Below are positions 1 to 64,000 of a DNA stretch of 64,000 bases, one piece after another. The DNA is taken from assembly GCA_003260325.1 (NCBI GenBank), contig MOLU01000002.1, positions 85,536-149,535 on the forward strand. Reading direction: 5' to 3'. The stretch comes from Candidatus Gracilibacteria bacterium GN02-872 (lineage in GTDB: Bacteria > Patescibacteriota > Gracilibacteria > BD1-5 > UBA6164). The notes under the pieces were generated by a model. It saw nothing but the letters and a program-made list of their open reading frames with translations. It did no database searches and had not been told where the DNA came from. Within the stretch, counting starts at the first letter, position 1, and the number at the start of each line of letters is the position of its first letter. The translations under genes were made by a program, and so were the position numbers.

Positions 1-139
1 TATTTTTTTCCTCTTGCCATAAAAATATTATTAAATTATAAGGTACAAGCGACATTTTTTTGTCTTCCTTTTTAAAGGCCTGGAAATTATAATTATTTTT
101 TTTGAAAAGTAAAGTTTTTGTTTAAAAAATAAAAAAAAA

Positions 140-167
140 TTGACTTAGTAAAATAGTTTGTTATACT
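140..167 (+). promoter_or_regulatory. Sigma-A type promoter
   Basis: TTGACT (140-145) and TATACT (162-167) are separated by 16 bp, the spacing seen at most promoters in this window. Transcription would start near 174 and meet a terminator at 208-236 before the methyltransferase gene. A loose inverted repeat (TACTA / TAGTA, 164-181) overlaps the -10. Confidence 0.6.
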
Positions 168-207
168 ACCTACAGATAGTAGTTAATTTTGACTATATAT
201 TCTTATC

Positions 208-236
208 AAAGAGGAGTTTTTTCCTCTTTTTTTTTT
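208..236 (+). terminator. Rho-independent terminator / attenuator
   Basis: AAAGAGGA (208-215) pairs with TCCTCTTT (222-229) and is followed by a T run. It lies between the promoter at 140-167 and the gene at 251, so it could end a short leader RNA of about 60 nt or attenuate the downstream gene. Confidence 0.7.
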
Positions 237-250
237 AATTTATATTTATA

Positions 251-802
251 ATGAATTTTGACAATTACTATAAAAGAAATAAAAGTCTTTTTTGAAGTAA
301 TCCTTTAGAGATTATAAAAATAGCTGAAAAATTTTTAAATAAGGAACACATAATAGTTGATTTAGGATGCTGACAATGAAGGAATTTAATTTACTTATTA
401 AATAAATGATTTAATATATATTGAATTGATATTAGTGAAGTTTCTATTTCGGATTTAAAAGTTAACTTCCCTGAGTATAAAAATAATTTCTTAAAAAAAA
501 ATATTTTAGATTTGGATAGTTATGATTTTTCTGATTTGATTTCAACATTTACATTTAACTTTATTGATAAACAGATTAAATTTATTTTTGACTTAAAAGA
601 AAAGTCTAAGTTCTGAAGTATACATGTGATATCTGATTTTTTAGAAAAAAAAGACATACCTAAATGATTTTTGAAATCTTGACAAATAAATGAAATTTAT
701 AAAGACTGGGAAATACTTTACTATAATGAAGCAGAAATTAATACTATTTTTTGAGAAAAATGGCCTTGTTACAATATAATTGCTAGAAAAAACTATGAAT
801 AA
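251..802 (+). CDS. Class I SAM-dependent methyltransferase
   Basis: A 183-residue protein with the SAM-binding motif I VDLGCGQG near residue 36 and an acidic motif II, YGIDIS, about 20 residues on, as in small TehB-like methyltransferases. The motif glycines are TGA codons, so the gene is intact only with UGA = Gly. The ATG at 251 has no Shine-Dalgarno and follows a short leader that carries a terminator. The substrate cannot be read from the sequence. It converges with yidD. The fold is confident, the role unknown. Confidence 0.75.
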
Positions 803-887
803 ATTTTATGATAAATTATATTTTAGCGAAAAAAATATTTTTTGAGAAGCTCCTATATTTATAGTAAAAAAATTTGATTAATATGTA

Positions 888-1160
888 TTATTTTCCTTTT
901 TCTTTCTCAACAGGGTCATATCATCACTTACTCCATGGCATACACCTCATAATCCTCCAAATTCATTTTAGACTTCAGCAAATAGCTCACTTTTTTTCAA
1001 CTGCTTCTATGAAGTATTGGCTGCAAGTAGGGAAATATCGACAATAAGGATGGTTTCTGTGTTTTGCCCAAAAACTATGGTCTGGAGAAAGATATTTTTG
1101 ATAAACTTTTATTGTTCTTATTATTATCTTTTGGAAAATATTTAATTTCTTGCTTTTCAT
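888..1160 (-). CDS. yidD: Membrane protein insertion efficiency factor YidD
   Basis: A 90-residue protein with the YidD signatures YQKYLSPD, CRYFPTCSQY and the closing MRCMPWSKGGYDPV. YidD helps the YidC insertase place proteins in the inner membrane. An in-frame TTG at 1220 would add 20 residues, but the ATG at 1160 gives the usual length. It is the last gene of the run rpsT-infC-rpmI-rplT-yidD, whereas in many bacteria yidD follows rnpA and rpmH. Several TGA codons are read as glycine, including one of the two before YDPV. Confidence 0.9.
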
Positions 1161-1229
1161 AATAAATCTTAAAAATTTAGAAAATTTAAAAAAATCCTTG
1201 AAAGAATTTATTTTCTTCAAGGACTTTTA

Positions 1230-1574
1230 TTATTTTACAAATTCTACTACATTTGCAAAAACTTTTGGATTTGAAATAGCTAGATTTGATAAAACTTTTC
1301 TGTTTAATTTTACTTTTTTCAAATACATTGCATTTATAAATTTAGAGTAGCTTAATCAGCTTTCTCTTGCCGCAATATTTATTCTAGTATTCCATAATTT
1401 TCTGAAATCTCTTTTCTTTCTTTTTCTACCAATGTATGCATTTAAACCAGCTTTCATCCAAGCATTTTTTGCTCTACTGAAAACTCTTGAGTTAAGCATT
1501 CTGTATCATTTAGTAGCTTTTAAGATTTTCTTGTGTCTTTTTTTAGTCATCAGACTTCTTTTAACTCTAACCAT
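1230..1574 (-). CDS. rplT: 50S ribosomal protein bL20
   Basis: A 114-residue basic protein beginning [19 protein letters not shown], with the conserved [14 protein letters not shown] and [14 protein letters not shown] blocks of bL20. bL20 binds 23S rRNA early in 50S assembly. It lies downstream of infC and rpmI in the conserved order infC-rpmI-rplT. The gap to rpmI is about 30 bases, so they are probably co-transcribed. In many bacteria bL20 represses this operon; no such site was recognised here. It contains two TGA-encoded glycines. Confidence 0.97.
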
Positions 1575-1606
1575 TTTGTGAAATTTTTAAATTTTAAATT
1601 AAAATA

Positions 1607-1801
1607 TTATAAATGAGGTAATTGTTCTCTGATTTTTTTATTTTCACTTCCAGATACAACAAGTCCATATTTATTTCTAGTTTTTGATTTTTTACTTTTA
1701 TTTGAAAGTAAGTGTTTATTCCAAGCTTGTCCTAGCTTAAACTTACCTTTTCAAGTAACTTTAACTCTTTTTTTAACACCTTTTCTAGTTTTTAAAGTCA
1801 T
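1607..1801 (-). CDS. rpmI: 50S ribosomal protein bL35
   Basis: A 64-residue basic protein, MTLKTRKGVKKRVKVTGKGK onward, ending in the typical REQLPHL-type tail. It has the size and sequence of bL35, a late-assembling large-subunit protein. It sits between infC and rplT in the universal gene order. One glycine, in VTGKGK, is TGA. No SD is visible before its ATG. Confidence 0.95.
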
Positions 1802-1824
1802 AATAAATTTTATTAAAATAAATA

Positions 1825-2337
1825 TTATTTAATTGGTTTAAACATCGCTGTAAATGTATTTCAAGTTTTTTTCACAGCTCAGTCTAGCTTGTAAAATTGT
1901 TCAATTCTAGTGACAAAAGAATCCATTTTTTCTTTTGCAAGATTTTCATATTGGTTTTCTCTTCCTCTAAGCATAAGAGTCACTTTTAGAGGATGTCCTA
2001 GTTTTGCAAATTTCTCAGCTTGATTTTTTCTTATTTCTAAATCGTGTTCTCAAATCTTGAAAGTAATCCTAATTGTCTTTAAATCAGGAGCTTTTCATTT
2101 TTGTTTATTTTTTTGATCTTGCTTTTTTTGTTTGTATAAAAATTTTCCATAATCGAGCAATTTCACGATACTATAATCATCTTTTCTTCCGATTTCCATC
2201 AAATCTAAACTCATAGAGCTAGCTTTAGCTCTAGCTTCATCAATACTCATTGTTCAGAAGTTTTCTCCATCATCTCAAATAAGTTGAACTTTTGAAGCTC
2301 TTATTTCATCATTTAATAATTTTTTCTTTTCTTTCAA
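1825..2337 (-). CDS. infC: Translation initiation factor IF-3
   Basis: About 170 residues. It has the IF3-N block KKLLNDEIRASKVQLIGDDG, the LDLMEIGRKDDYSIVKLLDYGK linker region and the IF3-C block RITFKIWEHDLEIRKNQAEKF. IF-3 keeps 30S subunits free and checks start codons. There is no in-frame ATG or GTG near the expected N-terminus. TTG at 2337 or ATT at 2340 gives the right length. A non-AUG start would match the self-regulating AUU start of many infC genes. It begins 14-17 bases past the rpsT stop, in the same operon. Confidence 0.93.
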
Positions 2338-2354
2338 AATTCCGATTTTAAAAA

Positions 2355-2654
2355 TTAAGATATAGATTTCATCATTTTCACGAATCTAGCTTTTTTTCTA
2401 GCTCAATTATTTTTGTGAATGATATTTTTCTTTACTAATTTATCAATTATAGATTGTAAACCAGATTTAGTAGTTTTTCAATCAGAACCTTTTTGGTTTA
2501 AAAAAATATTTTGAGCAGCTTTTAAATCATTTTCTCTTATAGCTTTTTCAAAAGCAACTCTAGCTTCTCTGTATAACTCTCTGAAGTTATCATTTCTAGC
2601 TCTTCTTTTTTTATTTTGTCTTAATTGTTTTTTTGCAGAAGCAATTATTGGCAT
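2355..2654 (-). CDS. rpsT: 30S ribosomal protein bS20
   Basis: A 99-residue basic helical protein, MPIIASAKKQLRQNKKRRAR onward, with the closing GLQSIIDKLVKKNIIHKNNGARKKAR typical of bS20. The upstream in-frame codons are not conserved, so the ATG at 2654 is chosen. It is the first gene of the operon running into infC-rpmI-rplT-yidD, served by the promoter at 2779-2806. Finding rpsT directly before infC is less usual than its common stand-alone position. Confidence 0.95.
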
Positions 2655-2778
2655 AATTATTTCAAATATAGAATAAAATAAATTTAAAAAATACTTTCTT
2701 GAATATTTAGCATAAACAGGGGACAAAGAGGATGTATTCTAAGAAATATTTTTTTCTCATGTCTCTTTAGGCCAATAG

Positions 2779-2806
2779 ATTATATATAAAATGGCTTAAT
2801 TGTCAA
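2779..2806 (-). promoter_or_regulatory. Promoter of the rpsT-infC-rpmI-rplT-yidD operon
   Basis: Reading the minus strand, TTGACA (2806-2801) and TATAAT (2784-2779) are separated by exactly 16 bp. The leader to the rpsT ATG is about 120 nt. Confidence 0.7.
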
Positions 2807-2884
2807 AGGATTTTACAAAATTATTTTTGAAAAAATATTAAAAAATTTTTGATTAAGCTTTAAATAAGTTAAATAATAAAATAA

Positions 2885-2903
2885 TACTATATAAAGTATA
2901 GTA
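2885..2903. promoter_or_regulatory. 19-bp palindrome TACTATA-N5-TATAGTA
   Basis: A perfect 7-5-7 inverted repeat in the intergenic space between the divergent rpsT and 2991 genes. It lies upstream of the promoter TTGCAA (2927-2932)/TATAAT (2949-2954). The same palindrome recurs near 11876, 36978 and 44754. It is probably an operator for a dimeric regulator (inference). Confidence 0.6.
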
Positions 2904-2926
2904 AAGTAAAAAAATATAAAATTTAT

Positions 2927-2954
2927 TTGCAAAATATTTAAAAATTGTTATAAT
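2927..2954 (+). promoter_or_regulatory. Promoter of the small membrane protein genes
   Basis: TTGCAA (2927-2932) and TATAAT (2949-2954) with a 16-bp spacer, about 37 bp before the ATG at 2991. The region 2655-2990 holds only this promoter, the rpsT promoter and the palindrome at 2885-2903. Confidence 0.65.
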
Positions 2955-2990
2955 AAAGCCAAAGTTTTGTTTAGTTTTTATGATAAATCA

Positions 2991-3182
2991 ATGGAAGCAA
3001 AAATCATTTACTGAAATGTGCCAAAGTATACACTTTATGATGCTGAACATAATTTTTATGCTTCAAATGAAAATATTATAATTTTATGAGTGTTACTTTT
3101 TATGATTCTGCTGAACTTATACATCTTAATAAGACTTTTAAAATTTAAAAACAAGCTATGAATCCAAACTGAGAATTCTTAA
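2991..3182 (+). CDS. Small single-span membrane protein, unknown
   Basis: 63 residues. A soluble stretch (MEAKIIYGNVPKYTLYD) is followed by one strongly hydrophobic segment (about residues 31-52) and a short basic tail, so it is predicted to be a single-span membrane protein. Three TGA codons fall at plausible glycines. No family was recognised. It is probably the first gene of a short run of small membrane or exported proteins (2991-4188) from the promoter at 2927-2954. Confidence 0.5.
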
Positions 3183-3418
3183 TTTTGTGACCATTTTGAG
3201 TTTATGCAGCATATAAGTGTAGTTGATTTTTTATGAACTTTCCACCTAATTCTTTCTATAATTTTGTTCTATTTAGCCCTACTTTTGCCAATGATCAAAT
3301 AAATCCTTTTCATTTTCAGATATATTTTTTAAATTTAGAAAATATAAAAAATAAAGAAAATACATATTGTATAAAACAAATTTCTAAAAAGTTATGAAAA
3401 AAATATTTCTTTCAATAA
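3158..3418 (+). CDS. Possible small hypothetical protein
   Basis: An open frame of 86 codons when UGA is glycine, starting MNPNGEFLILGPFGVYAAYK. It overlaps the end of the gene at 2991 by 25 bp and the start of the gene at 3394 by 25 bp. Its composition (many F, N, P) is not clearly that of noise, but no family was recognised and both ends overlap better-supported genes. Its last 24 codons come from the duplicated segment around 3350-3455. Confidence 0.3.
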
Positions 3419-3455
3419 TAATTCTTCTTTTTTCTTTTTGACAAGCTTTTTCTAT
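3350..3455 (+). repeat. Direct repeat, copy 1 (partner 3762-3868)
   Basis: About 105 bp covering a leader (TAAAGAAAATACATATTGTA), the start codon and the signal-peptide codons of the gene at 3394. It is nearly identical to 3762-3868, which holds the same part of the next gene. The unit includes the 5' region and the secretion signal, consistent with tandem duplication of a whole gene followed by divergence of the mature part. Confidence 0.75.
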
Positions 3456-3765
3456 TTGAGAAAATTATGCTTTTTATAGTACATCTCAATTAAAAGAAAT
3501 GTACAAAAAGCAAGATGCTGAAGTTGAAGGTTATACAAGAGAGCTGTTAAGACAGGATTTATCTGATATAGAGAAGTTTTCAAAATTAAAATTATCTTTA
3601 AAGATTTCATTTCACATAAGAGATGAATTGAGAGAAGAACTTGCTTCTAGGTTAAAAGATGAAGAGGAGGGAGAAAGAAAAATGAAGTTTTTTATAGTAG
3701 TGGTTTGAATAATTATTTTGTTAATCTGGTGAACTATATATACTTTCAAAAAAGATAAAAAATAA
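3394..3765 (+). CDS. Signal-peptide, single-span envelope protein A
   Basis: 123 residues. It has an N-terminal signal (MKKIFLSIIILLFSFGQAFS), a charged helical middle rich in K, E, R and L (coiled-coil-like), and a C-terminal membrane span (KFFIVVVGIIILLIWG) with a basic tail. This predicts an exported helical region tethered to the membrane. It is paralogous to the next gene by shared leader, signal peptide and layout, although the middle has diverged. No known family was recognised. Confidence 0.65.
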
Positions 3766-3868
3766 AGAAAATACATATTGTATAAAATAAATTTCTAAAA
3801 ACTTATGAAAAAAATATTTCTTTTAATAATAATTCTTCTTTTTTCTTTTTGACAAGCTCTTTCTCTGG
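3762..3868 (+). repeat. Direct repeat, copy 2 (partner 3350-3455)
   Basis: Second copy of the leader plus signal-peptide segment. It differs from copy 1 at only a few positions, for example TTTCAATAA versus TTTTAATAA. Confidence 0.75.
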
Positions 3869-4188
3869 GGGAGTATTGATGATATGTTTTTTTTAGTATA
3901 GAAGCTTTAGAAAAAGAAATATCTAAGCTTGATACAGAAATAGAAAATGCAACAAAATATTTTTTAAAGTTAGATTTAAATACTCAACGAAATTCTTATT
4001 TTTATACAGAGAGCTTTTTAAAGATAAAATTAGAACAGAGAGATGCAGCTAGATTTTATTTAAAAAGAAATTTAGAAGAAGTTGAAAAATCAAAAAGAGA
4101 AAGAAATATTCATTTATTTATTTGAATATGAATATTTTCAGTACTTTTATTATGTATGACTTTTGTTTTTAGAAATAAAAATATTTAA
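3805..4188 (+). CDS. Signal-peptide, single-span envelope protein B
   Basis: 127 residues with the same layout as its upstream paralogue: a nearly identical signal peptide (MKKIFLLIIILLFSFGQALS), a helical charged middle (LEKEISKLDTEIENATKYF onward) and a C-terminal membrane span (HLFIGIGIFSVLLLCMTFVF). The mature parts share layout more than residues. Function unknown. A bidirectional terminator separates it from the convergent pheT. Confidence 0.65.
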
Positions 4189-4204
4189 TTATTAGAAATA
4201 AAAA

Positions 4205-4232
4205 AAATAGGAACAATTTTACGTTCCTATTT
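4205..4232. terminator. Bidirectional terminator
   Basis: AAATAGGAAC (4205-4214) pairs with GTTCCTATTT (4223-4232), between the convergent gene ending at 4188 and pheT, with T runs on both sides. Confidence 0.75.
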
Positions 4233-4237
4233 TATTT

Positions 4238-6577
4238 TTATCTAAGTTCTCATCAAATTTTTTTCACAGCAGCAATTATTTTTTCAATAATTTCAGTTTT
4301 GGCTTTATCATCAAGAGTTCAATCCATTGACTGGATATAAATTCTAAAAGTCAAACTTCTTTTTCCTGCAAGAACTAGATTATTTTCATAAATATCTATA
4401 AGTTCAACTTTCGTAATCAGTTTTGGTTCGGCTTTTTCAATAGTTGCTTTTACTTTGCTTGCGGAAACTTTGTCTTTTTCAACAACAAAGTTTAAATCAA
4501 AATTATTTTCTTGAAACATAGAAATATCTTTTGTCTTTATCTTACCAAAAACCATTTCTTTTAATTTTTCTACATCTATTTCAAAAAATCATATTCTTTC
4601 TGAAATTTCAAAATTTTTTGCAACTTTTGGGTGAATTTCTCAAACAAATCATATTTCTTGTCCTCTAACTAAAATCACAGCAGTTCTTCAAGTGTGAGCA
4701 AAATCTGGAACTTTGTCAGCTTTTTCAAAAAAATATTTTTCAACTCAAAGATATTTTAATAATTTTGAAACTGTTTTTTGAATATCAAAATAAACTAAAT
4801 CTTTATCTATAACTTCAACCCCAGACAAAAAATATCTTTCCAAAACATCATTTCATTTTTTTTCAAAAACTTTTTCTATTTCAAATAACTTCAAATCTTT
4901 AAAATCTCTATTATTGTTCTCAACAGTCATCAATAAGTTTGGAATCAAACTTCCTCTCAAGTGAGTTAATTCTTCAGATAAAGCATTTTTCATTTCTACT
5001 AGATTTTCTGTAGAAAGTCAGCATTTTTCTACCAATTCTTTGTTTACAAAACTGTAAGTGTACAAATCAAAATATCAAATTGAAGTCAAAAAATCTCTAA
5101 CAGAATTTTTTATTTTGTAAGTATTGCTTTGTGTTACAGCTCAGAGATTTATACTTGGAATAGTTGGCTTTATAGAATCATAACCAGAAATTCTAGCTAT
5201 TTCTTCAGCAATATCAGCTTTGTAAGTCAAGTCTTTCCTCCAGAAAGGGATTTCAAGTTTGTCTCAAACTAGCTTAATTCATAAATTATTCAAAATATCT
5301 AAAATCTCAGTTTTTTCGTATTTTTTTCAAATCAAATTATTTATAAAATCTAAGTCAAAATCTATAAATATTTTTTCTTGTTTTTTAGGATAAATATCAC
5401 TGAAACTTATAAGTTTAGCATTTGGAATATTTTTTAAAATTTCAGAAATAATTAAACTTGCTCATTTGTCCTGCATTTCATTTAAAATATCTTTTTCAAA
5501 AACATTTAATGCATCAGTTCTGATTCCAAGTTTTTTCCCAGTAATTCTTATAATCGCTTGATCAAAGTGAGCAGATTCAATTATAATATTTTTTGTAGAA
5601 TCTGAAACTGCTGATTCTTTTCATCAAATTATTCATCCTAAAGCTAAAATTTTTGAATTATCAGCTATAACTATATCATTTTCATCAAGTTTGTATTCAG
5701 TATCATTTAAAGTTAAAAATTTTTCTCAAGATTTTGCTTTTCTGATAATGATATCTCAATCTATTTTATCTGCATCAAAAATATGAGTTGGCTGACCATA
5801 AAAGTAAAGTGAATAATTTGATAAATCTACAAGTAATCATTTTGGTTTCACTCAAGCACTATTTAAAACTTCTTTTATGTAATCTGGAGAATCTGAATTT
5901 TCTACATTTTCCATTTTTACTCAAATGTATCTAGAAACTTCATTTGGAATTTCATTTTTTATGTTTAAATCGGGAAGAGAACTTAAATCAATATTTTCAT
6001 ACTCAAAATCAAATTTTTTTCAATTTATGGCTTGTATTTCCCTTAAAATTCAAATATGAGAAAATAAATCCGGTCTGTGATTTATGGCTTTGTTATCTAC
6101 CTCTATAATTGCATCATTTTTTTCTAAATAATCCCTCATACAAGCTCAAAGTGGAGCTTCTTCACTAAGCTCCATAATTCCAGCTTGTCTTTCATCAACA
6201 AGTCATAGTTCGTCTTCACTACAAATCATTCATTCGCTAGTTTCTCATCTGATTTTAGTTTTTGCTATTATAAAATCAGCTTTTAGTTTAGCTCAAACAA
6301 GAGCAACAGGGACTTTTATTCCAGCTTTTACGTTTGGAGCTCAACAAACAATAGGATAAGTTTGACCTAAAACTTCAACAGTTGTACAGTTTAACTTTTC
6401 ACTATCAGGATGTTTTTCACAAGTTTTTACTATTCAAATAAATACTTTTTCTAAATTTTCTCATTCATAATCTATTTCTTCAACTTCAGCTGTATGCATA
6501 ACTAAGTCTTTTGCGACTTCTTCTACAGATTTCAAATCTGGAATTTGTCTTTTTAATGCTTTGTAAGATATTTTCAT
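4238..6577 (-). CDS. pheT: Phenylalanine-tRNA ligase beta subunit
   Basis: 779 residues, the usual PheT length. In order it has a tRNA-binding (EMAP-like) domain, with VCGAPNVKAGIKVPVALVGA at about residues 100-120; the B3/B4 editing region with the DNYSLY-type and HIFDADK motifs; B5; the catalytic-like core (RGSLIPNLL); and a C-terminal FDX-ACB domain (about residues 690-779). It charges tRNA-Phe together with PheS. pheS is not adjacent, unlike the usual pheST pair. Many glycines are TGA. The start ATG has no SD. Confidence 0.96.
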
Positions 6578-6688
6578 TTTACTAAATTTAAATTTCTAAA
6601 CTTGTATAAATATAAAGAAAAAATCTAGAAAATCAAGAAAAAAGTATTTTTGATTTGAAAAATTAAAAAAATTTGTTAAAAAAAATAA

Positions 6689-6712
6689 AAAATCCACTTT
6701 TTAGTGGATTTT
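6689..6712 (-). terminator. Terminator after the 6725-7711 gene
   Basis: AAAATCCACT (6689-6698) pairs with AGTGGATTTT (6703-6712). Read on the minus strand it is followed by a T-rich run. Confidence 0.75.
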
Positions 6713-6724
6713 GTAAAAATGGAT

Positions 6725-7711
6725 TTAAACAACAGCTCTTCCTGGATTATTGTTATTTCTTCTTTTTTGCGCTTGAGCGATGTCTTTATCAAATTTTTTA
6801 AACATAGCTTCAGCATCTTTATTATTCTTTACAGTTTTTAAAAGATTAATAAATTCTTTTCTCATTTCATTATCTCCCTTAGTTAATTCTATATATTTTT
6901 TAATATTTTCTGTATTTATGTATGGACTTTCTGAACCCCCTTCCCATTTTACATTAAGTAAGTTACTAATAACATCTTTTCCTAAACCAAGATTTTCTAA
7001 AACATTTCTAATGCTATTTTCCGCAACTTGATTTTCTTTCACATAATTTTCTAAAGCACCTTGCGTTAAAGGTCACCATTTCCCATCTACTTTTCCTAAA
7101 TCTTTTTTTCATAAAGTTATTAAAGTTTCTTGAAGTTCTTTTACCTTTTTTATATCTCATTTATCTTTTTCAACATTAAAACTACTAATTGTGTTTGGAG
7201 CATTTGCTATTCTTATTTCATTTTTTGCATCATCTATGAGACCTCCTACTCTTTCTACAATTGGAGAAGCTTTATCACTTAAAGTATCTTCATCTCATGT
7301 AGAATATTTTGAAAAAGCTCTTACTGGTTTACTGCTAAAAAAATTTTCCGCACCTTGTGCAAATTTCTCTCCATCACTTAGGTTAAATAATTCTTTAGTT
7401 CTAGCTATCAAAGCATCGAATTCTTTTTTATTTCATCTTTCTCATCTGGCTTCTAATTCTTTTATTATTGAATTTGCTAATACTCTACGTTCAACTCCAC
7501 TATTTTGTCTTATTTCTTCAATCATTTTATTTGCTTCTTCTTTTTTTGCTTCTAACAGTCTATTTATAAAGTCTAGTTCTTTTTGACTAAGATTCTTAGT
7601 ATCTCAAAGAGTAAATTCAACTTTTCAATTTGTATTAGAATAACTTATATTTATCCCTTCTTTTTTTTGAGGAGTATCTTTTGCCTCTTGTTTTGGTCCT
7701 GTTTCATTCAT
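6725..7711 (-). CDS. Cytoplasmic-type protein with a peptidoglycan-binding-like repeat
   Basis: 328 residues, no signal peptide, mostly charged helical sequence. Around residues 198-225 is LQETLITLGKKDLG followed by KVDGKWGPLTQGALENYV. This matches the L-x-LG...VDG-x-[FW]GP-x-T-x-x-A pattern of peptidoglycan-binding domain 1. The rest resembles no family I know; the C-terminus is an asparagine-rich tail (RRNNNNPGRAVV). TGA is used for several glycines alongside GGA and GGT. A wall-binding or structural role is inferred only from the one repeat. Confidence 0.6.
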
Positions 7712-7838
7712 AATTTTATTTTTAAAATATAATATAACAATATCTTATCATATAAAATTTTTAAATGCAAAAATTTGATAAAAAAAAGATTTTGATTAAA
7801 ATAATAGAAGTAAAATAAATAATAAAAAAAGTATTTTT

Positions 7839-10067
7839 ATGAAGTTAAATATCGTTTATAATCACAAAACTTGGACAGATTTTTATAATTCAATTATAAA
7901 TTGAAAAATAAATCATAAAAATTTTTTACAAAAAATAATCAACTTTGACCGTAAAAACCATATCAAATTTGGTATTTTTTATACAATTGAGAAAAAAAAT
8001 GAAGATTATTCTTGAAAAATCGTTTTTTGATTGCAAGAAGAAAATAAAGCTAAAAAAGAATTTTTAAAATCATTTTCTGAAAAACTTAAAAAATTTTTAG
8101 AAAAAAATATAAAAGAACAAGAAAGTAAAAAACAACCAAAAAAAGATGAAAAATATTCTTTTGAAGCTTTTGAAAATTTAAACTGCTGAGTTGTATGTTT
8201 TCCTATAGAAGAAGGCTTTTCTATATTTTGATTTTCTTTAATTGTAAAAAATATTTTTAAGTTTTTTTATGAAGAAGTTTTTTGAGAAAAAGATGTTTCT
8301 AAATCAGTAAATATTTATCTTTGAGAACCAACAAAAGCAAATTGAGAAGAATTTGAACAAACAGATTTTCAAGAGGGGAATACTTGATATTTACCAGATT
8401 GGCTTAAGATAAATAAAGATGAGGGAGAATTTATAAATGAAAAATATTTTTGAGATGTGATTTTAAATGAAGAATTGCAGAAAGAACTAGAAAATTTAGT
8501 AAATCGTTACAAAAATAAAACTCATTTCAAAAAATGGAATGCTGATGAACCTAAAGGTATTTTACTTTACTGACCTCCAGGAACGGGAAAAACAACAATT
8601 GCAAAACTTATTGCAAGTGAATTACGACTTAGATTTTATACTTTGTCAAGTAGTGAAATAGTTTCAAAATGGATTTGAGATTCAGCTAGAAATTTAGATA
8701 CTTTTCTTAAAAAAATTAAACCAGATTCTATTCTTTTTGTTGATGAGATAGATTCTTTAATTCCTAGAAGAGGAGCTTTGTGATGAGATATTTGACATGA
8801 AAATTCTGAAAGACTTTCAGTTGTCACAACATTTTTAGAATATTTAGATTGAACAAAAACACTAAAAGATGTACTTTTTATTTGAGCTACAAACAATATT
8901 GAGCATTTAGATAAAGCTATCCTTCGTCCGTGAAGATTTGATTATAAGCTGTTTATAGGGCTTCCTGATAAAGAATCGAGAATTAAACTTTGGAAATTGT
9001 ATTTAAAAAAAGTTCAAGAAAATATTTCTTTTGAGATTTATGATGAAAATATAGATTTTGCTTATTTGGCTGACATTTCTAATTATTTTTCTGGAGCTGA
9101 TATAAAAGAAATAGTTAGAAGAATAATGAATGATTACGCAGTTTGAACATTAAACCTTTGAGAAATAAATTTTTCTTCACAAATAACCTTTAAATGATTG
9201 GTTTTTAACATAGAAAAATATAAAGAAGAGATTTCTTTAAATAAATGAATAATTCCAGAAAAGGAAAAACTTTATTTAAAGGATATTTGAGGGCAAGATA
9301 AACTTAAACAAGAGCTTAAAAAAATAATCACTCAAATAAAAAATAAAGAAAAATTTGAAGAGTTTTGAGTTCAAATGCCTAAATGAATCTTGCTTTATGG
9401 TCCTCCAGGAACAGGAAAAACTTTGGCTGCAAAAGTGATAGCAAATGAGAGCTGAATTCTTTTTTATATGTTGACAGCAAAAGATTTTGTGTGAAATTTA
9501 TGAATAGAAGCTTTGGAAGAAAAGTTTTCTAAACTACAATCTCCTTCTATAGTTTTTATTGATGAAATAGATGCAATTTGACAAAAAAGAGATTATTTAA
9601 ACTCTTATGATATAAAAGTATTAAACACCTTTTTGCAGAAAATGGACTGATTTGTCTCTTCTGAAGATATTTTCTTTGTTTGAGCCACAAATAACATAAA
9701 TATTTTAGATGAAGCTTTGCTTAGAGCTTGAAGATTTGATTTAAAAATATTTGTTGATTATCCGGATTTAAAGGGAAGAGAAGAAATATTTAAAATTTAC
9801 ATAAATAAGTCAAAAACAAAAAATTGAGAAAGACTTTTTGTAAAAAATATTGACTACAAAGAGATTTCTCTACAAACTGAAAATTTTGTTTGAGCTGATA
9901 TAAAAGAGCTTATTCGTCGATTAAAACAAAACTTAACTTTAAAAATTATAGAAAATAATTTAAACTTAAAATGAAATGAAATCACTTCAAGAGATATCTT
10001 AATTGAGATAAAAAATTATAAAAAAGAAAAAAACATTTCACCAAAAAAGATTTGATTTGAAGCTTAA
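7839..10067 (+). CDS. Double AAA-domain ATPase (Cdc48/VCP-like)
   Basis: 742 residues. The N-terminal region of about 230 residues matches nothing I know. Two complete AAA modules follow: Walker A GPPGTGKTT near 244 with Walker B ILFVDEID near 300, and Walker A GPPGTGKTL near 520 with Walker B IVFIDEID near 572. Both have the sensor GATNN and the arginine-finger RPGRFD / RAGRFD. The domain pattern is that of Cdc48-type unfoldases, which thread protein substrates using ATP. No peptidase domain is present, so it would act alone or with a separate protease. A terminator follows. Confidence 0.85.
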
Positions 10068-10101
10068 AAAAACTAGAATTTAAACAAATTCTAGTTTTTT
10101 T
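10066..10101. terminator. Bidirectional terminator
   Basis: A long hairpin, AAAACTAGAATTT and AAATTCTAGTTTT with an AAAC loop and T runs, between the AAA ATPase gene and the convergent excalibur gene, whose stop codon lies inside it. Confidence 0.8.
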
Positions 10102-10573
10102 TCTTTTTTGTTTTTGGTAAACTTTCACAAGCAATTCAGTCTTTGTCTTTATCAAGCCCATAAATATCCAAACTTTTTGGATTTGAAACTCACTTATTAT
10201 TTTTCTTAATTTCATTCATACAAGTATCATAAACCTTTTGTGCTTCAGCTTGAGTTGTAAAATTATTACAATTCACATCAGCTTTTACACAGCTTCAAAT
10301 AAGTCTTACTGTATTTCCATTTTTATCTTTTACACTTTCAACTCTTGATTCTTTATAGTTTCATGTTTCCCAAAGTTTTCACAAATCTACATCATAATTA
10401 AATCCTTCAAGTCACATTGCAATTGCTAAAAGTACAAAAATAATCCAAAGTGCGGTTGTTGCCTTTTTCCAAAAAAATATTAAGAATAAAACAATAACCA
10501 TTAAAATTCAAATAATCCACATTCTGCATTTTTTACTGTTTCTGCAGTCTTGTAAAGTTTCTTTTATTCACAT
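10091..10573 (-). CDS. Membrane protein with C-terminal excalibur domain
   Basis: 160 residues. It has a Cys-containing N-terminus (QDCRNSKKCRMW), two hydrophobic spans (about residues 19-34 and 40-58), a linker with four cysteines, and the C-terminal motif DKDKDGIACE, the calcium-binding excalibur signature (D-x-D-x-DG-x-x-CE). The terminal domain should lie outside the membrane and bind calcium. The glycine in the motif is TGA. The exact role is unknown; the family is often tied to surface nucleases or wall proteins. Confidence 0.75.
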
Positions 10574-10699
10574 AAAAAATATTTTAAAAATAATGAATTT
10601 ATTTTACGAATTTTCTTAGTTTTGTCAAAAAAGTGTTAAAGTTTTGACTTTTTAAAGATAAATTTTAAAATACCCCAAAATAGAACTAATTTTAAAATT

Positions 10700-11809
10700 A
10701 TGAAATTTGTGCTTTCAACTATTGCTTGAGTTGAATCTATAGCCAAAAAAGAAATAGAACGAGTTTGAGGGAAAATTGAGGAAGTAACTGACAGACTTGT
10801 TATATTTTCCTGAGATGCAAAGCTTATGGTTTCAGTAAATCTCTGGTCAAGAGTTGGAAATAAACTTTATATTTTGCTTGAGGAAAAAGAAAAAGTTATT
10901 GATTTTGATAAATTTTTTGAAACTATAAAAAATATTTCTTTTAAAAAATATTTCAAAAAAAATAACCCGATTTTAGTTAAGGCAAGCTCTACTCGAAGCG
11001 AATTATTTGCAGAAAGAACTATGCAATCTCTCTGAAAAAAAGCAATAATTTCTTCTCTTGTTTGAGCTGAAAATAAATACTTTGAAGATGAAAATGAGCA
11101 AAAAGTAGAAATTTTGCTTTTACTAGTTGATAACAAACTCAGAATTCTTTTAAATACTTCATGAGAAGCTTTACATAAAAGATGATATAGAAGAGAATCT
11201 TGAGAAGCTCCGATAAAAGAGAGTTTGGCTGCAGCTTTAGTTTTACTTTCAAACTGGAAATTTAAAAATGATTTTTTTGATCCATTTTGTTGAAGCTGAA
11301 CAATAGTTATAGAAGCTCTTATGATAGCTAAAAATATTGCTCCAGGACTAAAAAGAAAATTTGCATTTGAAAAACTTTGACTTATTCAAAGTGAAATTAT
11401 TGAAAACGAAAGAAATATCGCAAAGCAAAAAGAATTTAACTGAAACTATAAAATATTTGCTTCAGATATAGATGAAGAAATTCTAGAAATAGCTAAACAA
11501 AATGTAAAACGAGCCTGACTTTCTTGACAAATAATATTTCAAAAGAAAGATTTTAGAGAACTTTTATCAAGTGAACTAAACTGAACTTTAGTTTCAAATC
11601 CTCCTTATTGAGAAAGACTTAAAACTGAGGACTTAGGGTGACTTTATAAAGATATTGACAAAATTTTTAGAAAAAATAAAAATCTAAATTGATGAATTAT
11701 TTCAAGTTTTTTAGATTTTGATAAAATTGTGAAAAAAGATTTTTACAAAAAAAGAAAACTTTATAATTGAGGAGAAATGTGTTATTTTTGGAGAAAAAAT
11801 ACTTTTTAA
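10700..11809 (+). CDS. RlmL-like 23S rRNA (guanine-N2) methyltransferase
   Basis: 369 residues. The N-terminal ~160 residues resemble a THUMP/ferredoxin-like RNA-binding part, with LHKRGYRRESGEAPIKESLA leading into the catalytic domain. There follow DPFCGSGTI near residue 195 and the N6/N2-methylase motif NPPYGERL near 299. This is the layout of RlmL and YcbY-type enzymes that methylate a guanine of 23S rRNA. It lacks the second RlmK domain of the E. coli fusion. The glycines in FCGSGT and PYG are TGA. Confidence 0.85.
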
Positions 11810-11854
11810 AAACTTAATTATACAATAAATATTTGCATTTTAAAGAAAATATTT

Positions 11855-11890
11855 TTGCAATTATTTTAAAATATGCTATACTTTGTATAG
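11855..11890 (+). promoter_or_regulatory. Promoter with overlapping palindrome, upstream of the DsbA-like gene
   Basis: TTGCAA (11855-11860) and TATACT (11877-11882) are 16 bp apart. The palindrome CTATA-CTTTG-TATAG (11876-11890) covers the -10, so a bound dimer would block the polymerase. It is a shorter copy of the TACTATA-N5-TATAGTA element seen elsewhere in the window. Confidence 0.6.
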
Positions 11891-11931
11891 TTTCTGAACT
11901 AATAAATTTTAATTTTTTAAATAACTAAATT

Positions 11932-12780
11932 ATGACAAAAGAGAAACAAAATATTTTGATGCCTTTGATATCTACAATGCTTATTTTTACATTGGTAAAT
12001 ATTTGAGCAACTTATTTTATGCTAAAACAAAATCAATATGATTTTAACTGATGAAAAGAAAATTATGAAAAACTTTCTTATTATAATAAAGTTCAGTATA
12101 ACCAAATGTTTGGTGAATATAAAACTTTAGAAGAATTTAAGAAAGCGCTTGATGAAAGAGTAAAAAATGCCTGAGGTACAGTTTGAGATAATAACGCTGC
12201 TACTCAACCACAAGAAAAATGAAAAGTTTCTCTTGAAGAACTAAAAGTCACAACTCCAGTTTATGGAAAAGCTTGAACAAAATTTTCTATTTATGAGTTT
12301 AGTGATTTAGAATGTCCTTATTGTCAACAACTTCATCAAACTGGTATAGTTAAAGATGCTGTTTCAAAAAACTGAGAAACTTTAAATTATGTTTTTAAAA
12401 ACTTTCCATTGACTCAAATTCATGCTTGAGCTCAAATGAAATCTGAAGCTGGACTTTGTGTGTTTGAATTAACTGGAAATAATTCAGAATCATTTTATAA
12501 ATATATAGATTGAGTATTTGCTGCAGGAACTCGTGCTTCAAAAGATGATATTTTAAAAATAGCTGAGTCAATCGGAGTTCAAAAAGATAAAATGGAAGAG
12601 TGTATAAATTCAGGAAAAAACAAAGCAACAGTTGAAAAAGATCTAAATCAATGAATGCAACACTTTGGTGTTGGATGAACACCAACTTTGATAGTTGTAA
12701 ACAACGAAACTTGAGATTGGGCAAAAGTTCCTCAAAGAACTTCAGATTCAATTATTGCAACTATGGATTCTTTAAAATAA
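11932..12780 (+). CDS. DsbA-like thiol oxidoreductase, membrane-anchored
   Basis: 282 residues. An N-terminal signal-anchor (about residues 9-28) is followed by a linker and a thioredoxin-fold domain with the active site DLECPYCQQLH near residue 128 and the cis-proline segment VGGTPTLIV near 250. This is the BdbD/DsbA type ('protein-disulfide isomerase-like, DSBA oxidoreductase') that makes disulfides in exported proteins. Eleven bases later comes a membrane protein with a GCPAC motif, a likely redox partner. Confidence 0.88.
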
Positions 12781-12791
12781 TCTAAAAAAAT

Positions 12792-13256
12792 ATGTTAATA
12801 TTTAGAAATTTATTAAAAGTTCTCAAAAGTCCAACAGGGCTTTTTTGAACTGTGATTTGAGTACTTATAATAGCTATTCCATCGTATTTGTTTACAGATA
12901 AACAAACAATTGTTTTCAATATGTGAATATGAATTTATACTTTTGAGATAGTTTTGAGCTTTTTAATCGCAATTTTATTTGGAATATTTCTTTGAGCAAC
13001 TATTTACAAAATAAAATATTTTAGTGTAAAAAAGACTTGAGTTTGAGTTTTTGCTTGATTTATCGGAGTTTTAGTTTCTTGATGTCCAGCTTGTTCACTT
13101 TCTCTTGCTTCTTTTTTCTGACTTGCTTGATTTTTACAATTTTTTCCATACTGATGAATAGAATTGAAAGCTATTTCTGTACTACTTCTACTTTTTGCTT
13201 GCTATAATGCATTAAAAAATTTAGAAACTTGTAATTTAAAATTAAAAAGAATTTAA
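12792..13256 (+). CDS. Polytopic membrane protein with a GCPAC cysteine pair
   Basis: 154 residues, predicted four spans, with the pair SGCPACSLSLASFFGL at the start of the third span (about residues 98-113). Cysteine pairs in this setting occur in quinone-linked or DsbD-like redox carriers. It follows the DsbA-like gene by 11 bases, so it may be the membrane partner that re-oxidises (or reduces) it. That link is inference from context. The membrane part is unusually rich in TGA-encoded glycine. Confidence 0.65.
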
Positions 13257-13289
13257 AAAAAGACTAGAAACAGTTTTCTAGTCTTTTTT
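13257..13289 (+). terminator. Terminator after the DsbA-like operon
   Basis: AAAAGACTAGAAA pairs with TTTCTAGTCTTTT around a short loop, followed by T residues. Confidence 0.8.
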
Positions 13290-13907
13290 GAGCTATTTAT
13301 TTTTTTATTTATTTATTTTATGAAAAATATCTTTTGTTTATCAATTTTTTTAGTAATTACAACTTTTTTCAGTTAAGGCTTCTTTTTTCTATCTTTTTTC
13401 TAATTTTTCGTTTTTACAAAAAATATTGATGATGTACTTTATTAACTTTAAAAATATGAAAAATCTATAAATTCTAAAAATGTTTTTTAAAAAATGGGTT
13501 TTATTAAATAAAAAAATAAATAGTCTTTTTTATTATAAGAGGAAAATATATATTGTCAAGTTAAAATTTGACTTTTTGAAATTTAGTTGTAAAAATATAT
13601 TTAAATAAGTTTATTCTTGCTATTTAAATAACTTAAAATAGGGAAGAAAAAAGAGGCTGAATTCAGCCTCTTTTTATCTAAGCGTAACACTTTAGACTAT
13701 TACAGAAACATTTCTTTACTTATCTTCAAGTAAAAATAATTTAAGAAACATTGTATATAACTTTATAATTTTAAAATTTTTAATCTTTATTTTTTATTTT
13801 AAGAAATATTTTAATAATTAGTCAATAGAAAAAATTAAAAAAGATTGATTTTTTCTAGCTTTTTTACAATATATAAGATATTTCATTATTATTTAAAAAA
13901 ACTATTT
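13290..13907. other. Gene-poor stretch with a possible decayed gene
   Basis: About 600 bp without a credible gene. At 13320-13376 a start and signal-peptide-like codons (MKNIFCLSIFLVITTFFS) end in TAA; this looks like the surviving 5' end of a lost secreted-protein gene. A perfect palindrome with a T run lies at 13650-13673. A weak TTGACT at 13568 could serve a short RNA ending there, but the -10 is poor. The rest is AT-rich and featureless. Confidence 0.4.
13650..13673 (+). terminator. Perfect palindromic terminator without an adjacent gene
   Basis: AAAGAGGCTGAA (13650-13661) pairs with TTCAGCCTCTTT (13662-13673), an unbroken 24-bp palindrome followed by T residues. No gene ends nearby on either strand, so it may be left over from a lost gene or end a small RNA. 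Confidence 0.6.
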
Positions 13908-14684
13908 ATGAAAAAAATATTTTTTATAATTTTATCTTTCTTTATTGTTTCAAATGTTTCAGCAAAATGTGATTGATCAGGTGCTTTTTGAAATACTGAA
14001 CATTATTATAATAATCAGTGAGCATTTTGTAAGTCTTGAGAATTTGTAACTGATTTTCAAGCTATAAAAAAAGATTTATCAAGTGATGATGATTGGAATG
14101 GTGATGAATTTAGTTATCTAGCCGATTTAATTAATTATAGCGACTGAGTAAAAAAAGTTAGAGTTATTTTGAATTGAAAAAATATCCTTGAAATTTCTTA
14201 TGAGTCTTTAGCTATGCCTCATTCTACATTTTCTTTATCTTGAAAACATGTTTTTACTATCTTTTGACATGAAAGGGAAGTTTCTATGAATAATTTAGAT
14301 AAAGATGTTCTTTGATTTTACATAGATTGAAAACAGATTATGAAAACTTTTTCTTTTGATAATGAATTTATATACAAAAAGTTATGAATTGTGAATGATA
14401 GAAACAGACCTAATAAAAGCTTCATAACTGAAAATGAGATAAAAAAGATAGACGGTTTCTTAGAAAAATATGAAAAACTTGATAAAGGTGAAAAACAAAA
14501 ACTAAAAGAAACTCTTCAAAAAGAAGTGTATAAGTATTTAGATAAAGACTCTTATATTTATGACTCAGCTAAATTTGACTATGTTTGAGGGAAGCATACC
14601 GTAGGAGCAAATTACAAGAGATATTTTGTTTTAAATTATGTGTTACAAGAAATAATTGTTTCAGAACTATTAAAAAAATCTTAG
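13908..14684 (+). CDS. Secreted protein, unknown
   Basis: 258 residues with a clear N-terminal signal peptide (MKKIFFIILSFFIVSNVSA), then CDGSGAFGN and a soluble region. A charged helical stretch lies near residues 175-215 (KIDGFLEKYEKLDKGEKQKL). No family recognised. It is predicted to be exported. TGA encodes many of its glycines, so it is a native gene. It ends at a bidirectional terminator shared with dnaK. Confidence 0.7.
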
Positions 14685-14705
14685 AAAATTTTCTAAGATT
14701 TTTTT
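14673..14705. terminator. Bidirectional terminator
   Basis: AATCTTAGAAAA pairs with TTTTCTAAGATT with A/T runs on both sides. It ends the secreted-protein gene (plus) and dnaK (minus). Confidence 0.85.
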
Positions 14706-14709
14706 GTTT

Positions 14710-16596
14710 TTAAACTCTAGTTGTATTTTCTACTTCTCAGTCAACAACTCAGTCATCAGATTTATTTTCTGTTTGATTTGATGAAGTATCTCATCCAGCT
14801 TGGTAAATCTTTTGTCATACTTTCATCATTTCATCATTTAATTCTTTTGTAGGAGCTTCAAAATCAGTTCAAGAAGCATTTGGATTTCATAAGATTTCTT
14901 TTACTTTTCAGATTTTTTCTTCTAGAGATTTTTTATCAGCTTCATCTATTTTATCAGCATTATCTCTTATCAATTTTTCAGCTTGAGCAATTGTAGAGTC
15001 TGCGTGATTTCTAGCATCAGCTTGAGATTTCTTTTTTTGGTCTTCTTCTCTTTTGGCTTCAGCTTCTTTTACTAGTTTATCTACTTCTGCATCATCCATT
15101 CAAGTTGAACCTTGAATTGTGATATTTTGAGTTTTTCCTGTTCATTTATCTTTTGCTGTTACTTTTAAAACTCAGTTTGCATCGATATCAAAAGTAACTT
15201 CTATTTGAGGAACTCATCTTGGAGCTGGAGCTATTCCATCAAGAATAAATTTTCAAAGAGATTTGTTATCAGCAGCCATTTCTCTTTCTCATTGTAAAAC
15301 ATGAATCTCAACACTTGGTTGATTATCAACAGCAGTTGAGAAAGTCTCTGATTTAGAAGCTGGAATAGTTGTATTTCTAGCTATCATTGGAGTCCTGATT
15401 CCTCACATTGTTTCTATTCAAAGAGTTAGAGGAGTTACATCCAAAAGCAAAACATCAGTTACATCTCAACCAATAATTCAAGCTTGGATTGCTGCTCACA
15501 TAGCTACTGCTTCGTCTGGATTTATTCACTCATTTGGTTTTCTTCCAAAAAATGCTTCAACTTTTTGTTTAACCAAAGGAACTCTTGTAGAACCTCAAAC
15601 AAGCAAAACTTGATTTAATTCACTAGCTTTAAGTCAAGCATCTTCCAAAACTTTTTTACAAGGAATCAAACTTTTTTCAACTAAATCTCAAATCAATTCT
15701 TCAAATTTTGTCTTAGTTATAGTCATAAGTAAATTTTTTGGACCACTAGAATCTACAGTTATATAAGGCAAGTTGATATCATAAGAGTTTGTAGAAGAAA
15801 GTTCTTTTTTAGCTTTTTCTGCTTCATCTCTTACTCTTTGTAAAGCCATAGGATCATTTCTCAAATCTATAGCTTGCTCTTTTTTAAATTCATCAATTAT
15901 GTAATCAACTATTTTTTTGTCAAAATCATCTCAACCTAAGTGAGTGTCTCAATTTGTAGCCAAAACTTCAAAAGTACCTTCTTCACTTAATTCTAAAATA
16001 GAAATATCAAATGTTCCTCAACCTAAATCATAAACTGCAATTTTTTCATTTTTACCTTTTCAAGCTCAGTAAGATAAAGCTGCAGCTGTAGGTTCATTTA
16101 CAATTCTTTTTACTTCAAGTCAAGCTATCTTTCAAGCATTTATAGTTGCTTGTCTTTGGTCATCGTTGAAATAAGCTGGAACAGTGATTACAGCTTCAGT
16201 AACTGTTGTTCAAAGAAATTTTTCAGCATCTTCTCTAAGTTTCATCAAAACATGAGCTCAGATTTCTTCTGGTCTAACAGTTTTTCAGTCAAACTCTATA
16301 AGAGCTTCTCAAGCTGGTCATTTTACAACTTTAAAAGCAACATTTTTTATTTCGTCTTGAACTTCGTCAAATTTTCTACCAATAAATCTTTTTGCTGAGT
16401 AAATAGTATTTGCTGGATTTGTAATAGCCTGTCTTTTTGCTGGAGTTCAAACGATTATAGAACCATCTTTGCTTGCTACGATAGAAGGAGTTGTTCTATT
16501 TCATTCAGCATTTGGGATAACTTTTGCTTCTCAACCTTCCATAAAGGCAACACAAGAGTTAGTTGTTCATAAATCAATTCAAATAATTTTTCACAT
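14710..16596 (-). CDS. dnaK: Chaperone protein DnaK (Hsp70)
   Basis: 628 residues, full length. It begins [21 protein letters not shown], with the phosphate-1 loop intact only if TGA is glycine. An actin-like ATPase domain, a peptide-binding domain and a helical lid follow, ending in an acidic tail. It binds exposed hydrophobic peptides and cycles with ATP. grpE and dnaJ are not adjacent. A CIRCE-like site and a TTGACA/TAAAAT promoter lie upstream, so HrcA control is likely. Confidence 0.97.
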
Positions 16597-16699
16597 ATTT
16601 ATAAAAATTAAGTTTTAAAAATTTTATTAAATGGCTTTAAATTCAGTAAAAATATTTATTTATAAATATTTTTCACTTGAATTATTTAAGCTTGTATCT

Positions 16700-16727
16700 A
16701 TTTTATTCAAAAAAAATATTTTGTCAA
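16700..16727 (-). promoter_or_regulatory. dnaK promoter
   Basis: On the minus strand TTGACA (16727-16722) and TAAAAT (16705-16700) are 16 bp apart. The CIRCE-like repeat ends a few bases upstream of the -35, rather than between the promoter and the gene as in many bacteria. Confidence 0.7.
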
Positions 16728-16734
16728 ATTTATT

Positions 16735-16761
16735 TTAGCACTTTTTTTATTTAGGTGCTAA
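16735..16761. promoter_or_regulatory. CIRCE-like HrcA operator at dnaK
   Basis: TTAGCACTT (16735-16743), a 9-base spacer, then AGGTGCTAA (16753-16761). The CIRCE consensus is TTAGCACTC-N9-GAGTGCTAA, so only the innermost arm bases differ. CIRCE is the known binding site of the heat-shock repressor HrcA. Confidence 0.85.
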
Positions 16762-16782
16762 AATATTTTTAATAAAAGAAAA

Positions 16783-16803
16783 AAGCCAGAATTTCTCTGG
16801 CTT
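16783..16803 (-). terminator. Terminator of cassette gene 1
   Basis: AAGCCAGA pairs with TCTGGCTT, followed on the minus strand by a T run. The same GCCAG-type stem closes the next two cassettes. Confidence 0.75.
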
Positions 16804-16811
16804 ATGTAGAA

Positions 16812-17081
16812 TTATTTTTCTTGAAAAAATCTTTTTAAATCATTTTCAAGAATTGTTAAAGCAGTATTTTCAATGATATTTAAATCAATTCCTAGTCTCT
16901 TTTTTTTTATAAGTTGCAAGTACAAAAGCATTTTGTTTTTCATGCTTTCTCCTTGAGAACCTGTTATACAAGAGATTATTTTATTTAGATTGCAGGCTTT
17001 TTTATGTCCATCAAGGACACTTAATGTAGCTTCATTTAAAGCTTCTGTAATACTAATTTTGTATTTGATTCCAAAGTACAT
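16812..17081 (-). CDS. Small cassette protein 1 (SVLDGH family)
   Basis: 89 residues starting MYFGIKYKISITEALNE. The start is fixed by a strong SD (AAAAGGAG, about 7 bases upstream), unlike most genes in the window. It shares EALNE, a GHK/GHQK segment and LYL-x-x-x-x-x-K-R-x-G with cassette 2, and LSVLDGH with cassette 4. All six glycines are GGN, none TGA. It has its own promoter (TTGACT 17189-17184, TATAAT 17167-17162) and terminator. No known family; probably acquired DNA. Confidence 0.65.
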   Translation of the reverse strand: MYFGIKYKISITEALNEATLSVLDGHKKACNLNKIISCITGSQGESMKNKMLLYLQLIKKKRLGIDLNIIENTALTILENDLKRFFQEK

Positions 17082-17161
17082 TTTTATCTCCTTTTGTTTC
17101 ATGTTTGAGTTAATTTTAGTATTTATTTATTGAAATCGCAAAATAAACTAAAATTGATGAT

Positions 17162-17189
17162 ATTATAAATTATAATAAATTTTAGTCAA
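17162..17189 (-). promoter_or_regulatory. Promoter of cassette gene 1
   Basis: TTGACT and TATAAT on the minus strand, 16-bp spacer. Confidence 0.65.
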
Positions 17190-17210
17190 GTATATTTTTG
17201 AGGTAAAAAA

Positions 17211-17233
17211 AAGCCAGAGCTTTGCTCTGGCTT
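17211..17233 (-). terminator. Terminator of cassette gene 2
   Basis: AAGCCAGAGC (17211-17220) pairs with GCTCTGGCTT (17224-17233), followed by a T-rich run on the minus strand. Confidence 0.8.
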
Positions 17234-17240
17234 GGAAGGA

Positions 17241-17522
17241 TTATGCTGCCTTACTTACCTCCTGTAAGAGAATACTTTTTAATCGCACCTTTACATAGTT
17301 CACTACTGCTGGTATTGACCCCATTCTCTTAGCTCTGTGTATGCCAAGATACAATATCAAACTACGTTTCTTATCTATATTCCCAAGCACATCCTGCCTT
17401 GAAAATATTATTTTTTTAAAGCGCTTTTGATGCCCAGAGAAATCTTTACACCTCTTCAGCTCATTTAAGGCTTCAGTATCACTCAGGAGATAGGACTCTA
17501 GGCTAGCTTTAAGGTTTTCCAT
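17241..17522 (-). CDS. Small cassette protein 2
   Basis: 93 residues starting MENLKASLESYLLSDTEALNE, with SD TAGGAG upstream of the ATG at 17522. It is a paralogue of cassette 1 (EALNE, SGHQKRFKK, LILYLGIHRAKRMG). Glycine codons include GGG and GGC, which are rare in the rest of the window, and none is TGA. It is GC-richer than its surroundings. The promoter is TTGACA (17632-17627) with TATAAT (17610-17605), and a terminator follows. Function unknown; its codon use marks it as foreign. Confidence 0.65.
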   Translation of the reverse strand: MENLKASLESYLLSDTEALNELKRCKDFSGHQKRFKKIIFSRQDVLGNIDKKRSLILYLGIHRAKRMGSIPAVVNYVKVRLKSILLQEVSKAA

Positions 17523-17604
17523 CAAATGGCTCCTATAAGATTAAGTGGACAAAATACCAAGTCTTCCATAAACAGTAAAACTGCTAGAAAAACTAGGTCT
17601 GAGT

Positions 17605-17632
17605 ATTATAGAAAAATAAAATCATTTGTCAA
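17605..17632 (-). promoter_or_regulatory. Promoter of cassette gene 2
   Basis: TTGACA and TATAAT on the minus strand with a 16-bp spacer, about 80 bases before the ATG at 17522. Confidence 0.65.
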
Positions 17633-17644
17633 AAGAAAAAGTAA

Positions 17645-17669
17645 AAAAGCCAGGATTTTCCTGGCTTTT
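17645..17669 (-). terminator. Terminator of the 9-codon leader
   Basis: AAAAGCCAGG pairs with CCTGGCTTTT around a short AT loop. It ends the transcript that carries the tiny ORF at 17680-17709. Confidence 0.75.
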
Positions 17670-17679
17670 GGTTTTTTGG

Positions 17680-17709
17680 CTAGAAATCCCAACCTTCTCT
17701 TATTTTCAT
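17680..17709 (-). CDS. 9-codon ORF with full promoter and SD (stub of a lost cassette gene?)
   Basis: MKIREGWDF then TAG. It has AAAGGAGG 5 bases before the ATG and a promoter TTGCAA (17767-17762) / TATAAT (17745-17740) with a 16-bp spacer, and a terminator follows about 10 bases later. So a complete expression unit surrounds only nine codons. It is either a real leader peptide or a cassette whose body has been deleted. Confidence 0.4.
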   Translation of the reverse strand: MKIREGWDF

Positions 17710-17739
17710 AAGACCTCCTTTAAAAAATAATACCTACTT

Positions 17740-17767
17740 ATTATAAGCCAAATAATTATTTTTGCAA
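17740..17767 (-). promoter_or_regulatory. Promoter of the 9-codon unit
   Basis: TTGCAA and TATAAT on the minus strand, 16-bp spacer. Confidence 0.6.
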
Positions 17768-17781
17768 GAAAAAAGCTAAGA

Positions 17782-17943
17782 TTACTCCTGACTAATACCA
17801 AATATTTGAACCCATATTTCTTGGGAACCAGTCTCTAAGTATTTTAGCATTTTCATTCTTAATCCTAAAGGTATTGGTGATCCTAGTTTTCTACAGAAGT
17901 CATCTCTAACTTCTATAGGTACATATTCTAAATTCAAATTCAT
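17782..17943 (-). CDS. Small cassette protein 3
   Basis: 53 residues, MNLNLEYVPIEVRDDFCRKL onward, with SD AAAAGGAG upstream of the ATG. Five glycines, all GGN. The segment LRMKMLKYLETGSQE recalls the K-x-x-x-LYL region of cassettes 1 and 4. The promoter (TTGACA 18015-18010, TAAAAT 17993-17988) is preceded by a second CIRCE-like repeat and closely matches the dnaK control region. This is the only cassette with an HrcA-type site. Function unknown. Confidence 0.6.
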   Translation of the reverse strand: MNLNLEYVPIEVRDDFCRKLGSPIPLGLRMKMLKYLETGSQEIWVQIFGISQE

Positions 17944-17987
17944 ACAATTCTCCTTTTAAAATTTTGAAAAATGAAAACAGACCTTTT

Positions 17988-18015
17988 ATTTTATAAATAA
18001 AATTTATTTTGTCAA
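17988..18015 (-). promoter_or_regulatory. Promoter of cassette gene 3, dnaK-like
   Basis: TTGACA and TAAAAT on the minus strand with a 16-bp spacer, in nearly the same sequence context as the dnaK promoter. Confidence 0.65.
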
Positions 18016-18022
18016 ATTTATT

Positions 18023-18048
18023 TTAGCATTTTTTTATCTAGGTGCTAA
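18023..18048. promoter_or_regulatory. Second CIRCE-like element
   Basis: TTAGCATTT (18023-18031), 8-base spacer, AGGTGCTAA (18040-18048). It is like the dnaK CIRCE but one base shorter and with a changed left arm (CATT for CACT). The flanks (ATTTTGTCAAATTTATTTTAG) also match the dnaK upstream region, so the whole control segment was copied. Confidence 0.6.
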
Positions 18049-18069
18049 ATATTTAATAATTTAAAGAAA

Positions 18070-18093
18070 AAAGCTAAGCAACTGCTTAGCTTT
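18070..18093 (-). terminator. Terminator after the broken cassette
   Basis: AAAGCTAAGC pairs with GCTTAGCTTT. On the minus strand it follows the stop at 18101-18103. Confidence 0.75.
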
Positions 18094-18100
18094 AAATAGT

Positions 18101-18320
18101 CTATGCGGCTTTTTTCTGAAGAATTCTTCCTGCTTCAGCTAGTATAGCTAGCCTTTGAGAATATCTTTTCCCCCTGTTTTTTGGGGGGGATTTCAAAATA
18201 CTCATCAATTAGTATCCTTAGAATAGGCTACTCTCCGCTTATTCCTTCCTGAAGAATTTTTTGTTCTTCACTGTCATCTGTAAATGACAGTATTATTGCT
18301 TTTTTCTGTTCGTAGTCCAA
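18101..18320 (-). pseudogene. Broken small cassette gene
   Basis: From a TTG at 18320 (SD TAGGAG) the frame reads DYEQKKAIILSFTDDSEEQ, hits TAG at 18228-18230, continues in the same frame (PILRILIDEYFEIPPKKQGEK), then needs a frame change near a C7/A6 run to read RLAILAEAGRILQKKAA before the final TAG. The ending resembles that of cassette 2 (LLQEVSKAA). Promoter TTGACA (18434-18429)/TATAAT (18413-18408). A nonsense codon plus a slip in a homopolymer make this a likely dead cassette. Confidence 0.5.
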
Positions 18321-18409
18321 GTTTTACTCCTATCTTCAATTTGAACACATTTCCTCTCAAAAGACGTGATAGCTGCAATTACAACTTCAGCAAATAAGAG
18401 GAACTTCAT
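18293..18409 (-). CDS. Possible 38-residue ORF overlapping the broken cassette
   Basis: An ATG at 18409 opens MKFLLFAEVVIAAITSFERK and runs 38 codons to TAA in another frame than the broken cassette. No SD. The ATG lies immediately after the -10, so it would be almost leaderless. It may be noise or the real start region before a frame change. Confidence 0.2.
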   Translation of the reverse strand: MKFLLFAEVVIAAITSFERKCVQIEDRSKTWTTNRKKQ

Positions 18410-18451
18410 TATATTCAAAATAAAAATTTGTCAAACAAAAATCAAAAAAAG

Positions 18452-18482
18452 AAAAACCTCAACTTTTAAAGTTGAGGTTTTT
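18452..18482 (-). terminator. Terminator of cassette gene 4
   Basis: AAACCTCAACTTT pairs with AAAGTTGAGGTTT, with A/T runs on both sides. Confidence 0.8.
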
Positions 18483-18484
18483 TA

Positions 18485-18688
18485 TTAAATATTTTTTATA
18501 ATTATTCTTTTTAATGATAACTTTTCAAGTTTCTCTATGAAACTTAGATTTTTTTCACTATGCAGTTCCAAATATTTTATTACTGCAACCTTTAATGGAC
18601 TATCATGTCCATCTAGGACAGATAGTATTTTGGTTTTATACTTTTTTAATTCAAAGCATTTCTCTAACTCATCTTTATAAAAAGACAT
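18485..18688 (-). CDS. Small cassette protein 4 (SVLDGH family)
   Basis: 67 residues, MSFYKDELEKCFELKKYKTK, then ILSVLDGHDSPLKVAVIKYL. The SVLDGH stretch is shared with cassette 1. The start is fixed by AAGGAG six bases before ATG 18688. The only glycine is GGA. The promoter is TTGACA (18781-18776) / TATAAT (18760-18755) with a 15-bp spacer. An inverted repeat, CTTAATC/GATTAAG, lies in the leader. Unknown function. Confidence 0.6.
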   Translation of the reverse strand: MSFYKDELEKCFELKKYKTKILSVLDGHDSPLKVAVIKYLELHSEKNLSFIEKLEKLSLKRIIIKNI

Positions 18689-18719
18689 TTTATGCTCCTT
18701 TTTTAAAAAAAACAACTTA

Positions 18720-18747
18720 CTTAATCACTTGAAAAATCAGGATTAAG
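18720..18747. promoter_or_regulatory. Inverted repeat in the cassette 4 leader
   Basis: CTTAATC (18720-18726) and GATTAAG (18741-18747), the same arms as the tighter palindrome before cassette 5, placed between -10 and SD. Possible operator. Confidence 0.45.
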
Positions 18748-18754
18748 TTTGTTA

Positions 18755-18781
18755 ATTATACTTAAAAAATATTTTTGTCAA
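18755..18781 (-). promoter_or_regulatory. Promoter of cassette gene 4
   Basis: TTGACA and TATAAT on the minus strand with a 15-bp spacer. Confidence 0.65.
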
Positions 18782-18788
18782 GAAAAAG

Positions 18789-18813
18789 AAAACCCCAGCC
18801 TAAGCTGAGGTTT
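18789..18813 (-). terminator. Terminator overlapping the end of cassette gene 5
   Basis: AAACC(CC)AGC pairs with GCTGAGGTTT; the stop codon TAG of cassette 5 lies in its loop. Confidence 0.65.
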
Positions 18814-19021
18814 GTTTCGAAAGGTATCTGAGAAAATACCTTTCTTTTCTTTCTATTTGTTGTTCCTCCAGGTAATTCTTCTCAGATTTCAAACACTCTC
18901 GAATGAAATCCCGGAGATCCTCTCTGAGGAAACTAAAGTTTCCTGAAAGGATTTCTCTTATTTGCTCTATATAAGGAGCAAATAAGGGCTTTATTTTTAA
19001 AAAGTCATCTAACTCTCTCAT
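18800..19021 (-). CDS. Small cassette protein 5
   Basis: 73 residues, MRELDDFLKIKPLFAPYIEQ onward, helical and charged. The start is set by AAAAGGAG just before ATG 19021. The sole glycine is GGA, no TGA. Own promoter (TTGACA 19102-19097, TATAAT 19080-19075), palindromic leader and terminator: the same unit design as cassettes 1-4, though sequence similarity to them is weak. No known family. Confidence 0.6.
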   Translation of the reverse strand: MRELDDFLKIKPLFAPYIEQIREILSGNFSFLREDLRDFIRECLKSEKNYLEEQQIERKERYFLRYLSKQTSA

Positions 19022-19048
19022 TTTTTTTCTCCTTTTTGATGATGAAAA

Positions 19049-19067
19049 CTTAATCAAAGTGATTAAG
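19049..19067. promoter_or_regulatory. Perfect palindrome in the cassette 5 leader
   Basis: CTTAATCA-AAG-TGATTAAG, 8-3-8 without mismatch, between the -10 and the SD. Likely operator or a stem in the 5' leader. Confidence 0.55.
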
Positions 19068-19074
19068 TCTTTAA

Positions 19075-19102
19075 ATTATAAATAAAAACAAGATTTTGTC
19101 AA
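19075..19102 (-). promoter_or_regulatory. Promoter of cassette gene 5
   Basis: TTGACA and TATAAT on the minus strand with a 16-bp spacer. Confidence 0.65.
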
Positions 19103-19169
19103 AGAAAAACTTGAAAAACATGTTTTTTTATGTTATAATTATAAAAATTTTAGAAATTATTATAAAAAT

Positions 19170-19280
19170 ATGAATGAAGATTTGCAAGTAGAAGCTGAAC
19201 AAACAGAATTTGAAAAAATGTTTAAAAAAATAAGTGAAGCAAGAGAAAAATATCAAAAAAGAATAAAAGATGTTATTTAA
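19170..19280 (+). CDS. Possible 36-residue helical protein
   Basis: MNEDLQVEAEQTEFEKMFKK then ISEAREKYQKRIKDVI: short, strongly charged and helix-forming, without glycine. No SD, which matches native genes. A terminator lies between it and proS. Too short for a family call; coding status rests on composition and its isolated, terminated position. Confidence 0.4.
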   Translation: MNEDLQVEAEQTEFEKMFKKISEAREKYQKRIKDVI

Positions 19281-19318
19281 TCAAAAAATCTTTACTTTTT
19301 GCTAAAACTTGATAAAAT

Positions 19319-19344
19319 AAAAATACTTAATTATTAAGTATTTT
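19319..19344 (+). terminator. Terminator before proS
   Basis: AAAATACTTAA pairs with TTAAGTATTTT, then T residues leading directly into the proS start at 19349. Confidence 0.7.
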
Positions 19345-19348
19345 TTTT

Positions 19349-21031
19349 ATGTTAAGACTATCAAATTTTCCTTTTTCTACACTAAAAACTAGGCCAAAAA
19401 TAAGTGATAATATTTCTACAAGTATTCTTTTACAAGGTTCATATATCAGGCAAGCAATGGCTTGAGCTTATGAGTTTTTGCCGATGTGATACAGAGTTTT
19501 GAAAAATATTGAAAATATAATCAGAGAAGAAATGGATTTAGCTGGTTATCACGAAATGCTTTTTAGTATTTTGACACCAAAAGAACTTTGGGAAACGACT
19601 GATAGATGGGAAATTCCAGAGTATTTCAAAGTGCCTGGTTGGGGAACAACAGAGTACAGAATCGCACCAACAGCTGAAGAAAACGTTACAAATATTTTTA
19701 AAGAATATATCCAATCTTACAAAGATTTACCAACTTGTGTTTATCAAATCCAAAAAAAATTTAGAAATGAAAAAAGAGCAAAATCAGGACTTTTGAGATG
19801 AAGAGAGTTTGTGATGAAAGACGCATATAGTTTTCACGCAACAATTGAGGATTTTGAAGAGTTTTATAAAGGTGTAATAAAAGCCTATAATAAGATTTTT
19901 GAAAGGCTTGGAATAGCAAAAGATACAGTTATGGCTGATGCTGATTGATGAGCTATTTCTGATAAAAATTCTCACGAATTTCAAACTTTTTTAGATATTT
20001 GAGAAGATGTGATTGTAATGGATTCAAGTGGTTATTGCTATAACTTAGAACTTGCTTCAGGAATTGCTGACGAAAAAAATATTTCTGAAAAAGAAGAAAA
20101 GTTAGAAATAATTGATTCTGTAGCAGAAATCGTGACAATGGAAAAAATGGCTGATTATTTTAAAGCTCCTCTTTGGAAAATGCTTAAAACTGTGGTTTAC
20201 AAAACTGATTCAGGAAGATATTTTTCTATAATTTTGAGATGAGATTTAGATGTAAATGAGCTAAAAGTAGAGAAATTTATCAGGAAAAAGTTTTCAGAAT
20301 GATTTAAACAGGCAACTGAAGAGGATTTGCAAACCTTATGAACAGTCAGAGGTTTTGTAACTCCTTTGAAAAATTCAAATTTAAAAATTATAAATTTTGC
20401 TGATGAATCTCTAAAATCTGCAAAAAATTATTTTTGAGGAGCAAATTCTTTGGCTAAATCAAGTAAAAATGTAAATATTTCAGATTTAGATATTTTGGAA
20501 TTTGGTGATTTTAATGAACCAATTGAAGGATTTACTTCAAAAAATATTCCAAATGAAAAATTAGTTTTCAAAAGAGCTTCAGAAGTTTGAAATATTTTTC
20601 ATTTATGAAACAAATATACAAAACCTTTTGGAATTACATATTTAGATGAAAATAACAAAACAGTTGATAATGTTGAAATGTGATGTTATGGAATCTGAGT
20701 TTCTAGACTTATGTGAGTTATGGCTGAATATTTTATGACAGAAAATTGAATTGCATGGCCTGAAAATGTAGCTCCATACACACACTACATAATCGTTATT
20801 TGAGAGGAAAATATAGAAAAAGCTGAAAAATTAGCTAAAGAACTTGAGTCAGAATGAAAAACTGTGATTTTGGATGATAGAATGTGAAAAAAATTTTGAT
20901 TTTGACAAAAAGCCAGTGATTGTGAACTTTGGTGAATCCCAAACAGAATTGTTATTTCTCCGAAAACTCTTGATACTTGATGATATGAATTAACAAAAAG
21001 AGGACAAGAAAGCGAAATTATAAAGTTTTAA
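19349..21031 (+). CDS. proS: Proline-tRNA ligase
   Basis: 560 residues, bacterial ProS size. Class II motifs are clear: motif 2 near [20 protein letters not shown], and the C-terminal motif 3 GCYGIGVSRLMG. Between them lies the inserted editing (INS) domain with ELASG-like and DCELWG-type segments around it. It attaches proline to tRNA-Pro and clears mischarged alanine. Glycines in motifs 2 and 3 are TGA in part. No SD; it starts right behind a terminator. Confidence 0.96.
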
Positions 21032-21047
21032 AAGTATTTTAAAAAAT

Positions 21048-21395
21048 ATGAAAGCAAGTGAAGCAATGTTTGAATTAGCAAAATTGTTAGAAAATAAATA
21101 TCCAGATTTTAAATATAAAAAATCTCAAAAATATCTAGAAAAAAAGACTAAAAAATACAGTTATTTGATAGCATTTTTCTCTTTTTATTGAAATACAAAG
21201 GAAAATGTAGCTTTAGATGTTTGTTTTATTGCAAACAATATAGAAAGTGCTTCTCAAGCTTTTTACAAATCTCTTTGGAAAGAATGAATTTACTATAATG
21301 TTTCTACAAATGAGCTGATTTTAGAGGTTTTTGAAAATATTTGTAAACACATAGAAACTGATTTTTTAGTAGAAATAGAAAAATTAGAAAAATAA
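21048..21395 (+). CDS. Hypothetical protein, 115 residues
   Basis: MKASEAMFELAKLLENKYPD onward, soluble, no signal or membrane span. Two TGA-encoded glycines. It follows proS by 16 bases and precedes the next gene by 11, so it is probably in one transcript with them. No family recognised. Confidence 0.55.
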
Positions 21396-21406
21396 TTTTA
21401 AAAATT

Positions 21407-22366
21407 ATGCTACACTTTGTAGATGTTTTCTTAAAAACAAGGGAAGCTTATAAGCTGGAACTTATTCATGAAATAGAGCATAGAATTTTTTTGATTCCAG
21501 ATTTGTCTGATATTTATGATGAAAGTGATGCAATAACTAATGGGATGGCTTATTCTAGAGGAATTCGATTTTCTCTTGTTTCAAATAATTTGAAAAAAAT
21601 AACAGCTTTTAAAAATTTTTTTATAAACTTAAAAAATTTTGAACTTCCTGATTTGACAGATGAGGAAAAGCAAAGATTTGAAATGGAATTTAAGGAATAC
21701 AAAGCCAAGCAAAGACATTATTTTTGAAGTTATGCAGTTTCTAAATTTGAAAATATTTTTGATAAAATAAATGGTGTAAAAACCACAAAAATAGATAAAA
21801 ATATTCTTAAAAATGGATTTTTTGAGTGAATTTGTATTTGTGAAGATTTCAAAATAAAAAAAGTGGAAGATTTCAAAAAGAAAAAGTGGATTTTTCCGAA
21901 ATTTGACCAAAAAATAAAAACAAAAATCGATTGAAATCAAACTGCTATCATTTTGCCAACTGATTTTGAAAATTATGCAAGTTTTGCCATTTTCTTCACA
22001 CATTGTGAAAATATTTTGAGAGAAATGTATTGCAAAACTTGAAAAACTTATGATTTAGATAGTTTTTGGGTTTTTGAAAATAATTACCTTGTTTGAGCTA
22101 TTTTTTGGTTTTCTAGAGAAAAATTTGATAAAAAAGATTTTTTAAAAAATATTTCAAAAAGGCCAAATAAAAAGCAATTCAAATATTTAAAAAAATATTT
22201 TATATTTGAGTTTGAAAGGCAATTAGCTGAACATAATCAGGAAATCTATGTTGTTATGTGAATAGAGCCAGAAGAAGAAAAAAATATGATAAAAAATCTT
22301 AGTTTTGAGCAATTTTTAGAAAAATATGACTTTTTTATTGATAATTTCAGCTTTGTTACAAATTAA
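21407..22366 (+). CDS. Hypothetical protein, 319 residues
   Basis: MLHFVDVFLKTREAYKLELI onward. Soluble, rich in F, K and E, no membrane span. The middle has WIFPKFDQKIKTKIDGNQTA and the end EIYVVMGIEPEEEKNMIKNL. UGA = Gly throughout. It is packed between the 21048 gene and rlmH, suggesting co-transcription. I recognise no domain. Confidence 0.55.
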
Positions 22367-22381
22367 AATTTTGAAAAAAAT

Positions 22382-22834
22382 ATGATAAAAATAATTGCCT
22401 TTGTTGATTCATTTAAACATTATAGTGAGTCAATTAAAGAATTTCAAAAAAGACTTTGAAAAAAAGTCGATTTTCTGAAACTAAAGCCAAGCAGTAAAAA
22501 AAATATTTCTGAAATAATAAAAGAAGAAACTCAAGTTTTGGAAGAAATTTTGAAAAAACAGAAATGATATAAAGTCTTGCTTTACATAAACGGAAAAACT
22601 TTTGATAGTTTAGATTTTACTAAATTTGTAGAAGAAAAACAAGCTCAGTTTTCGGATTTGATTTTCGTTATAGGTTGAGCTTACTGAGTAGATTTTTGAA
22701 AAATAAAAAATTTGATTGATTTCTGTTTTTCTTTTTCCCCTATGACTTTTCCTCATTGTCAGGCTATTTTGATGATTTATGAACAGATTTATAGAGCAGA
22801 AACTATAAAAACGGGAAGTTCTTATCATCATTAA
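22382..22834 (+). CDS. rlmH: 23S rRNA (pseudouridine1915-N3)-methyltransferase RlmH
   Basis: 150 residues, matching the SPOUT-fold RlmH length. It has the diagnostic end: FVIGGAYGVDF (two TGA glycines), FSPMTFPHCQAILMIYEQIYRA, and the final YHH close. RlmH methylates pseudouridine 1915 of 23S rRNA in helix 69 on the whole ribosome. It sits 15 bases after an unknown gene. Confidence 0.93.
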
Positions 22835-22875
22835 AAAATTATTTGTCACTTTTTTTAACAAATTTTGTTATAATT

Positions 22876-23430
22876 ATGGAAGATTTAAAAATAATTAAAA
22901 GAATTCAAAATTGAGAAAAAAATCTTTTTTGAAAAATTTATGAAAAATACGTAGATGAGATTTATAAATTCATCTACTTAAAAACTACAAATACTGAGAT
23001 TTCAGAAGATTTGACTAGTGAAACTTTTTTTTCAGCTCTTAAAAATATTTTTAAGTTTGATACAAATAGTAAAGATGCAAATTTCAGAGCTCGGATTTAC
23101 AAAATAGCTTATAATAAGACTATAAATCATTATAAGATATGTGATAGAGAAACTGGAATTTGTGAATACATAGATTTGCCTTGTGAACAAGATTTTGCTT
23201 GAGATTTGGATAACAAAGAGGAAATAAAAAATATTCTTTCTTACTTGAAAACTTTAAGTGATAACGAGAGAAATGTTATTATTTACAGGATTTGGCATGA
23301 TTTGTCTTTTAAAGAAATATCTGAAATTTTGTGAATATCGCTTGATAATTGTAAAAAAATCTCAAGTAGAACTTTGAAAAAAATAAACTCCAATTTTTTA
23401 ATTTTATTATTTATTTTTCTGATTTTTTAG
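22876..23430 (+). CDS. ECF-type RNA polymerase sigma factor with a hydrophobic C-terminal tail
   Basis: 184 residues. Region 2 (GEKNLFGKIYEKYVDEIYKF, then EDLTSETFFSALKN) and region 4 (LKTLSDNERNVIIYRIWHDLSFKEISEILGISLDN) are those of an ECF sigma. After region 4 comes a tail of about 12 hydrophobic residues (NFLILLFIFLIF), unusual in ECF factors and possibly holding it at the membrane. The next gene, 3 bases on, looks like its anti-sigma factor. TATAAT lies only 1-2 bases before the ATG. Confidence 0.85.
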
Positions 23431-23433
23431 CTT

Positions 23434-24012
23434 ATGAAAAGAAATAAAATTTTAGAAGAATTACTTGAAACCAATCCTGATATGGATAGAGAACAACTTG
23501 AAAAAATTGTAACAATTTTAATGAAAAATAATCCAGAAATAAAAATTGACAAAAACTTCAAGGAAAAGCTAAAAAACAAACTTGAGCTTTCAACAGATTA
23601 TCAGAAAAAAAGTTTTTTAAGGTTTTTCTTCTTTTTAGCACCAGTTGTTTGAGCTATTTGTATATTTACATTTTTCTTCATTTTTTCAAATATTTGACAA
23701 AATCATAAATTAACTGAAAATACAGAATTTTTAATGAAATCTAACCCAGAAAAATTTCAAAACACTCTTAAAAAAGATAATACTACTGTTTTAGGTTCTC
23801 CAATACCAGCTAGTACAAGCTCAAAAACTGAACTTGAGGATAAAAGCATTGATAAAATGATGGATAAAATAAATAATTTTGATTTTCAAGATACTTGTGA
23901 AGGAGAGTGATATGATTTTGAAAATTATTCTTGAAAAAAGTATTGTAAATTTAAGGATAAAGTCTGTGATGAAAAACAGTTCCATGAAGGGAATTGTGAA
24001 CTTTTTAAATAA
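23434..24012 (+). CDS. Putative membrane anti-sigma factor
   Basis: 192 residues: a cytoplasmic helical N-part (MKRNKILEELLETNPDMDRE...), one membrane span (FFFFLAPVVGAICIFTFFFIF, about residues 65-85), then an extracellular region ending in a segment with five cysteines. Start 3 bases after the ECF sigma stop, topology and size all fit a transmembrane anti-sigma factor, though no zinc ZAS motif (HxxxCxxC) is visible. The role is inferred from position. Confidence 0.6.
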
Positions 24013-24038
24013 ATTTTTTATTTTTTAATTTTTATTTT

Positions 24039-26297
24039 ATGAAAAGAAAATATTTTTTGGCTATTTTGCCGTTTTTGTGTATCGCAAGCACTACTTTTGC
24101 TCAAGTTATAGATGATTCAATTGATAAAGAATTAAACAAAAATCCTTCAGAAAAACAAGAATTAAAAGTAGAGGATTTTAAAATGAAAACTTATTCAACT
24201 TGTAGTGAAGCTGATGCCATTATTAATAAATATTTAGAACTAGTAGAGAAAAATAGGGAAAGACGCTATGATTATTTAAATAAAAGTGCTTCTATGGCTA
24301 CAGAAGAAAATAAAATTACTGCTGATTCCTCTGCTAATTTTTCTGGAAAAAGTTTGTCTTCAAATGATTTCTCAAAAACAAATACTCAAGTTTCTTGAGT
24401 TGATGAAGCTGAGATCGTAAAAACAGATGGAAAATATATTTATTATTTTTCTTTAAAAGATGATTATAGAAGATCTTCAAGGTCAGCTGAGGAAAAATAT
24501 ATTTATGTTTTATCACTTGATAAAAAGAAAATCGTGAAAAAAATAAAAATCCCGAAAGATTTTTATCAAACTGAGTTTTATCTTTCTTGAGGAAAACTAG
24601 TTTTAGTTTGAAATTTTATAAGTGAGAAAATTTATAAAGAAAGAAATTTTTACTACAATAATCAAAAATCTTACGCAATAGTTTATGATGTAAGTGATGT
24701 AGAAAAATTAAAAATTGATAAATTTTATTCTATTGACTGAAATTATATAGAATCAAGATTGATTTGAGACAAACTTTATCTTGTTTCAAGAAATTATTTT
24801 AATCCTTACTACACAAACAATATTCCTAAATTTTCAGTTGAAGAATCTATTCCTCGTAATATAGATGTTTCAAAAAATGATTCTTGAAAGTTTAGTATAA
24901 AAAATGAACTTTCAACAGATTGTAAAAATATTGATTTTATTCTTCCTACTGAAGATTATGTAAAACAAAACGGATTTAGTTTAAACTATAGTATTATTTC
25001 AGTTTTGGATATAAAAAATACTTCCACTCCAGTAAAAACAAAGATAATTGCTTCAAATTCAGCAGAATTATTTATGAATGAGAAAAATCTTTATTTGACT
25101 TCAAATATGCACTTCTCAAATAGCTTTTACTGTTGATGGTGCTTATTTGATAGTTATTCTTCAAAAGATTCTACTTTGGTGAATAAATTTAGTTTGACAA
25201 AAGATTCTGTAGAATACAAAAAATCTGTTTTAGTTGATTGAAGACCTTTAAATCAGTATTCAATGGATGAGGATAAAAACTGAAATTTCAGAATTTTGAC
25301 TCAAATCGAGAATTGGAATAAGAGAGATAGAAATTATACAAATTTGTATATCTTAGATCCAGAGTTAAAACTTGCTTGAAAACTAGAGAAACTTTGACAA
25401 AAAGAAAATTTTCAGTCTTCTAGATATATTTGAGATAAATTATTCTTAGTGACTTTTGAACGAGTAGATCCACTTTTTGTTATTGATGTAAAAGATGCTA
25501 AGAATCCAAAAGTTCTTTGAGAATTAAAAATACCTTGATACTCAACTTATTTGCATCCTTATGATGAAAATCATTTAATTTGACTTGGTTATGATACAAA
25601 AGAAAATAAATACTGATGAATTCAAAATAATTGAATAAAACTTGATTTGTACCAAATAAATTATGATAAAAAATGTTGAGATAAAAATTTAACAAAAGAA
25701 GAACAAGAAAAATGTGATAAATGAGAATACAAATGAATAATAGCAAAACAACTATTTTCAAAAAGCTTTTGAGAATCTTGAAGTTATAGCGAAGCTTTAA
25801 ATAATCCGAGAATGTTTATGTGGAACTCAGCTAAAAATAAACTATTTTTGCCAGTTTCTTTGAGAAACAATAGATTTGATGAAGATAGTAGACAAGAAAA
25901 CGAACAAACTCCTTTTATCGGACTTTTAGCTTTAACTATAAATAAAAATACTTGAATAAAAGAAGATTTTAGAGTTTCAAATATTGATATGAATAAAGTA
26001 AATGAAAAAATAAAAGAAAAATGTAAAAAATACGAGATAAAATCTGAAAAAACTTGTAAAACTTTGCGTTCAGGAAAGGAAATTTGTTGATATCAAAATA
26101 TTTGAAATGTTCCAGAATACTGTTTTGCTTGATCAAGTGTTTGGACTTATCTTGACAACAACTCTTGGGAATTTATAACCTCAACTGTAAATAGAGCTCT
26201 TTGGATAGGAGAAAACTTTTATTCTCTTTCTCCAGACAGAATCAAAGCAAATGATATGAATACAGGAAAAGAAGTTTTAAATGTAGAACTGAATTAA
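24039..26297 (+). CDS. Secreted beta-propeller domain protein
   Basis: 752 residues with a signal peptide (MKRKYFLAILPFLCIASTTFA). The body has the opening QVSGVDEAEIVKTDGKYIYY and later repeats such as GDKLYLVSRNYF and GDKLFLVTFERVDPLFVIDV. This is the pattern of the secreted C-terminal beta-propeller family (Pfam 'Beta_propel'). It is the third gene of the ECF sigma/anti-sigma run, so it is probably a target or sensor of that system. It ends at a strong terminator. Confidence 0.8.
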
Positions 26298-26301
26298 AAT
26301 A

Positions 26302-26335
26302 AAAAAGTAGTTGATTTAATATCACTACTTTTTTT
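26302..26335 (+). terminator. Terminator after the sigma/beta-propeller operon
   Basis: AAAAAGTAGT and ACTACTTTTT arms with an AT-rich loop and trailing T run. Confidence 0.8.
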
Positions 26336-26425
26336 GTTTGAAAATATTTTTTGCAAAATTAAAAAAATAAAAATCTTGAATTTAATCAAAATATCTTTAT
26401 AATTAAAGTAATATTTTTTTAAAAA

Positions 26426-27712
26426 ATGCTTATGAAACCGATAAAAAAAGAATTAGAAGATAGAGGGCTTCTTTACCAATTTAACGACGAAAAGATTTTC
26501 GAACTTTTGGATGAAGGATGAAAAAACTTTTATTGTGGTTTTGATCCAAGTGCAGATTCTCTTCATTTAGGGAATTTTATCGGGTTTATGGTTGCTATTC
26601 ACATTATGAGAAGAGGAAATATATATACAGCCTTGACTTGATGAGCAACTTGAATGATTTGAGATCCAGGATGAAAAAGCGCTGAGAGAAACTTTTTATC
26701 AATGGATGTTTTAGATAAAAATGTTTCAGCAATTTCAGCTCAAATTTCAAAAATGCTTGAAAAATTAAGTGATTTCACTTGAGAAAAGTATTCTTACAGA
26801 TTTGTGAATAATAAAACATTTTATGAAAATATGTGATTTTTGGATTTTTTGAGAGAAGTTTGAAAATTTATCACAGTAAATACGATGATGAATAAAGAAG
26901 CAGTAAAAAAGAGAATAGAAGATCCAAATTTATCTATTTCTTATACTGAATTTTCTTATCAGCTTTTGCAAGGTTATGATTACTCAAAAATGCATAAAGA
27001 TGATGGTATGATTTTACAAATTGGATGACAAGACCAATGGTGAAATTTGTTGACAGGAACTGAGCTAATCAGAAAAAAATATGATGGTGATTCTTATGCT
27101 CTTACTTGGCCTTTAATTACTGATTCTACTTGAAGGAAATTTTGAAAATCAGAAGGAAATGCTATGTTTTTAGATGAAAACAAAACAACTCCTTACTTTA
27201 TTTATCAGTATTTTATGAATACTTCTGATGAAGATATTTCTAGGTATTTAAAAATGTTAACTTTGATAGAAACTGAACAAATAGATGAAATCGTAAAGCA
27301 ACACTTAGAAAAGCCTGAAAATAGAGAATGACAAAAGATCCTCGCTTTCAAAGTTGTAGAAATCGTTCACTGAACAAAAAAAGCAGAACTTTGCAAAAAA
27401 ATATCTGAATTTATGTTTTGAAGTGATGATAAAATGTCTATTTTGAGAGAATTATCAGATGAAGAATTAAAAATCTTTCAAAATTCTATGTGAGGTTTTG
27501 ATTACAATGGAGAAAATTTCTTTGAAATTATTGTGAAATCTGGACTTGAAACTTCAAATTCCAATGCTAGACAGTCAGTATCTTCAGGAGCAATTCACAT
27601 AAATGAAAACAAAATCACAGATGCAAAATATGATTTTTCAAATGATTTTATAAATGGAAAATTTTTACTTTTGCAAAAATGAAAGAAAAATTTCAAACTT
27701 ATTTTAAAATAA
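26426..27712 (+). CDS. tyrS: Tyrosine-tRNA ligase
   Basis: 428 residues. Class I motifs: HLGN (HIGH box) near residue 46 and KFGKS (KMSKS box) near 237, plus the tyrosine-site TGGATGMIGDPGGKSAERN and GGQDQWGN. A C-terminal S4 RNA-binding region follows ([17 protein letters not shown]). It charges tRNA-Tyr. A second ATG at 26432 is possible. Most of the glycines in TGGATGMIGDPGGKS are TGA, strong evidence for the code. Confidence 0.96.
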
Positions 27713-27730
27713 TTTTTAACTTTTAGAAAA

Positions 27731-28249
27731 ATGACAGAAAGCGAAACTTTTTTACCAAAAATATCTAAAAAAGAACTTGAAGAACTGACAGATACTTGGG
27801 ATTATCTTTATGCCATTTTGGATTTGTATTTTGATGAAATGGATGATAAAGGTGATGATTATGTTTGGGAAAGGGTAAATGATGACCAAGCTGTTTTACT
27901 TATTTACAGAAATCTTTCTGCTCAAATAGGGAACTGAGGATTTGTTCAAATGATTTACAATTGATACTGATACTCTGTTTTTGAAACAGTTTTTATTGAT
28001 TTATTGGAAAAAACTTGACTTAAAAAAACAGTAGAAATTTTAAAAGAAGCAAAAAAATATTATGAAAAGTATAAAGAAAAGTTTGAAAATGTAGACAGAG
28101 AAAACTGGGATGCTTTCTCAAATCTTTATAAAGAATGCCCAGAATTTGAAACCCTAGATAACAAATTTTATGAAGTAGAAGACGAAGAAGAAATTCTTTT
28201 AAAATATGTGAAGGAAAATATTTCAAATTATGTAACTCTTACAGATTAA
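27731..28249 (+). CDS. DUF4375 (DMP19-like) domain protein
   Basis: 172 residues. The central QIGNGGFVQMIYNGYG with following helices is the pattern of the DUF4375 domain seen in DMP19-like proteins. No signal peptide; acidic, soluble. One DNA-mimic member is described, but this protein is not acidic enough throughout to claim that role. It lies between tyrS and an ABC ATPase with short gaps. Confidence 0.65.
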
Positions 28250-28257
28250 AAATTTTT

Positions 28258-28971
28258 ATGAAAAATATTCTTGAAATAAAAAATCTAAGCAAAAAACTCT
28301 GAAAAAAAGAGGTTTTAAAAAATGTAAGTTTTTCGGTTTGAGAATGAGAAATTTACTGATTTCTTTGACCAAATTGAGCTGGAAAAACAACAACTATGAA
28401 AAATATTTTGAGATTTATGAACCCAGATTCTTGAGAAATAAAAATATTTTCTAAAAATGTGCTTGATGAAGAAGTAAAAAAACAAATCGGTTTTATGCCT
28501 GAAAATACCTATCTTTACAAACATTTAACTGGAAAAGAATTTTTAAAATTTAATTGAAAATTTTTTTGACTTTTTTGACAAAAACTTGATCAAAAAGTTC
28601 AAAACTTGTTAAAAAAGCTTTGACTTGAAAATGCTTGAGATAAATTTTTAAAAGATTATTCAAAATGAATGCTTCAAAGAATTGGGCTTGCTCAAGCTAT
28701 AATCAATGATCCAAAATTGTTATTTTTAGATGAACCTATGAGTTGACTTGATCCGATTTGAAGAAAAATGGTGAAAGACTTGATTGTAGAGCTAAACAAC
28801 AAAGGAACAACTATATTTTTTAATACACATATTTTGGCTGATGTAGAGAGTATTTGTGATAAAATAAGCATTATTCACAATTGAGAAATAATTGTTGAAA
28901 GTAAAAAAGTGAGTGATATAAAGTGACACTTAGAAGATTTTTTTATAGAAAGTGTAAGTCAAAAAAACTAG
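28258..28971 (+). CDS. ABC transporter ATP-binding protein
   Basis: 237 residues. Walker A GPNGAGKTTTMK near residue 38, signature YSKGMLQRIGLAQAI near 137, Walker B LLFLDEPMSGLDP near 157, and the H-loop NTHILAD. It is of the CcmA/NatA-like type. No permease gene is adjacent, so its partner must be encoded elsewhere. Both glycines in GPNGAG before the lysine include TGA. Confidence 0.9.
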
Positions 28972-28995
28972 AATTTTTAAATTCTAGTTTTTTTT
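28962..28995 (+). terminator. Terminator after the ABC ATPase gene
   Basis: AAAAAACTAGAAT pairs with ATTCTAGTTTTTT, then T residues. It overlaps the stop codon. Confidence 0.8.
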
Positions 28996-29037
28996 GATTT
29001 TTAATATTTTTTATATATAATTTTAATGCTTTAAAAG

Positions 29038-29054
29038 TTAGTGTTTTACACTAA
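29038..29054. promoter_or_regulatory. Perfect palindrome TTAGTGT-TTT-ACACTAA
   Basis: A 7-3-7 inverted repeat 41 bp before the start of the 29095 gene. Position between promoter and SD is as in cassette 5. Confidence 0.55.
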
Positions 29055-29094
29055 TCTTTTCTAGTAGAACTTAGGCCAACCTTGGAGAAAAGTT

Positions 29095-29418
29095 ATGAAT
29101 TGGATACTTGAAATTTTATTTGATCTTTATGATACAATTACTGGAGAAAAAAAGAGGAGAGAAATAGAGCGCATAAAAGAGGAACATATGGAGAAAAAGA
29201 GAGAAATAGTAAGACAAGATAGAAATAGGAGAATACTTGAGCAAATTGCTAAATTATCTGAATTGAGTAAGATTGCTGAGGAACAACGTTCTATTAGATT
29301 TAAGTTAAAGTATTTCTTTTCTAGAAAAAAACCTAAAAAAGTTTTAGATCCTATAGAATTTTTTAGTGGACCTCCTACAAGGGAAGTTATTCTTTCCTCT
29401 TCATCATGTGATGAGTAA
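29095..29418 (+). CDS. Small helical protein, cassette-like
   Basis: 107 residues, MNWILEILFDLYDTITGEKK onward, with a long charged helix or coiled coil (about residues 19-75) and a serine-rich end. It has an SD-like TTGGAG before the ATG, both glycines are GGA, and it carries its own palindrome and terminator. These features match the 17-19 kb cassettes rather than the neighbours. Unknown function. Confidence 0.6.
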   Translation: MNWILEILFDLYDTITGEKKRREIERIKEEHMEKKREIVRQDRNRRILEQIAKLSELSKIAEEQRSIRFKLKYFFSRKKPKKVLDPIEFFSGPPTREVILSSSSCDE

Positions 29419-29438
29419 TCTTCAAGTTTCGACTAAAC

Positions 29439-29469
29439 AAAGAACCACAAGCTTAGCTTGTGGTTCTTT
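29439..29469. terminator. Bidirectional terminator
   Basis: AAAGAACCACAAGC (29439-29452) pairs with GCTTGTGGTTCTTT (29456-29469), a very stable 14-bp stem between convergent genes. Confidence 0.85.
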
Positions 29470-29505
29470 CTTTGTTAAATTTTCTTTAAGTTTATTTTTG
29501 CAAAA

Positions 29506-30228
29506 TTATTTTGTAATTTTAAATGATTTCATAATTTCATCTAATTCTTTTTCTCCTTCAGCAGAAGTCCCATCATATATTCATTTTGTTACAGTGTAGG
29601 CTTTTTTATCATTTCATTTTTGTAAAACATACTGAGTCATAGACATTTTTTGAGGAATTTGTTTAGAACTTACTTTGTAAGTTATTTTATATCATTTCAT
29701 TCCAGCAAATTCAGTTACTTCTTTTTTAAAATCACTTATATCTAGGCTAATAGCGCTAAATTGCTTTTTTAGATTTTCAATTGAAAGTTCTGTATATTTA
29801 TCAAAAGTATCCAAAGCTTTAGCTTGAGAGTAGTCTTCAAAACCAAAACTTACAGAGCTATTGTTAGTTGTGTTTGAAACTCAAACAGAATTATATCTAG
29901 GATCTTCTAGAGTTTTTAAATCACTAGATTTTTTATAAGAAATCTCATAACCACCTTTTTCGTGTTTGTAAGTAATTACTCAGTCTTTTTCTTGAATAGG
30001 ACTGTCTGAATCCTCCTCTGTTATAGTTCAAGTTTTTGTTTCTTCAGCTTCATTTCAAGTAGAAGTTTTTACTTCAACTCAAGTAGAGGCTTTCTTATCA
30101 TTAGTTTCTACAGTTTTTGTAGAAGTTGCTTCATTACTTCAAGTTGTAACTTTTGGTTGGTCATTTGATTTTCCACAACTTGATAAAGCAAAGACAGAAA
30201 CCAAAGCTATTATTAGATATTTTTTCAT
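29506..30228 (-). CDS. Lipoprotein, family copy 1
   Basis: 240 residues. Signal peptide MKKYLIIALVSVFALSSCGK with a lipobox cysteine, then a Thr/Ser/Glu-rich linker, and a folded domain (YEISYKKSSDLKTL... to the end EKELDEIMKSFKITK). It is paralogous to 30293 and 46149 by lipobox, GYEISYK block and the SFK-I-K end. The layout resembles PsbP/DcrB-like surface lipoproteins, but the family is not certain. Confidence 0.75.
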
Positions 30229-30261
30229 AAATTTTTAATTAGTTAATAAAAGTACAGTGTT

Positions 30262-30289
30262 AGTATAATTATGAATTTTTAGAAATCAA
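30262..30289 (-). promoter_or_regulatory. Promoter of lipoprotein copy 1
   Basis: TTGATT (30289-30284) and TATACT (30267-30262) on the minus strand, 16-bp spacer. Confidence 0.65.
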
Positions 30290-30292
30290 GTA

Positions 30293-30907
30293 TTATTTTA
30301 TAAATTTGAAAGAATTTATGATTTCGTTCAACTCTTTTTCTGTTTCATTAGAAGTTCATTCAACTATTCATTTTGTCAAAACAAAAACCACTCTGTTTTC
30401 TCATTTTTGAAAAACATATTGAGTAATGTTTAGTTTTCTTCAGTTTCAAGGAATAATTATTTGATAAGTTAGCTTATAAGCTTTTTGTCAAGCAAATTTT
30501 GTTTCTTCTTTTTTTATCTCATCTAAATCATACATAATTTTTGCAGTTTTTATAGAAGTTTCTACATATTGCTCAAAATCTTTTATTGCAGAACTAAGAG
30601 AATAATCTTCAAAAACAACATTTGCAGAGTTTCCACTTTTTTTATTGGAAATATTTATATCAGGTCAACTTGAAATATCTTTGTTACGTTTTATTACTTC
30701 ATAATCGCTAGAATTTTTATAAGAAATCTCATAACCAGCTTTTTCATTTTTGTAAGTTTCCAAATCTTTTACAGTTTCAATTTTTCAAGTTAAAATTGTT
30801 TTTTCTGAAGAGTTTCCTGAATTTGTCTCTTTTTTTATTTCTTCAGTTTTTCCACAACTTGATAAAACAAAAACTGAAATTAAAGCAATTGCTAAATATT
30901 TTCTCAT
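30293..30907 (-). CDS. Lipoprotein, family copy 2
   Basis: 204 residues. Signal and lipobox MRKYLAIALISVFVLSSCGK, short linker, then the shared domain (KAGYEISYKNSSDYEVIKRN... ending ELNEIINSFKFIK). It is a tandem paralogue of 29506 with a shorter linker. Its own promoter (30947-30974) suggests separate control. Confidence 0.75.
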
Positions 30908-30946
30908 AAAAAAATTTTTTTAAAATATAAATTCTTTTCATTCAAA

Positions 30947-30974
30947 ATTATAAACTGAAATTTATTAAAATCAA
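30947..30974 (-). promoter_or_regulatory. Promoter of lipoprotein copy 2
   Basis: TTGATT (30974-30969) and TATAAT (30952-30947) on the minus strand, 16-bp spacer. Confidence 0.65.
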
Positions 30975-31043
30975 GTTAGAATTTTGCCTAAATTAAAAAA
31001 ATATGTTAATCTTTAATAAAGATTTATTTTTTAATTTTAACAA

Positions 31044-33650
31044 ATGTCTTACAGTTGAATAACAAAACAAGAAGCTGAGAAAAAGCTAAAAGAGTATTGA
31101 TTTAATCAATTGAAAGCTAAAAAGAAAAATCCTTGGTGGAAGTTACTTTTACAACAATTTTCAGATACTTTGGTAATTATCCTTGTTGTTGCCGCAATAA
31201 TCACATTTTTTCAATGAGAAGTAGTTGATGCAACAGTTATTTTAGTGATAATTATTTTAAACGCTTGAATTTGATTTTTTCAAGAATTTAAAACTGAAAA
31301 AACACTTGAAGCTCTTCAGTGAATGGTTCATCCTGAAGCTAGAGTTATTCGTGATTGAGAAGAAAAACTTATTGATGTAAAAAATATCGTTCCAGACGAT
31401 ATAATCATTTTGGCTGAGTGAGACAAAATTCCAGCTGATTGAGTTTTACTTGAAACTCACAGTTTACAAATAAGTGAAGCAGCCCTAACTTGAGAAAGTG
31501 TTCCAGTAAAGAAAAAAGAGGAAGACAAAGTATTTATGTGAACTAGTTTGGTAAAATGAAGCTGAATAATGAAAGTTACTTCAACTTGAGATAAAACTGA
31601 AATCTGAAATATTGCAAAACTTGCAGTTGAAACAGAAAATGTCTTGTCTCCACTTCAAAAAGAATTAAAAGATATTTGAAAATTTGTTTTGAAAATCACT
31701 TTGGTTATTTGTGCTATAATATTTATAATTCTTTATTTTCGTGATTGAGAAGCAATTCACTGATTTATGTATGCTGTTTCTGTTGCTATTTCTGCAGTTC
31801 CAGAATGACTTCCTACAACTATCACTATTGCGCTTGCTCTGTGAGCAACAGTTCTTTCAAAAAGAAATGTTATAATCAAGAAATTACCTTCGGTAGAGAC
31901 TCTTTGAGCTGTTACAACTATTTGTAGTGATAAAACAGGAACTTTAACTAGAAATGAAATGACAGTTAGAGAAATAAATACTCCAGATTGACAATCTATA
32001 AATATTGTTTGAGAAGGTTATGATCCAAAAAATGGAAGTTTTAGTTGAAATGCAAATGATCCAGATATAAAAATGCTTGTTGAAATCGCTTACAAATGTA
32101 ACGATGCGAAACTTGTAAAAAATGAAATTGGTTATTCTTTACTTTGAGATCCTACAGAATGAGCATTGCTTACAATGTGAGAAAAAATTATTCCAGGAAC
32201 TCTTGACTCAGAAAAAAATATAGAAAATGTTTTTCCTTTTGATTCAGATAGGAAAATGATGAGTGTGATTTCAAATAAAAAAGTACTTGTTAAAGGTTCT
32301 CCAGACAGTATTTTAGAAAATTCTACAAAAATAATGTTGGATTGAGAAATTCGTGATATCACAGAAGAAGATAAAAAAAGAATCCATGAAAAATATATGG
32401 AAATGGCAAAAAAAGCTCTTCGTGTGTTAGCTTTTGCTTATAGAGATATTGAAGAATGAGAAAAAATACAAGAAGACAAAGATGCAGAAAAAAATCTAGT
32501 TTACATCTGACTTACTTGAATGATTGATCCTCCAAGGGATGAAGTAAAAGATGCTGTTGCAGTTGCTCAAAAAGCAGGAATCAGAACAATAGTTATCACT
32601 TGAGATTTCTGACTTACAGCTGGAGCTATTGCTGAAGAACTCGGAATGATTTGACCAAATGATACAAATAATATTTTTACTTGAGAGGAAATTCAGGCAT
32701 TTTCTGATTGAGAATTAAAAAATATTTTAAAACAAAGAAAATCTCTTATTTTTGCTAGAACTATGCCTAGTGACAAGATGAGAATAGTTTCACTTTTGCA
32801 AGACTTATGAGAAGTTGTTGCTATGACTTGAGATTGAGTAAATGATGCTCCAGCACTTAAAAAAGCTGATATTTGAATAGCGATGTGAATAACTTGAACA
32901 GAAGTTTCAAAAGAATCTGCAACTATGATTTTGATGAATGATTCGTTTGCTTCAATTGTTACTGCGATAAAAGAGGGAAGAAGAATTTATGAAAATTTAA
33001 AAAAATTTATTTGGTATATGTTTTCATCAAATATTTGAGAACTTGTAACAATTATTTCTTCTATAATTCTTTTTATTCCAAATGTTTTAACTGCGATTTT
33101 GATTCTTTGTATAAATCTTTGAACAGATATTTTGCCTGCGATTTCGATGTGAGCTGGACCAGCTGATGACGATTTGATGAGCAAAAAACCAAGAGATCCC
33201 AAAGCTCGTATTTTAAATAAAAAATTTGTTACAGGATTTGTAGTGGCAGGTTTCATTTTATGAATTTGTATCGTTGCAATCTTTATAATTACGCTTTTGT
33301 GAGATGGATGGACTTTTGCTCAATGATCAAAATTTGATGCAGAAAAGCTAAAACACGCGATGACAGCAGCTTTTGCTTGACTTGTAACTATCCAAATGGT
33401 AAATACTTTTTCAGCTATTTCTCCAAACAAATCTGTTTTCAAAACAAATTATTTGAAAAATACATTTCATTTGTTTGCAGTTTTAGTAAGTTTTGTGTTT
33501 ATATTCGTAATTATTTACGTTCCATTCTTTCAACAAGTTATGTGAACTGTTTCACTTACTATTAAAGATTGGGCTATTATATGGGCATTTTCACTTGTCC
33601 CTCTTGTTTATCAAGAAATCAGAAAATTACTTTGAAAAAGTATGCATTAA
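31044..33650 (+). CDS. P-type cation-transporting ATPase (P2A-like, calcium type)
   Basis: 868 residues. N-terminal cation ATPase domain, then transmembrane motif AVPEGLPTTITIAL, phosphorylation site CSDKTGTLTRNEMT near residue 296, KGSPD nucleotide-binding segment, hinge MTGDGVNDAPAL near 595, and six C-terminal spans. This is the SERCA/PMR1-like layout that pumps Ca2+ (or another divalent cation) out of the cytoplasm. Ion choice is by family similarity only. It starts without SD and ends at a terminator. Confidence 0.93.
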
Positions 33651-33663
33651 GAAAAATATAATT

Positions 33664-33696
33664 AAAAAAAGACTAACATATATTAGTCTTTTTTTG
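33664..33696 (+). terminator. Terminator after the P-type ATPase gene
   Basis: AAAAAAGACTAA pairs with TTAGTCTTTTTT around CATATA, then T residues. Confidence 0.8.
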
Positions 33697-33730
33697 TTAA
33701 TTACTTAAAAAAGGAAAAGCAATTTTATTG

Positions 33731-33840
33731 GTTCCTGCCTTCGCAGGAATGACAGGAAAATAGATAATGTAGGGAATGATTGCATCGTTCCAAAAAAAAA
33801 TTAAAATTCTAAAAAAGGAACGACGCAGTCGTTCCCTACA
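33731..33840. repeat. GC-rich inverted-repeat element (REP/MITE-like)
   Basis: It starts with the small hairpin TTCCTGCCTTCGCAGGAA (33732-33749). Then GTAGGGAATGATTGCATCGT (start 33769) is mirrored by ACGACGCAGTCGTTCCCTAC (end 33839) with about 25 A-rich bases between. The element is much richer in GC than its surroundings and lies between two terminated genes, as mobile palindromic repeats do. No transposase is present. Confidence 0.65.
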
Positions 33841-33889
33841 ATTAGGAAAATATTGAATTTAAAGAAATGAAAATTTTCTTTTCAGTTTT

Positions 33890-34507
33890 TTAGTTACATA
33901 CATTATTATCAGATACTATTTTGTTAAAAACTTTTTTAAATCTATATTGTTCAGAAACTAAAAACGAATTTATAAAATTTCATAGTTCATTATTAGAATG
34001 TAAGTTATCTAAAACTATTTTTTCTCAGTCACAAGAATAACCTAATAAAAATTGAGTTCCAATATAAGTTTCTCATTCATTTAATTTAAAATTATTTAAT
34101 TCTAAGTTTGATTTAAAATCTAACTTGTCTAATATTCATCTTTTATTCTCAAAAATTATTTTATCTCATATTTTCAAATTTCTAGTTTTTTCCTTTAATA
34201 GATTATTTATCTCTCTAGAGTTTGCTATTAAAAAAACAGATTTAGAATTACTAATTTGTTTATTTTCTTCACTTACTCTATCTACCTCTTCTTTATAAAA
34301 TCACTTATAATAGTTTTTATAGTTTTTTAATTTTATTGTTATTAAATCTGTATTTTTTAAAGTACTAATACTTTCTAATTCTCAAACTCCAAAACTAGCA
34401 GTAAAATTAGGTCATCACTCAACTATTTTATTATTGTTATAAGTATTTATATTATATCATAATAAGCTAGATATAATTATTATAATTATAAAATTAAGTG
34501 CTTGCAT
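33890..34507 (-). CDS. Hypothetical protein with N-terminal membrane anchor
   Basis: 205 residues. N-terminal hydrophobic segment (MQALNFIIIIIISSLLG), then a soluble, Asn-rich, Lys-rich domain (IKLKNYKNYYKGFYKEEVDR...) ending with two cysteines in LLGYSCDGEK and DNNVCN. Probably an exported anchored protein. Native codon use (TGA for most Gly). No family recognised. Confidence 0.6.
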
Positions 34508-34541
34508 ATTTTTTAGTTAATTTTAATAAGTAAAGGTAGAG

Positions 34542-34883
34542 TTATACCTCTCCCTTAAAGTACCATTTATTTGGACTATTAGCATTTCTGTCAGTAGCAA
34601 AGAATTTACCTTTTTTATAAACTTCTTCAGGTGTTATTTTCCCTGTAAGTCCTGCAAGTATAGCCTGATTTACAAAATTTGTACAGTTTCCCCCAAAGTC
34701 AGTATATGTAGGAAACCATTTGTTCCACTCATTTGATGATACTTGATTTAATGCATATCTTACAGCAATATTTGCATTATAATAGCATTTACCTCCTTTA
34801 AAATTTGAACAAGAACTTCCATCAGCTGATTATGCAGCTGAAAAGGCAAAATATATAGCAGAAGCTATTGCGATTTTTTTCAT
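34542..34883 (-). pseudogene. Truncated secreted amidase-like gene with in-frame TAA
   Basis: Reads MKKIAIASAIYFAFSAA, then TAA (34830-34832), then 95 more codons in frame: CYYNANIAVRYALNQV and YTDFGGNCTNFVNQAIL. The second is the catalytic Asn-Cys/Asp-Phe-Gly-Gly motif of the Amidase_6/CHAP-like fold. The protein stops soon after, so the C-terminal half with the His is absent. It has a strong SD (GGGGAGG) and only GGN glycines, so it looks acquired and now broken. Confidence 0.6.
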
Positions 34884-34957
34884 TTTTCCTCCCCATAGTT
34901 AGTTAATGAAAACACGCTAGTTTATTATAAATCAAGATTTTAAATATATTTTTAGTT

Positions 34958-35192
34958 TTATCTATTCAGTTCATCAATAATCTTTTTAATTGTTCTTTCA
35001 AGTTTATTTTTGTCTTTTTTGATGAAATCAAGAGTTGATTTTATCATCGCATAAATATTTATATTTGACTTGGCTGAATCAATCCAGCTTGGATTCTCAA
35101 TTATTTTATCATCTATGAAATCTATTTTTGGTGTGACGAAAGTTATTTTTTTGCCATTCTTAGATTATATTTATTGAAATCTAGTTTTTATT
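34958..35192 (-). pseudogene. Orphan 3' fragment of an ftsA-like gene
   Basis: About 75 codons without a start of its own: LDFNKYNLRMAKKITFVTPK to the end KKIIDELNR. It matches the last ~75 residues of the ftsA-like gene at 62784-63992 almost residue for residue (for example ENPSWIDSAKSNINIYAMIK). The match begins directly after the rpoD stop codon. It is a partial duplicate, already slightly diverged. Confidence 0.75.
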
Positions 35193-35194
35193 TT

Positions 35195-36754
35195 TTAGAA
35201 AAATTTTATTTTATCAGCATTTGGATGCTCTCTTAGTTTTTCAAGAGTTTTAGCTTCTATTTGTCTAATTCTCTCTCTTGTTACTCAAAATTCTTTTCAA
35301 ACTTCTTCCAAAGTATGGATATCTCCTCAATCAAGTCCAAATCTCATAATAATTATTTTTCTTTCTCTTGGAGTCAAAAAATCAAGCATTTCATACAAAT
35401 TATCTTTTAACAAATTCATATTTGTTTGAGAATCTGGAGTTGGATTTTTATCATCTTCAATGAAATCTCAAAGGCTTGTGTCTTCTTCACTTCAAACAGG
35501 AGAATCAAGGGAAAGTATATCTTGAGAAATTCTCATTATTTGCCTTACTTTTCTTATATCCATATCCATTTCTGTAGCAAGCTCTTCCATAAGTGGTTCT
35601 CTAGTAAGTTCTTGAGTAAGTCTTCTGTAAGTATGAGTAAATTTATTTATAGTTTCTATCATATGAACTGGAACTCTGATAGTTCTTGCTTGGTCAGCAA
35701 TTGCTCTAGTTACTCATTGTCTTATCCACCAAGTTGCATAAGTTGAAAACTTAAATCATTTATCTGGATCAAATTTATCAACTGCTCTAAATAATCCTAC
35801 ATTTCACTCTTGAATCAAATCTAAAAGAGAAAGTCATCTTCACATATATTTTTTAGCTATAGATACAACAAGTCTCAAGTTTGCAGCTGCAAGTTTTTTT
35901 CTAGCTTCCATACTTCAAGCTCTTATCTGCTTACCAATTTCTATTTCTTCGTCACTGTTTAAAAGTTCTACTCTTCAAATTTCATTTAAATACATTCTTA
36001 TTGAATCATCGCTTATTTCAGATAAGGAAATATTTGTTTTTTCTTTTCTTTCAAGTCTCTTATCATTTTTGAAAAGATTATCCTTGTCCATACTGTCAAC
36101 TATATCTATTTGAAGCTGCAAAAATCTAGAATAAACTTCATCAAGTAAATCAATATCTTCTTCTGCATTTGGAATAGCTGCATTTACTTCATCTTGTGTT
36201 ACTTTTCAGTGAATTTTTCATTTTTTCATCAAATTTTGAATACTTTCAGGCATTCAGTCCAGCATTTCTTCAGGGACTTCTGTATCAATAAATTTCTGAA
36301 TTCATTTTCAAATTCTTCTTTTATCTTCACTTCTATCTTTTGGAAGTTTTGAAAGTCATCTTTCTTTTTGTAAAGCAAAAGCGATTTCTTCTCAGTCATC
36401 AGTAAAGGAAATGTTATCAAGCATATCTAAGTCTTCACCAAAAACTTCAAGTTCTTCCAATTCTTCGTCAGTTGGTTCATCTTTTTCGTCAAACATGTCA
36501 AAATCATCAAAATCGTCAAAATCATCTAATTCTTTTGATTCTTCATCATCATAAATATCATCATAATCGTCAAATTTTTTACTTTTTGTTGATTTTGTAG
36601 ATTTTTCTTCTGACTTAACTTTTTCATCTTTTTTTACTTTTTTTTCTTTTTTGTTTTCTTCTTCTCATCAAATAGATAAAAATCCCAATTCATCTAGAGA
36701 AATTTCTTCTATTTGTTGAGAATCTTTGTTTTCTTTTTTTGTTTTTTTTGGCAT
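35195..36754 (-). CDS. rpoD: RNA polymerase primary sigma factor RpoD
   Basis: 519 residues. The N-terminal ~150 residues are highly acidic (runs of D and E). Region 1.2-2 follows: [79 protein letters not shown]. Regions 3 and 4 end with [20 protein letters not shown] and EKLREHPN. It directs housekeeping transcription. It sits far from dnaG, although many bacteria pair them. A leader hairpin lies upstream. Confidence 0.97.
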
Positions 36755-36785
36755 TTTTCAAAAAAGTTATGAAATACAAAAAGTG

Positions 36786-36838
36786 ATAACACAAAAAATT
36801 CCTTCATTTTTACTTATAGAAGGAGCAAAAAGTGTTAT
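36786..36838 (-). promoter_or_regulatory. Two-part inverted repeat in the rpoD leader
   Basis: ATAACAC (36786-36792) pairs with GTGTTAT (36832-36838), and TCCTTC (36800-36805) with GAAGGA (36819-36824). They are separated by a symmetric 7/7 internal loop. On the minus strand the structure ends just before rpoD and contains an ATG (upstream ORF MKEFFVLSLFVFHN...) that overlaps the rpoD start in another frame. The gap 36755-37121 otherwise holds AT-rich promoter sequence and the palindrome at 36978. Confidence 0.5.
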
Positions 36839-36977
36839 TTATTCAAATTTTTCAAATCTCTAAAAAAATTAATTTCTTAATTTATAGCTATATTATAATA
36901 TATTTTTAAAAAATTACAAGAAAAATATTTGCAAAATTTTTAGCTTATATTCTTAAATGTATAATTAAAAAATATTT

Positions 36978-36996
36978 TACTATATTTTGTATAGTA
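36978..36996. promoter_or_regulatory. 19-bp palindrome TACTATA-N5-TATAGTA
   Basis: Perfect 7-5-7 inverted repeat (spacer TTTTG), about 125 bp before the secreted protease gene at 37122. Same element as 2885, 11876 and 44754. Confidence 0.6.
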
Positions 36997-37121
36997 AAAT
37001 TATAAAAACTAGAAAAATTATTTGCAATATTTTTGAAAATATATATAATTCAATTAAGTTCATGGATCCAGAGAACTTGAAAAATTTGTACATTAGTGAT
37101 TTACTTTTTAAATTAAAATTT

Positions 37122-38393
37122 ATGAAAAAAATATTTTTAATTTTATTTAGTGTCCTTATTATAAATTTAGTTCCTAATCTAGATACTTTTGCTTCATCAA
37201 ATACAAAAGAAGTAGCAAATAAGTATATACAGGACGCATCTACATTTGACTACTTTTGGAAATGAAAAAATCCAAAAATAGTTTCTGAAAAACTATTTTA
37301 TAGTTGAGATGAAAACAAGCCTTCATATATAGAATACAAAGTTTCCTGTGATGATAGAAAAGACTGTTGATATGTGATGGTGAACCTTGATTGAACAGAT
37401 GTTGATATTCCTGAGGCTTCAAGTGTGTGACAAACTCCTTCTGAAATGATGTGAGAGATGAGTGGAAAAAACTCAAAAAATTATTATTTCTCTGTATTTG
37501 AACAATTCTCTGAAAATCCAGAAACATGAGAAATATGATTTATAAATCCAGATAATGAACAACTTGTAGAAAAAGCTTCATTAAATACTAGTTATTCAAT
37601 AAATTCTGTAAACTCACTTTCTGCTAAATCTCAGAATTTATGAAACAATACATCAAAACTTAAAGAAAAGCTTCAAAAACTAAAAGATGAAGCTAAAAAA
37701 GAAAAACCTATTAACAAGCCTATAAATACCTTAAACTGAATCATAAAAAGTAGTTGAGTTGTCCCTATGAATGACTGAAGAGTTACTACTCCAAATCCAA
37801 ATTCTTGAGCTATGGTTTGAGATCCTATAATAGATACCTACTGTTTGTGATATACTCCTTGTTATCGTCAGACATATGTTAAATATGATGATGGAAAATA
37901 TAGAATATCTGGGTGTGTGTCTACTGCTTTTTCTATACTTTATTGATTTTATGATAGAAATGGTAAAGATAAATTTTTTCCTTGAGAAGTAGCTCCTGAA
38001 TCTAATACGTATTCTGTTCAAGAAATACAAAGACAATTAACAAGTGCTTTAAAGACAGAGAATGGATCAACTTATGAAGAATGATATCAGTGAGGAGTTA
38101 ATTATTTGAATAATATATACCCTAAGACACAAGAAATACTAAGAATAAATGATCTTAATCAAGCTAGAGCTGAGATAGATAATTGACGTCCTTTTTTAAT
38201 GTCTTATGAAGATTCTAATTGAATAGGGCACTCTATAGTGATACATTGATACCAATGATTTAATAAACTATATTGAAATTTCTGATGGTGAAAGCATCAT
38301 GCTAATAGAATGATAAATTTTAACTGAAAGACATTTACATCACATGCTGATAATGGAACCTTTAATAGATTTCATTTTATAAGATTTAACTAA
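37122..38393 (+). CDS. Secreted C10/C39-like cysteine peptidase
   Basis: 423 residues. Signal peptide MKKIFLILFSVLIINLVPNL, a ~200-residue pro-region, then a papain-fold domain with the catalytic Cys in GCVSTAFSILYGFYDR near residue 266, and the His in GHSIVIHGY near 370 followed by LYGNFGWG. These are the streptopain (C10)/C39-like motifs: a secreted protease or peptide-bond cleaver. Start at 37122; upstream in-frame codons lack signal features. Next gene starts 14 bases later. Confidence 0.8.
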
Positions 38394-38407
38394 TAACTTT
38401 ATATTTT

Positions 38408-39190
38408 ATGAATACAATATACAGTTTATTTCCAATAATTCTATCAAAAGCAGAACCTATTGAAGATTATCATTGCTTAAAAACTAAACTAAAAGAAGAT
38501 GAAATATGATTTGTTTGAAGTAACAAATGCTATTGAATAAAAGAGAATCAAATAGTAGTTGATAGTTTATGAAGGCCTAATATTTGAGATACATCATTTT
38601 ACTTAATACTAAAAGAAAGTAATAAATTTAAGAAATGAGCCTTTTCAAGTGATGATATAATGATAAAAGATAATGTTAACCCAAATGTAATATTAGAAAA
38701 GTATAATGGTACTACTTATAATCTGTGAAATCTTTGCTATCAGAACTACAAACCTTCTATTTTTGATTACAGTATTTATATAACTGAGTGTAATACTCTT
38801 TCTAAGCTTTATTGAGAAAGATGAGACTTTAATTGATATATGAAACTTAGTGAAAACTTATGCTTGCCTGTTTTTGAAAAGAAGAAATTTCAAGTACCAA
38901 AGTTAAAAAGATGTGAAAAAGATCAAAAGCCAGGGCTGTATTATGAAAACTGTTGTCCATTTCAAGAATATGATTTATTGATGCTTATAAGAAGCAAAAT
39001 TAAATCAAAAGAAATAAAAACAAGAGATGATATGATAAGGTTTGTAAGAACAGAAAATCAAAGATATGATCAATCACAAAAAGAAATTCCAAAGAAAATT
39101 CAAGATTTTGAAGGAATCAGCTTTGTTTCAGTGATACTTTTATTTTTGATAATTTTTATCAAACTTTTTAAATCAAAAAAGGCTTCCTAA
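38408..39190 (+). CDS. Membrane-tethered hypothetical protein
   Basis: 260 residues. N-terminal soluble region with many cysteines (about 9 Cys, for example CCPFQEYDLLM), then a helical charged segment and a C-terminal span (SVILLFLIIFIKLF). No N-terminal signal. It follows the secreted peptidase gene by 14 bases, so a joint role is possible, such as a membrane substrate or inhibitor (inference). Unknown family. Confidence 0.6.
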
Positions 39191-39203
39191 AAGGGAAGTC
39201 TTT
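39177..39203. terminator. Terminator between convergent genes
   Basis: AAAAGGCTTCC pairs with GGGAAGTCTTT with one mismatch. It covers the stop of the 38408 gene and precedes the dnaG stop. Confidence 0.6.
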
Positions 39204-40875
39204 ATTTTATTTTTGCTTTTTTGGCCTTTGAAATTAGTTGTGTGTATTCTAAAAGTGCTTGATTATCTCAAGTATTTGCCTTTGCTTTCAGTTCCTCTTC
39301 TTTTGTTTTAAAAATTTCCCTATTTAATCAAAAAATAATTTTTTCAAGTTCTTCTTCTTTATTTGAAGAATTTCTAAAAGAATCAGAATCTTCTATTTTT
39401 AGAGAAATTCATCTGATTTTTTCTTTTTTATCAAGAGAAAAACTGTTTATTTTTTCAATTCAGTTTTCAAAAATTTCTTTCAAATCTTTTGGTAAATATT
39501 CACTAAAAATGATTTTTTCTTTAAAAAAATCTATATTTTTTGGATCAAGTAAACAATAAGCCATTATCATTTCACTTGAAGAAACATTATTTTTTATTTT
39601 TAAATTTTCTTCTTCAGATTTTTGCTGTTTAAACCTGATCTTGTTAAATCTATCGTAAACAATGCTTTCTTTTATTTCCAAAAGTTTGCTTAATTCTTTC
39701 AAATAAAAATCTTTTTCTATGTTGTCAGAATAGCTTTTTATTAGCTCAAGAGCTTTTCCCAAAAGTTCTTTTTTGTCTTCTAAACTTCCAGTGTTAAATT
39801 TTGATTTTTTTATAAAATATCAAATTGGAGTCAATGCTTTTTCTATATAAATTCAAAAATCTTTTCAGCTTGAAATAATCTCGTCAGGATCTTTTCCTCA
39901 AGGTAGAGCTATTATTCTAACTTCAAATCATTCGTTTTTCATTTTCTCTAAACTCAAATTTGTAGCTTTTTGCCCAGCTCAATCTCAATCAAAACAAAGA
40001 AATACTTTTTTAGTCAATCTTTTTAGTAAAACTAAATGTTTTTCTGTCAATGCTGTTCCAGAAACTGCAACACAATTCATAAATCATCATCTATTTAAAG
40101 CGATCACATCCATATAACCTTCGCAAATTATTACAAAATCTTCTTTTGTAATTGCTTGTCTTGCGTTGAAAAGATTATACAATATGTTACTTTTATCATA
40201 TATTTTTGAAGCTGGTGAATTTAAATACTTTGGTTCTCAAGAATTTACTATTCTTCCAGCAAAAGCTACAAAATCTCATCTACTATTTTGGATGGGAAAA
40301 ATTACTCTTCAGATAAATTTATCTTTTTTTGATTTTATATCTAAAAATATATGACTTTCGGCTATTTGCTCATCTTCGTATCATTTTTTCTTTAAGTATC
40401 CAAAAAGTTCAATTCCAGAATCAGAATATCAAATATTGAAATTGTTAATTATTTCTTCATTTAAGCCTCTGTCGTATAAATATTTTTTTATTTCAGGATA
40501 GTTTTTCAAAGCCGATTTATAATAATTTGTTGCGTCTTTGTAAAGTGAATATAAGTTTTTTTTCTCTTTGAAATTTGCTTCATTGAAATTACTGTTTACT
40601 TTGATTCAAGTGTAGTTTGAGAGGATTTCAATCGCTTCTTTGAAGCTACAGTTTTCTATATCCATTATAAATTTTACGGCTCAACCTCACTTATGGCATC
40701 AGAAACAATATGCAATTTGCTTTGTTGGAGAAACCATAAAACTCGGAGTTTTCTCACTATGACCAGGAAAAGGGCAGAGAGCTTTGTAATTCATTCCTGC
40801 CTTTCTTAGCTTTGTATACCTTCAAACTAAGTCTACCATATCTATAGCTCACTCTAAATCTTCAACTATTCACAT
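39202..40875 (-). CDS. dnaG: DNA primase DnaG
   Basis: 557 residues. Zinc-binding N-terminus ([17 protein letters not shown], then IAYCFGCHKGG), catalytic core with the RNAP-basic motif, and the TOPRIM motifs ([11 protein letters not shown] and FDGDGAGQKA). A helical helicase-interaction region ends it. It makes RNA primers for replication. Alone here, with no rpoD beside it. Many glycines in TOPRIM are TGA. Confidence 0.96.
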
Positions 40876-41027
40876 ATTTTTTTAAATTTTTTTGAAATAT
40901 TTTTTTTATTTTAATTGAAATTTTACAAAAGTAAAGAGTATTTAATTTGTTGTATGATTTTTCAAAAAAATAAGATTTTTTGTTATCAACTAAGCTCTAA
41001 TAATTGAATATTTTAATAAGAAAAAAA

Positions 41028-41047
41028 GGACTACAATTTAATAGTCC
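41028..41047 (-). terminator. Terminator of the AIM24 gene
   Basis: GGACTA (41028-41033) pairs with TAGTCC (41042-41047), followed on the minus strand by a long T run. Confidence 0.75.
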
Positions 41048-41077
41048 TAAAGTATTTATTATATCTGAAAAAGCTAC

Positions 41078-41803
41078 TTATCCTCCAAAGATTCATCCCA
41101 AAACTGAACTTTCTCATTGAGAACTTGAAGCTCTAGCCAAGAATGGATTTAAATATTCTGAGAAACTTCCTACATTTCTTGTTTGGAAAAATATTTTTCA
41201 AACTCAAGAAAACTCACAAACCAATCATTCTCAGTTTTTTATTGAAGAAAAAAATCAACTTCAAGCATTTCTTACATTGTAATCTAAACTACTCTCAAAA
41301 GCTACAATATGAGCATTGTCAACGATAAATTTTTCATCTCATTTTAACTCATATTCAACTATTGCTCAGAAACTTGAAACCCAAAATTTTCCGTTTCAGC
41401 TGACACGGATCATAAAAAGTCATTCTCCTGAAAAAAATCATCTTAGTCACTCAAACTTTGTATTTGTTTCAACTTCTGAAGTACAAGCCAAAAATCATCC
41501 TCATTGAACTATCCAGTCCTTTCCTGGAGTTACTTCAAACATTTCTATATCTCAAACAGAGCGAGGAGCAAGGTAGATATCACTATTTTCTCTGTTTGCT
41601 ACGATTTCACTTACAAAAAAAGATTCTCAAGTTAAAAACATTCTTCAAAGAGAACTCAAAATTCCTCAGTTCATTTTTCCTTCAATTTGAATAGTTGGAT
41701 CCATTGAAACCATTGATCCAGGCTCTATTTTCATAGATTCTCAACTTTGTAATTTACAATGCAAACATGAATAACTTGGTTTTCAGATTATTTCATACTC
41801 CAT
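41078..41803 (-). CDS. AIM24/TIGR00266 family protein
   Basis: 241 residues, MEYEIIGKPSYSCLHCKLQS onward, with the repeated beta-rich segments VTPGKDWIVQGGGFLA, GLFMIRVSGNGK and YELKGDEKFIVDNAHIVAFE typical of the TIGR00266/AIM24 family. The biochemical role of the family is not established. The C-terminus is glycine-rich (SVLGGIFGG), with glycine mostly TGA. A single-gene unit with its own terminator. Confidence 0.85.
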
Positions 41804-41931
41804 AAAATTTGAATTAAAAAATATTATAAATCAATTTTACACATTTTTTTAACAAAATCAAAATTTAGTTTTTGACTTTTTTATTTTGAAAAATATAATT
41901 TTTTGCGAAAATATTTTTAACAAAAAAATTT

Positions 41932-42534
41932 ATGTTTATAGTTTTTGAATGAGTTGATGGAAGTGGAAAAGATACACAGCTTGATAAGACTTTTACTTAC
42001 TTAAGGAAAAAAGATAAAAATATTCAGATTTGGTCGACAAAAGAACCAACAAAAAATACAGAAAGTTGAAGAAAAATTTTAGAAAAATTATCTTGAGATG
42101 GCTTTAAAGATGGAAGGGAAGCTCTAGAATTATTTGTAAAAGATAGAGAAGAAGCAACCCCTTTTAGAAGAGAAATGATGAAAAGTTCTACTATTTTATC
42201 AAGTCGTTTTGATTACTCGACATTTGCTTACCAGTGAGCTCAGTGACTGACTTTTGATGAAATTTATGAGGCACACAATTACAAAAATATTTTGATTCCA
42301 GATTTGACTTTTATTTTTGATGTAAACTTAGAAAATATTGAGAAAAGAATTTCTGAAAGGTGAGCCAAAAAAGAATTTTTTGAAGAATTAGATTTTTTAA
42401 ACAAGGTAAGAAAACTTTATTTGGATTCAGCTGAAAAATTGAAATCTGAAAGAAATATTGTCATAATTGACGCAAACAGAAGCATAGAAGAAGTTTTTGA
42501 AGACGTAAAAACTGAACTTGATAAATATTTTTAA
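41932..42534 (+). CDS. tmk: Thymidylate kinase
   Basis: 200 residues. P-loop FEGVDGSGKDTQLDKT at the N-terminus (first Gly TGA), the DR-type segment SSRFDYSTFAYQGAQ, and the LID region. Converts dTMP to dTDP. First of a tight run with yraN and trmB (gaps 3 and 2 bases). The final catalytic RYF-style motif is a bit diverged, but the length fits. Confidence 0.9.
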
Positions 42535-42537
42535 AAA

Positions 42538-42900
42538 ATGGAAAAAACAACAAAACAAAAATGAGATAAATGAGAACTTATCGCGATAAAATACTTAAAA
42601 TCAAAAGATTTTGAAATAATTGATACAAATTTCAAATTTTGAAGATTTTGAGAAGTTGATATTATCGCGCAAAAAGATTGATTTACTTATTTTTTTGAAG
42701 TAAAATACAGAGAAAATGAAGCATTTTGACTTCCTGAAGATTCGATTACAAAAGCAAAATTGAAAAAATTTAGAAAAACGATTGAGTTTTATGTTTTACA
42801 AAACAATTTAGATTTTGAAAAAATATTTTTTGAAGTTATTACTATTTTAAAATGAAAAACTAGTTATAAATTAAAACATTATAAAAATTTAGAAATTTAA
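42538..42900 (+). CDS. yraN: YraN/UPF0102-family endonuclease-like protein
   Basis: 120 residues. It has GDKGELIAIKYLKSKDFEII, then FGRFGEVDIIAQKDGFTYFFEVKYRE, the E-x-D-[IL]-[IV]-A and E-V-K catalytic-type motifs of the UPF0102 family (PD-(D/E)XK fold). Its role is thought to be in DNA or recombination. It lies between tmk and trmB. Confidence 0.88.
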
Positions 42901-42902
42901 AA

Positions 42903-43631
42903 ATGACAAGAAAAAATACAAATCCATTTATGAAAAAATCAGAAAAATTTTGAATGGTTTTTGAAGAACAAATAACGGAAAAACGAAGAGAAAACAATCC
43001 TTACATTGATAAAGTTTTTCAGAGTAAAAATATTTTAACAAATGAAGAATTTATTTTTGAGCAAGCCTGAAATTGGCAAAATTATTTTTGAAATAAAAAT
43101 GAAATTGTTTTAGAAATCTGAACTTGACTTTGAAATTTTTTTTCTGGAGAAGTAGCTAAATTTCCAGAAAAAAACTTTATTTGACTGGAAATAAAATACA
43201 AAAGACTTTTTGTAACAGAACGAAAAACTCTGGAAAACTGATGAAAAAATTTTGTTTTGCTTAAAACTAAATGACAAAATATTGATAAATTTTTGTGAGA
43301 TGAAGAAATTTCTCTAACTTATGTGTTTTTTCCTGATCCTTGGTGAAACAAAGAAAGACAGAAAAAACATAGACTTTTTTCTGAAAAATTTATTTTGGAT
43401 TTGTATAAAAAAACAAAAAAATGATGAAAATTGATTTTTAAAACTGATCATAAAGAGTATTTTGATACAACTTTGGAATTATTTAAAAAAATTTGACTTT
43501 GGAAAATTATTCTGAAATCTTATGATTATGAATCCGAAACTGATAAATTTAATTCAAAAAATTTAACTGAATTTGAAGCTATTTTTAGAGAAGACAAAAT
43601 AAAAGTAAATTATGTAGAATTTGAAAAATAA
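42903..43631 (+). CDS. trmB: tRNA (guanine-N7)-methyltransferase
   Basis: 242 residues. SAM-binding LEIGTGLGNFFSGEVAKFP, and the diagnostic FPDPWGNKERQKKHRLFSEK near residue 143. Forms m7G46 in tRNA. Third gene of the tmk-yraN-trmB cluster, with a terminator after. Glycines in motif I are all TGA. Confidence 0.93.
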
Positions 43632-43656
43632 AAAGCTAGAAAAACTCTAGCTTTTA
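43631..43656. terminator. Bidirectional terminator
   Basis: AAAAGCTAGA pairs with TCTAGCTTTT around AAAAC, between convergent trmB and the DUF389 gene. Confidence 0.8.
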
Positions 43657-44679
43657 TATTTTGTAAAATTTTATTATATCAAAATCAATATCGACTTTTT
43701 TACCCAATTCTTGTTCAGCAACTCTTTTTAAATCTTGAAAAATATTTTCTAAATTGCTTTCTTCACTGATTTTCAGAACTATTTTTAAATGAATTTTTTC
43801 GTTTGAATTTTCGATTATTTTTATATTTTCTATTTCAAAATATTTTACTTTTTTTTCTAAATTCTTTGTTAAAAATTTTTCTGTTTCACTACTCAAATTT
43901 TTCTTTACTTTCATCGAATTTGAAGCCAAACTTAGAGGAACCAAAATCATTATCAAGCAAAATAAGAAAAAAATTATTCTTTTAAAGACTTTTCCTTGAA
44001 GCTTTTTTTCATGTGGAGTGAAACCATAAAGCCACAAAATTATTGTTGAAATCAAAATTACTCATAAGATATTTGAACCAAAAAGTAAAAGTGCTCAAAA
44101 AGCTGATTTATAGTTTAGATAAGCCATTTCTATTCAAATTACACAAAGTGGAGGATGGATAGAAACAGCAAAGATAAAACCAGAAAGACTTTGATAAGAT
44201 CTCTTGTATTTTATCCATAAAACTCAAAAAACTCAAGAAAAAACTGCGATAAAAAAATCTATTAGATTTGGAGTTGTTCTAGCAATTATTTCGTTTGTTT
44301 CTCAGCTTCAGATAAATTTTGTAAGTGAAAACGAAATTATTATAACTAAAAAAACTGAGTAAACTAAAACCAAAAGTGACTCTACAAAAACTTTTCCAAC
44401 TCATCTTGCGATTGAAAAAGATAATCAATTTATTGGACGAATAAGCGTAGAAATAATCATTCAGCCGATTACAACTACAGCAGAATCTTGAAATAATCAA
44501 AAAACTATGATTATTGTTGACAAACATATTTCTAAAAAATACAATTTGTCAAAAGCTATATTTTCAACTATTTCCTTTGCAGCTTCTTCTTTTTGCTCAG
44601 AAGTCAATTCTAGAAATTCTATTTTTTCAAATATTTCATTTACTTTTTCTTCACTTGAGATTTCTTTATTTTCAGTCAT
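43654..44679 (-). CDS. DUF389 membrane protein
   Basis: 341 residues. Cytoplasmic helical N-terminus, then about six membrane spans starting with VVVIGGMIISTLIRPINGLS, the DUF389 hallmark (G-M-I-I-S-P-[LI]-x-x-P-I). A C-terminal soluble alpha/beta part of ~120 residues follows (KNLEKKVKYFEIENIKIIEN). Membrane role unknown in the family. Divergent from gdhA, with a palindrome in the shared promoter region. Confidence 0.85.
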
Positions 44680-44738
44680 AATTTAAATATTTATTAACAA
44701 AAAAATTATAACATAAATTTTGCAAAAAATAAAAAAAT

Positions 44739-44772
44739 TTGCGTTTTTTAGTTTACTATATAAAATATAGTA
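44739..44772 (+). promoter_or_regulatory. gdhA promoter with overlapping TACTATA palindrome
   Basis: TTGCGT (44739-44744) and TAAAAT (44761-44766), 16-bp spacer. The perfect palindrome TACTATA-TAAAA-TATAGTA (44754-44772) covers the -10, so a bound dimer would block transcription. Confidence 0.6.
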
Positions 44773-44793
44773 AATATTTTTTAACTAAAATTT

Positions 44794-46041
44794 ATGTCAA
44801 ATCCTTTTTCGAATGCTCAAAAACAGATTTTGAAATCTTATGAGTCTGCAAATTTTTGAGAAAAATATAAAAACGAATTGCAACTTATCTTGGAACCAAA
44901 AAGAGTTTTGGAAGTAAATATTTCTATAAAAATGGATAATTGAGAAATAAAAACTTTCAAGGCTTATAGAAGCCAACACAATGATGCAAGATGAGTTTTT
45001 AAATGATGAATTAGATTTCATCCAAATGTAAATATTGATGAAGTAAAGGCTCTCTCAATTTGGATGACTATAAAATGCTCAGTTGTAGATTTACCTTTAG
45101 GATGAGGAAAGTGATGAATAATCGTTGATCCAAAAGATTTATCAAAAAATGAGATAGAGAGACTTTCTAGAGCTTATGTTAGAGCAATTTATAAAAATAT
45201 CTGACCTTTAGTTGATGTTCCAGCTCCAGATGTAAATACAAATGCCGAAATAATGGCCTATATGACAGATGAATATTCAAAACTTGCATGAGTCTATACT
45301 CCTGGAAGCTTTACTTGAAAACCTTTAACTGTTTGAGGCTCAAAATGAAGAGAAAAAGCAACTTGAAAATGATGACTTTTTGCTTTACTTAAGATGCTGG
45401 AATTACAAAATGATTCTATTAAAGATAAAAAAATAATTGTTGAGTGAGCTGGAAATGTTTGAGGGACATTTATAGAATTGCTAAAAGATTTGTGAGTAAA
45501 ATTAATTTGAGTTTCTGACTCAAAGTGAGCTATTTATAATGAAAATTGACTAGAAATTGATGAAATTATTTCTCTGAAAAAAAATAAAAAGTCTGTCATT
45601 GATTACAAAAATGCATCAATTTTGTCAAATGATGAATTACTTGAAAAAGAGTGTGATATCCTTGTTCCAGCAGCGTTAGAAAATCGCTTGACTCAAGAAA
45701 ATGCTTCAAATTTGAAAACAAAACTTATTTTAGAGCTTGCTAACTGACCAACTACACCAGAAGCTGACGAAATTTTAGAAAAAAGAAATATTCCAGTTAT
45801 TCCTGATATTTTAGCGAATGCTTGATGAGTTATGGTTTCTTATTTTGAGCAAGTTCAAAATAATACAAATTTTTATTGGGAAGAAAATGAAATAGAACAA
45901 AAACTAAAAATAAAAATGGAAAAAGCAACAAAAGATGTTTTTGAGATTTCAAAAGAATTAAAAGTTAGCTATAGAAAAGGAGCTTATGCCATTTCTCTAA
46001 AAAGAATTTTTGATGCAATGAAAGCTAGAAATTATAATTAG
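44794..46041 (+). CDS. gdhA: Glutamate dehydrogenase (Glu/Leu/Phe/Val family)
   Basis: 415 residues. Substrate-binding KGGIRFHPNVNIDEVKALS, catalytic LPLGGGKGGIIVDPK, PAPDVNTN and TGKPLTVGGSKGREKATGKG, and the Rossmann segment VEGAGNVGGT. Interconverts glutamate and 2-oxoglutarate. Cofactor choice cannot be read safely. No SD before ATG. Regulated by the palindrome over its -10 if that site is real. Confidence 0.95.
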
Positions 46042-46085
46042 AAAAGGTATAATTAATTAGTCAAGTTTATTTTTCCACATTTTAT

Positions 46086-46113
46086 TTGATTTTCTAAAGT
46101 TAAAGATTATAAT
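46086..46113 (+). promoter_or_regulatory. Promoter of lipoprotein copy 3
   Basis: TTGATT (46086-46091) and TATAAT (46108-46113), 16-bp spacer. Confidence 0.65.
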
Positions 46114-46148
46114 TCTCGCACACAATTTATTTATTTATCAAGAAATAT

Positions 46149-46847
46149 ATGAAAAAATATTTAATTTTAGCTTTAGTTTCAACTTTAGCTTTGACAAGTT
46201 GTGGACAAAAAGAAGAGAAAAAAACTGACACAACAACTTGAACAAAAACTGAAACAAACACTACAGTAAAAACTGGAACTACTGAAACTCCAAAAATTTC
46301 AACTAGTTCAACTGATACTACAACAGCTACTTGATCTGCTGATGCTACTGCAAAAACTTCAACAACTGCAACTACAGGTATAACTGAAGAAAATGGTGTT
46401 TCCATTTTTAAAAATACTGAAAAATGATATGAAATTTCTTTTAAAAAAGCTGATGGGTTAGATGGACAAGTTGGATTTCAAAACACAGAAATATTTATAG
46501 CTGATATGAAAAAATGAAACTCTGTTTCAGTTTTGAGTGAAGATTATTCTAGAGCTCCTGGGATTGTTGATGCAGAAAAATATTTTGAAGAATCAGTTAA
46601 AAACTTAAAAGCAGCACTAAAAGAACAATGAATTAGTGAAATCAAAAGAGAAGATGTTACTATAAATTGAACAAAATGAATAAAAGCTACTTATTCTATG
46701 AGTACACAAGGAAGTAAATTAAATTTTGAACAATACTTTTTTGATAATGGTAAAAAACAAGCATTTATCGTTACAAAAACTGTTGTTTGAGATAATGATG
46801 ATGCAAGATTGACTTCTGTAGTTAACTCTTTCAAATTTATAAAATAA
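46149..46847 (+). CDS. Lipoprotein, family copy 3
   Basis: 232 residues. MKKYLILALVSTLALTSCGQ lipobox, a long Thr-rich linker (about 55 residues) and the shared domain (EKGYEISFKKADGLDGQVGF... ending VVNSFKFIK). It is the unlinked paralogue of the pair at 29506 and 30293. The Thr-rich linker suggests it spans the wall. Native codon use. Confidence 0.75.
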
Positions 46848-46851
46848 TTTT

Positions 46852-46873
46852 AAAAGTGATAAAAATCACTTTT
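46852..46873 (+). terminator. Terminator after lipoprotein copy 3
   Basis: AAAAGTGAT and ATCACTTTT arms with AAA loop, then T run. Confidence 0.8.
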
Positions 46874-46887
46874 TTTTTGATAAAAAT

Positions 46888-46929
46888 TTGATTTTAGAAA
46901 AATATTTATTATAATGAGAATTGTTATCA
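46888..46929 (+). promoter_or_regulatory. dps promoter with Fur-like box
   Basis: TTGATT (46888-46893) and TATAAT (46910-46915), 16-bp spacer. TGAGAAT-T-GTTATCA (46915-46929) follows at once, a 7-1-7 match to the Fur consensus TGATAAT-N-ATTATCA. Fur/PerR control of dps by iron or peroxide is known in many bacteria. Confidence 0.65.
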
Positions 46930-46952
46930 TTTTATTTTTTAATTATAAAAAT

Positions 46953-47420
46953 ATGAAAGATTTTAATATTTGACTAAAGGATACAACAAAAGTAGTTTCT
47001 TTGTTACAAATTATTCTTGCTTCTGAAAATGTTGCAAATCTTAAAAACAGAAAATACCATCGGAATGTAGAATCAAAAAGATTTAGAGAACTACACTCAT
47101 ACTTTGAAGAACTTTACACTGCTTCTTTTGAGAGAATTGATGAAATAGCTGAGAGAATCAGAGCACTTTGAAGCTATACAAAAGGTACTTTTAAAGAATA
47201 CTTAGGGTTGTCAGTTGTAAAAGATGATGAAAAAGAGCAAATAGATGCATCAGAGATGATAAAATCACTAGCAAATGATAAAATTGCTATTTTGAAATTA
47301 CTTAGAGAATGAATTGTTGAGGCTGAAAAAATAAATGATGTTTGAACTGAAGATTTCTTGACAGGACTTGTTTGAGATTATGAAAAAGATCTTTGGATGC
47401 TCAGAAGTATGGCTGATTAA
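46953..47420 (+). CDS. dps: Dps/ferritin-like stress protein
   Basis: 155 residues. The second helix reads YHRNVESKRFRELHSYFEELYTASFERIDEIAERIRALG, the Dps di-iron/DNA-protection pattern, but the usual HW before N is HR. Typical use: stores iron and shields DNA from peroxide. The Fur-like box in its promoter supports it. Confidence 0.85.
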
Positions 47421-47431
47421 AAAGGGATTAA

Positions 47432-47459
47432 AAAAAGTAAGTTTTTAAACTTACTTTTT
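47432..47459. terminator. Bidirectional terminator
   Basis: AAAAAGTAAGTTT pairs with AAACTTACTTTTT, between dps and the convergent ppa. Confidence 0.8.
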
Positions 47460-47988
47460 ATTTTCAAAATTTTTTCTTGTAATCTTCATGACATTTTTTT
47501 AAAATAGCTTGAGCAGTTGCTTTGTCGTCCCAACCATTTAAATCTATTTTTTTTCAGTGTAAGTCTTTGTAGTGAAGCATATAGTACTCTATATCTTCAA
47601 GTTCTTTTTTGTTTACATCCGCGATATCATTTATATCAGAATAATATTTATCATCAGCTACAGCCAAGATTTTATAATCATCTTCTCCAGAATCAACCAT
47701 TTTTAAACCTCAAACAACTCTCAAAGGTACAACTACTCAAGGAGCAATTGGATAAGAGCAAAGGATTATTACATCAAGAGGATCATTATCTCATTCATTC
47801 CAAGTTTGAGGCAAATCTCAATAATTGAAACTATAATCAATTGGAGTTTTTCCAACTCTATCAACCCATAAAGCTCCAGTTTTATGATCAAATTCGTATT
47901 TTACTCTACTTCCTTTTGGTATTTCTAAAATTGCATTTATTTCAGAAAAATCTTCATTTCCAAGTGGAATATCGTGGTACAAGTTCAT
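47458..47988 (-). CDS. ppa: Inorganic pyrophosphatase
   Basis: 176 residues. Begins MNLYHDIPLG, with EIPKGSRVKYEFDHKTG, YGDLPQTWNEGDNDPLDVII and the metal-binding DxDxxD-type residues of family I pyrophosphatase. Splits PPi, pulling biosynthesis forward. Stand-alone gene with terminator. Confidence 0.94.
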
Positions 47989-48051
47989 AATTTAAAAATT
48001 AGAAAATAAATACACTAAATTTATATTCAAAAAATATTTTTTTTCAAGTTT

Positions 48052-49035
48052 TTATTCAAAACTCAAACTTAAATGGCTTTCTGTAAAGATTTCTTTTTTT
48101 ATTCATTCTAAAAATATTCTTAAATCTTTTCATTTTAAAATTATTTTGTAGTGAAATTGATTAAACTTTTTAAAAGCATTTTCGGTTGAAATAATTTCTA
48201 TTTTTCAATCAAAGTTTAAATTGTCAAGTTTTGCTTTCAAATTTTTTATATAATTTAATGCTTTTGTCTTTTCAGCATTTCTGTACTCTAAAATCGCATA
48301 TTCTATAAATGGAGGATAATTGAAAAGTTTTCTTTCTTTTAAAGTTTTTATAAAAAAATTTTTGTAGTTATCTTCCAAAATCATCTTTATAGTCGGATTT
48401 TCAGGAATAAAGCTTTGAAGAACAAAAGTTGTTTCTTCTCATCTTCTAGCTCATCTTCAAATAAGTTGTTTTATGTTTATAAATAACTTTTCTTCAGAAT
48501 TATATTTCGCTATTTGTAGCTCTTGCTCGACTAAAATCACTCAAATCAATCAAACTGAGCTAAAATCAAATCAAGTTGTAATCATTTTTGTTCAGATTAT
48601 GATGTCAGCATCATTAAGCCAAACTAAAGAATTTTCTTTTTCAGTTTTATTTCTAACAGATTGCATATCAAACCTAAAAATTCTTTTTTCTGGAAAAATA
48701 TTTTTTAGAGATTTTTCGATTTGTTCGGTTCAAACTCATATTTTTAATAAATTTTTTGAGTTACAATTGTCACAATTATTCTTCAAATCCTCACTATAAC
48801 CACAAATATGACAAATCATTTTTTCAGAATGTATATTTAATGAAGAATCACAGTTTTTGCATTTAAAAATTTTTTTACAGTTTTCGCAAATCAAGCTTGA
48901 ATATTCTCATTTTTTATTTATGTAAATAATTATTTTCTTTTTTAGCTCTAAATTTTTTTTGATTTCTTTTAAAAGTGTATTTGAAAGATATTTATTTTGT
49001 TTGCTAAAATCCTGAGATAAGTTGACTATAATCAT
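48052..49035 (-). CDS. PriA-like protein lacking the helicase N-half
   Basis: 327 residues matching the C-terminal half of PriA only. Zinc-binding Cys pairs (CENCKKIFKCKNC, CHICGYSEDLKNNCDNC), helicase motif VGTEQIEKSLKNIFPEKRI, DADIIIGTKMITTGFDF (motif V) and RGARRGEETTFVLQ (motif VI). No DNA-binding N-domain or Walker A helicase core is encoded upstream. It has its own promoter region, so it is expressed as a half-protein or needs a partner. Confidence 0.75.
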
Positions 49036-49095
49036 AAAAATCTTTATTTATAATAATTAAATTTTACAAAAAAATAAAAAAAGTCAAAAAAAAAT

Positions 49096-49124
49096 TTGCA
49101 TTTTTTATAAAAATGTATTAAAAT
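49096..49124 (+). promoter_or_regulatory. Promoter of the hairpin RNA
   Basis: TTGCAT (49096-49101) and TAAAAT (49119-49124), 17-bp spacer. Start of transcription is expected at about 49131, the foot of the hairpin. Confidence 0.6.
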
Positions 49125-49130
49125 ATATTT

Positions 49131-49192
49131 AGATGTAGAGACGGCACCGGAGTTTTCTCCTTTCACTCTGGGTTGTCCTACATCTATTTTTT
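49131..49192 (+). ncRNA. Compact hairpin small RNA with anti-SD-like loop
   Basis: A stem of about 19 bp with two single-A bulges (GATGTAG, GACGGC, CCGGAG paired with CTCTGG, GTTGTC, CTACATC, 49132-49184), followed by T7. The 13-base loop TTTTCTCCTTTCA contains CTCCTTT, complementary to the AAAGGAG SD of the cassette genes. It is far richer in GC than its surroundings. Promoter, foot and terminator define a free ~60-nt RNA. No Rfam family was recognised. Confidence 0.6.
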
Positions 49193-49246
49193 TGTTTTTA
49201 ATTTTAAAAAGTGTTATAATTATAAAAATATTTTTTAATAAAAAAA

Positions 49247-50008
49247 ATGTTAGATTTGATTTTAGAAAACAGAAAACTTAAAAAACAGCTAGAAATAGCA
49301 GAAAAATGGATAAAAAGAGAAGTTTTATCAAATATTAAAAATATAAATATTGAAAGAATTTCTTGAGAATCAATTGACCAAAAAGAAAATTTTTTTTCTG
49401 AAAATATTGAAGAATTGGTTTATAATCAAGTTTCTGATTTTTTTTGAGAAGAAAGATTTATTTATTTTTCAAAAGATATTCTTGAAAATATTGTTTCTTC
49501 AGAGCTTTTATTTTCTTTTTTGAGAAAAAATAAACAAGTTGATTGACTAGCTATGCTTATTTCTTACCAAAAAATATTTGATTTATTGATTGAAGAACAG
49601 ATCACAAAGCCATTTAGGAAATATTTTAATTCAAAAAATCTTACTTTTTCTCTAGAAAATGATTTAATTGAAAAAAACCTTTATAATGTACTTTTTAATT
49701 GACATATTTTGTGATTTTCTAGGTTTTTTGCTCTTTTGAAAAATATTTCTGAAGATAAAGTCAAATTTCCTTATTCAAAGGCTTTTCTTGAGTTTTTAGA
49801 AAAATATTCTTATATAAAAAATATTTTGCTTGATGATGAATTCATTGATTTATATGGGAAAATAGTTGATTTAGAGGTTTTTTGAGCAAAAAGACATATT
49901 TGAAAAGTAAGTTTTGATGATATTTTTTTGACGAGAAAATATTTCTTTTGAGATTTTGTAGATAAAAATTGTTTTTTCTACAAACTTAGTTTTATTTATG
50001 AAATCTAG
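49247..50008 (+). CDS. Hypothetical protein, 253 residues
   Basis: MLDLILENRKLKKQLEIAEK onward, soluble helical protein without signal or membrane spans. Native TGA glycine. It follows the hairpin RNA by 55 bases with its own TATAAT-like element (near 49213). No recognised family. Confidence 0.55.
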
Positions 50009-50025
50009 CAAAGGCTAGATTTTTT
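50001..50025 (+). terminator. Terminator after the 49247 gene
   Basis: AAATCTAGC pairs with GCTAGATTT, T run after; overlaps the stop codon. Confidence 0.75.
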
Positions 50026-50088
50026 GTTCTTGAAAATTTAAGTTTTTTTTTTATAATTTAGAAAAATATTTTTTAAAGTTTAAATTTT

Positions 50089-50763
50089 ATGTTGTATATC
50101 GTCTCTACTCCAATTTGAAATCTGGAAGACATCACGTTTCGAGCAATAAATACACTAAAAGAAGTTGATTTGATTGCATGTGAAGACACTAGAACTAGCT
50201 CGGTTTTATTGAATCATTATCAAATTAAAAAGCCACTTTTATCTTTCCATAGCTTTTCTTGAGTTACAAAAATAGATAAAATTATGGAAGCACTAAAATC
50301 AGGAAAAAAAGTTGCTTTGATTTCTGACGCTTGAACTCCGTGAATTTCGGATCCTTGATTTGTTTTGATAAAAGAGGCAATTCTTGAAAATATAGAAGTT
50401 ATTCCTATTCCTTGAGTAACAGCTTTTACAACGGCCCTTATGGCTTCTGGAATGCAAATGAATCATTTTTTGTATTTGTGATTTTTACCTTTAAAAAAGG
50501 GAAGACAGACTCTTTTGAATTTACTTGTAGAAAGGAAAAATAGTAAACTTTCAGAAACTATGATTATTTACGAAAGTGTGCATAGAATAGAAAAGACTTT
50601 GAAAGAATTATGAAATTATTTTTGAGAAAATCATAAAATTGTTGTTGCAAGAGAATTAACAAAAAAATTTGAAGAATTTATTAGATGAGAAATATTTGAA
50701 GTAATAGCTTATTTCAAGGAAAATCCTTCAAAAGTGAAATGAGAATTTGTTATTTTATTTTAA
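50089..50763 (+). CDS. rsmI: 16S rRNA (cytidine1402-2'-O)-methyltransferase
   Basis: 224 residues. Starts [20 protein letters not shown], with [29 protein letters not shown] and [14 protein letters not shown]. Tetrapyrrole-methylase fold with these motifs is RsmI. It methylates C1402 in the ribosomal P site. Multiple TGA glycines in PGISDPG. Confidence 0.94.
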
Positions 50764-50768
50764 AAAGT

Positions 50769-51041
50769 ATGAAACTTCATTTGAGTGAACAAAAAAAGAT
50801 TTTGTTTATAAAAACTTCAGTTTGGAACTCTATAAAAAATATTTTTCAAGTAAAAAAAGATTTAGATATTTCAAAATATCTAATTTCTATAAAAATTCTT
50901 GAAAATAAAGTGATTATCAGGACTAATAAACCAATATTTAATTCTGAAGCTATTTTACTTGAAGATGATATAAAATGAGAAATAAATCAAAAACTGAAAA
51001 AAGCTGAAATCGATTTTGAATTTGATCTTATTTATAAATAA
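50769..51041 (+). CDS. Small DciA/DUF721-like protein (tentative)
   Basis: 90 residues, MKLHLSEQKKILFIKTSVWN onward. A beta-rich part (YLISIKILENKVIIRTNKP) followed by a helix resembles the DUF721/DciA domain that links DnaB helicase to other proteins, but the match is weak. It follows rsmI by 5 bases. Confidence 0.4.
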
Positions 51042-51063
51042 AAGCCTCAAAAAAGAGACTTTT
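51040..51063. terminator. Terminator between convergent genes
   Basis: AAAAGCCTC pairs with GAGACTTTT, one mismatch, around AAAAAA. Confidence 0.5.
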
Positions 51064-51235
51064 AAATAATATTTGCTTCTATTAAACTTGTTTTTATATG
51101 ACTTATAGTTTGTTCGTGTTTTGATAGAAATCAAATCAAAATTATTATCAAAGATATGATTAATATGACCAAAGTTCCATTTTTTACTTTTTGGTCCAGG
51201 AAATAATAATAGTTTTTTACAAAATTTTTCAACAT
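51062..51235 (-). CDS. Small single-span membrane protein
   Basis: 57 residues, MLKNFVKNYYYFLDQKVKNG, then a span VILIISLIIILIGFL and a polar tail. AAGGGAG precedes the ATG, an SD-like site. One TGA glycine in the span marks it as native. Unknown function. Confidence 0.55.
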
Positions 51236-51323
51236 TTTCTCCCTTTTTAGGTAAATAAAATTATTTATAATATTAAACCATAAAGTTAAGAAAAAAGCAA
51301 GAAAATTCTAATTTTTTTTACAA

Positions 51324-51347
51324 AAAAGAACCTTTTTCAGGTTCTCT
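51324..51347 (-). terminator. Terminator of recA
   Basis: GAACCTTTTTCAGGTTC hairpin followed by T residues on the minus strand. Confidence 0.75.
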
Positions 51348-51349
51348 TT

Positions 51350-52342
51350 TTATTTTTCTAAACTGTTTCTGATTATTTCTTCTATTTCGTTTGCTAATTC
51401 TTCATTTTCTGTTAAAAATGCTTTTACATTTTCTCTTCACTGACCAAGTTTTTTGTCTCAGTATGAGTAAAATGCTCCAGATTTTTTGATAATATTTAAA
51501 TCTACACCAAAATCAAGTATTTCTCAGATTCTAGAAATTCATTCATTATACATTATGTCAACCATTGCTTCTCTAAAAGGAGGTGCTATTTTATTTTTAA
51601 TAACTTTTACAACTGTTTCATTTCAAATAACTTCTTTGTTATCTCAAGTTCATCTTTCTATTTTATTTTTTCTTCTGATATCTATTCTTTGTGAAGCATA
51701 AAACTTCAAAGAATTTCCTCAAGTTGTAGTTTCAGGGCTACCAAACATAACTCCGATTTTCATTCTAAGTTGGTTGATAAATATCACTGTACAATTTGTT
51801 TTGCTTATTGCTCAAGTTATTTTTCTAAGAGCTTGACTCATAAGTCTAGCTTGAAGTCACATATGAGAATCTCACATATCTCACTCTATTTCAGCTTTTG
51901 GTGTCAATGCAGCAACAGAGTCAACAATTATCAAATCAACTGCTCAAGAATTTACTAGCTTATCAGTTATTTCCAAAGCTTGTTCTCAAAAATCAGGTTG
52001 AGAAATAAGTAGCTCATCAATATTTACTCAAATTTTTTTTGCGTATTCTGGATCCAATGCGTGCTCTGCATCTATAAAAGCAGCAACTCAACCAGCTTTT
52101 TGTACTTCAGCAATCGCATGAAGGGTCAAAGTAGTTTTACCACTTGATTCTGGTCAATAAATCTCAACTATTCTTCCTTTTGCATATCATCCTCAAAGAG
52201 CTATATCAAGTCCAATAGAACCTGAAGAAATAGTTTCAACTTTTTGTCTTGCTCAATCATCTCAAAGCCTCATAATAGAACCTTTTCAATAATTTTTCTC
52301 AATCAGAGCCAGAGCTTCTTTTAGTGCTTCTTGTTTGTTCAT
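51350..52342 (-). CDS. recA: Recombinase RecA
   Basis: 330 residues. Walker [16 protein letters not shown] (first Gly TGA) near residue 66, followed by [12 protein letters not shown], and the L1/L2 DNA-binding loops. Binds single-stranded DNA and drives strand exchange and SOS. Length is a little under E. coli RecA. Single gene with terminator and no SD. Confidence 0.97.
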
Positions 52343-52406
52343 ATTTGTTTTTTTGTTAAAAAATACTCAAGACTTATTATATTTCAAAATTAAATTTTCA
52401 CAAGTT

Positions 52407-52634
52407 TTATTTTTCTAATTTATAGTTTGATTTTAGTCACTCTTCTGTTCAAATCGCTATATTTTTTCATCAGCATATTTTACAGATAAATACATATCCA
52501 TTAGGGTTTGGCCTATCAGTTTCAACTATTTTTTTGCAATCTTTACAATAAAAAGAAACTTTTCATCTTTCTTCTTTGAAATAACCTTTTTTATCAAACT
52601 CTTCTATATTTACTAAATCTCAAAAATTTGACAT
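52407..52634 (-). CDS. Small zinc-ribbon protein
   Basis: 75 residues, MSNFGDLVNIEEFDKKGYFK onward, with FYCKDCKKIVET and FICKICGGKNIAIG, two C-x2-C pairs about 18 residues apart, the pattern of a zinc ribbon. It may be a nucleic-acid or ribosome-linked factor. Between recA and a DnaQ-like exonuclease gene. Confidence 0.7.
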
Positions 52635-52652
52635 AATTTTTAAAAATATTTA

Positions 52653-53258
52653 TTAAAATAAAGTCATTGCTTCTTCTTTTTTTTCTATGTTTAAAACTCA
52701 TTTATTTACCAATTCAACAAAACATTTTACAGTTGCTTCTACGTCAACAATCGCATCGTGAGCTCAGACAAAGTATTCATCAAAAAGTTTTTTATGCAAT
52801 TCTCAAAGTTTTGGATATTTATACCTTTCTCAGTTTCATCTTATTGCACAAAAATCAACCGTAGTTTTCATTGTACAAATAACTTGCTTAGGATTATACT
52901 TATACTCTTCATTTAGTCTTTTAAGCTCAAGTTTTATCATTTCTTCGTCGTATTCTATGTTGTGTCCAACAATTACATCACTTTCGTTTATATAGCTCAA
53001 AAATTCATCTATTTTATTTTCTATAAAATCTGCATTCTTCACATCCACATCATAAATATGGTGAACTTTACTTGAAGCAAAAGGAATAGGTATTTTTGGA
53101 TTTATCAGAATATTAACCCTTTTGACTTCCTTAAACTTTCAGTCTTCTAAATCTCAAAGAATTCCTGCAAATTGAATAATCCTTGGTTGTTTTGTTAAAT
53201 CATTTTCTTTTTTATCTATAAATCAAGTAGTTTCCGTATCAAAAACAAAAATTCTCAC
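52653..53258 (-). CDS. DnaQ-like 3'-5' exonuclease
   Basis: 201 residues from a GTG at 53258. DEDDh motifs: FDTETTGFID (Exo I), VIVGHNIEYDEEM (Exo II) and VGAHDAIVDVEAT (Exo III). Used for proofreading or RNA/DNA trimming. No ATG is available in frame, so GTG is the likely start. Confidence 0.85.
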
Positions 53259-53324
53259 TTTTTTTTGGTTAAAATTTAAATCTTTTCCATTTTATTAAAT
53301 AAAAAATATTTTTCAAGTAAAAAT

Positions 53325-54194
53325 TTAAAATAAAGTTTTATAAAATTTGTATAAATTTTTTAGTAAATCTTCTTTATCTGAAATTGAAATTTTAGCTTGA
53401 TATTCAATCAAAGTTGGAATATCAGAATTACTTATTTTTTCTTTTTTTAGATTTTTGATTTCTTCAAAAGTAAATTTTTCTATAAAATCTTTTTCTATAT
53501 TTTTTAAAATATTTTCAAGATTTTGATTATAACAAAGCCAAACTATTTTTGGAAATTCTCCTTGCAAAACTTGATTTGTGTAGTAAATTCAATTTTGACT
53601 TTGTTTAAAATCTAAATAAAAATCAAATAATTTTTCAAAAACTGAAATCAGAAAAAAAGAGCAAGCAGAAGCCTTAAAAATTTTCAAAACATATTTTTCT
53701 TTTTTTAAAATGAAATATTTTTCCTCAATTTTTTCTAAATTTTTGTCAAAATTTTTTAGAAATTTAACATTTTTTTCATCATAAATCAAAGCATTTTTAA
53801 AATATTTTTCTTTATAGTTTTCTAAATCTTCTAAATTTAGATTTTTTGTTTTTCCATAACTATAATTTTTTCAAAAAAAATATTTTCAGATTTTTTCAAT
53901 AATTTCTTTTTGTAGATTTTCTTCACTTAATTCGTCTTTTATTCTAGCTTTTTCTTTCAAAAAAATTTCTTTTTTTATTTTTCAATTTAATTTTTTAGAA
54001 AATTTTTCTAAATCTTCTTTTTTCTGATTATTTAACTCAAAATAGCTATAATAAGTGTAAGTAAATCATTTATATTTTTGCAAATCAAAAAAATCTTCTA
54101 CATTTTCCGTAGAAAGAGCTATATGCTCCAAAAGATGAGCAGAGTATTCGCTATTAAATTTATCAGGAAATGTTTTAAAAATTATAAAAATCAT
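53325..54194 (-). CDS. Short M16-like metalloprotease homologue
   Basis: 289 residues. N-terminus MIFIIFKTFPDKFNSEYSAH leads into HLLEHIAL, the inverted zinc motif HxxEH of M16 peptidases. The downstream part is only one M16-type domain (two copies are usual), and the third zinc ligand Glu is not obvious. It may be inactive or work as a dimer. Rich in K, F, E. Confidence 0.55.
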
Positions 54195-54211
54195 TTTTCT
54201 AAAATTAGCCA

Positions 54212-54235
54212 CAAAAAAACTGGAGCAAGCCCAGT
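54212..54235 (-). terminator. Terminator of the sigma-4/HARE gene
   Basis: ACTGG and CCAGT arms with a GC-containing loop and T run on the minus strand. Confidence 0.7.
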
Positions 54236-54239
54236 GATT

Positions 54240-55295
54240 TTATTGTTTTAATTGATAAAAATTTCTTCAAACTCTTTCAATTACTTGTCTGTTTTGCAGA
54301 TTCATATAGATAGTTGTTTCTTTTACATCTCTTATTTTCAAAACTTCTTTCACTATTTCTTCAGTTGACATAGGTTCATTTCTTTTTTCCAAAATAGAAC
54401 TTATGACATCCAAAACAGTTCCTGGCTTAAATCACCATTCTCTCAAAGCATAAATTCCTCTACCAATAAGCACAAAGTCCTCATTTCTTATAAGTTCATT
54501 GTGAATAGTGTTTATTTTTACATTGTCTTCTAAAACTTCTATTATTTTATTGGCAATATCAACAAAATGCATTGGTGTTCATTCTTTTTTAAGAATATAA
54601 ACAGCCTTGTCTTTCAAAGTTTTTGGGTTTAAAATTTTCCATTTTGTCAATCAAACTAGGTTATCCTCTCAGAATATAATATCATCAAAAAGTTCTAAAA
54701 CTGAACCAACAAGTGGAGCAGAAATACCTCTCAAATCTTTTAAATTTTCTGAGACAATTTTAAAAAGTTCCTCTTTTTCAATTACATCTTTTTTCTTTTT
54801 TAATACTTTTATAGCTTCTTTATGTATAACATCAACATTGTATCTAGAAATTTTAGATAGATAAAAATATATCTTACAACCAAGCTTTTGCTTGGATTTT
54901 AAAATATCAAAATCTGATTGAACAATAGTTTCAAGCACTCCTTTATTTATATCTTTTTCTAAATTTAGTTCTTTAATCAAGTAATTCACCAAAGAATCTC
55001 TAGAGGCTAATCCTCAACTCATTTTTACAAATTCTATTCCTTTTTCTTGAATATCAGTTAAAATAGAGGCTTTTATAATTCTTCAAATTTTTCTAATTCC
55101 AGATTCTTCTATTTGTCTAACTCTTTCTCTCGTAATTGTAGGAGAAAATGAGTTTCAAATGCTTTGTAAAGTCTCTTTTTCTCATTTTAATCAAACTCTT
55201 CTTTCTATAACATTTTTTTCTTTTTCAGATAAAGAAATCAGTATTTCTTCAAATGACCTTACTATATTTTCATTATTTAAAACTGTAGCATTCAT
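54240..55295 (-). CDS. Sigma-region-4 plus HARE-like HTH transcription factor
   Basis: 351 residues. N-terminal ~75 residues are a sigma-70 region 4 (LISLSEKEKNVIERRVGLKG and ITRERVRQIEESGIRKIGRI). A middle helical part follows. The C-terminus has a HARE/HB1-type winged helix (KAVYILKKEGTPMHFVDIANKI) and a second similar module (MSTEEIVKEVLKI). This fusion is known from CPR and Firmicutes 'RpoE-delta-like' proteins. Role: transcription regulator, target unknown. Confidence 0.8.
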
Positions 55296-55381
55296 TTAAA
55301 TTTACTTAATATTAACTTTTGTTAAAATATAACAATAATTTGCAAAAAGTCAAATTATTTATAAATTTTCTGTATATAGCA

Positions 55382-55963
55382 CTAAAAAGGCAAAGTTATG
55401 TTATCTTTTCATTTTTCTTTGTGTCTTTCTTGATTTAATTGTTCTAAAATTATTTCTGAGCTATTTTTGTAAAAATCTTTCCTAGCCCAGTATCATCAAC
55501 CGATTATTATTACAGCTGAAGCTATGCATAAAATTAGTCAAGTTCCAGATGTTGTATCTTGTCAAAAAGTTTCAAGTCAAACGGAGAAACTTACTCACAT
55601 TATGCTAGCTAAAAACATAAAGAATCAAGTAAAAAGTATTACTAAATAGTTTTTTACATCTATGTCTGAATAAAGCTTCATTTTTTCTTTGTAATTTGCT
55701 CAAAAAGTCAAAAAAATAATTATTAAAAGTCATATTATAATCATAAAACCTGCATTTCCAGCAATAGGATAAAACGCATTCCAAGAAATATTTCTTTTTG
55801 TGTCTACAATCCAAGGTAAAAATAAACTTATTATTCAAGTTATAGCTCAAATAACAGTTGTTCATCTAGACATATTTAGATTTAAAATGTCAAATTTTAT
55901 ATTTTTCAAAAACTCAGAAATGAATCTTTGGAATTTTGCAAGATTATTTTTTCTTCTTTTCAT
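55382..55963 (-). CDS. Four-span membrane protein, unknown
   Basis: 193 residues. A basic cytoplasmic N-part, then four hydrophobic stretches (VIGAITGIISLFLPWIV, FMIIIGLLIIIFLTFGA, VILFTGFFMFLASIMG, LILCIASAVIIIGGYW). Charged tail. Many TGA-glycines in the spans. No family recognised. Confidence 0.6.
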
Positions 55964-56050
55964 ATTTTTAAATTTCAGTAATAAAAATTTTGATAAATTT
56001 TAATTATAGTTTATAATAAAAAAAATATTTTTCAAACTTAATTATAAAAA

Positions 56051-56299
56051 ATGAATGAAAAAAAGAAAGTAAAAAATTATTTTTTTGAGTTAATACTTTT
56101 AATTATTAGCTTTTTGTTCGCATTTTACAGTTCTGTAAAATTATTCTTATTTTCAAAAAATTGAAGGAAAAAAAATCTATTCAACGATTTTTTAGATTTT
56201 GTTTTTAGAAAATGGCCAAAATATTTTTGGAATAATCCTAGTATTTATAAATTGTTTTGTTTACCGTGAAATATAATAAATTATATACTTAAAAAGTAA
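56051..56299 (+). CDS. Small membrane protein before the pilin genes
   Basis: 82 residues with one span (FFELILLIISFLFAFYSSV) and a basic, aromatic-rich tail. Starts the run into the pilin-like genes, 5 bases before the next start. Unknown. Confidence 0.5.
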
Positions 56300-56304
56300 T
56301 TTTT

Positions 56305-57519
56305 ATGAAAAAAACAAAAAAAGCTTTTACTTTGATAGAAGTGATTGTTTCAATTTTGATCGTTTCTATTGTGATAATTGCATGATTTCAACTTTATTTA
56401 CAAGCTTCAAGTTCAAAAATAAAAATAGTTGAACAAACAAACTTAGAAAAAAATGTTTTTTATTTCTCAGAAAAACTTTTTTCATTGATAAAAAAATGAT
56501 GAGTTCTTGATTATGAAGAATATTTTAATAGGAAAATAGTTTGACTTGAGACAGAAAATGGGCATTATAAAAAAAATACTTGATTTTGAAATTTTTGATC
56601 TGGCTGAAAAATCTGAACAGAAGCTATTTGAATCAATTACTGAAAAGAATTTTATTTTTGTTTAAGCTGAAACTGAGAAGATAACAAAATGTGAAGAGAT
56701 TGATGCGTGAAAAAACAAAATATTAGTTCTTATTCTCTAAAAGATACAAATAAAACGGAAAATGTAGATTATGAGTGACAACCACAAAGATACTGAGAAT
56801 ATTCTTTTCAGTTTTTGGATTATAATTCAAATTATGATGATGATAAATGAGATGAAAACTGAGATTGAAGTATAAAAAGAGACGATGATGATGAATACTT
56901 ATGAATTTGACCAGAAGCTTTTGAAGCAGATACAGATCTAAAAGAAATATATTTGCTAAGCTGAGATAAATCAAAAAGGACATTTATTAGATGGAATATA
57001 AAACAAGATGAATTTGCTGACAAGATAAGTTCTTTTGAAAAGTGTGATAAAAATCCAACTTCACCAAATTTTAAATATTGTAGAGGAACGATAGAATTTC
57101 TTGAATTAGAAGGAAAAGATTGGTGACTTGATCACGATGATTCAACTCAAGATCAATATCAAAATGATTGAGTTGTAGACACTTGGGTAATTGCAAAAAG
57201 TTTTTCTTGAAAATCAAATTTAACAGCAAATGATTCAATTATTGCTTGATGAAAGGATGATAAATGATTCCGGAAGGCTTTGTTTTCTGATGATATAAAT
57301 ATTACTTGATTTAAGGTTTTTGCTTATCCAAATATAGATAATTCAAAGGTTTGGAAAGTTGATGAACAAGAACAACAAAATAAATATTTGATTTCACCAT
57401 ATTTAATAACTTCTGTAAAAGTAAAGCCTAGTTGGAAAATAAAAACAAGATTGAGATGAGATGTTCAAGAAATTAGCTTTAATTCAACTATAAATTTAAC
57501 TGAAATATTTAGTAATTAA
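56305..57519 (+). CDS. Type IV pilin-like protein (minor pilin)
   Basis: 404 residues. Basic leader MKKTKKA then FTLIEVIVSILIVSIVIIAG: the type III prepilin signal with glutamate at +5. The C-terminal region has an Asp-rich segment (NYDDDKGDENGDGSIKRDDDDE), possibly a calcium site. No pilin peptidase or pilus ATPase is in the window. It probably forms a pseudopilus with the next gene. Confidence 0.8.
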
Positions 57520-57526
57520 GAAATTT

Positions 57527-58519
57527 ATGAAAAAAAATAAAGATGCTTTGAGTTTAGTTATTGCTATTTGATTAGTTTTGATCAGTTCACTTCTAGCCTT
57601 AACTATACTAGAATACATAATTCCTTTTTCAAAATCAGTTACTTGAATGGAAAATTCATCAAAAGCTTATTATTTAGCGAATTCTTGACTTGAACAATGA
57701 CTTTATGATTTAGTTTATGAAGAAAGTCAATATAAATCTCCAACTAGTCCTAAAAAACCAACAGAAATTCCTTCAAAATATTTTAATGAAAAATTTGAAA
57801 CTTATGATGACGAAGAAATTTCTAAAACAAAATTAAAATCTACATTTCTTGAAATACAAAATATTTGACAAATAGAACCTGAACCAGGGCAATGAGAAAG
57901 TGAATTTGATAGAGATTATAATATTATAAATGTTTGAAAGCCGATACAGATGGATATAAAATGAATAAATCCAGATACTTTAAAAGTATCTTTCAAAGTT
58001 CCTGAAATAAATAATCAAAAAATGGAACTTATTGCGAATGGGAAGCCTTTTATTAGTTGGCAATTAACTTCAAAAAACTGATTTATAAACTCTGATGAAA
58101 TAAATTCCCTTCAAAAAGATAAAATAATAGAAAAGGATAACAATCCAGAAAACAAGAAAATTATTATTTGAAATCTATGAAAAACAACATGAAAAATTTA
58201 TTTTTCTAATCCTGCGACAGTTGAGACTTGAAAAAGTTTATCTGATGCTTATCAGAAGCTTTGATGTCAAAGTAATTCTTGTATTTTAAAATTCTCAGTT
58301 GTAAATATTTTATCAGCCAAATTGGCTAGTGTGAGTTCCTCTGCAGATGGTATTTCTCTTCCTTATTTAGAATGGAAGCTCGAAAATACAGAAAAATTTA
58401 GGAAAAGATATGCAGATATAAAATCAGAATGAAAGTCAAATGGCTATGTAAAGAGATTAGAGATAAAAGCTCCTCAAACTACAGTAAATGAAGCCTTTAA
58501 CTTTACAGTATTTCAATAA
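57527..58519 (+). CDS. PilX-like minor pilin
   Basis: 330 residues. Begins MKKNKDALSLVIAIGLVLIS then a hydrophobic helix and NSGLEQGLYDLV, the PilX_N-like start (A-[LM]-x-L-V-x-x-x-x-L-V). Long beta-rich C-part. It follows the first pilin by 7 bases. Role in pilus tip or secretion is inferred. Confidence 0.65.
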
Positions 58520-58529
58520 TTTTTTAAAA

Positions 58530-59546
58530 ATGCAAGTATTTAAAATCGAAGAAAATGATGCAAATCAGAGGCTTGATAAATTTTTAAAAAAGCTTTTTCC
58601 AAACGCAACAAGAAGTCTGATTTACAAACTAAATAGAAAAGATAAAATCAAAGTAAAAAATATTTCTGATTGAGAAAAATTTAGAAAAAAAGATAATGAA
58701 TATAAACTTGAAATTTGAGACGAAGTAAAAATATTTTTAAATGAAAGTGAATTTAAAGAGCTCTCTGAAGTAAAAATAGAAAAAACTATAGAAAGTTCTG
58801 AAAAATTTGATAAAAATGATATAGTTTATGAAGACGGAGATTTGCTTATTATAAACAAATCTTCAGGAATAAATGTTCACGCGTGAGATCATAAAACAAA
58901 AGAAACAAATGTGATTTTGCAGGTTCAAGATTATTTATGAAAAAAACTAAATTCATTGACTTTTAAACCAAGTTTAATTCATAGAATTGATCGTGATACT
59001 TCGGGAATTTTGATGATTGCAAAGAAAAAAAATATTTTAACTCAGCTTGTTTCAGATTTCAAAAATCATAAAAAAATCGAAAAAACTTATTATGCAATTG
59101 TTTTATGAAGATTGTCAAGGAAAGAGTGAACTATTAAAAAACCTTTAAAACGTATAGAAAATGCAAAATGAGAAAACAAAGTTCAAGTTGCAAATGATTG
59201 ACAAACTGCAATAACTCACTTTAAACTTTTAAAAGAACATTTTTTGGAAGCAGCAAAAACAAAAATAATTTTATCAGAAGTAGAAGTCAAAATCGAAACT
59301 GGAAGAATGCATCAAATTCGCGTTCATATGGCTTCAATTTGAAACCCAATTGTTTGAGATAAAACTTATTGAGATAAACAAAAAAATACATTTTTTGAGA
59401 AAAATTTTTGATTAAAAAGACAAGCTCTTCACTCGTGGAAAATAAAATTTTTTCATTATGGTAAAAATAAGAAAATGGAACTTGAAGCTAGAATAAAAAA
59501 AGATTTAAAAGATTTTTTAAAAAAAATCGATGAAAAGAACAACTAA
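58530..59546 (+). CDS. RluA-family pseudouridine synthase
   Basis: 338 residues. N-terminal S4 RNA-binding domain (ENDANQRLDKFLKKLFPNAT), then the catalytic core with HRIDRDTSGILMIAKK near residue 150 (catalytic Asp), and the closing TGRMHQIRVHMASIGN. Makes pseudouridine in 23S rRNA, RluD/RluC-like. Exact target not readable. A terminator follows. Confidence 0.9.
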
Positions 59547-59563
59547 AAACTGTTCTTTTTTTA
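59533..59563 (+). terminator. Terminator after the pseudouridine synthase gene
   Basis: AAAAGAACA and TGTTCTTTT arms, T run after; overlaps the stop codon. Confidence 0.75.
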
Positions 59564-59619
59564 ATTTGAAAAATAAATAAAACTTATTATAATTTGATAA
59601 ATATTTTGAAAAATAAAAA

Positions 59620-60360
59620 ATGAAAACCTACGACAAATTTCTTGATTATTATGACCAAATCGTTAGATGAATAAATTCTCCGATTGATGATGAAACTGAT
59701 TTTTTAGAAAATGAAGTTATAAAAAAACATAATCCTGAAGCAAAAGATATTTTAGAAGTTGCTTGCTGAACGGGAATAGTCGCAAAAGAATTGATAAAAC
59801 TTGGTTACAATTACACTTGACTTGATATAAATTGAAAAATGCTTGAAAAAGCGAAACAAAATTTAAAAAATTTAGAAAAAAGATTGATTTTGTGAGATAT
59901 GACGAATTTTAATCTGAACCAAAGATTTGACATAGTTTTGTGTAATTATAACTCAATTTGTCACTTACTTGACTGGAAATCTTGGCAAGATTTTTTTGAA
60001 ATGGCTGAAAAACATTTGAAAAAATGATGAATTTTAGTTTTTGATATAAATACGATTTTTGAATTTGAAAATATAACTCGTGATTTTGCTCAATTTTACA
60101 ATTTTTGAAAAAATACAGTTTGCTTAGAAATGTTTAAAAAAGGTAAAATTTATGAATGGTTGATAAAAATATTTGAGATTGACAAAGATTGAAAGTATAT
60201 TTTAACTGAAGAAAATGTCAGGGAAATCAGTTTTCCTATTTCAAAAATAGAAAAAGAGTTGAAATCAAAAAATTTTGAAATTCTAGAAAAAATAGATTTT
60301 CATTATTGAGAAGTAATGGAAGAAAGCGAAAGAGTTTATTTTATCTGTAAAAAAATATAA
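59620..60360 (+). CDS. Class I SAM-dependent methyltransferase
   Basis: 246 residues. ILEVACGTGIVAKELIKLGY (motif I; Gly at CG is TGA), GLDINGKMLEKAKQ (motif II) and the later FDIVLCNYNSICHL. Ubiquinone/UbiE-type small-molecule methyltransferase fold. Substrate unknown. Followed 2 bases later by a YbaK-like gene. Confidence 0.8.
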
Positions 60361-60362
60361 TT

Positions 60363-60869
60363 ATGCTTGAAAATATTTTAAGAATTTTGAATGAAAAAAA
60401 TATTGATTTTGAGCTTGTAGAACACAAAGAAAGTAAATCTTGCGAAGATTCAAAAAAATTTCGTGAAGAGCTTTGACTTAAGTGAATTTGAAGTAAAAAT
60501 ATTGTTTTTCACGCAAAATGAAGCTTTTATCTCGTAACTACAATTTGAGATAAAGAAATAAAAGCAAGAAAATTCAAAAAAGAATTTTGAACGAAAGATA
60601 TCCGTTTTGCAAATCAAGACGAGATAACTGCTGTACTTGATGCTGTTATTTGAAGCATTCCTCCCTTTGGTTTTGAAAATGATGAAATTCAAATATTTGT
60701 TGATAAAGAGATTTTTGAAAATGAATTTTTTATGTTTAATCCTTGAGTTTGAAATAAAACTATTAGGCTTAAAACAGATGATTTAAAACAAATTTATGAT
60801 TTTTTGAAAAACTCTGTAAAATATTTTGATTTCTCTTCGGAAGAAAATTTATTTTTTGATGAAATTTAA
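60363..60869 (+). CDS. YbaK/EbsC-type aminoacyl-tRNA deacylase
   Basis: 168 residues. Family features: start LRILNEKNIDFELVEHKES, then KNIVFHAKGSFYLVTTIGDK, the lysine segment KARKFKKEFG, and VIGSIPPFGF. These enzymes clear wrongly charged tRNA in trans (Cys/Pro, Ala). It could support proS, which it is not linked to. Confidence 0.85.
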
Positions 60870-60893
60870 ACTTAGTTTTTGAAACTAAGTTTT
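60868..60893 (+). terminator. Terminator after the YbaK-like gene
   Basis: AAACTTAGTTT and AAACTAAGTTT arms around TTG, then T run. Confidence 0.8.
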
Positions 60894-60921
60894 TTATTTA
60901 GCTATTTTTAGATAAAAATTC

Positions 60922-61028
60922 AAACTTACTATTTTCTTAAATTGGAACTTGTATAATTAAATTATAAAATTTTTTTTAACAAAAAATATTTGGCAAAAAA
61001 ATAAACTTACCAAATTCTTAAACTAAAG
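60922..61028 (+). promoter_or_regulatory. Two copies of an AAACTTAC-N2-4-TTCTTAAA motif
   Basis: The intergenic region before the VTC gene carries AAACTTACTATTTTCTTAAA (60922) and AAACTTACCAAATTCTTAAA (61003). A third copy, AAACTTACTGAATTCTTAAA, lies at 62626 before the lipoprotein/ftsA unit. None was noticed elsewhere in the window. Likely a binding site or alternative-sigma promoter shared by these genes (inference). Confidence 0.5.
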
Positions 61029-61075
61029 TGTTAAAATAAATTTATAAAATATTTTACAAACTAATTTAAAAAAAA

Positions 61076-61891
61076 ATGAGAAACGAAATAAAAAATTTTA
61101 AAAGAATAGAAATGAAATATATACTTACTTTAAAGCAAAAAGAAGATTTATTAAAAAAATTTACAAAAGAATTGATTCCAGACACGAACTGAAATTCTTC
61201 AGGGAACTACAAACTTGAAAGCCTTTATTATGATACAGACGATTTAAAATTTTACTGGGAAAAAGCTGACGGAAACAGATACAGGAAAAAACTTAGAATC
61301 AGAAGATATGTTGATCAAAATTGAAATTTTGATGAAAATTCAAAAGTGTTTGTTGAAATAAAGGAAAAAGTTGATGAAATAACTGAAAAAAGAAGAGTAA
61401 AAATGACTTACAAAGAAGCAAAAAATTTAGTTGAAAAATGAATAATTCCTGAACATAAAGAACAAGATAAAGCTGTTATTGATGAAATTTATATTTTAGC
61501 TAAACAAAATTCTTTAAAACCTAAAGCAATAACCTCTTATGATAGACAAGCTTTTTTTGGAACAGATTCTGAAACTTGATTAAGAATTACTTTTGATACT
61601 GAAGTTTTTTATAAAAGAAATGATTTATTGCTGAACAATAAAAAGAAAAAAGATTGAAATATTGTTGAACAAAATTTTACAATAATGGAAGTGAAAGCAA
61701 ACAGTGAAATCCCAGAATTTATTTTAAAATTTTTAGAGGAAAATAATATAACTCCAACAAGATTTAGTAAATATTGTCAAGCAATAGAATCTTCAGAAAA
61801 AGATTTAAAAATACCTTTGACACAATTAGATTATTATAATTTCTTTGAAAAAAAAGAAAATTTAAAAACAAAATTTGCTTTAACTAACTAA
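61076..61891 (+). CDS. VTC-domain polyphosphate polymerase-like protein
   Basis: 271 residues. RIEMKYILTLKQKEDLLKKF (the entry E-x-K-Y), YYDTDDLKFYWEKADGNRYR, KLRIRRY, VFVEIKEKVDEITEKRRV and final VKANSEIPEFI: the tunnel-fold CYTH/VTC signature of polyphosphate (VTC4-like) polymerases. Thirteen bases later comes a DUF4956 membrane gene, a known partner pair. Confidence 0.85.
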
Positions 61892-61903
61892 TTTTTAGAT
61901 ATT

Positions 61904-62614
61904 ATGGATATTACAACTTTTTTTACTAATCTTACGACAAATTTGTGAGATGTTTCATCATTTTCAGTAAGTGATATTTTAATAGTTTTATTTTGAACAT
62001 TTATTTTGAGTTCATTTATCGGATTTGTTTACAAAAAAACGTATAAATGAAATATGTACAGACAATCTTATGTACAAACAATCATTATAATGCCAGTAAT
62101 TATTTCAATGATTATGATGATTGTTGGTTCAAATGTAGCAACTGCTTTCACGATGATGTGAGCTTTATCTATCGTTAGATTCAGAAATTCTTTGAAAGAT
62201 ACTCGTGATCTTTGATTTATATTTTTTGCGGTAGTTGTGTGAATGTCTATGTGAATAAAATTTTATTTACTTGCTCTTGTCTGAACAATTTCAGTTTCTT
62301 TAATTATTTATTTGATGTATAAAATGAATTTATTTTGAGAAGATGCTTTTGCAACTCAAATTTTAAAAATCAAGACATCAAATACGCAAGATTTCAGCAA
62401 TACATTTGACTGAGTTCTAGGAAAATATACAAATAGCTTTGTTTTGGAAGCAACAGATTATTCTTCCGCAATTATTGATGAAAACTGAAAAGAAAATATT
62501 TTAGTAGAATTAACTTACAAAATAACAAATAAATTCGATTTAGATATTTGAAACTTTTTTGATGAGATTAGACAATTAAATTGAAATAATCAAGTAACTT
62601 TGATGAATACTTAA
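61904..62614 (+). CDS. DUF4956 membrane protein
   Basis: 236 residues, about four spans, with NVATAFTMMGALSIVRFRNS (family hallmark S-x-x-T-A-F-x-x-x-G-A-L-S-I-[IV]-R-F-R). It is the standard neighbour of bacterial VTC genes, probably handling the product at the membrane. Codons: mostly TGA for glycine. Confidence 0.85.
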
Positions 62615-62625
62615 AAATATTTTTT

Positions 62626-62646
62626 AAACTTACTGAATTCTTAAAA
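62626..62646 (+). promoter_or_regulatory. Third copy of the AAACTTAC/TTCTTAAA motif
   Basis: AAACTTACTGAATTCTTAAAA, about 53 bp before the lipoprotein ORF. It matches the pair before the VTC gene. The downstream leader also shares TTTACAAACTAATTT with the leader of the VTC gene, so the whole 5' region is duplicated. Confidence 0.5.
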
Positions 62647-62698
62647 TAAATAATTAAAATAAAAATACAAAATAATTTACAAACTAATTTTTAAAACT

Positions 62699-62869
62699 AT
62701 GAAAACAAAAAAAATGCTTGCAACTGCAATTATTACATCGTTAACCTTACTTGCTTCTTGCTCAAATGCGATAGATAACACAAATGGATTTCAATGTAAA
62801 AAAGATTGAACCGAAGTTTGTCGGGATAATAGACATTTGAACCTACAAAATAAGGGTAGGTATTTGTAA
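62699..62869 (+). CDS. Small lipoprotein ORF overlapping the ftsA-like gene
   Basis: 56 residues. Signal MKTKKMLATAIITSLTLLAS and lipobox LASCSNA, then a short body (DNTNGFQCKKDGTEVCRDNR). The last 86 bp overlap the ftsA-like frame out of register. So either the two are truly overlapping genes or the lipoprotein body was lost and replaced by the ftsA gene. Confidence 0.45.
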
Positions 62870-63992
62870 AGTATTTAATAGAAATGTTGAACTTATCTGA
62901 TATGGAGAGAAAAGACAAGATTTAAACGATATTTATCTTCAAGAAATAAAAAATATAGAAAATGTCTGTGAAAACATAAAACAAGCTGTAGAAAAAGCCG
63001 AAATCGATGCAAAAATGAAAGTTCAAGAATTTATGGTAAACATACCTACTTCAAATATCTTTTTTGAGTCAAGTACTGTAAACTATATAAAACAAGAACC
63101 TGAAAAGGAAATTGATGACGAATCAATGTATAAAATTTTAAAAGATATAGAATTAAATATTTTTAAAAATCATTACAAAAGAATAAAATCAAGCTCTGGT
63201 TATGATAAAAATGATTTAAGGCTTATTATAAGTAATATTTCAAATATTATGCTTGATTCTCAGCCATCAAAAGTTTTGCTTTGAAAAAAAGCAAGATTTA
63301 TCGATGCTTCAGTTTTAAATATTTTTATCACGAGAACAAAATTTGAAATAAAAAACCAACTGGCAAACTATTTAAAAAAAGATGTTGTCAGTATAATCCC
63401 GACAGAATACGCATTAGTTTGATTATTTTCTGATAGAAAAAATATTGTTATCCTGGATTTAGGAAACACTCACACTTCAATAATAGTCAAAAGAAATTGA
63501 AATATTTTATGAGTTAAAAAACTAACTTTTTGAATAAATGATTTTATAAAAATTGTTAGAGGAAAGTATAATTTAGCGAGAAGTGAAATAATAAAGAAAA
63601 TTGATGAAAATGTTTTTGAACAAGAAAAAGAAGAATTCTTAGAAATTTTTAGTGATATTTTAATTATTGCTTTAGAAGATATTTTGAGATTTGATGTTTG
63701 TCCTGATCAATTTTTTATAGCTTGATGATGAGCAAATAAATTTATCAGAGAATATTTACAAAATTTAGATTTCAACAAATATAATTTGAGAATGGTGAAA
63801 AAAATAACAATTGTTTCACCAAAAATAGATTTTATTGACAACAAAATCACAGAAAATCCAACTTGGATTGATTCTGCAAAATCAAATATAAATATTTATG
63901 CAATGATAAAATCTACTCTTGATTTTATAAAGAAAGATAAAAATAAAATCGAGAGAATTATTAAAAAAATAATTGATGAAGTAAACAAATAA
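62784..63992 (+). CDS. ftsA: FtsA-like actin-family cell division protein
   Basis: 402 residues. N-terminal phosphate-1 motif FVGIIDIGTYKIRVGICKV, SHS2 region (EFMVNIPTSNIFFE), phosphate-2 NIVILDLGNTHTSIIVKRNG, and adenosine loop FFIAGGGANKF. This is FtsA/PilM. A Cys/Lys tail and short C-terminal helix (KKIIDEVNK) could bind the membrane. ATG at 62784 is the only one that includes GIIDIGT. A near-identical 3' copy sits beside rpoD. Confidence 0.8.
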
Positions 63993-64000
63993 AAAAATAG

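Follow-up and report, generated by a model that had tools for sequence, protein, structure and literature searches.

A tandem array of small Shine-Dalgarno-led genes without TGA glycines upstream of dnaK in a code-25 Gracilibacterium, probably of imported origin

Recoded genomes are often regarded as fenced off from gene flow. Two classes of small accessory genes offer a comparison: phage morons, which are independently transcribed accessory genes, and integron gene cassettes, in which small ORFs without a known function follow one another in a single orientation. For the lineage considered here, phages compatible with code 11 have been predicted in Gracilibacteria/Absconditabacteria, according to the part of that report used here (PMC10746230). 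In the portion consulted of a study of a closed BD1-5 genome, a region possibly acquired from a non-CPR bacterium was proposed, and alternative coding was confirmed across the whole of it (PMC6851277).

Here, we have analyzed a stretch of 64,000 nucleotides (the window) from Candidatus Gracilibacteria bacterium GN02-872, a code-25 organism that reads UGA as glycine. An array of seven units lies between dnaK and proS (Table 1). As an earlier note on this DNA had described, five intact ORFs of 53-93 codons, one broken copy (c3, with an early TAG and, close to a stretch of Cs, a shift of frame) and one 9-codon ORF (c5) follow each other in tandem on the minus strand. The units resemble morons in being single small genes between native genes, with their own promoter (7/7) and terminator (6/7), and in having codon use (as a set) and GC content (c1 and c6 only) unlike those of their neighbours. 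On the other hand, the array is chromosomal, without recognised prophage genes, and the cassettes that were searched matched nothing viral; its units also lie in tandem, recombine and depart from the host in their genetic-code grammar. The units share a tandem arrangement in one orientation with integron cassettes, but they have their own promoters and SDs, their common repeats are promoter and terminator likenesses only, with no attC-like repeat at the array, and no integrase was recognised by eye among window ORFs of at least 120 aa; the integron idea was dropped because attC-like repeats were lacking. Like the code-11-compatible phages of the partly consulted report, the array has no in-frame TGA and is readable in both codes, and in SD-led genes of relatives TGA stops are soon followed by TAA/TAG; those phages are whole genomes (PMC10746230), whereas the units are chromosomal and without a homologue in phage records, searched with c1, c6 and c7. 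Import into a Gracilibacterium was likewise proposed for the BD1-5 region, whose alternative coding, in the portion consulted, contrasts with the absence of TGA glycines here (PMC6851277).

Table 1. Units of the array and flanking features (positions in the window)
Feature	Span	Strand	ORF or gene	Signals
c1	18790..19102	-	19021-18800, 73 aa	promoter 19102-19075 (TTGACA-N16-TATAAT); SD 19034-19029; terminator 18813-18790
c2	18452..18781	-	18688-18485, 67 aa	promoter 18781-18755 (TTGACA-N15-TATAAT); SD 18700-18695; terminator 18482-18452
c3 (broken copy)	18070..18434	-	TTG start 18320, in-frame TAG 30 codons on, then frame change, remnant to 18101	promoter 18434-18408; SD present; terminator 18093-18070
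c4	17782..18048	-	17943-17782, 53 aa	CIRCE-like element 18048-18023; promoter 18015-17988; SD 17955-17950; no clear terminator
c5	17645..17767	-	17709-17680, 9 codons	promoter 17767-17740 (10/12); SD 17720-17715; terminator 17669-17645
c6	17211..17632	-	17522-17241, 93 aa, GC 0.38	promoter 17632-17605; SD 17535-17530; terminator 17233-17211
c7	16783..17189	-	17081-16812, 89 aa, predicted four-helix protein	promoter 17189-17162 (TTGACT-N16-TATAAT); SD 17093-17088; terminator 16803-16783
dnaK control region	16700..16761	-		CIRCE-like element 16761-16735 (TTAGCACCT-N9-AAGTGCTAA); promoter 16727-16700
dnaK	14710..16596	-	native code-25 gene, TGA 40/57 glycines	
proS	19349..21031	+	native code-25 gene, TGA 24/41 glycines	

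Glycine is never encoded by TGA in the array (0/16, counted over c1, c2 and c4-c7), compared with 780 of 1117 glycine codons in 58 native genes (P=4.7e-9), so that both the claimed absence of TGA glycines from the units and their use by the neighbours could be confirmed. GGG and GGC are rare in native genes, and both occur in c6, the second cassette from the low end, as had been claimed. The GC content of c2 and c7 is host-like (0.24 and 0.26, respectively), so that only c1 and c6 are clearly foreign in base composition; this counts against import.

The units also stand apart in their signals. Each has a promoter of the TTGACA/TATAAT type, as the earlier note stated, with scores of 12 out of 12 in c1, c2, c3 and c6, 11 in c4 and c7 and 10 in c5; among the 58 native genes a score of 12 was never reached and 11 was found in four. 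A strong SD precedes all seven units, and a four-base SD core was detected in 2 of the 58 native genes, which agrees with the claimed scarcity among neighbours. The hairpin terminator claimed for every unit was found in six, c4 having none of its own. Between 16500 and 19400, both strands included, there were 35 promoter-like sites (14.3 expected) and 11 terminator-like sites (1.1 expected). The promoter region of c4 resembles that of dnaK (88% over 49 nt), and both regions contain a CIRCE-like element; the dnaK control region is likely to be the source of the copy in c4.

We put a probability of roughly 60% on the following reading: the array is made up of moron-like expression units that follow the grammar of the standard code, arrived by import and diversified at a hotspot beside dnaK. 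This grammar comprises a sigma-70-type promoter for each unit, an AGGAG-type SD, no TGA glycine, a TAA/TAG stop and, usually, a hairpin terminator. The units would have entered the code-25 chromosome at this hotspot, which lies upstream of dnaK, and then multiplied, recombined and decayed in place. Each would be transcribed alone, and either code should yield the same protein. Since the 16S RNA 3' end keeps ...CTATCTCCTTA in four relatives, translation would start through SD pairing by the ribosomes. The acquisition suggested earlier is supported by codon use, SDs and promoters relative to the 58 native genes, together with a wider class of such genes in relatives, and import is what we infer from them.

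The motifs said to be common to several cassettes are present (EALNE and LYL in c6 and c7, SVLDGH in c2 and c7). Profile alignment of c6 and c7 (hhalign) gave E=4.9e-5 with a probability of 68%, and the likeness of c2-c6 and c6-c7 had p<=0.002 among 66 pairs compared. The proposal of a duplicated family therefore holds for c6-c7 and for c2 with c6, and weakly for c4; c1 showed no clear relation in the single profile comparison made with it. Judged by sequence comparison, two to four of the ORFs are diverged paralogues. A homologue search of a protein set with c1, c6 and c7 as queries detected four proteins for c1 (P0015-P0018), two for c6 (P0013 and P0014) and 12 for c7 (P0001-P0012), all known as proteins alone. 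Sister homologues rich in TGA, which would have contradicted the earlier note, did not come to light among this protein-level material. When the c7 profile was run against 353 genomes of the class, a set with no known positive, no match reached E<=0.001; 48 genomes of the family gave five weak matches (best E=0.0019).

To what extent does this grammar occur in relatives? The earlier note proposed searching other genomes of the lineage for the same arrays; other SD-led, TGA-free cassettes lie upstream of dnaK in 4 of 30 relatives. In the complete genome G037 (with 32,000 masked bases), 16 of 42 strong-SD genes were TGA-free versus 35 of 955 others (P=1.2e-11), the SD classes here and in a second relative, G025, being mechanical and including some false starts. 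Ten SD/ATG genes of G037 have sparse TGA, and all 11 of their TGAs lie at >=0.81 of the ORF, versus 16 of 59 at >=0.8 in the position control; these TGAs thus lie where a stop would be expected, within the final fifth of the ORF, under a sparse-TGA filter that leaves out the 5 of 38 SD/ATG ORFs (>=3 Gly) with an internal TGA. G025 has few SD genes; TGA accounts for 0 of 15 glycines in its four small SD-led ORFs versus 74% in the genome, a fifth candidate at a contig edge having been left out of this count for want of upstream sequence. Among its genes of >=100 aa and >=6 Gly there was no association (TGA-free in 0 of 4 strong-SD genes, probably including a contig-edge ORF that lacks upstream sequence, versus 2 of 743). 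Of 59 promoter plus SD matches in family genomes, the 43 that were examined comprised 24 non-bS21 ORFs with TGA in 9 of 120 glycines, and bS21 is SD-led yet has TGA at 3 of 10. It should be noted that such exceptions to the SD rule (internal TGAs in G037, larger genes of G025, bS21) speak against import. Gene names in relatives are those we presume from motifs.

The combination of an SD, GGN glycines only and TGA solely at the very end appears to pick out other-code genes in a recoded genome. For uncultured symbionts, it gives a handle on imported genes, on contact with phages and on who the partner is, and it allows one to test whether such genes came as transient imports or have been kept bilingual. 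The second option has a case in an SD-led family beside tilS, which was found in 5 of 48 genomes, with the same neighbours in 5/5 and 35-85% identity. None of its 18 internal glycines is TGA, and its sole two TGAs are at codons 138/141 and 127/132; the neighbours have TGA at 63 of 88 glycines. This family looks long resident, and is therefore a poor fit to recent import. Such units might retain standard-code readability because they function in standard-code cells or repeatedly travel through them, the candidates being host bacteria, phages of broad range or conjugative elements. We regard this as improbable for the array, although still the best of the alternatives. It is favored by the tilS-side family in five genomes, by code-11-compatible Gracilibacteria phages in the part used of PMC10746230 and by the conjugation-type T4SS that Patescibacteria own, described in the section consulted of PMC12102498. 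However, that section itself favours roles other than conjugation (PMC12102498), the tilS-side pattern could also arise if import or replacement recurred at a single site, expression-driven TGA avoidance is possible in those genomes too, and no transfer signal was seen at the array. The tilS-side family suggests that standard-code grammar can be maintained, and therefore a bolder proposal stays alive at similarly long odds: code-25 bacteria would select a second gene layer, SD-led and with TGA as stop only, that is readable by standard-code partner cells because it is expressed in, or shuttles through, them, and the dnaK array would be a dense, fast-diversifying case.

Translational selection seems somewhat less probable again. 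The units would then be very highly expressed native genes, in which strong promoters and SDs go together with avoidance of TGA as a slow codon, and their near-consensus promoters and SDs fit this. Some highly expressed genes of G037 do avoid TGA (EF-Tu 0/40, EF-Ts 0/19, EF-G 8/60, compared with 55% overall), which also counts against import, and dnaK of G025 has 21/57 compared with 74%. However, EF-Tu and EF-Ts of G037 lack an SD, and in the window genome dnaK (40/57), an rpsT-like gene (2/4) and a recA-like gene (23/36) are near the native mean of 70%. An S12-like gene of G025 has 6/14 while the small SD-led ORFs there have 0/15, c6 takes the rare GGG and GGC, and terminal-only TGA in G037 is not predicted. 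Expression level was thus examined and found insufficient, although it keeps a low probability.

The least probable alternative is that the array is what is left of a satellite, or of the early region of a phage, written in the standard code: the small size of the ORFs, their strong and separate promoters, their SDs and terminators, the mosaic relatives of c7 and the code-11-compatible phages (PMC10746230, in part) would suit it, but no phage structural gene was recognised by eye among window ORFs, the same part of that report describes prophages of these bacteria as TGA-dense, and the cassettes tried found no match in viral contigs or phages and weak ones in PHROGs. Specifically, viral contigs were searched with c1, c2, c6 and c7 (c7 also as an alignment), phage records with c1, c6 and c7, and plasmid records with c6 and c7, all without a match, and the best PHROGs hit linked c1 to a functionally uncharacterised family (E=0.0014). 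The possible phage or plasmid origin raised by the earlier note is thus not shown by these searches, and the lack of a donor for the window cassettes searched weighs against import. SD-led genes of relatives had no match in viral contigs, and three tries in plasmids or phages were equally empty; of all their families searched for in these three collections, a single one, from G037, turned up a standard-code relative. Plasmid relatives of this family were found in 31 records, with 40-41% identity in the ten listed.

No Pfam or NCBIfam profile scored above its curated cut-off with the five intact ORFs, Rfam found nothing over the window, and known defence genes (PADLOC) gave no convincing profile, the best being a weak match of c7 to Csn2 (E=0.0029). 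The structure model of c6 is poor (pLDDT 62.9). That of c7, the only usable one, has four helices (pLDDT 81.6), with no clear fold match in structure comparisons and nothing convincing among the sequences of solved structures. Because of turnover and block shuffling, we would guess, at odds of about one in three, that the small proteins take part in a fast-moving arms race against phages or other mobile elements; the relatives of c7 are mosaic, with all four combinations at 30 of 190 column pairs in 11 sequences.

For the seven minus-strand units (c1-c7) between dnaK and proS, the best description is moron-like expression units with standard-code grammar within a recoded chromosome. They resemble phage morons in their way of working, but differ from them in that they do not lie inside a phage. 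The host is a code-25 Gracilibacterium, since dnaK, proS and other long ORFs appear under translation table 25 (TGA read as glycine). Among the eight best relatives of proS, seven were labelled Gracilibacteria MAGs (64-72% identity) and one carried a Saprospiraceae label. The earlier description of seven TGA-free units led by a Shine-Dalgarno (SD) sequence was confirmed, and the pattern proved broader in relatives than the earlier note saw. All seven units had an SD and their own strong promoter (scores of 12, 12, 12, 11, 10, 12 and 11 out of 12 for c1 to c7), whereas among 58 native genes the four-base SD core was found in two, none scored 12 and four scored 11. Around the array, 35 promoter-like and 11 terminator-like sites were counted on both strands, compared with 14.3 and 1.1 in shuffled sequences. 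The hairpin terminator claimed for every unit was recovered for six of the seven; the scan of both strands revealed no clear terminator for c4.

Features of the array and its flanking genes
Feature	Position	Strand	Description
dnaK	14710-16596		Array flank
c1		minus	Intact ORF, 73 aa
c2		minus	Intact ORF, 67 aa
c3		minus	TTG start; early TAG and later frame change (broken)
c4		minus	Intact ORF, 53 aa
c5		minus	Complete unit, 9 codons
c6		minus	Intact ORF, 93 aa
c7		minus	Intact ORF, 89 aa
proS	19349-21031		Array flank

The proposed comparison of codon use set the array apart from the native genes. TGA accounted for 780 of 1117 native glycine codons and for none of the 16 in c1, c2 and c4-c7 (P=4.7e-9), and the shares of GAG (0.41 vs 0.14) and GTT (0.23 vs 0.58) also departed from native values. 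GC content was elevated in c1 (0.35) and c6 (0.38) relative to native genes (0.26); c2 and c7 had host-like GC, yet were TGA-free.

Each unit would be transcribed from its own sigma-70-type promoter, with translation starting by SD pairing and ending at TAA or TAG, and transcription presumably ending at the hairpin in six of the seven. The 16S RNAs found in four of eight relatives searched (L220-L223) had 3' ends ...GGATGGACTATCTCCTTA, and AAGGAG can therefore pair. The usual 3' end is GGATCACCTCCTTA; thus, the anti-SD of these relatives is altered beyond CTCCTT.

The promoter+SD pattern had matches in 37 of 48 family genomes (59 listed, compared with 8 for a reversed-pattern control). Of 43 matches inspected, in 42 loci, nine led to bS21 (TGA in 3 of 10 glycine codons) and 24 to other ORFs; ten were not followed by an ORF of 25 codons. 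In the 24 other ORFs, TGA made up 9 of 120 glycine codons (six of the nine within the final tenth of the ORF), or 9 of 88 without loci L062 and L077, which might be binning contaminants. L077 (genome G038) encodes an SD-led 66-aa peptide with a C-terminal FTDSCCH beside a radical-SAM-like ORF, both TGA-free and either RiPP-like or a binning contaminant. Another locus, L072 (G033 C4 161248-162065), contains two promoter+SD units, 757 bases apart, with ORFs of just 1 and 7 codons.

In the search of the lineage that the earlier note had proposed, TGA-free promoter+SD cassettes, five in total, were found upstream of dnaK in 4 of the 30 relatives examined, 28 of which had the complete 1.5 kb, and a fifth genome, G034, had an SD-led TGA-free ORF there without a scored promoter. 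The genome background of SD-led ATG ORFs, obtained under rules somewhat unlike those of this survey, was 0.006-0.04 per 1.5 kb; G037 has 36 such ORFs below 210 aa in its 1.34 Mb, and G025 has 4 in its 0.97 Mb. Two dnaK-upstream families each occurred in only 2 of 48 genomes, always upstream of dnaK, the G014 member of the second being weak (E=7.7e-4).

A further SD-led family adjoined tilS in 5 of 48 genomes, with identical neighbours on both sides. Its members were 35-85% identical (tilS itself, 82-96%). None of its 18 internal glycine codons was TGA, and its only two TGAs lay at codon 138 of 141 and codon 127 of 132; TGA made up 63 of 88 glycine codons in the neighbours. The palindrome GCAATTTTGC followed the -10 box in four of the five members, and the SD was weaker in two. 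Such long residence with standard-code grammar suggests selection, and repeated replacement at the site may also explain it. Alternatively, high expression may account for the avoidance of TGA, as EF-Tu (0/40) and EF-Ts (0/19) of G037 were also TGA-free; however, these two genes lacked an SD, and window dnaK did not avoid TGA (40/57).

Standard-code units were also sought in whole contigs. Across 1083 genes of the single G037 contig (1,343,103 bases), TGA made up 14956 of 26928 glycine codons, and zero-TGA genes were more frequent among strong-SD genes (16/42) than among others (35/955; P=1.2e-11, genes with at least six glycines). In ten SD-led ATG genes with sparse TGA (one or two, under 0.4 of glycines, a filter that drops genes with internal TGA), all 11 TGAs had a relative position of 0.81 or more along the ORF, compared with 16 of 59 at 0.8 or more in non-SD genes under the same filter. 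Terminal-only TGAs are the expected look of standard-code genes with TGA stops when read under code 25. As exceptions, 5 of 38 SD/ATG ORFs (at least three glycines) had internal TGA. Four small SD-led ORFs of G025 (TGA 0/15, vs 13748/18622 glycines) repeated the G037 result more weakly. Among larger G025 genes (100 aa or more, with six or more glycines), no SD association was observed (TGA-free, 0 of 4 strong-SD vs 2 of 743), which slightly lowers our confidence in the standard-code reading. G037 also has a second cluster next to chaperone genes: in locus L110 (C1 635225-637526), four tandem SD-led TGA-free genes (0/8, 0/6, 0/5 and 0/3) stand in divergent orientation to groESL-like genes. Two genes at C1 307107-313219, which we take to be purL and purM, had no TGA (0/112 and 0/37), suggesting recent import.

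With regard to origin, one SD-led G037 family of three diverged paralogues was not found in the 47 other family genomes (E<=0.001) and matched 31 plasmid records, 28 from Agrobacterium (40-41% identity among the ten listed); at least one family of the SD-led class therefore has standard-code relatives. Three other SD-led queries from relatives had no match in plasmid or phage records, and two had none in viral contigs. No donor for the window cassettes was found in viral contigs (c1, c2, c6 and c7), phages (c1, c6 and c7) or plasmids (c6 and c7). According to Liu et al. (PMC10746230), 34 of 38 predicted Gracilibacteria phages above 20 kb were not clearly alternatively coded; Gracilibacteria prophages, by contrast, were dense in TGA.

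The proposal of a duplicated family held in part. In hhalign, 57 columns of the c6 and c7 profiles aligned with E=4.9e-5 and a probability of 68%, and the c2-c6 and c6-c7 pairs scored above all 500 shuffles (p<=0.002). Weaker pairs were c2-c4 (p=0.014) and c2-c7 (p=0.046), about three of the 66 pairs of 12 proteins being expected below 0.05 by chance; the c7 profile matched single c4 (E=0.03) and c2 (E=0.13) weakly. On the other hand, profile comparison showed no clear relation between c1 and c7. The terminators of c5, c6 and c7 were mutually similar, and the c4 control region, including a CIRCE-like element, showed 88% similarity to the promoter region of dnaK across 49 nt.

In a set of 5.8 billion proteins, c7, c6 and c1 had 12, 2 and 4 homologues, known as proteins alone; when the c7 profile was run against 353 genomes of the class, a set without a known positive, nothing reached E<=0.001. 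The c7 homologues were mosaic, with ITEALNEA, CSTFRN, SVLDGH and similar blocks recombined differently, and of 190 pairings of two-state columns in 11 sequences, 30 had all four combinations. The c1 relative P0018 begins with the 12 residues encoded directly upstream of the c1 start in the window, and its middle portion differs from that of c1. Because of this turnover, shuffling and decay of units, our guess is that the proteins serve in conflict. The c7 protein was predicted to form four helices (pLDDT 81.6), with no convincing match in a fold search; the c6 model was too poor for use. An in-frame internal SD and ATG in c7 (16943-16812, minus strand) could start a 43-aa C-terminal fragment. 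Beside the array, a TTGAAA-N17-TATAAT promoter (11/12; 19111-19280, plus strand) faces away from it towards a 36-codon ORF (19170-19280) before proS. Elsewhere in the window, three similar predicted lipoproteins (29506-30228 and 30293-30907, minus strand; 46149-46847, plus strand) are, by eye, apparently paralogues.
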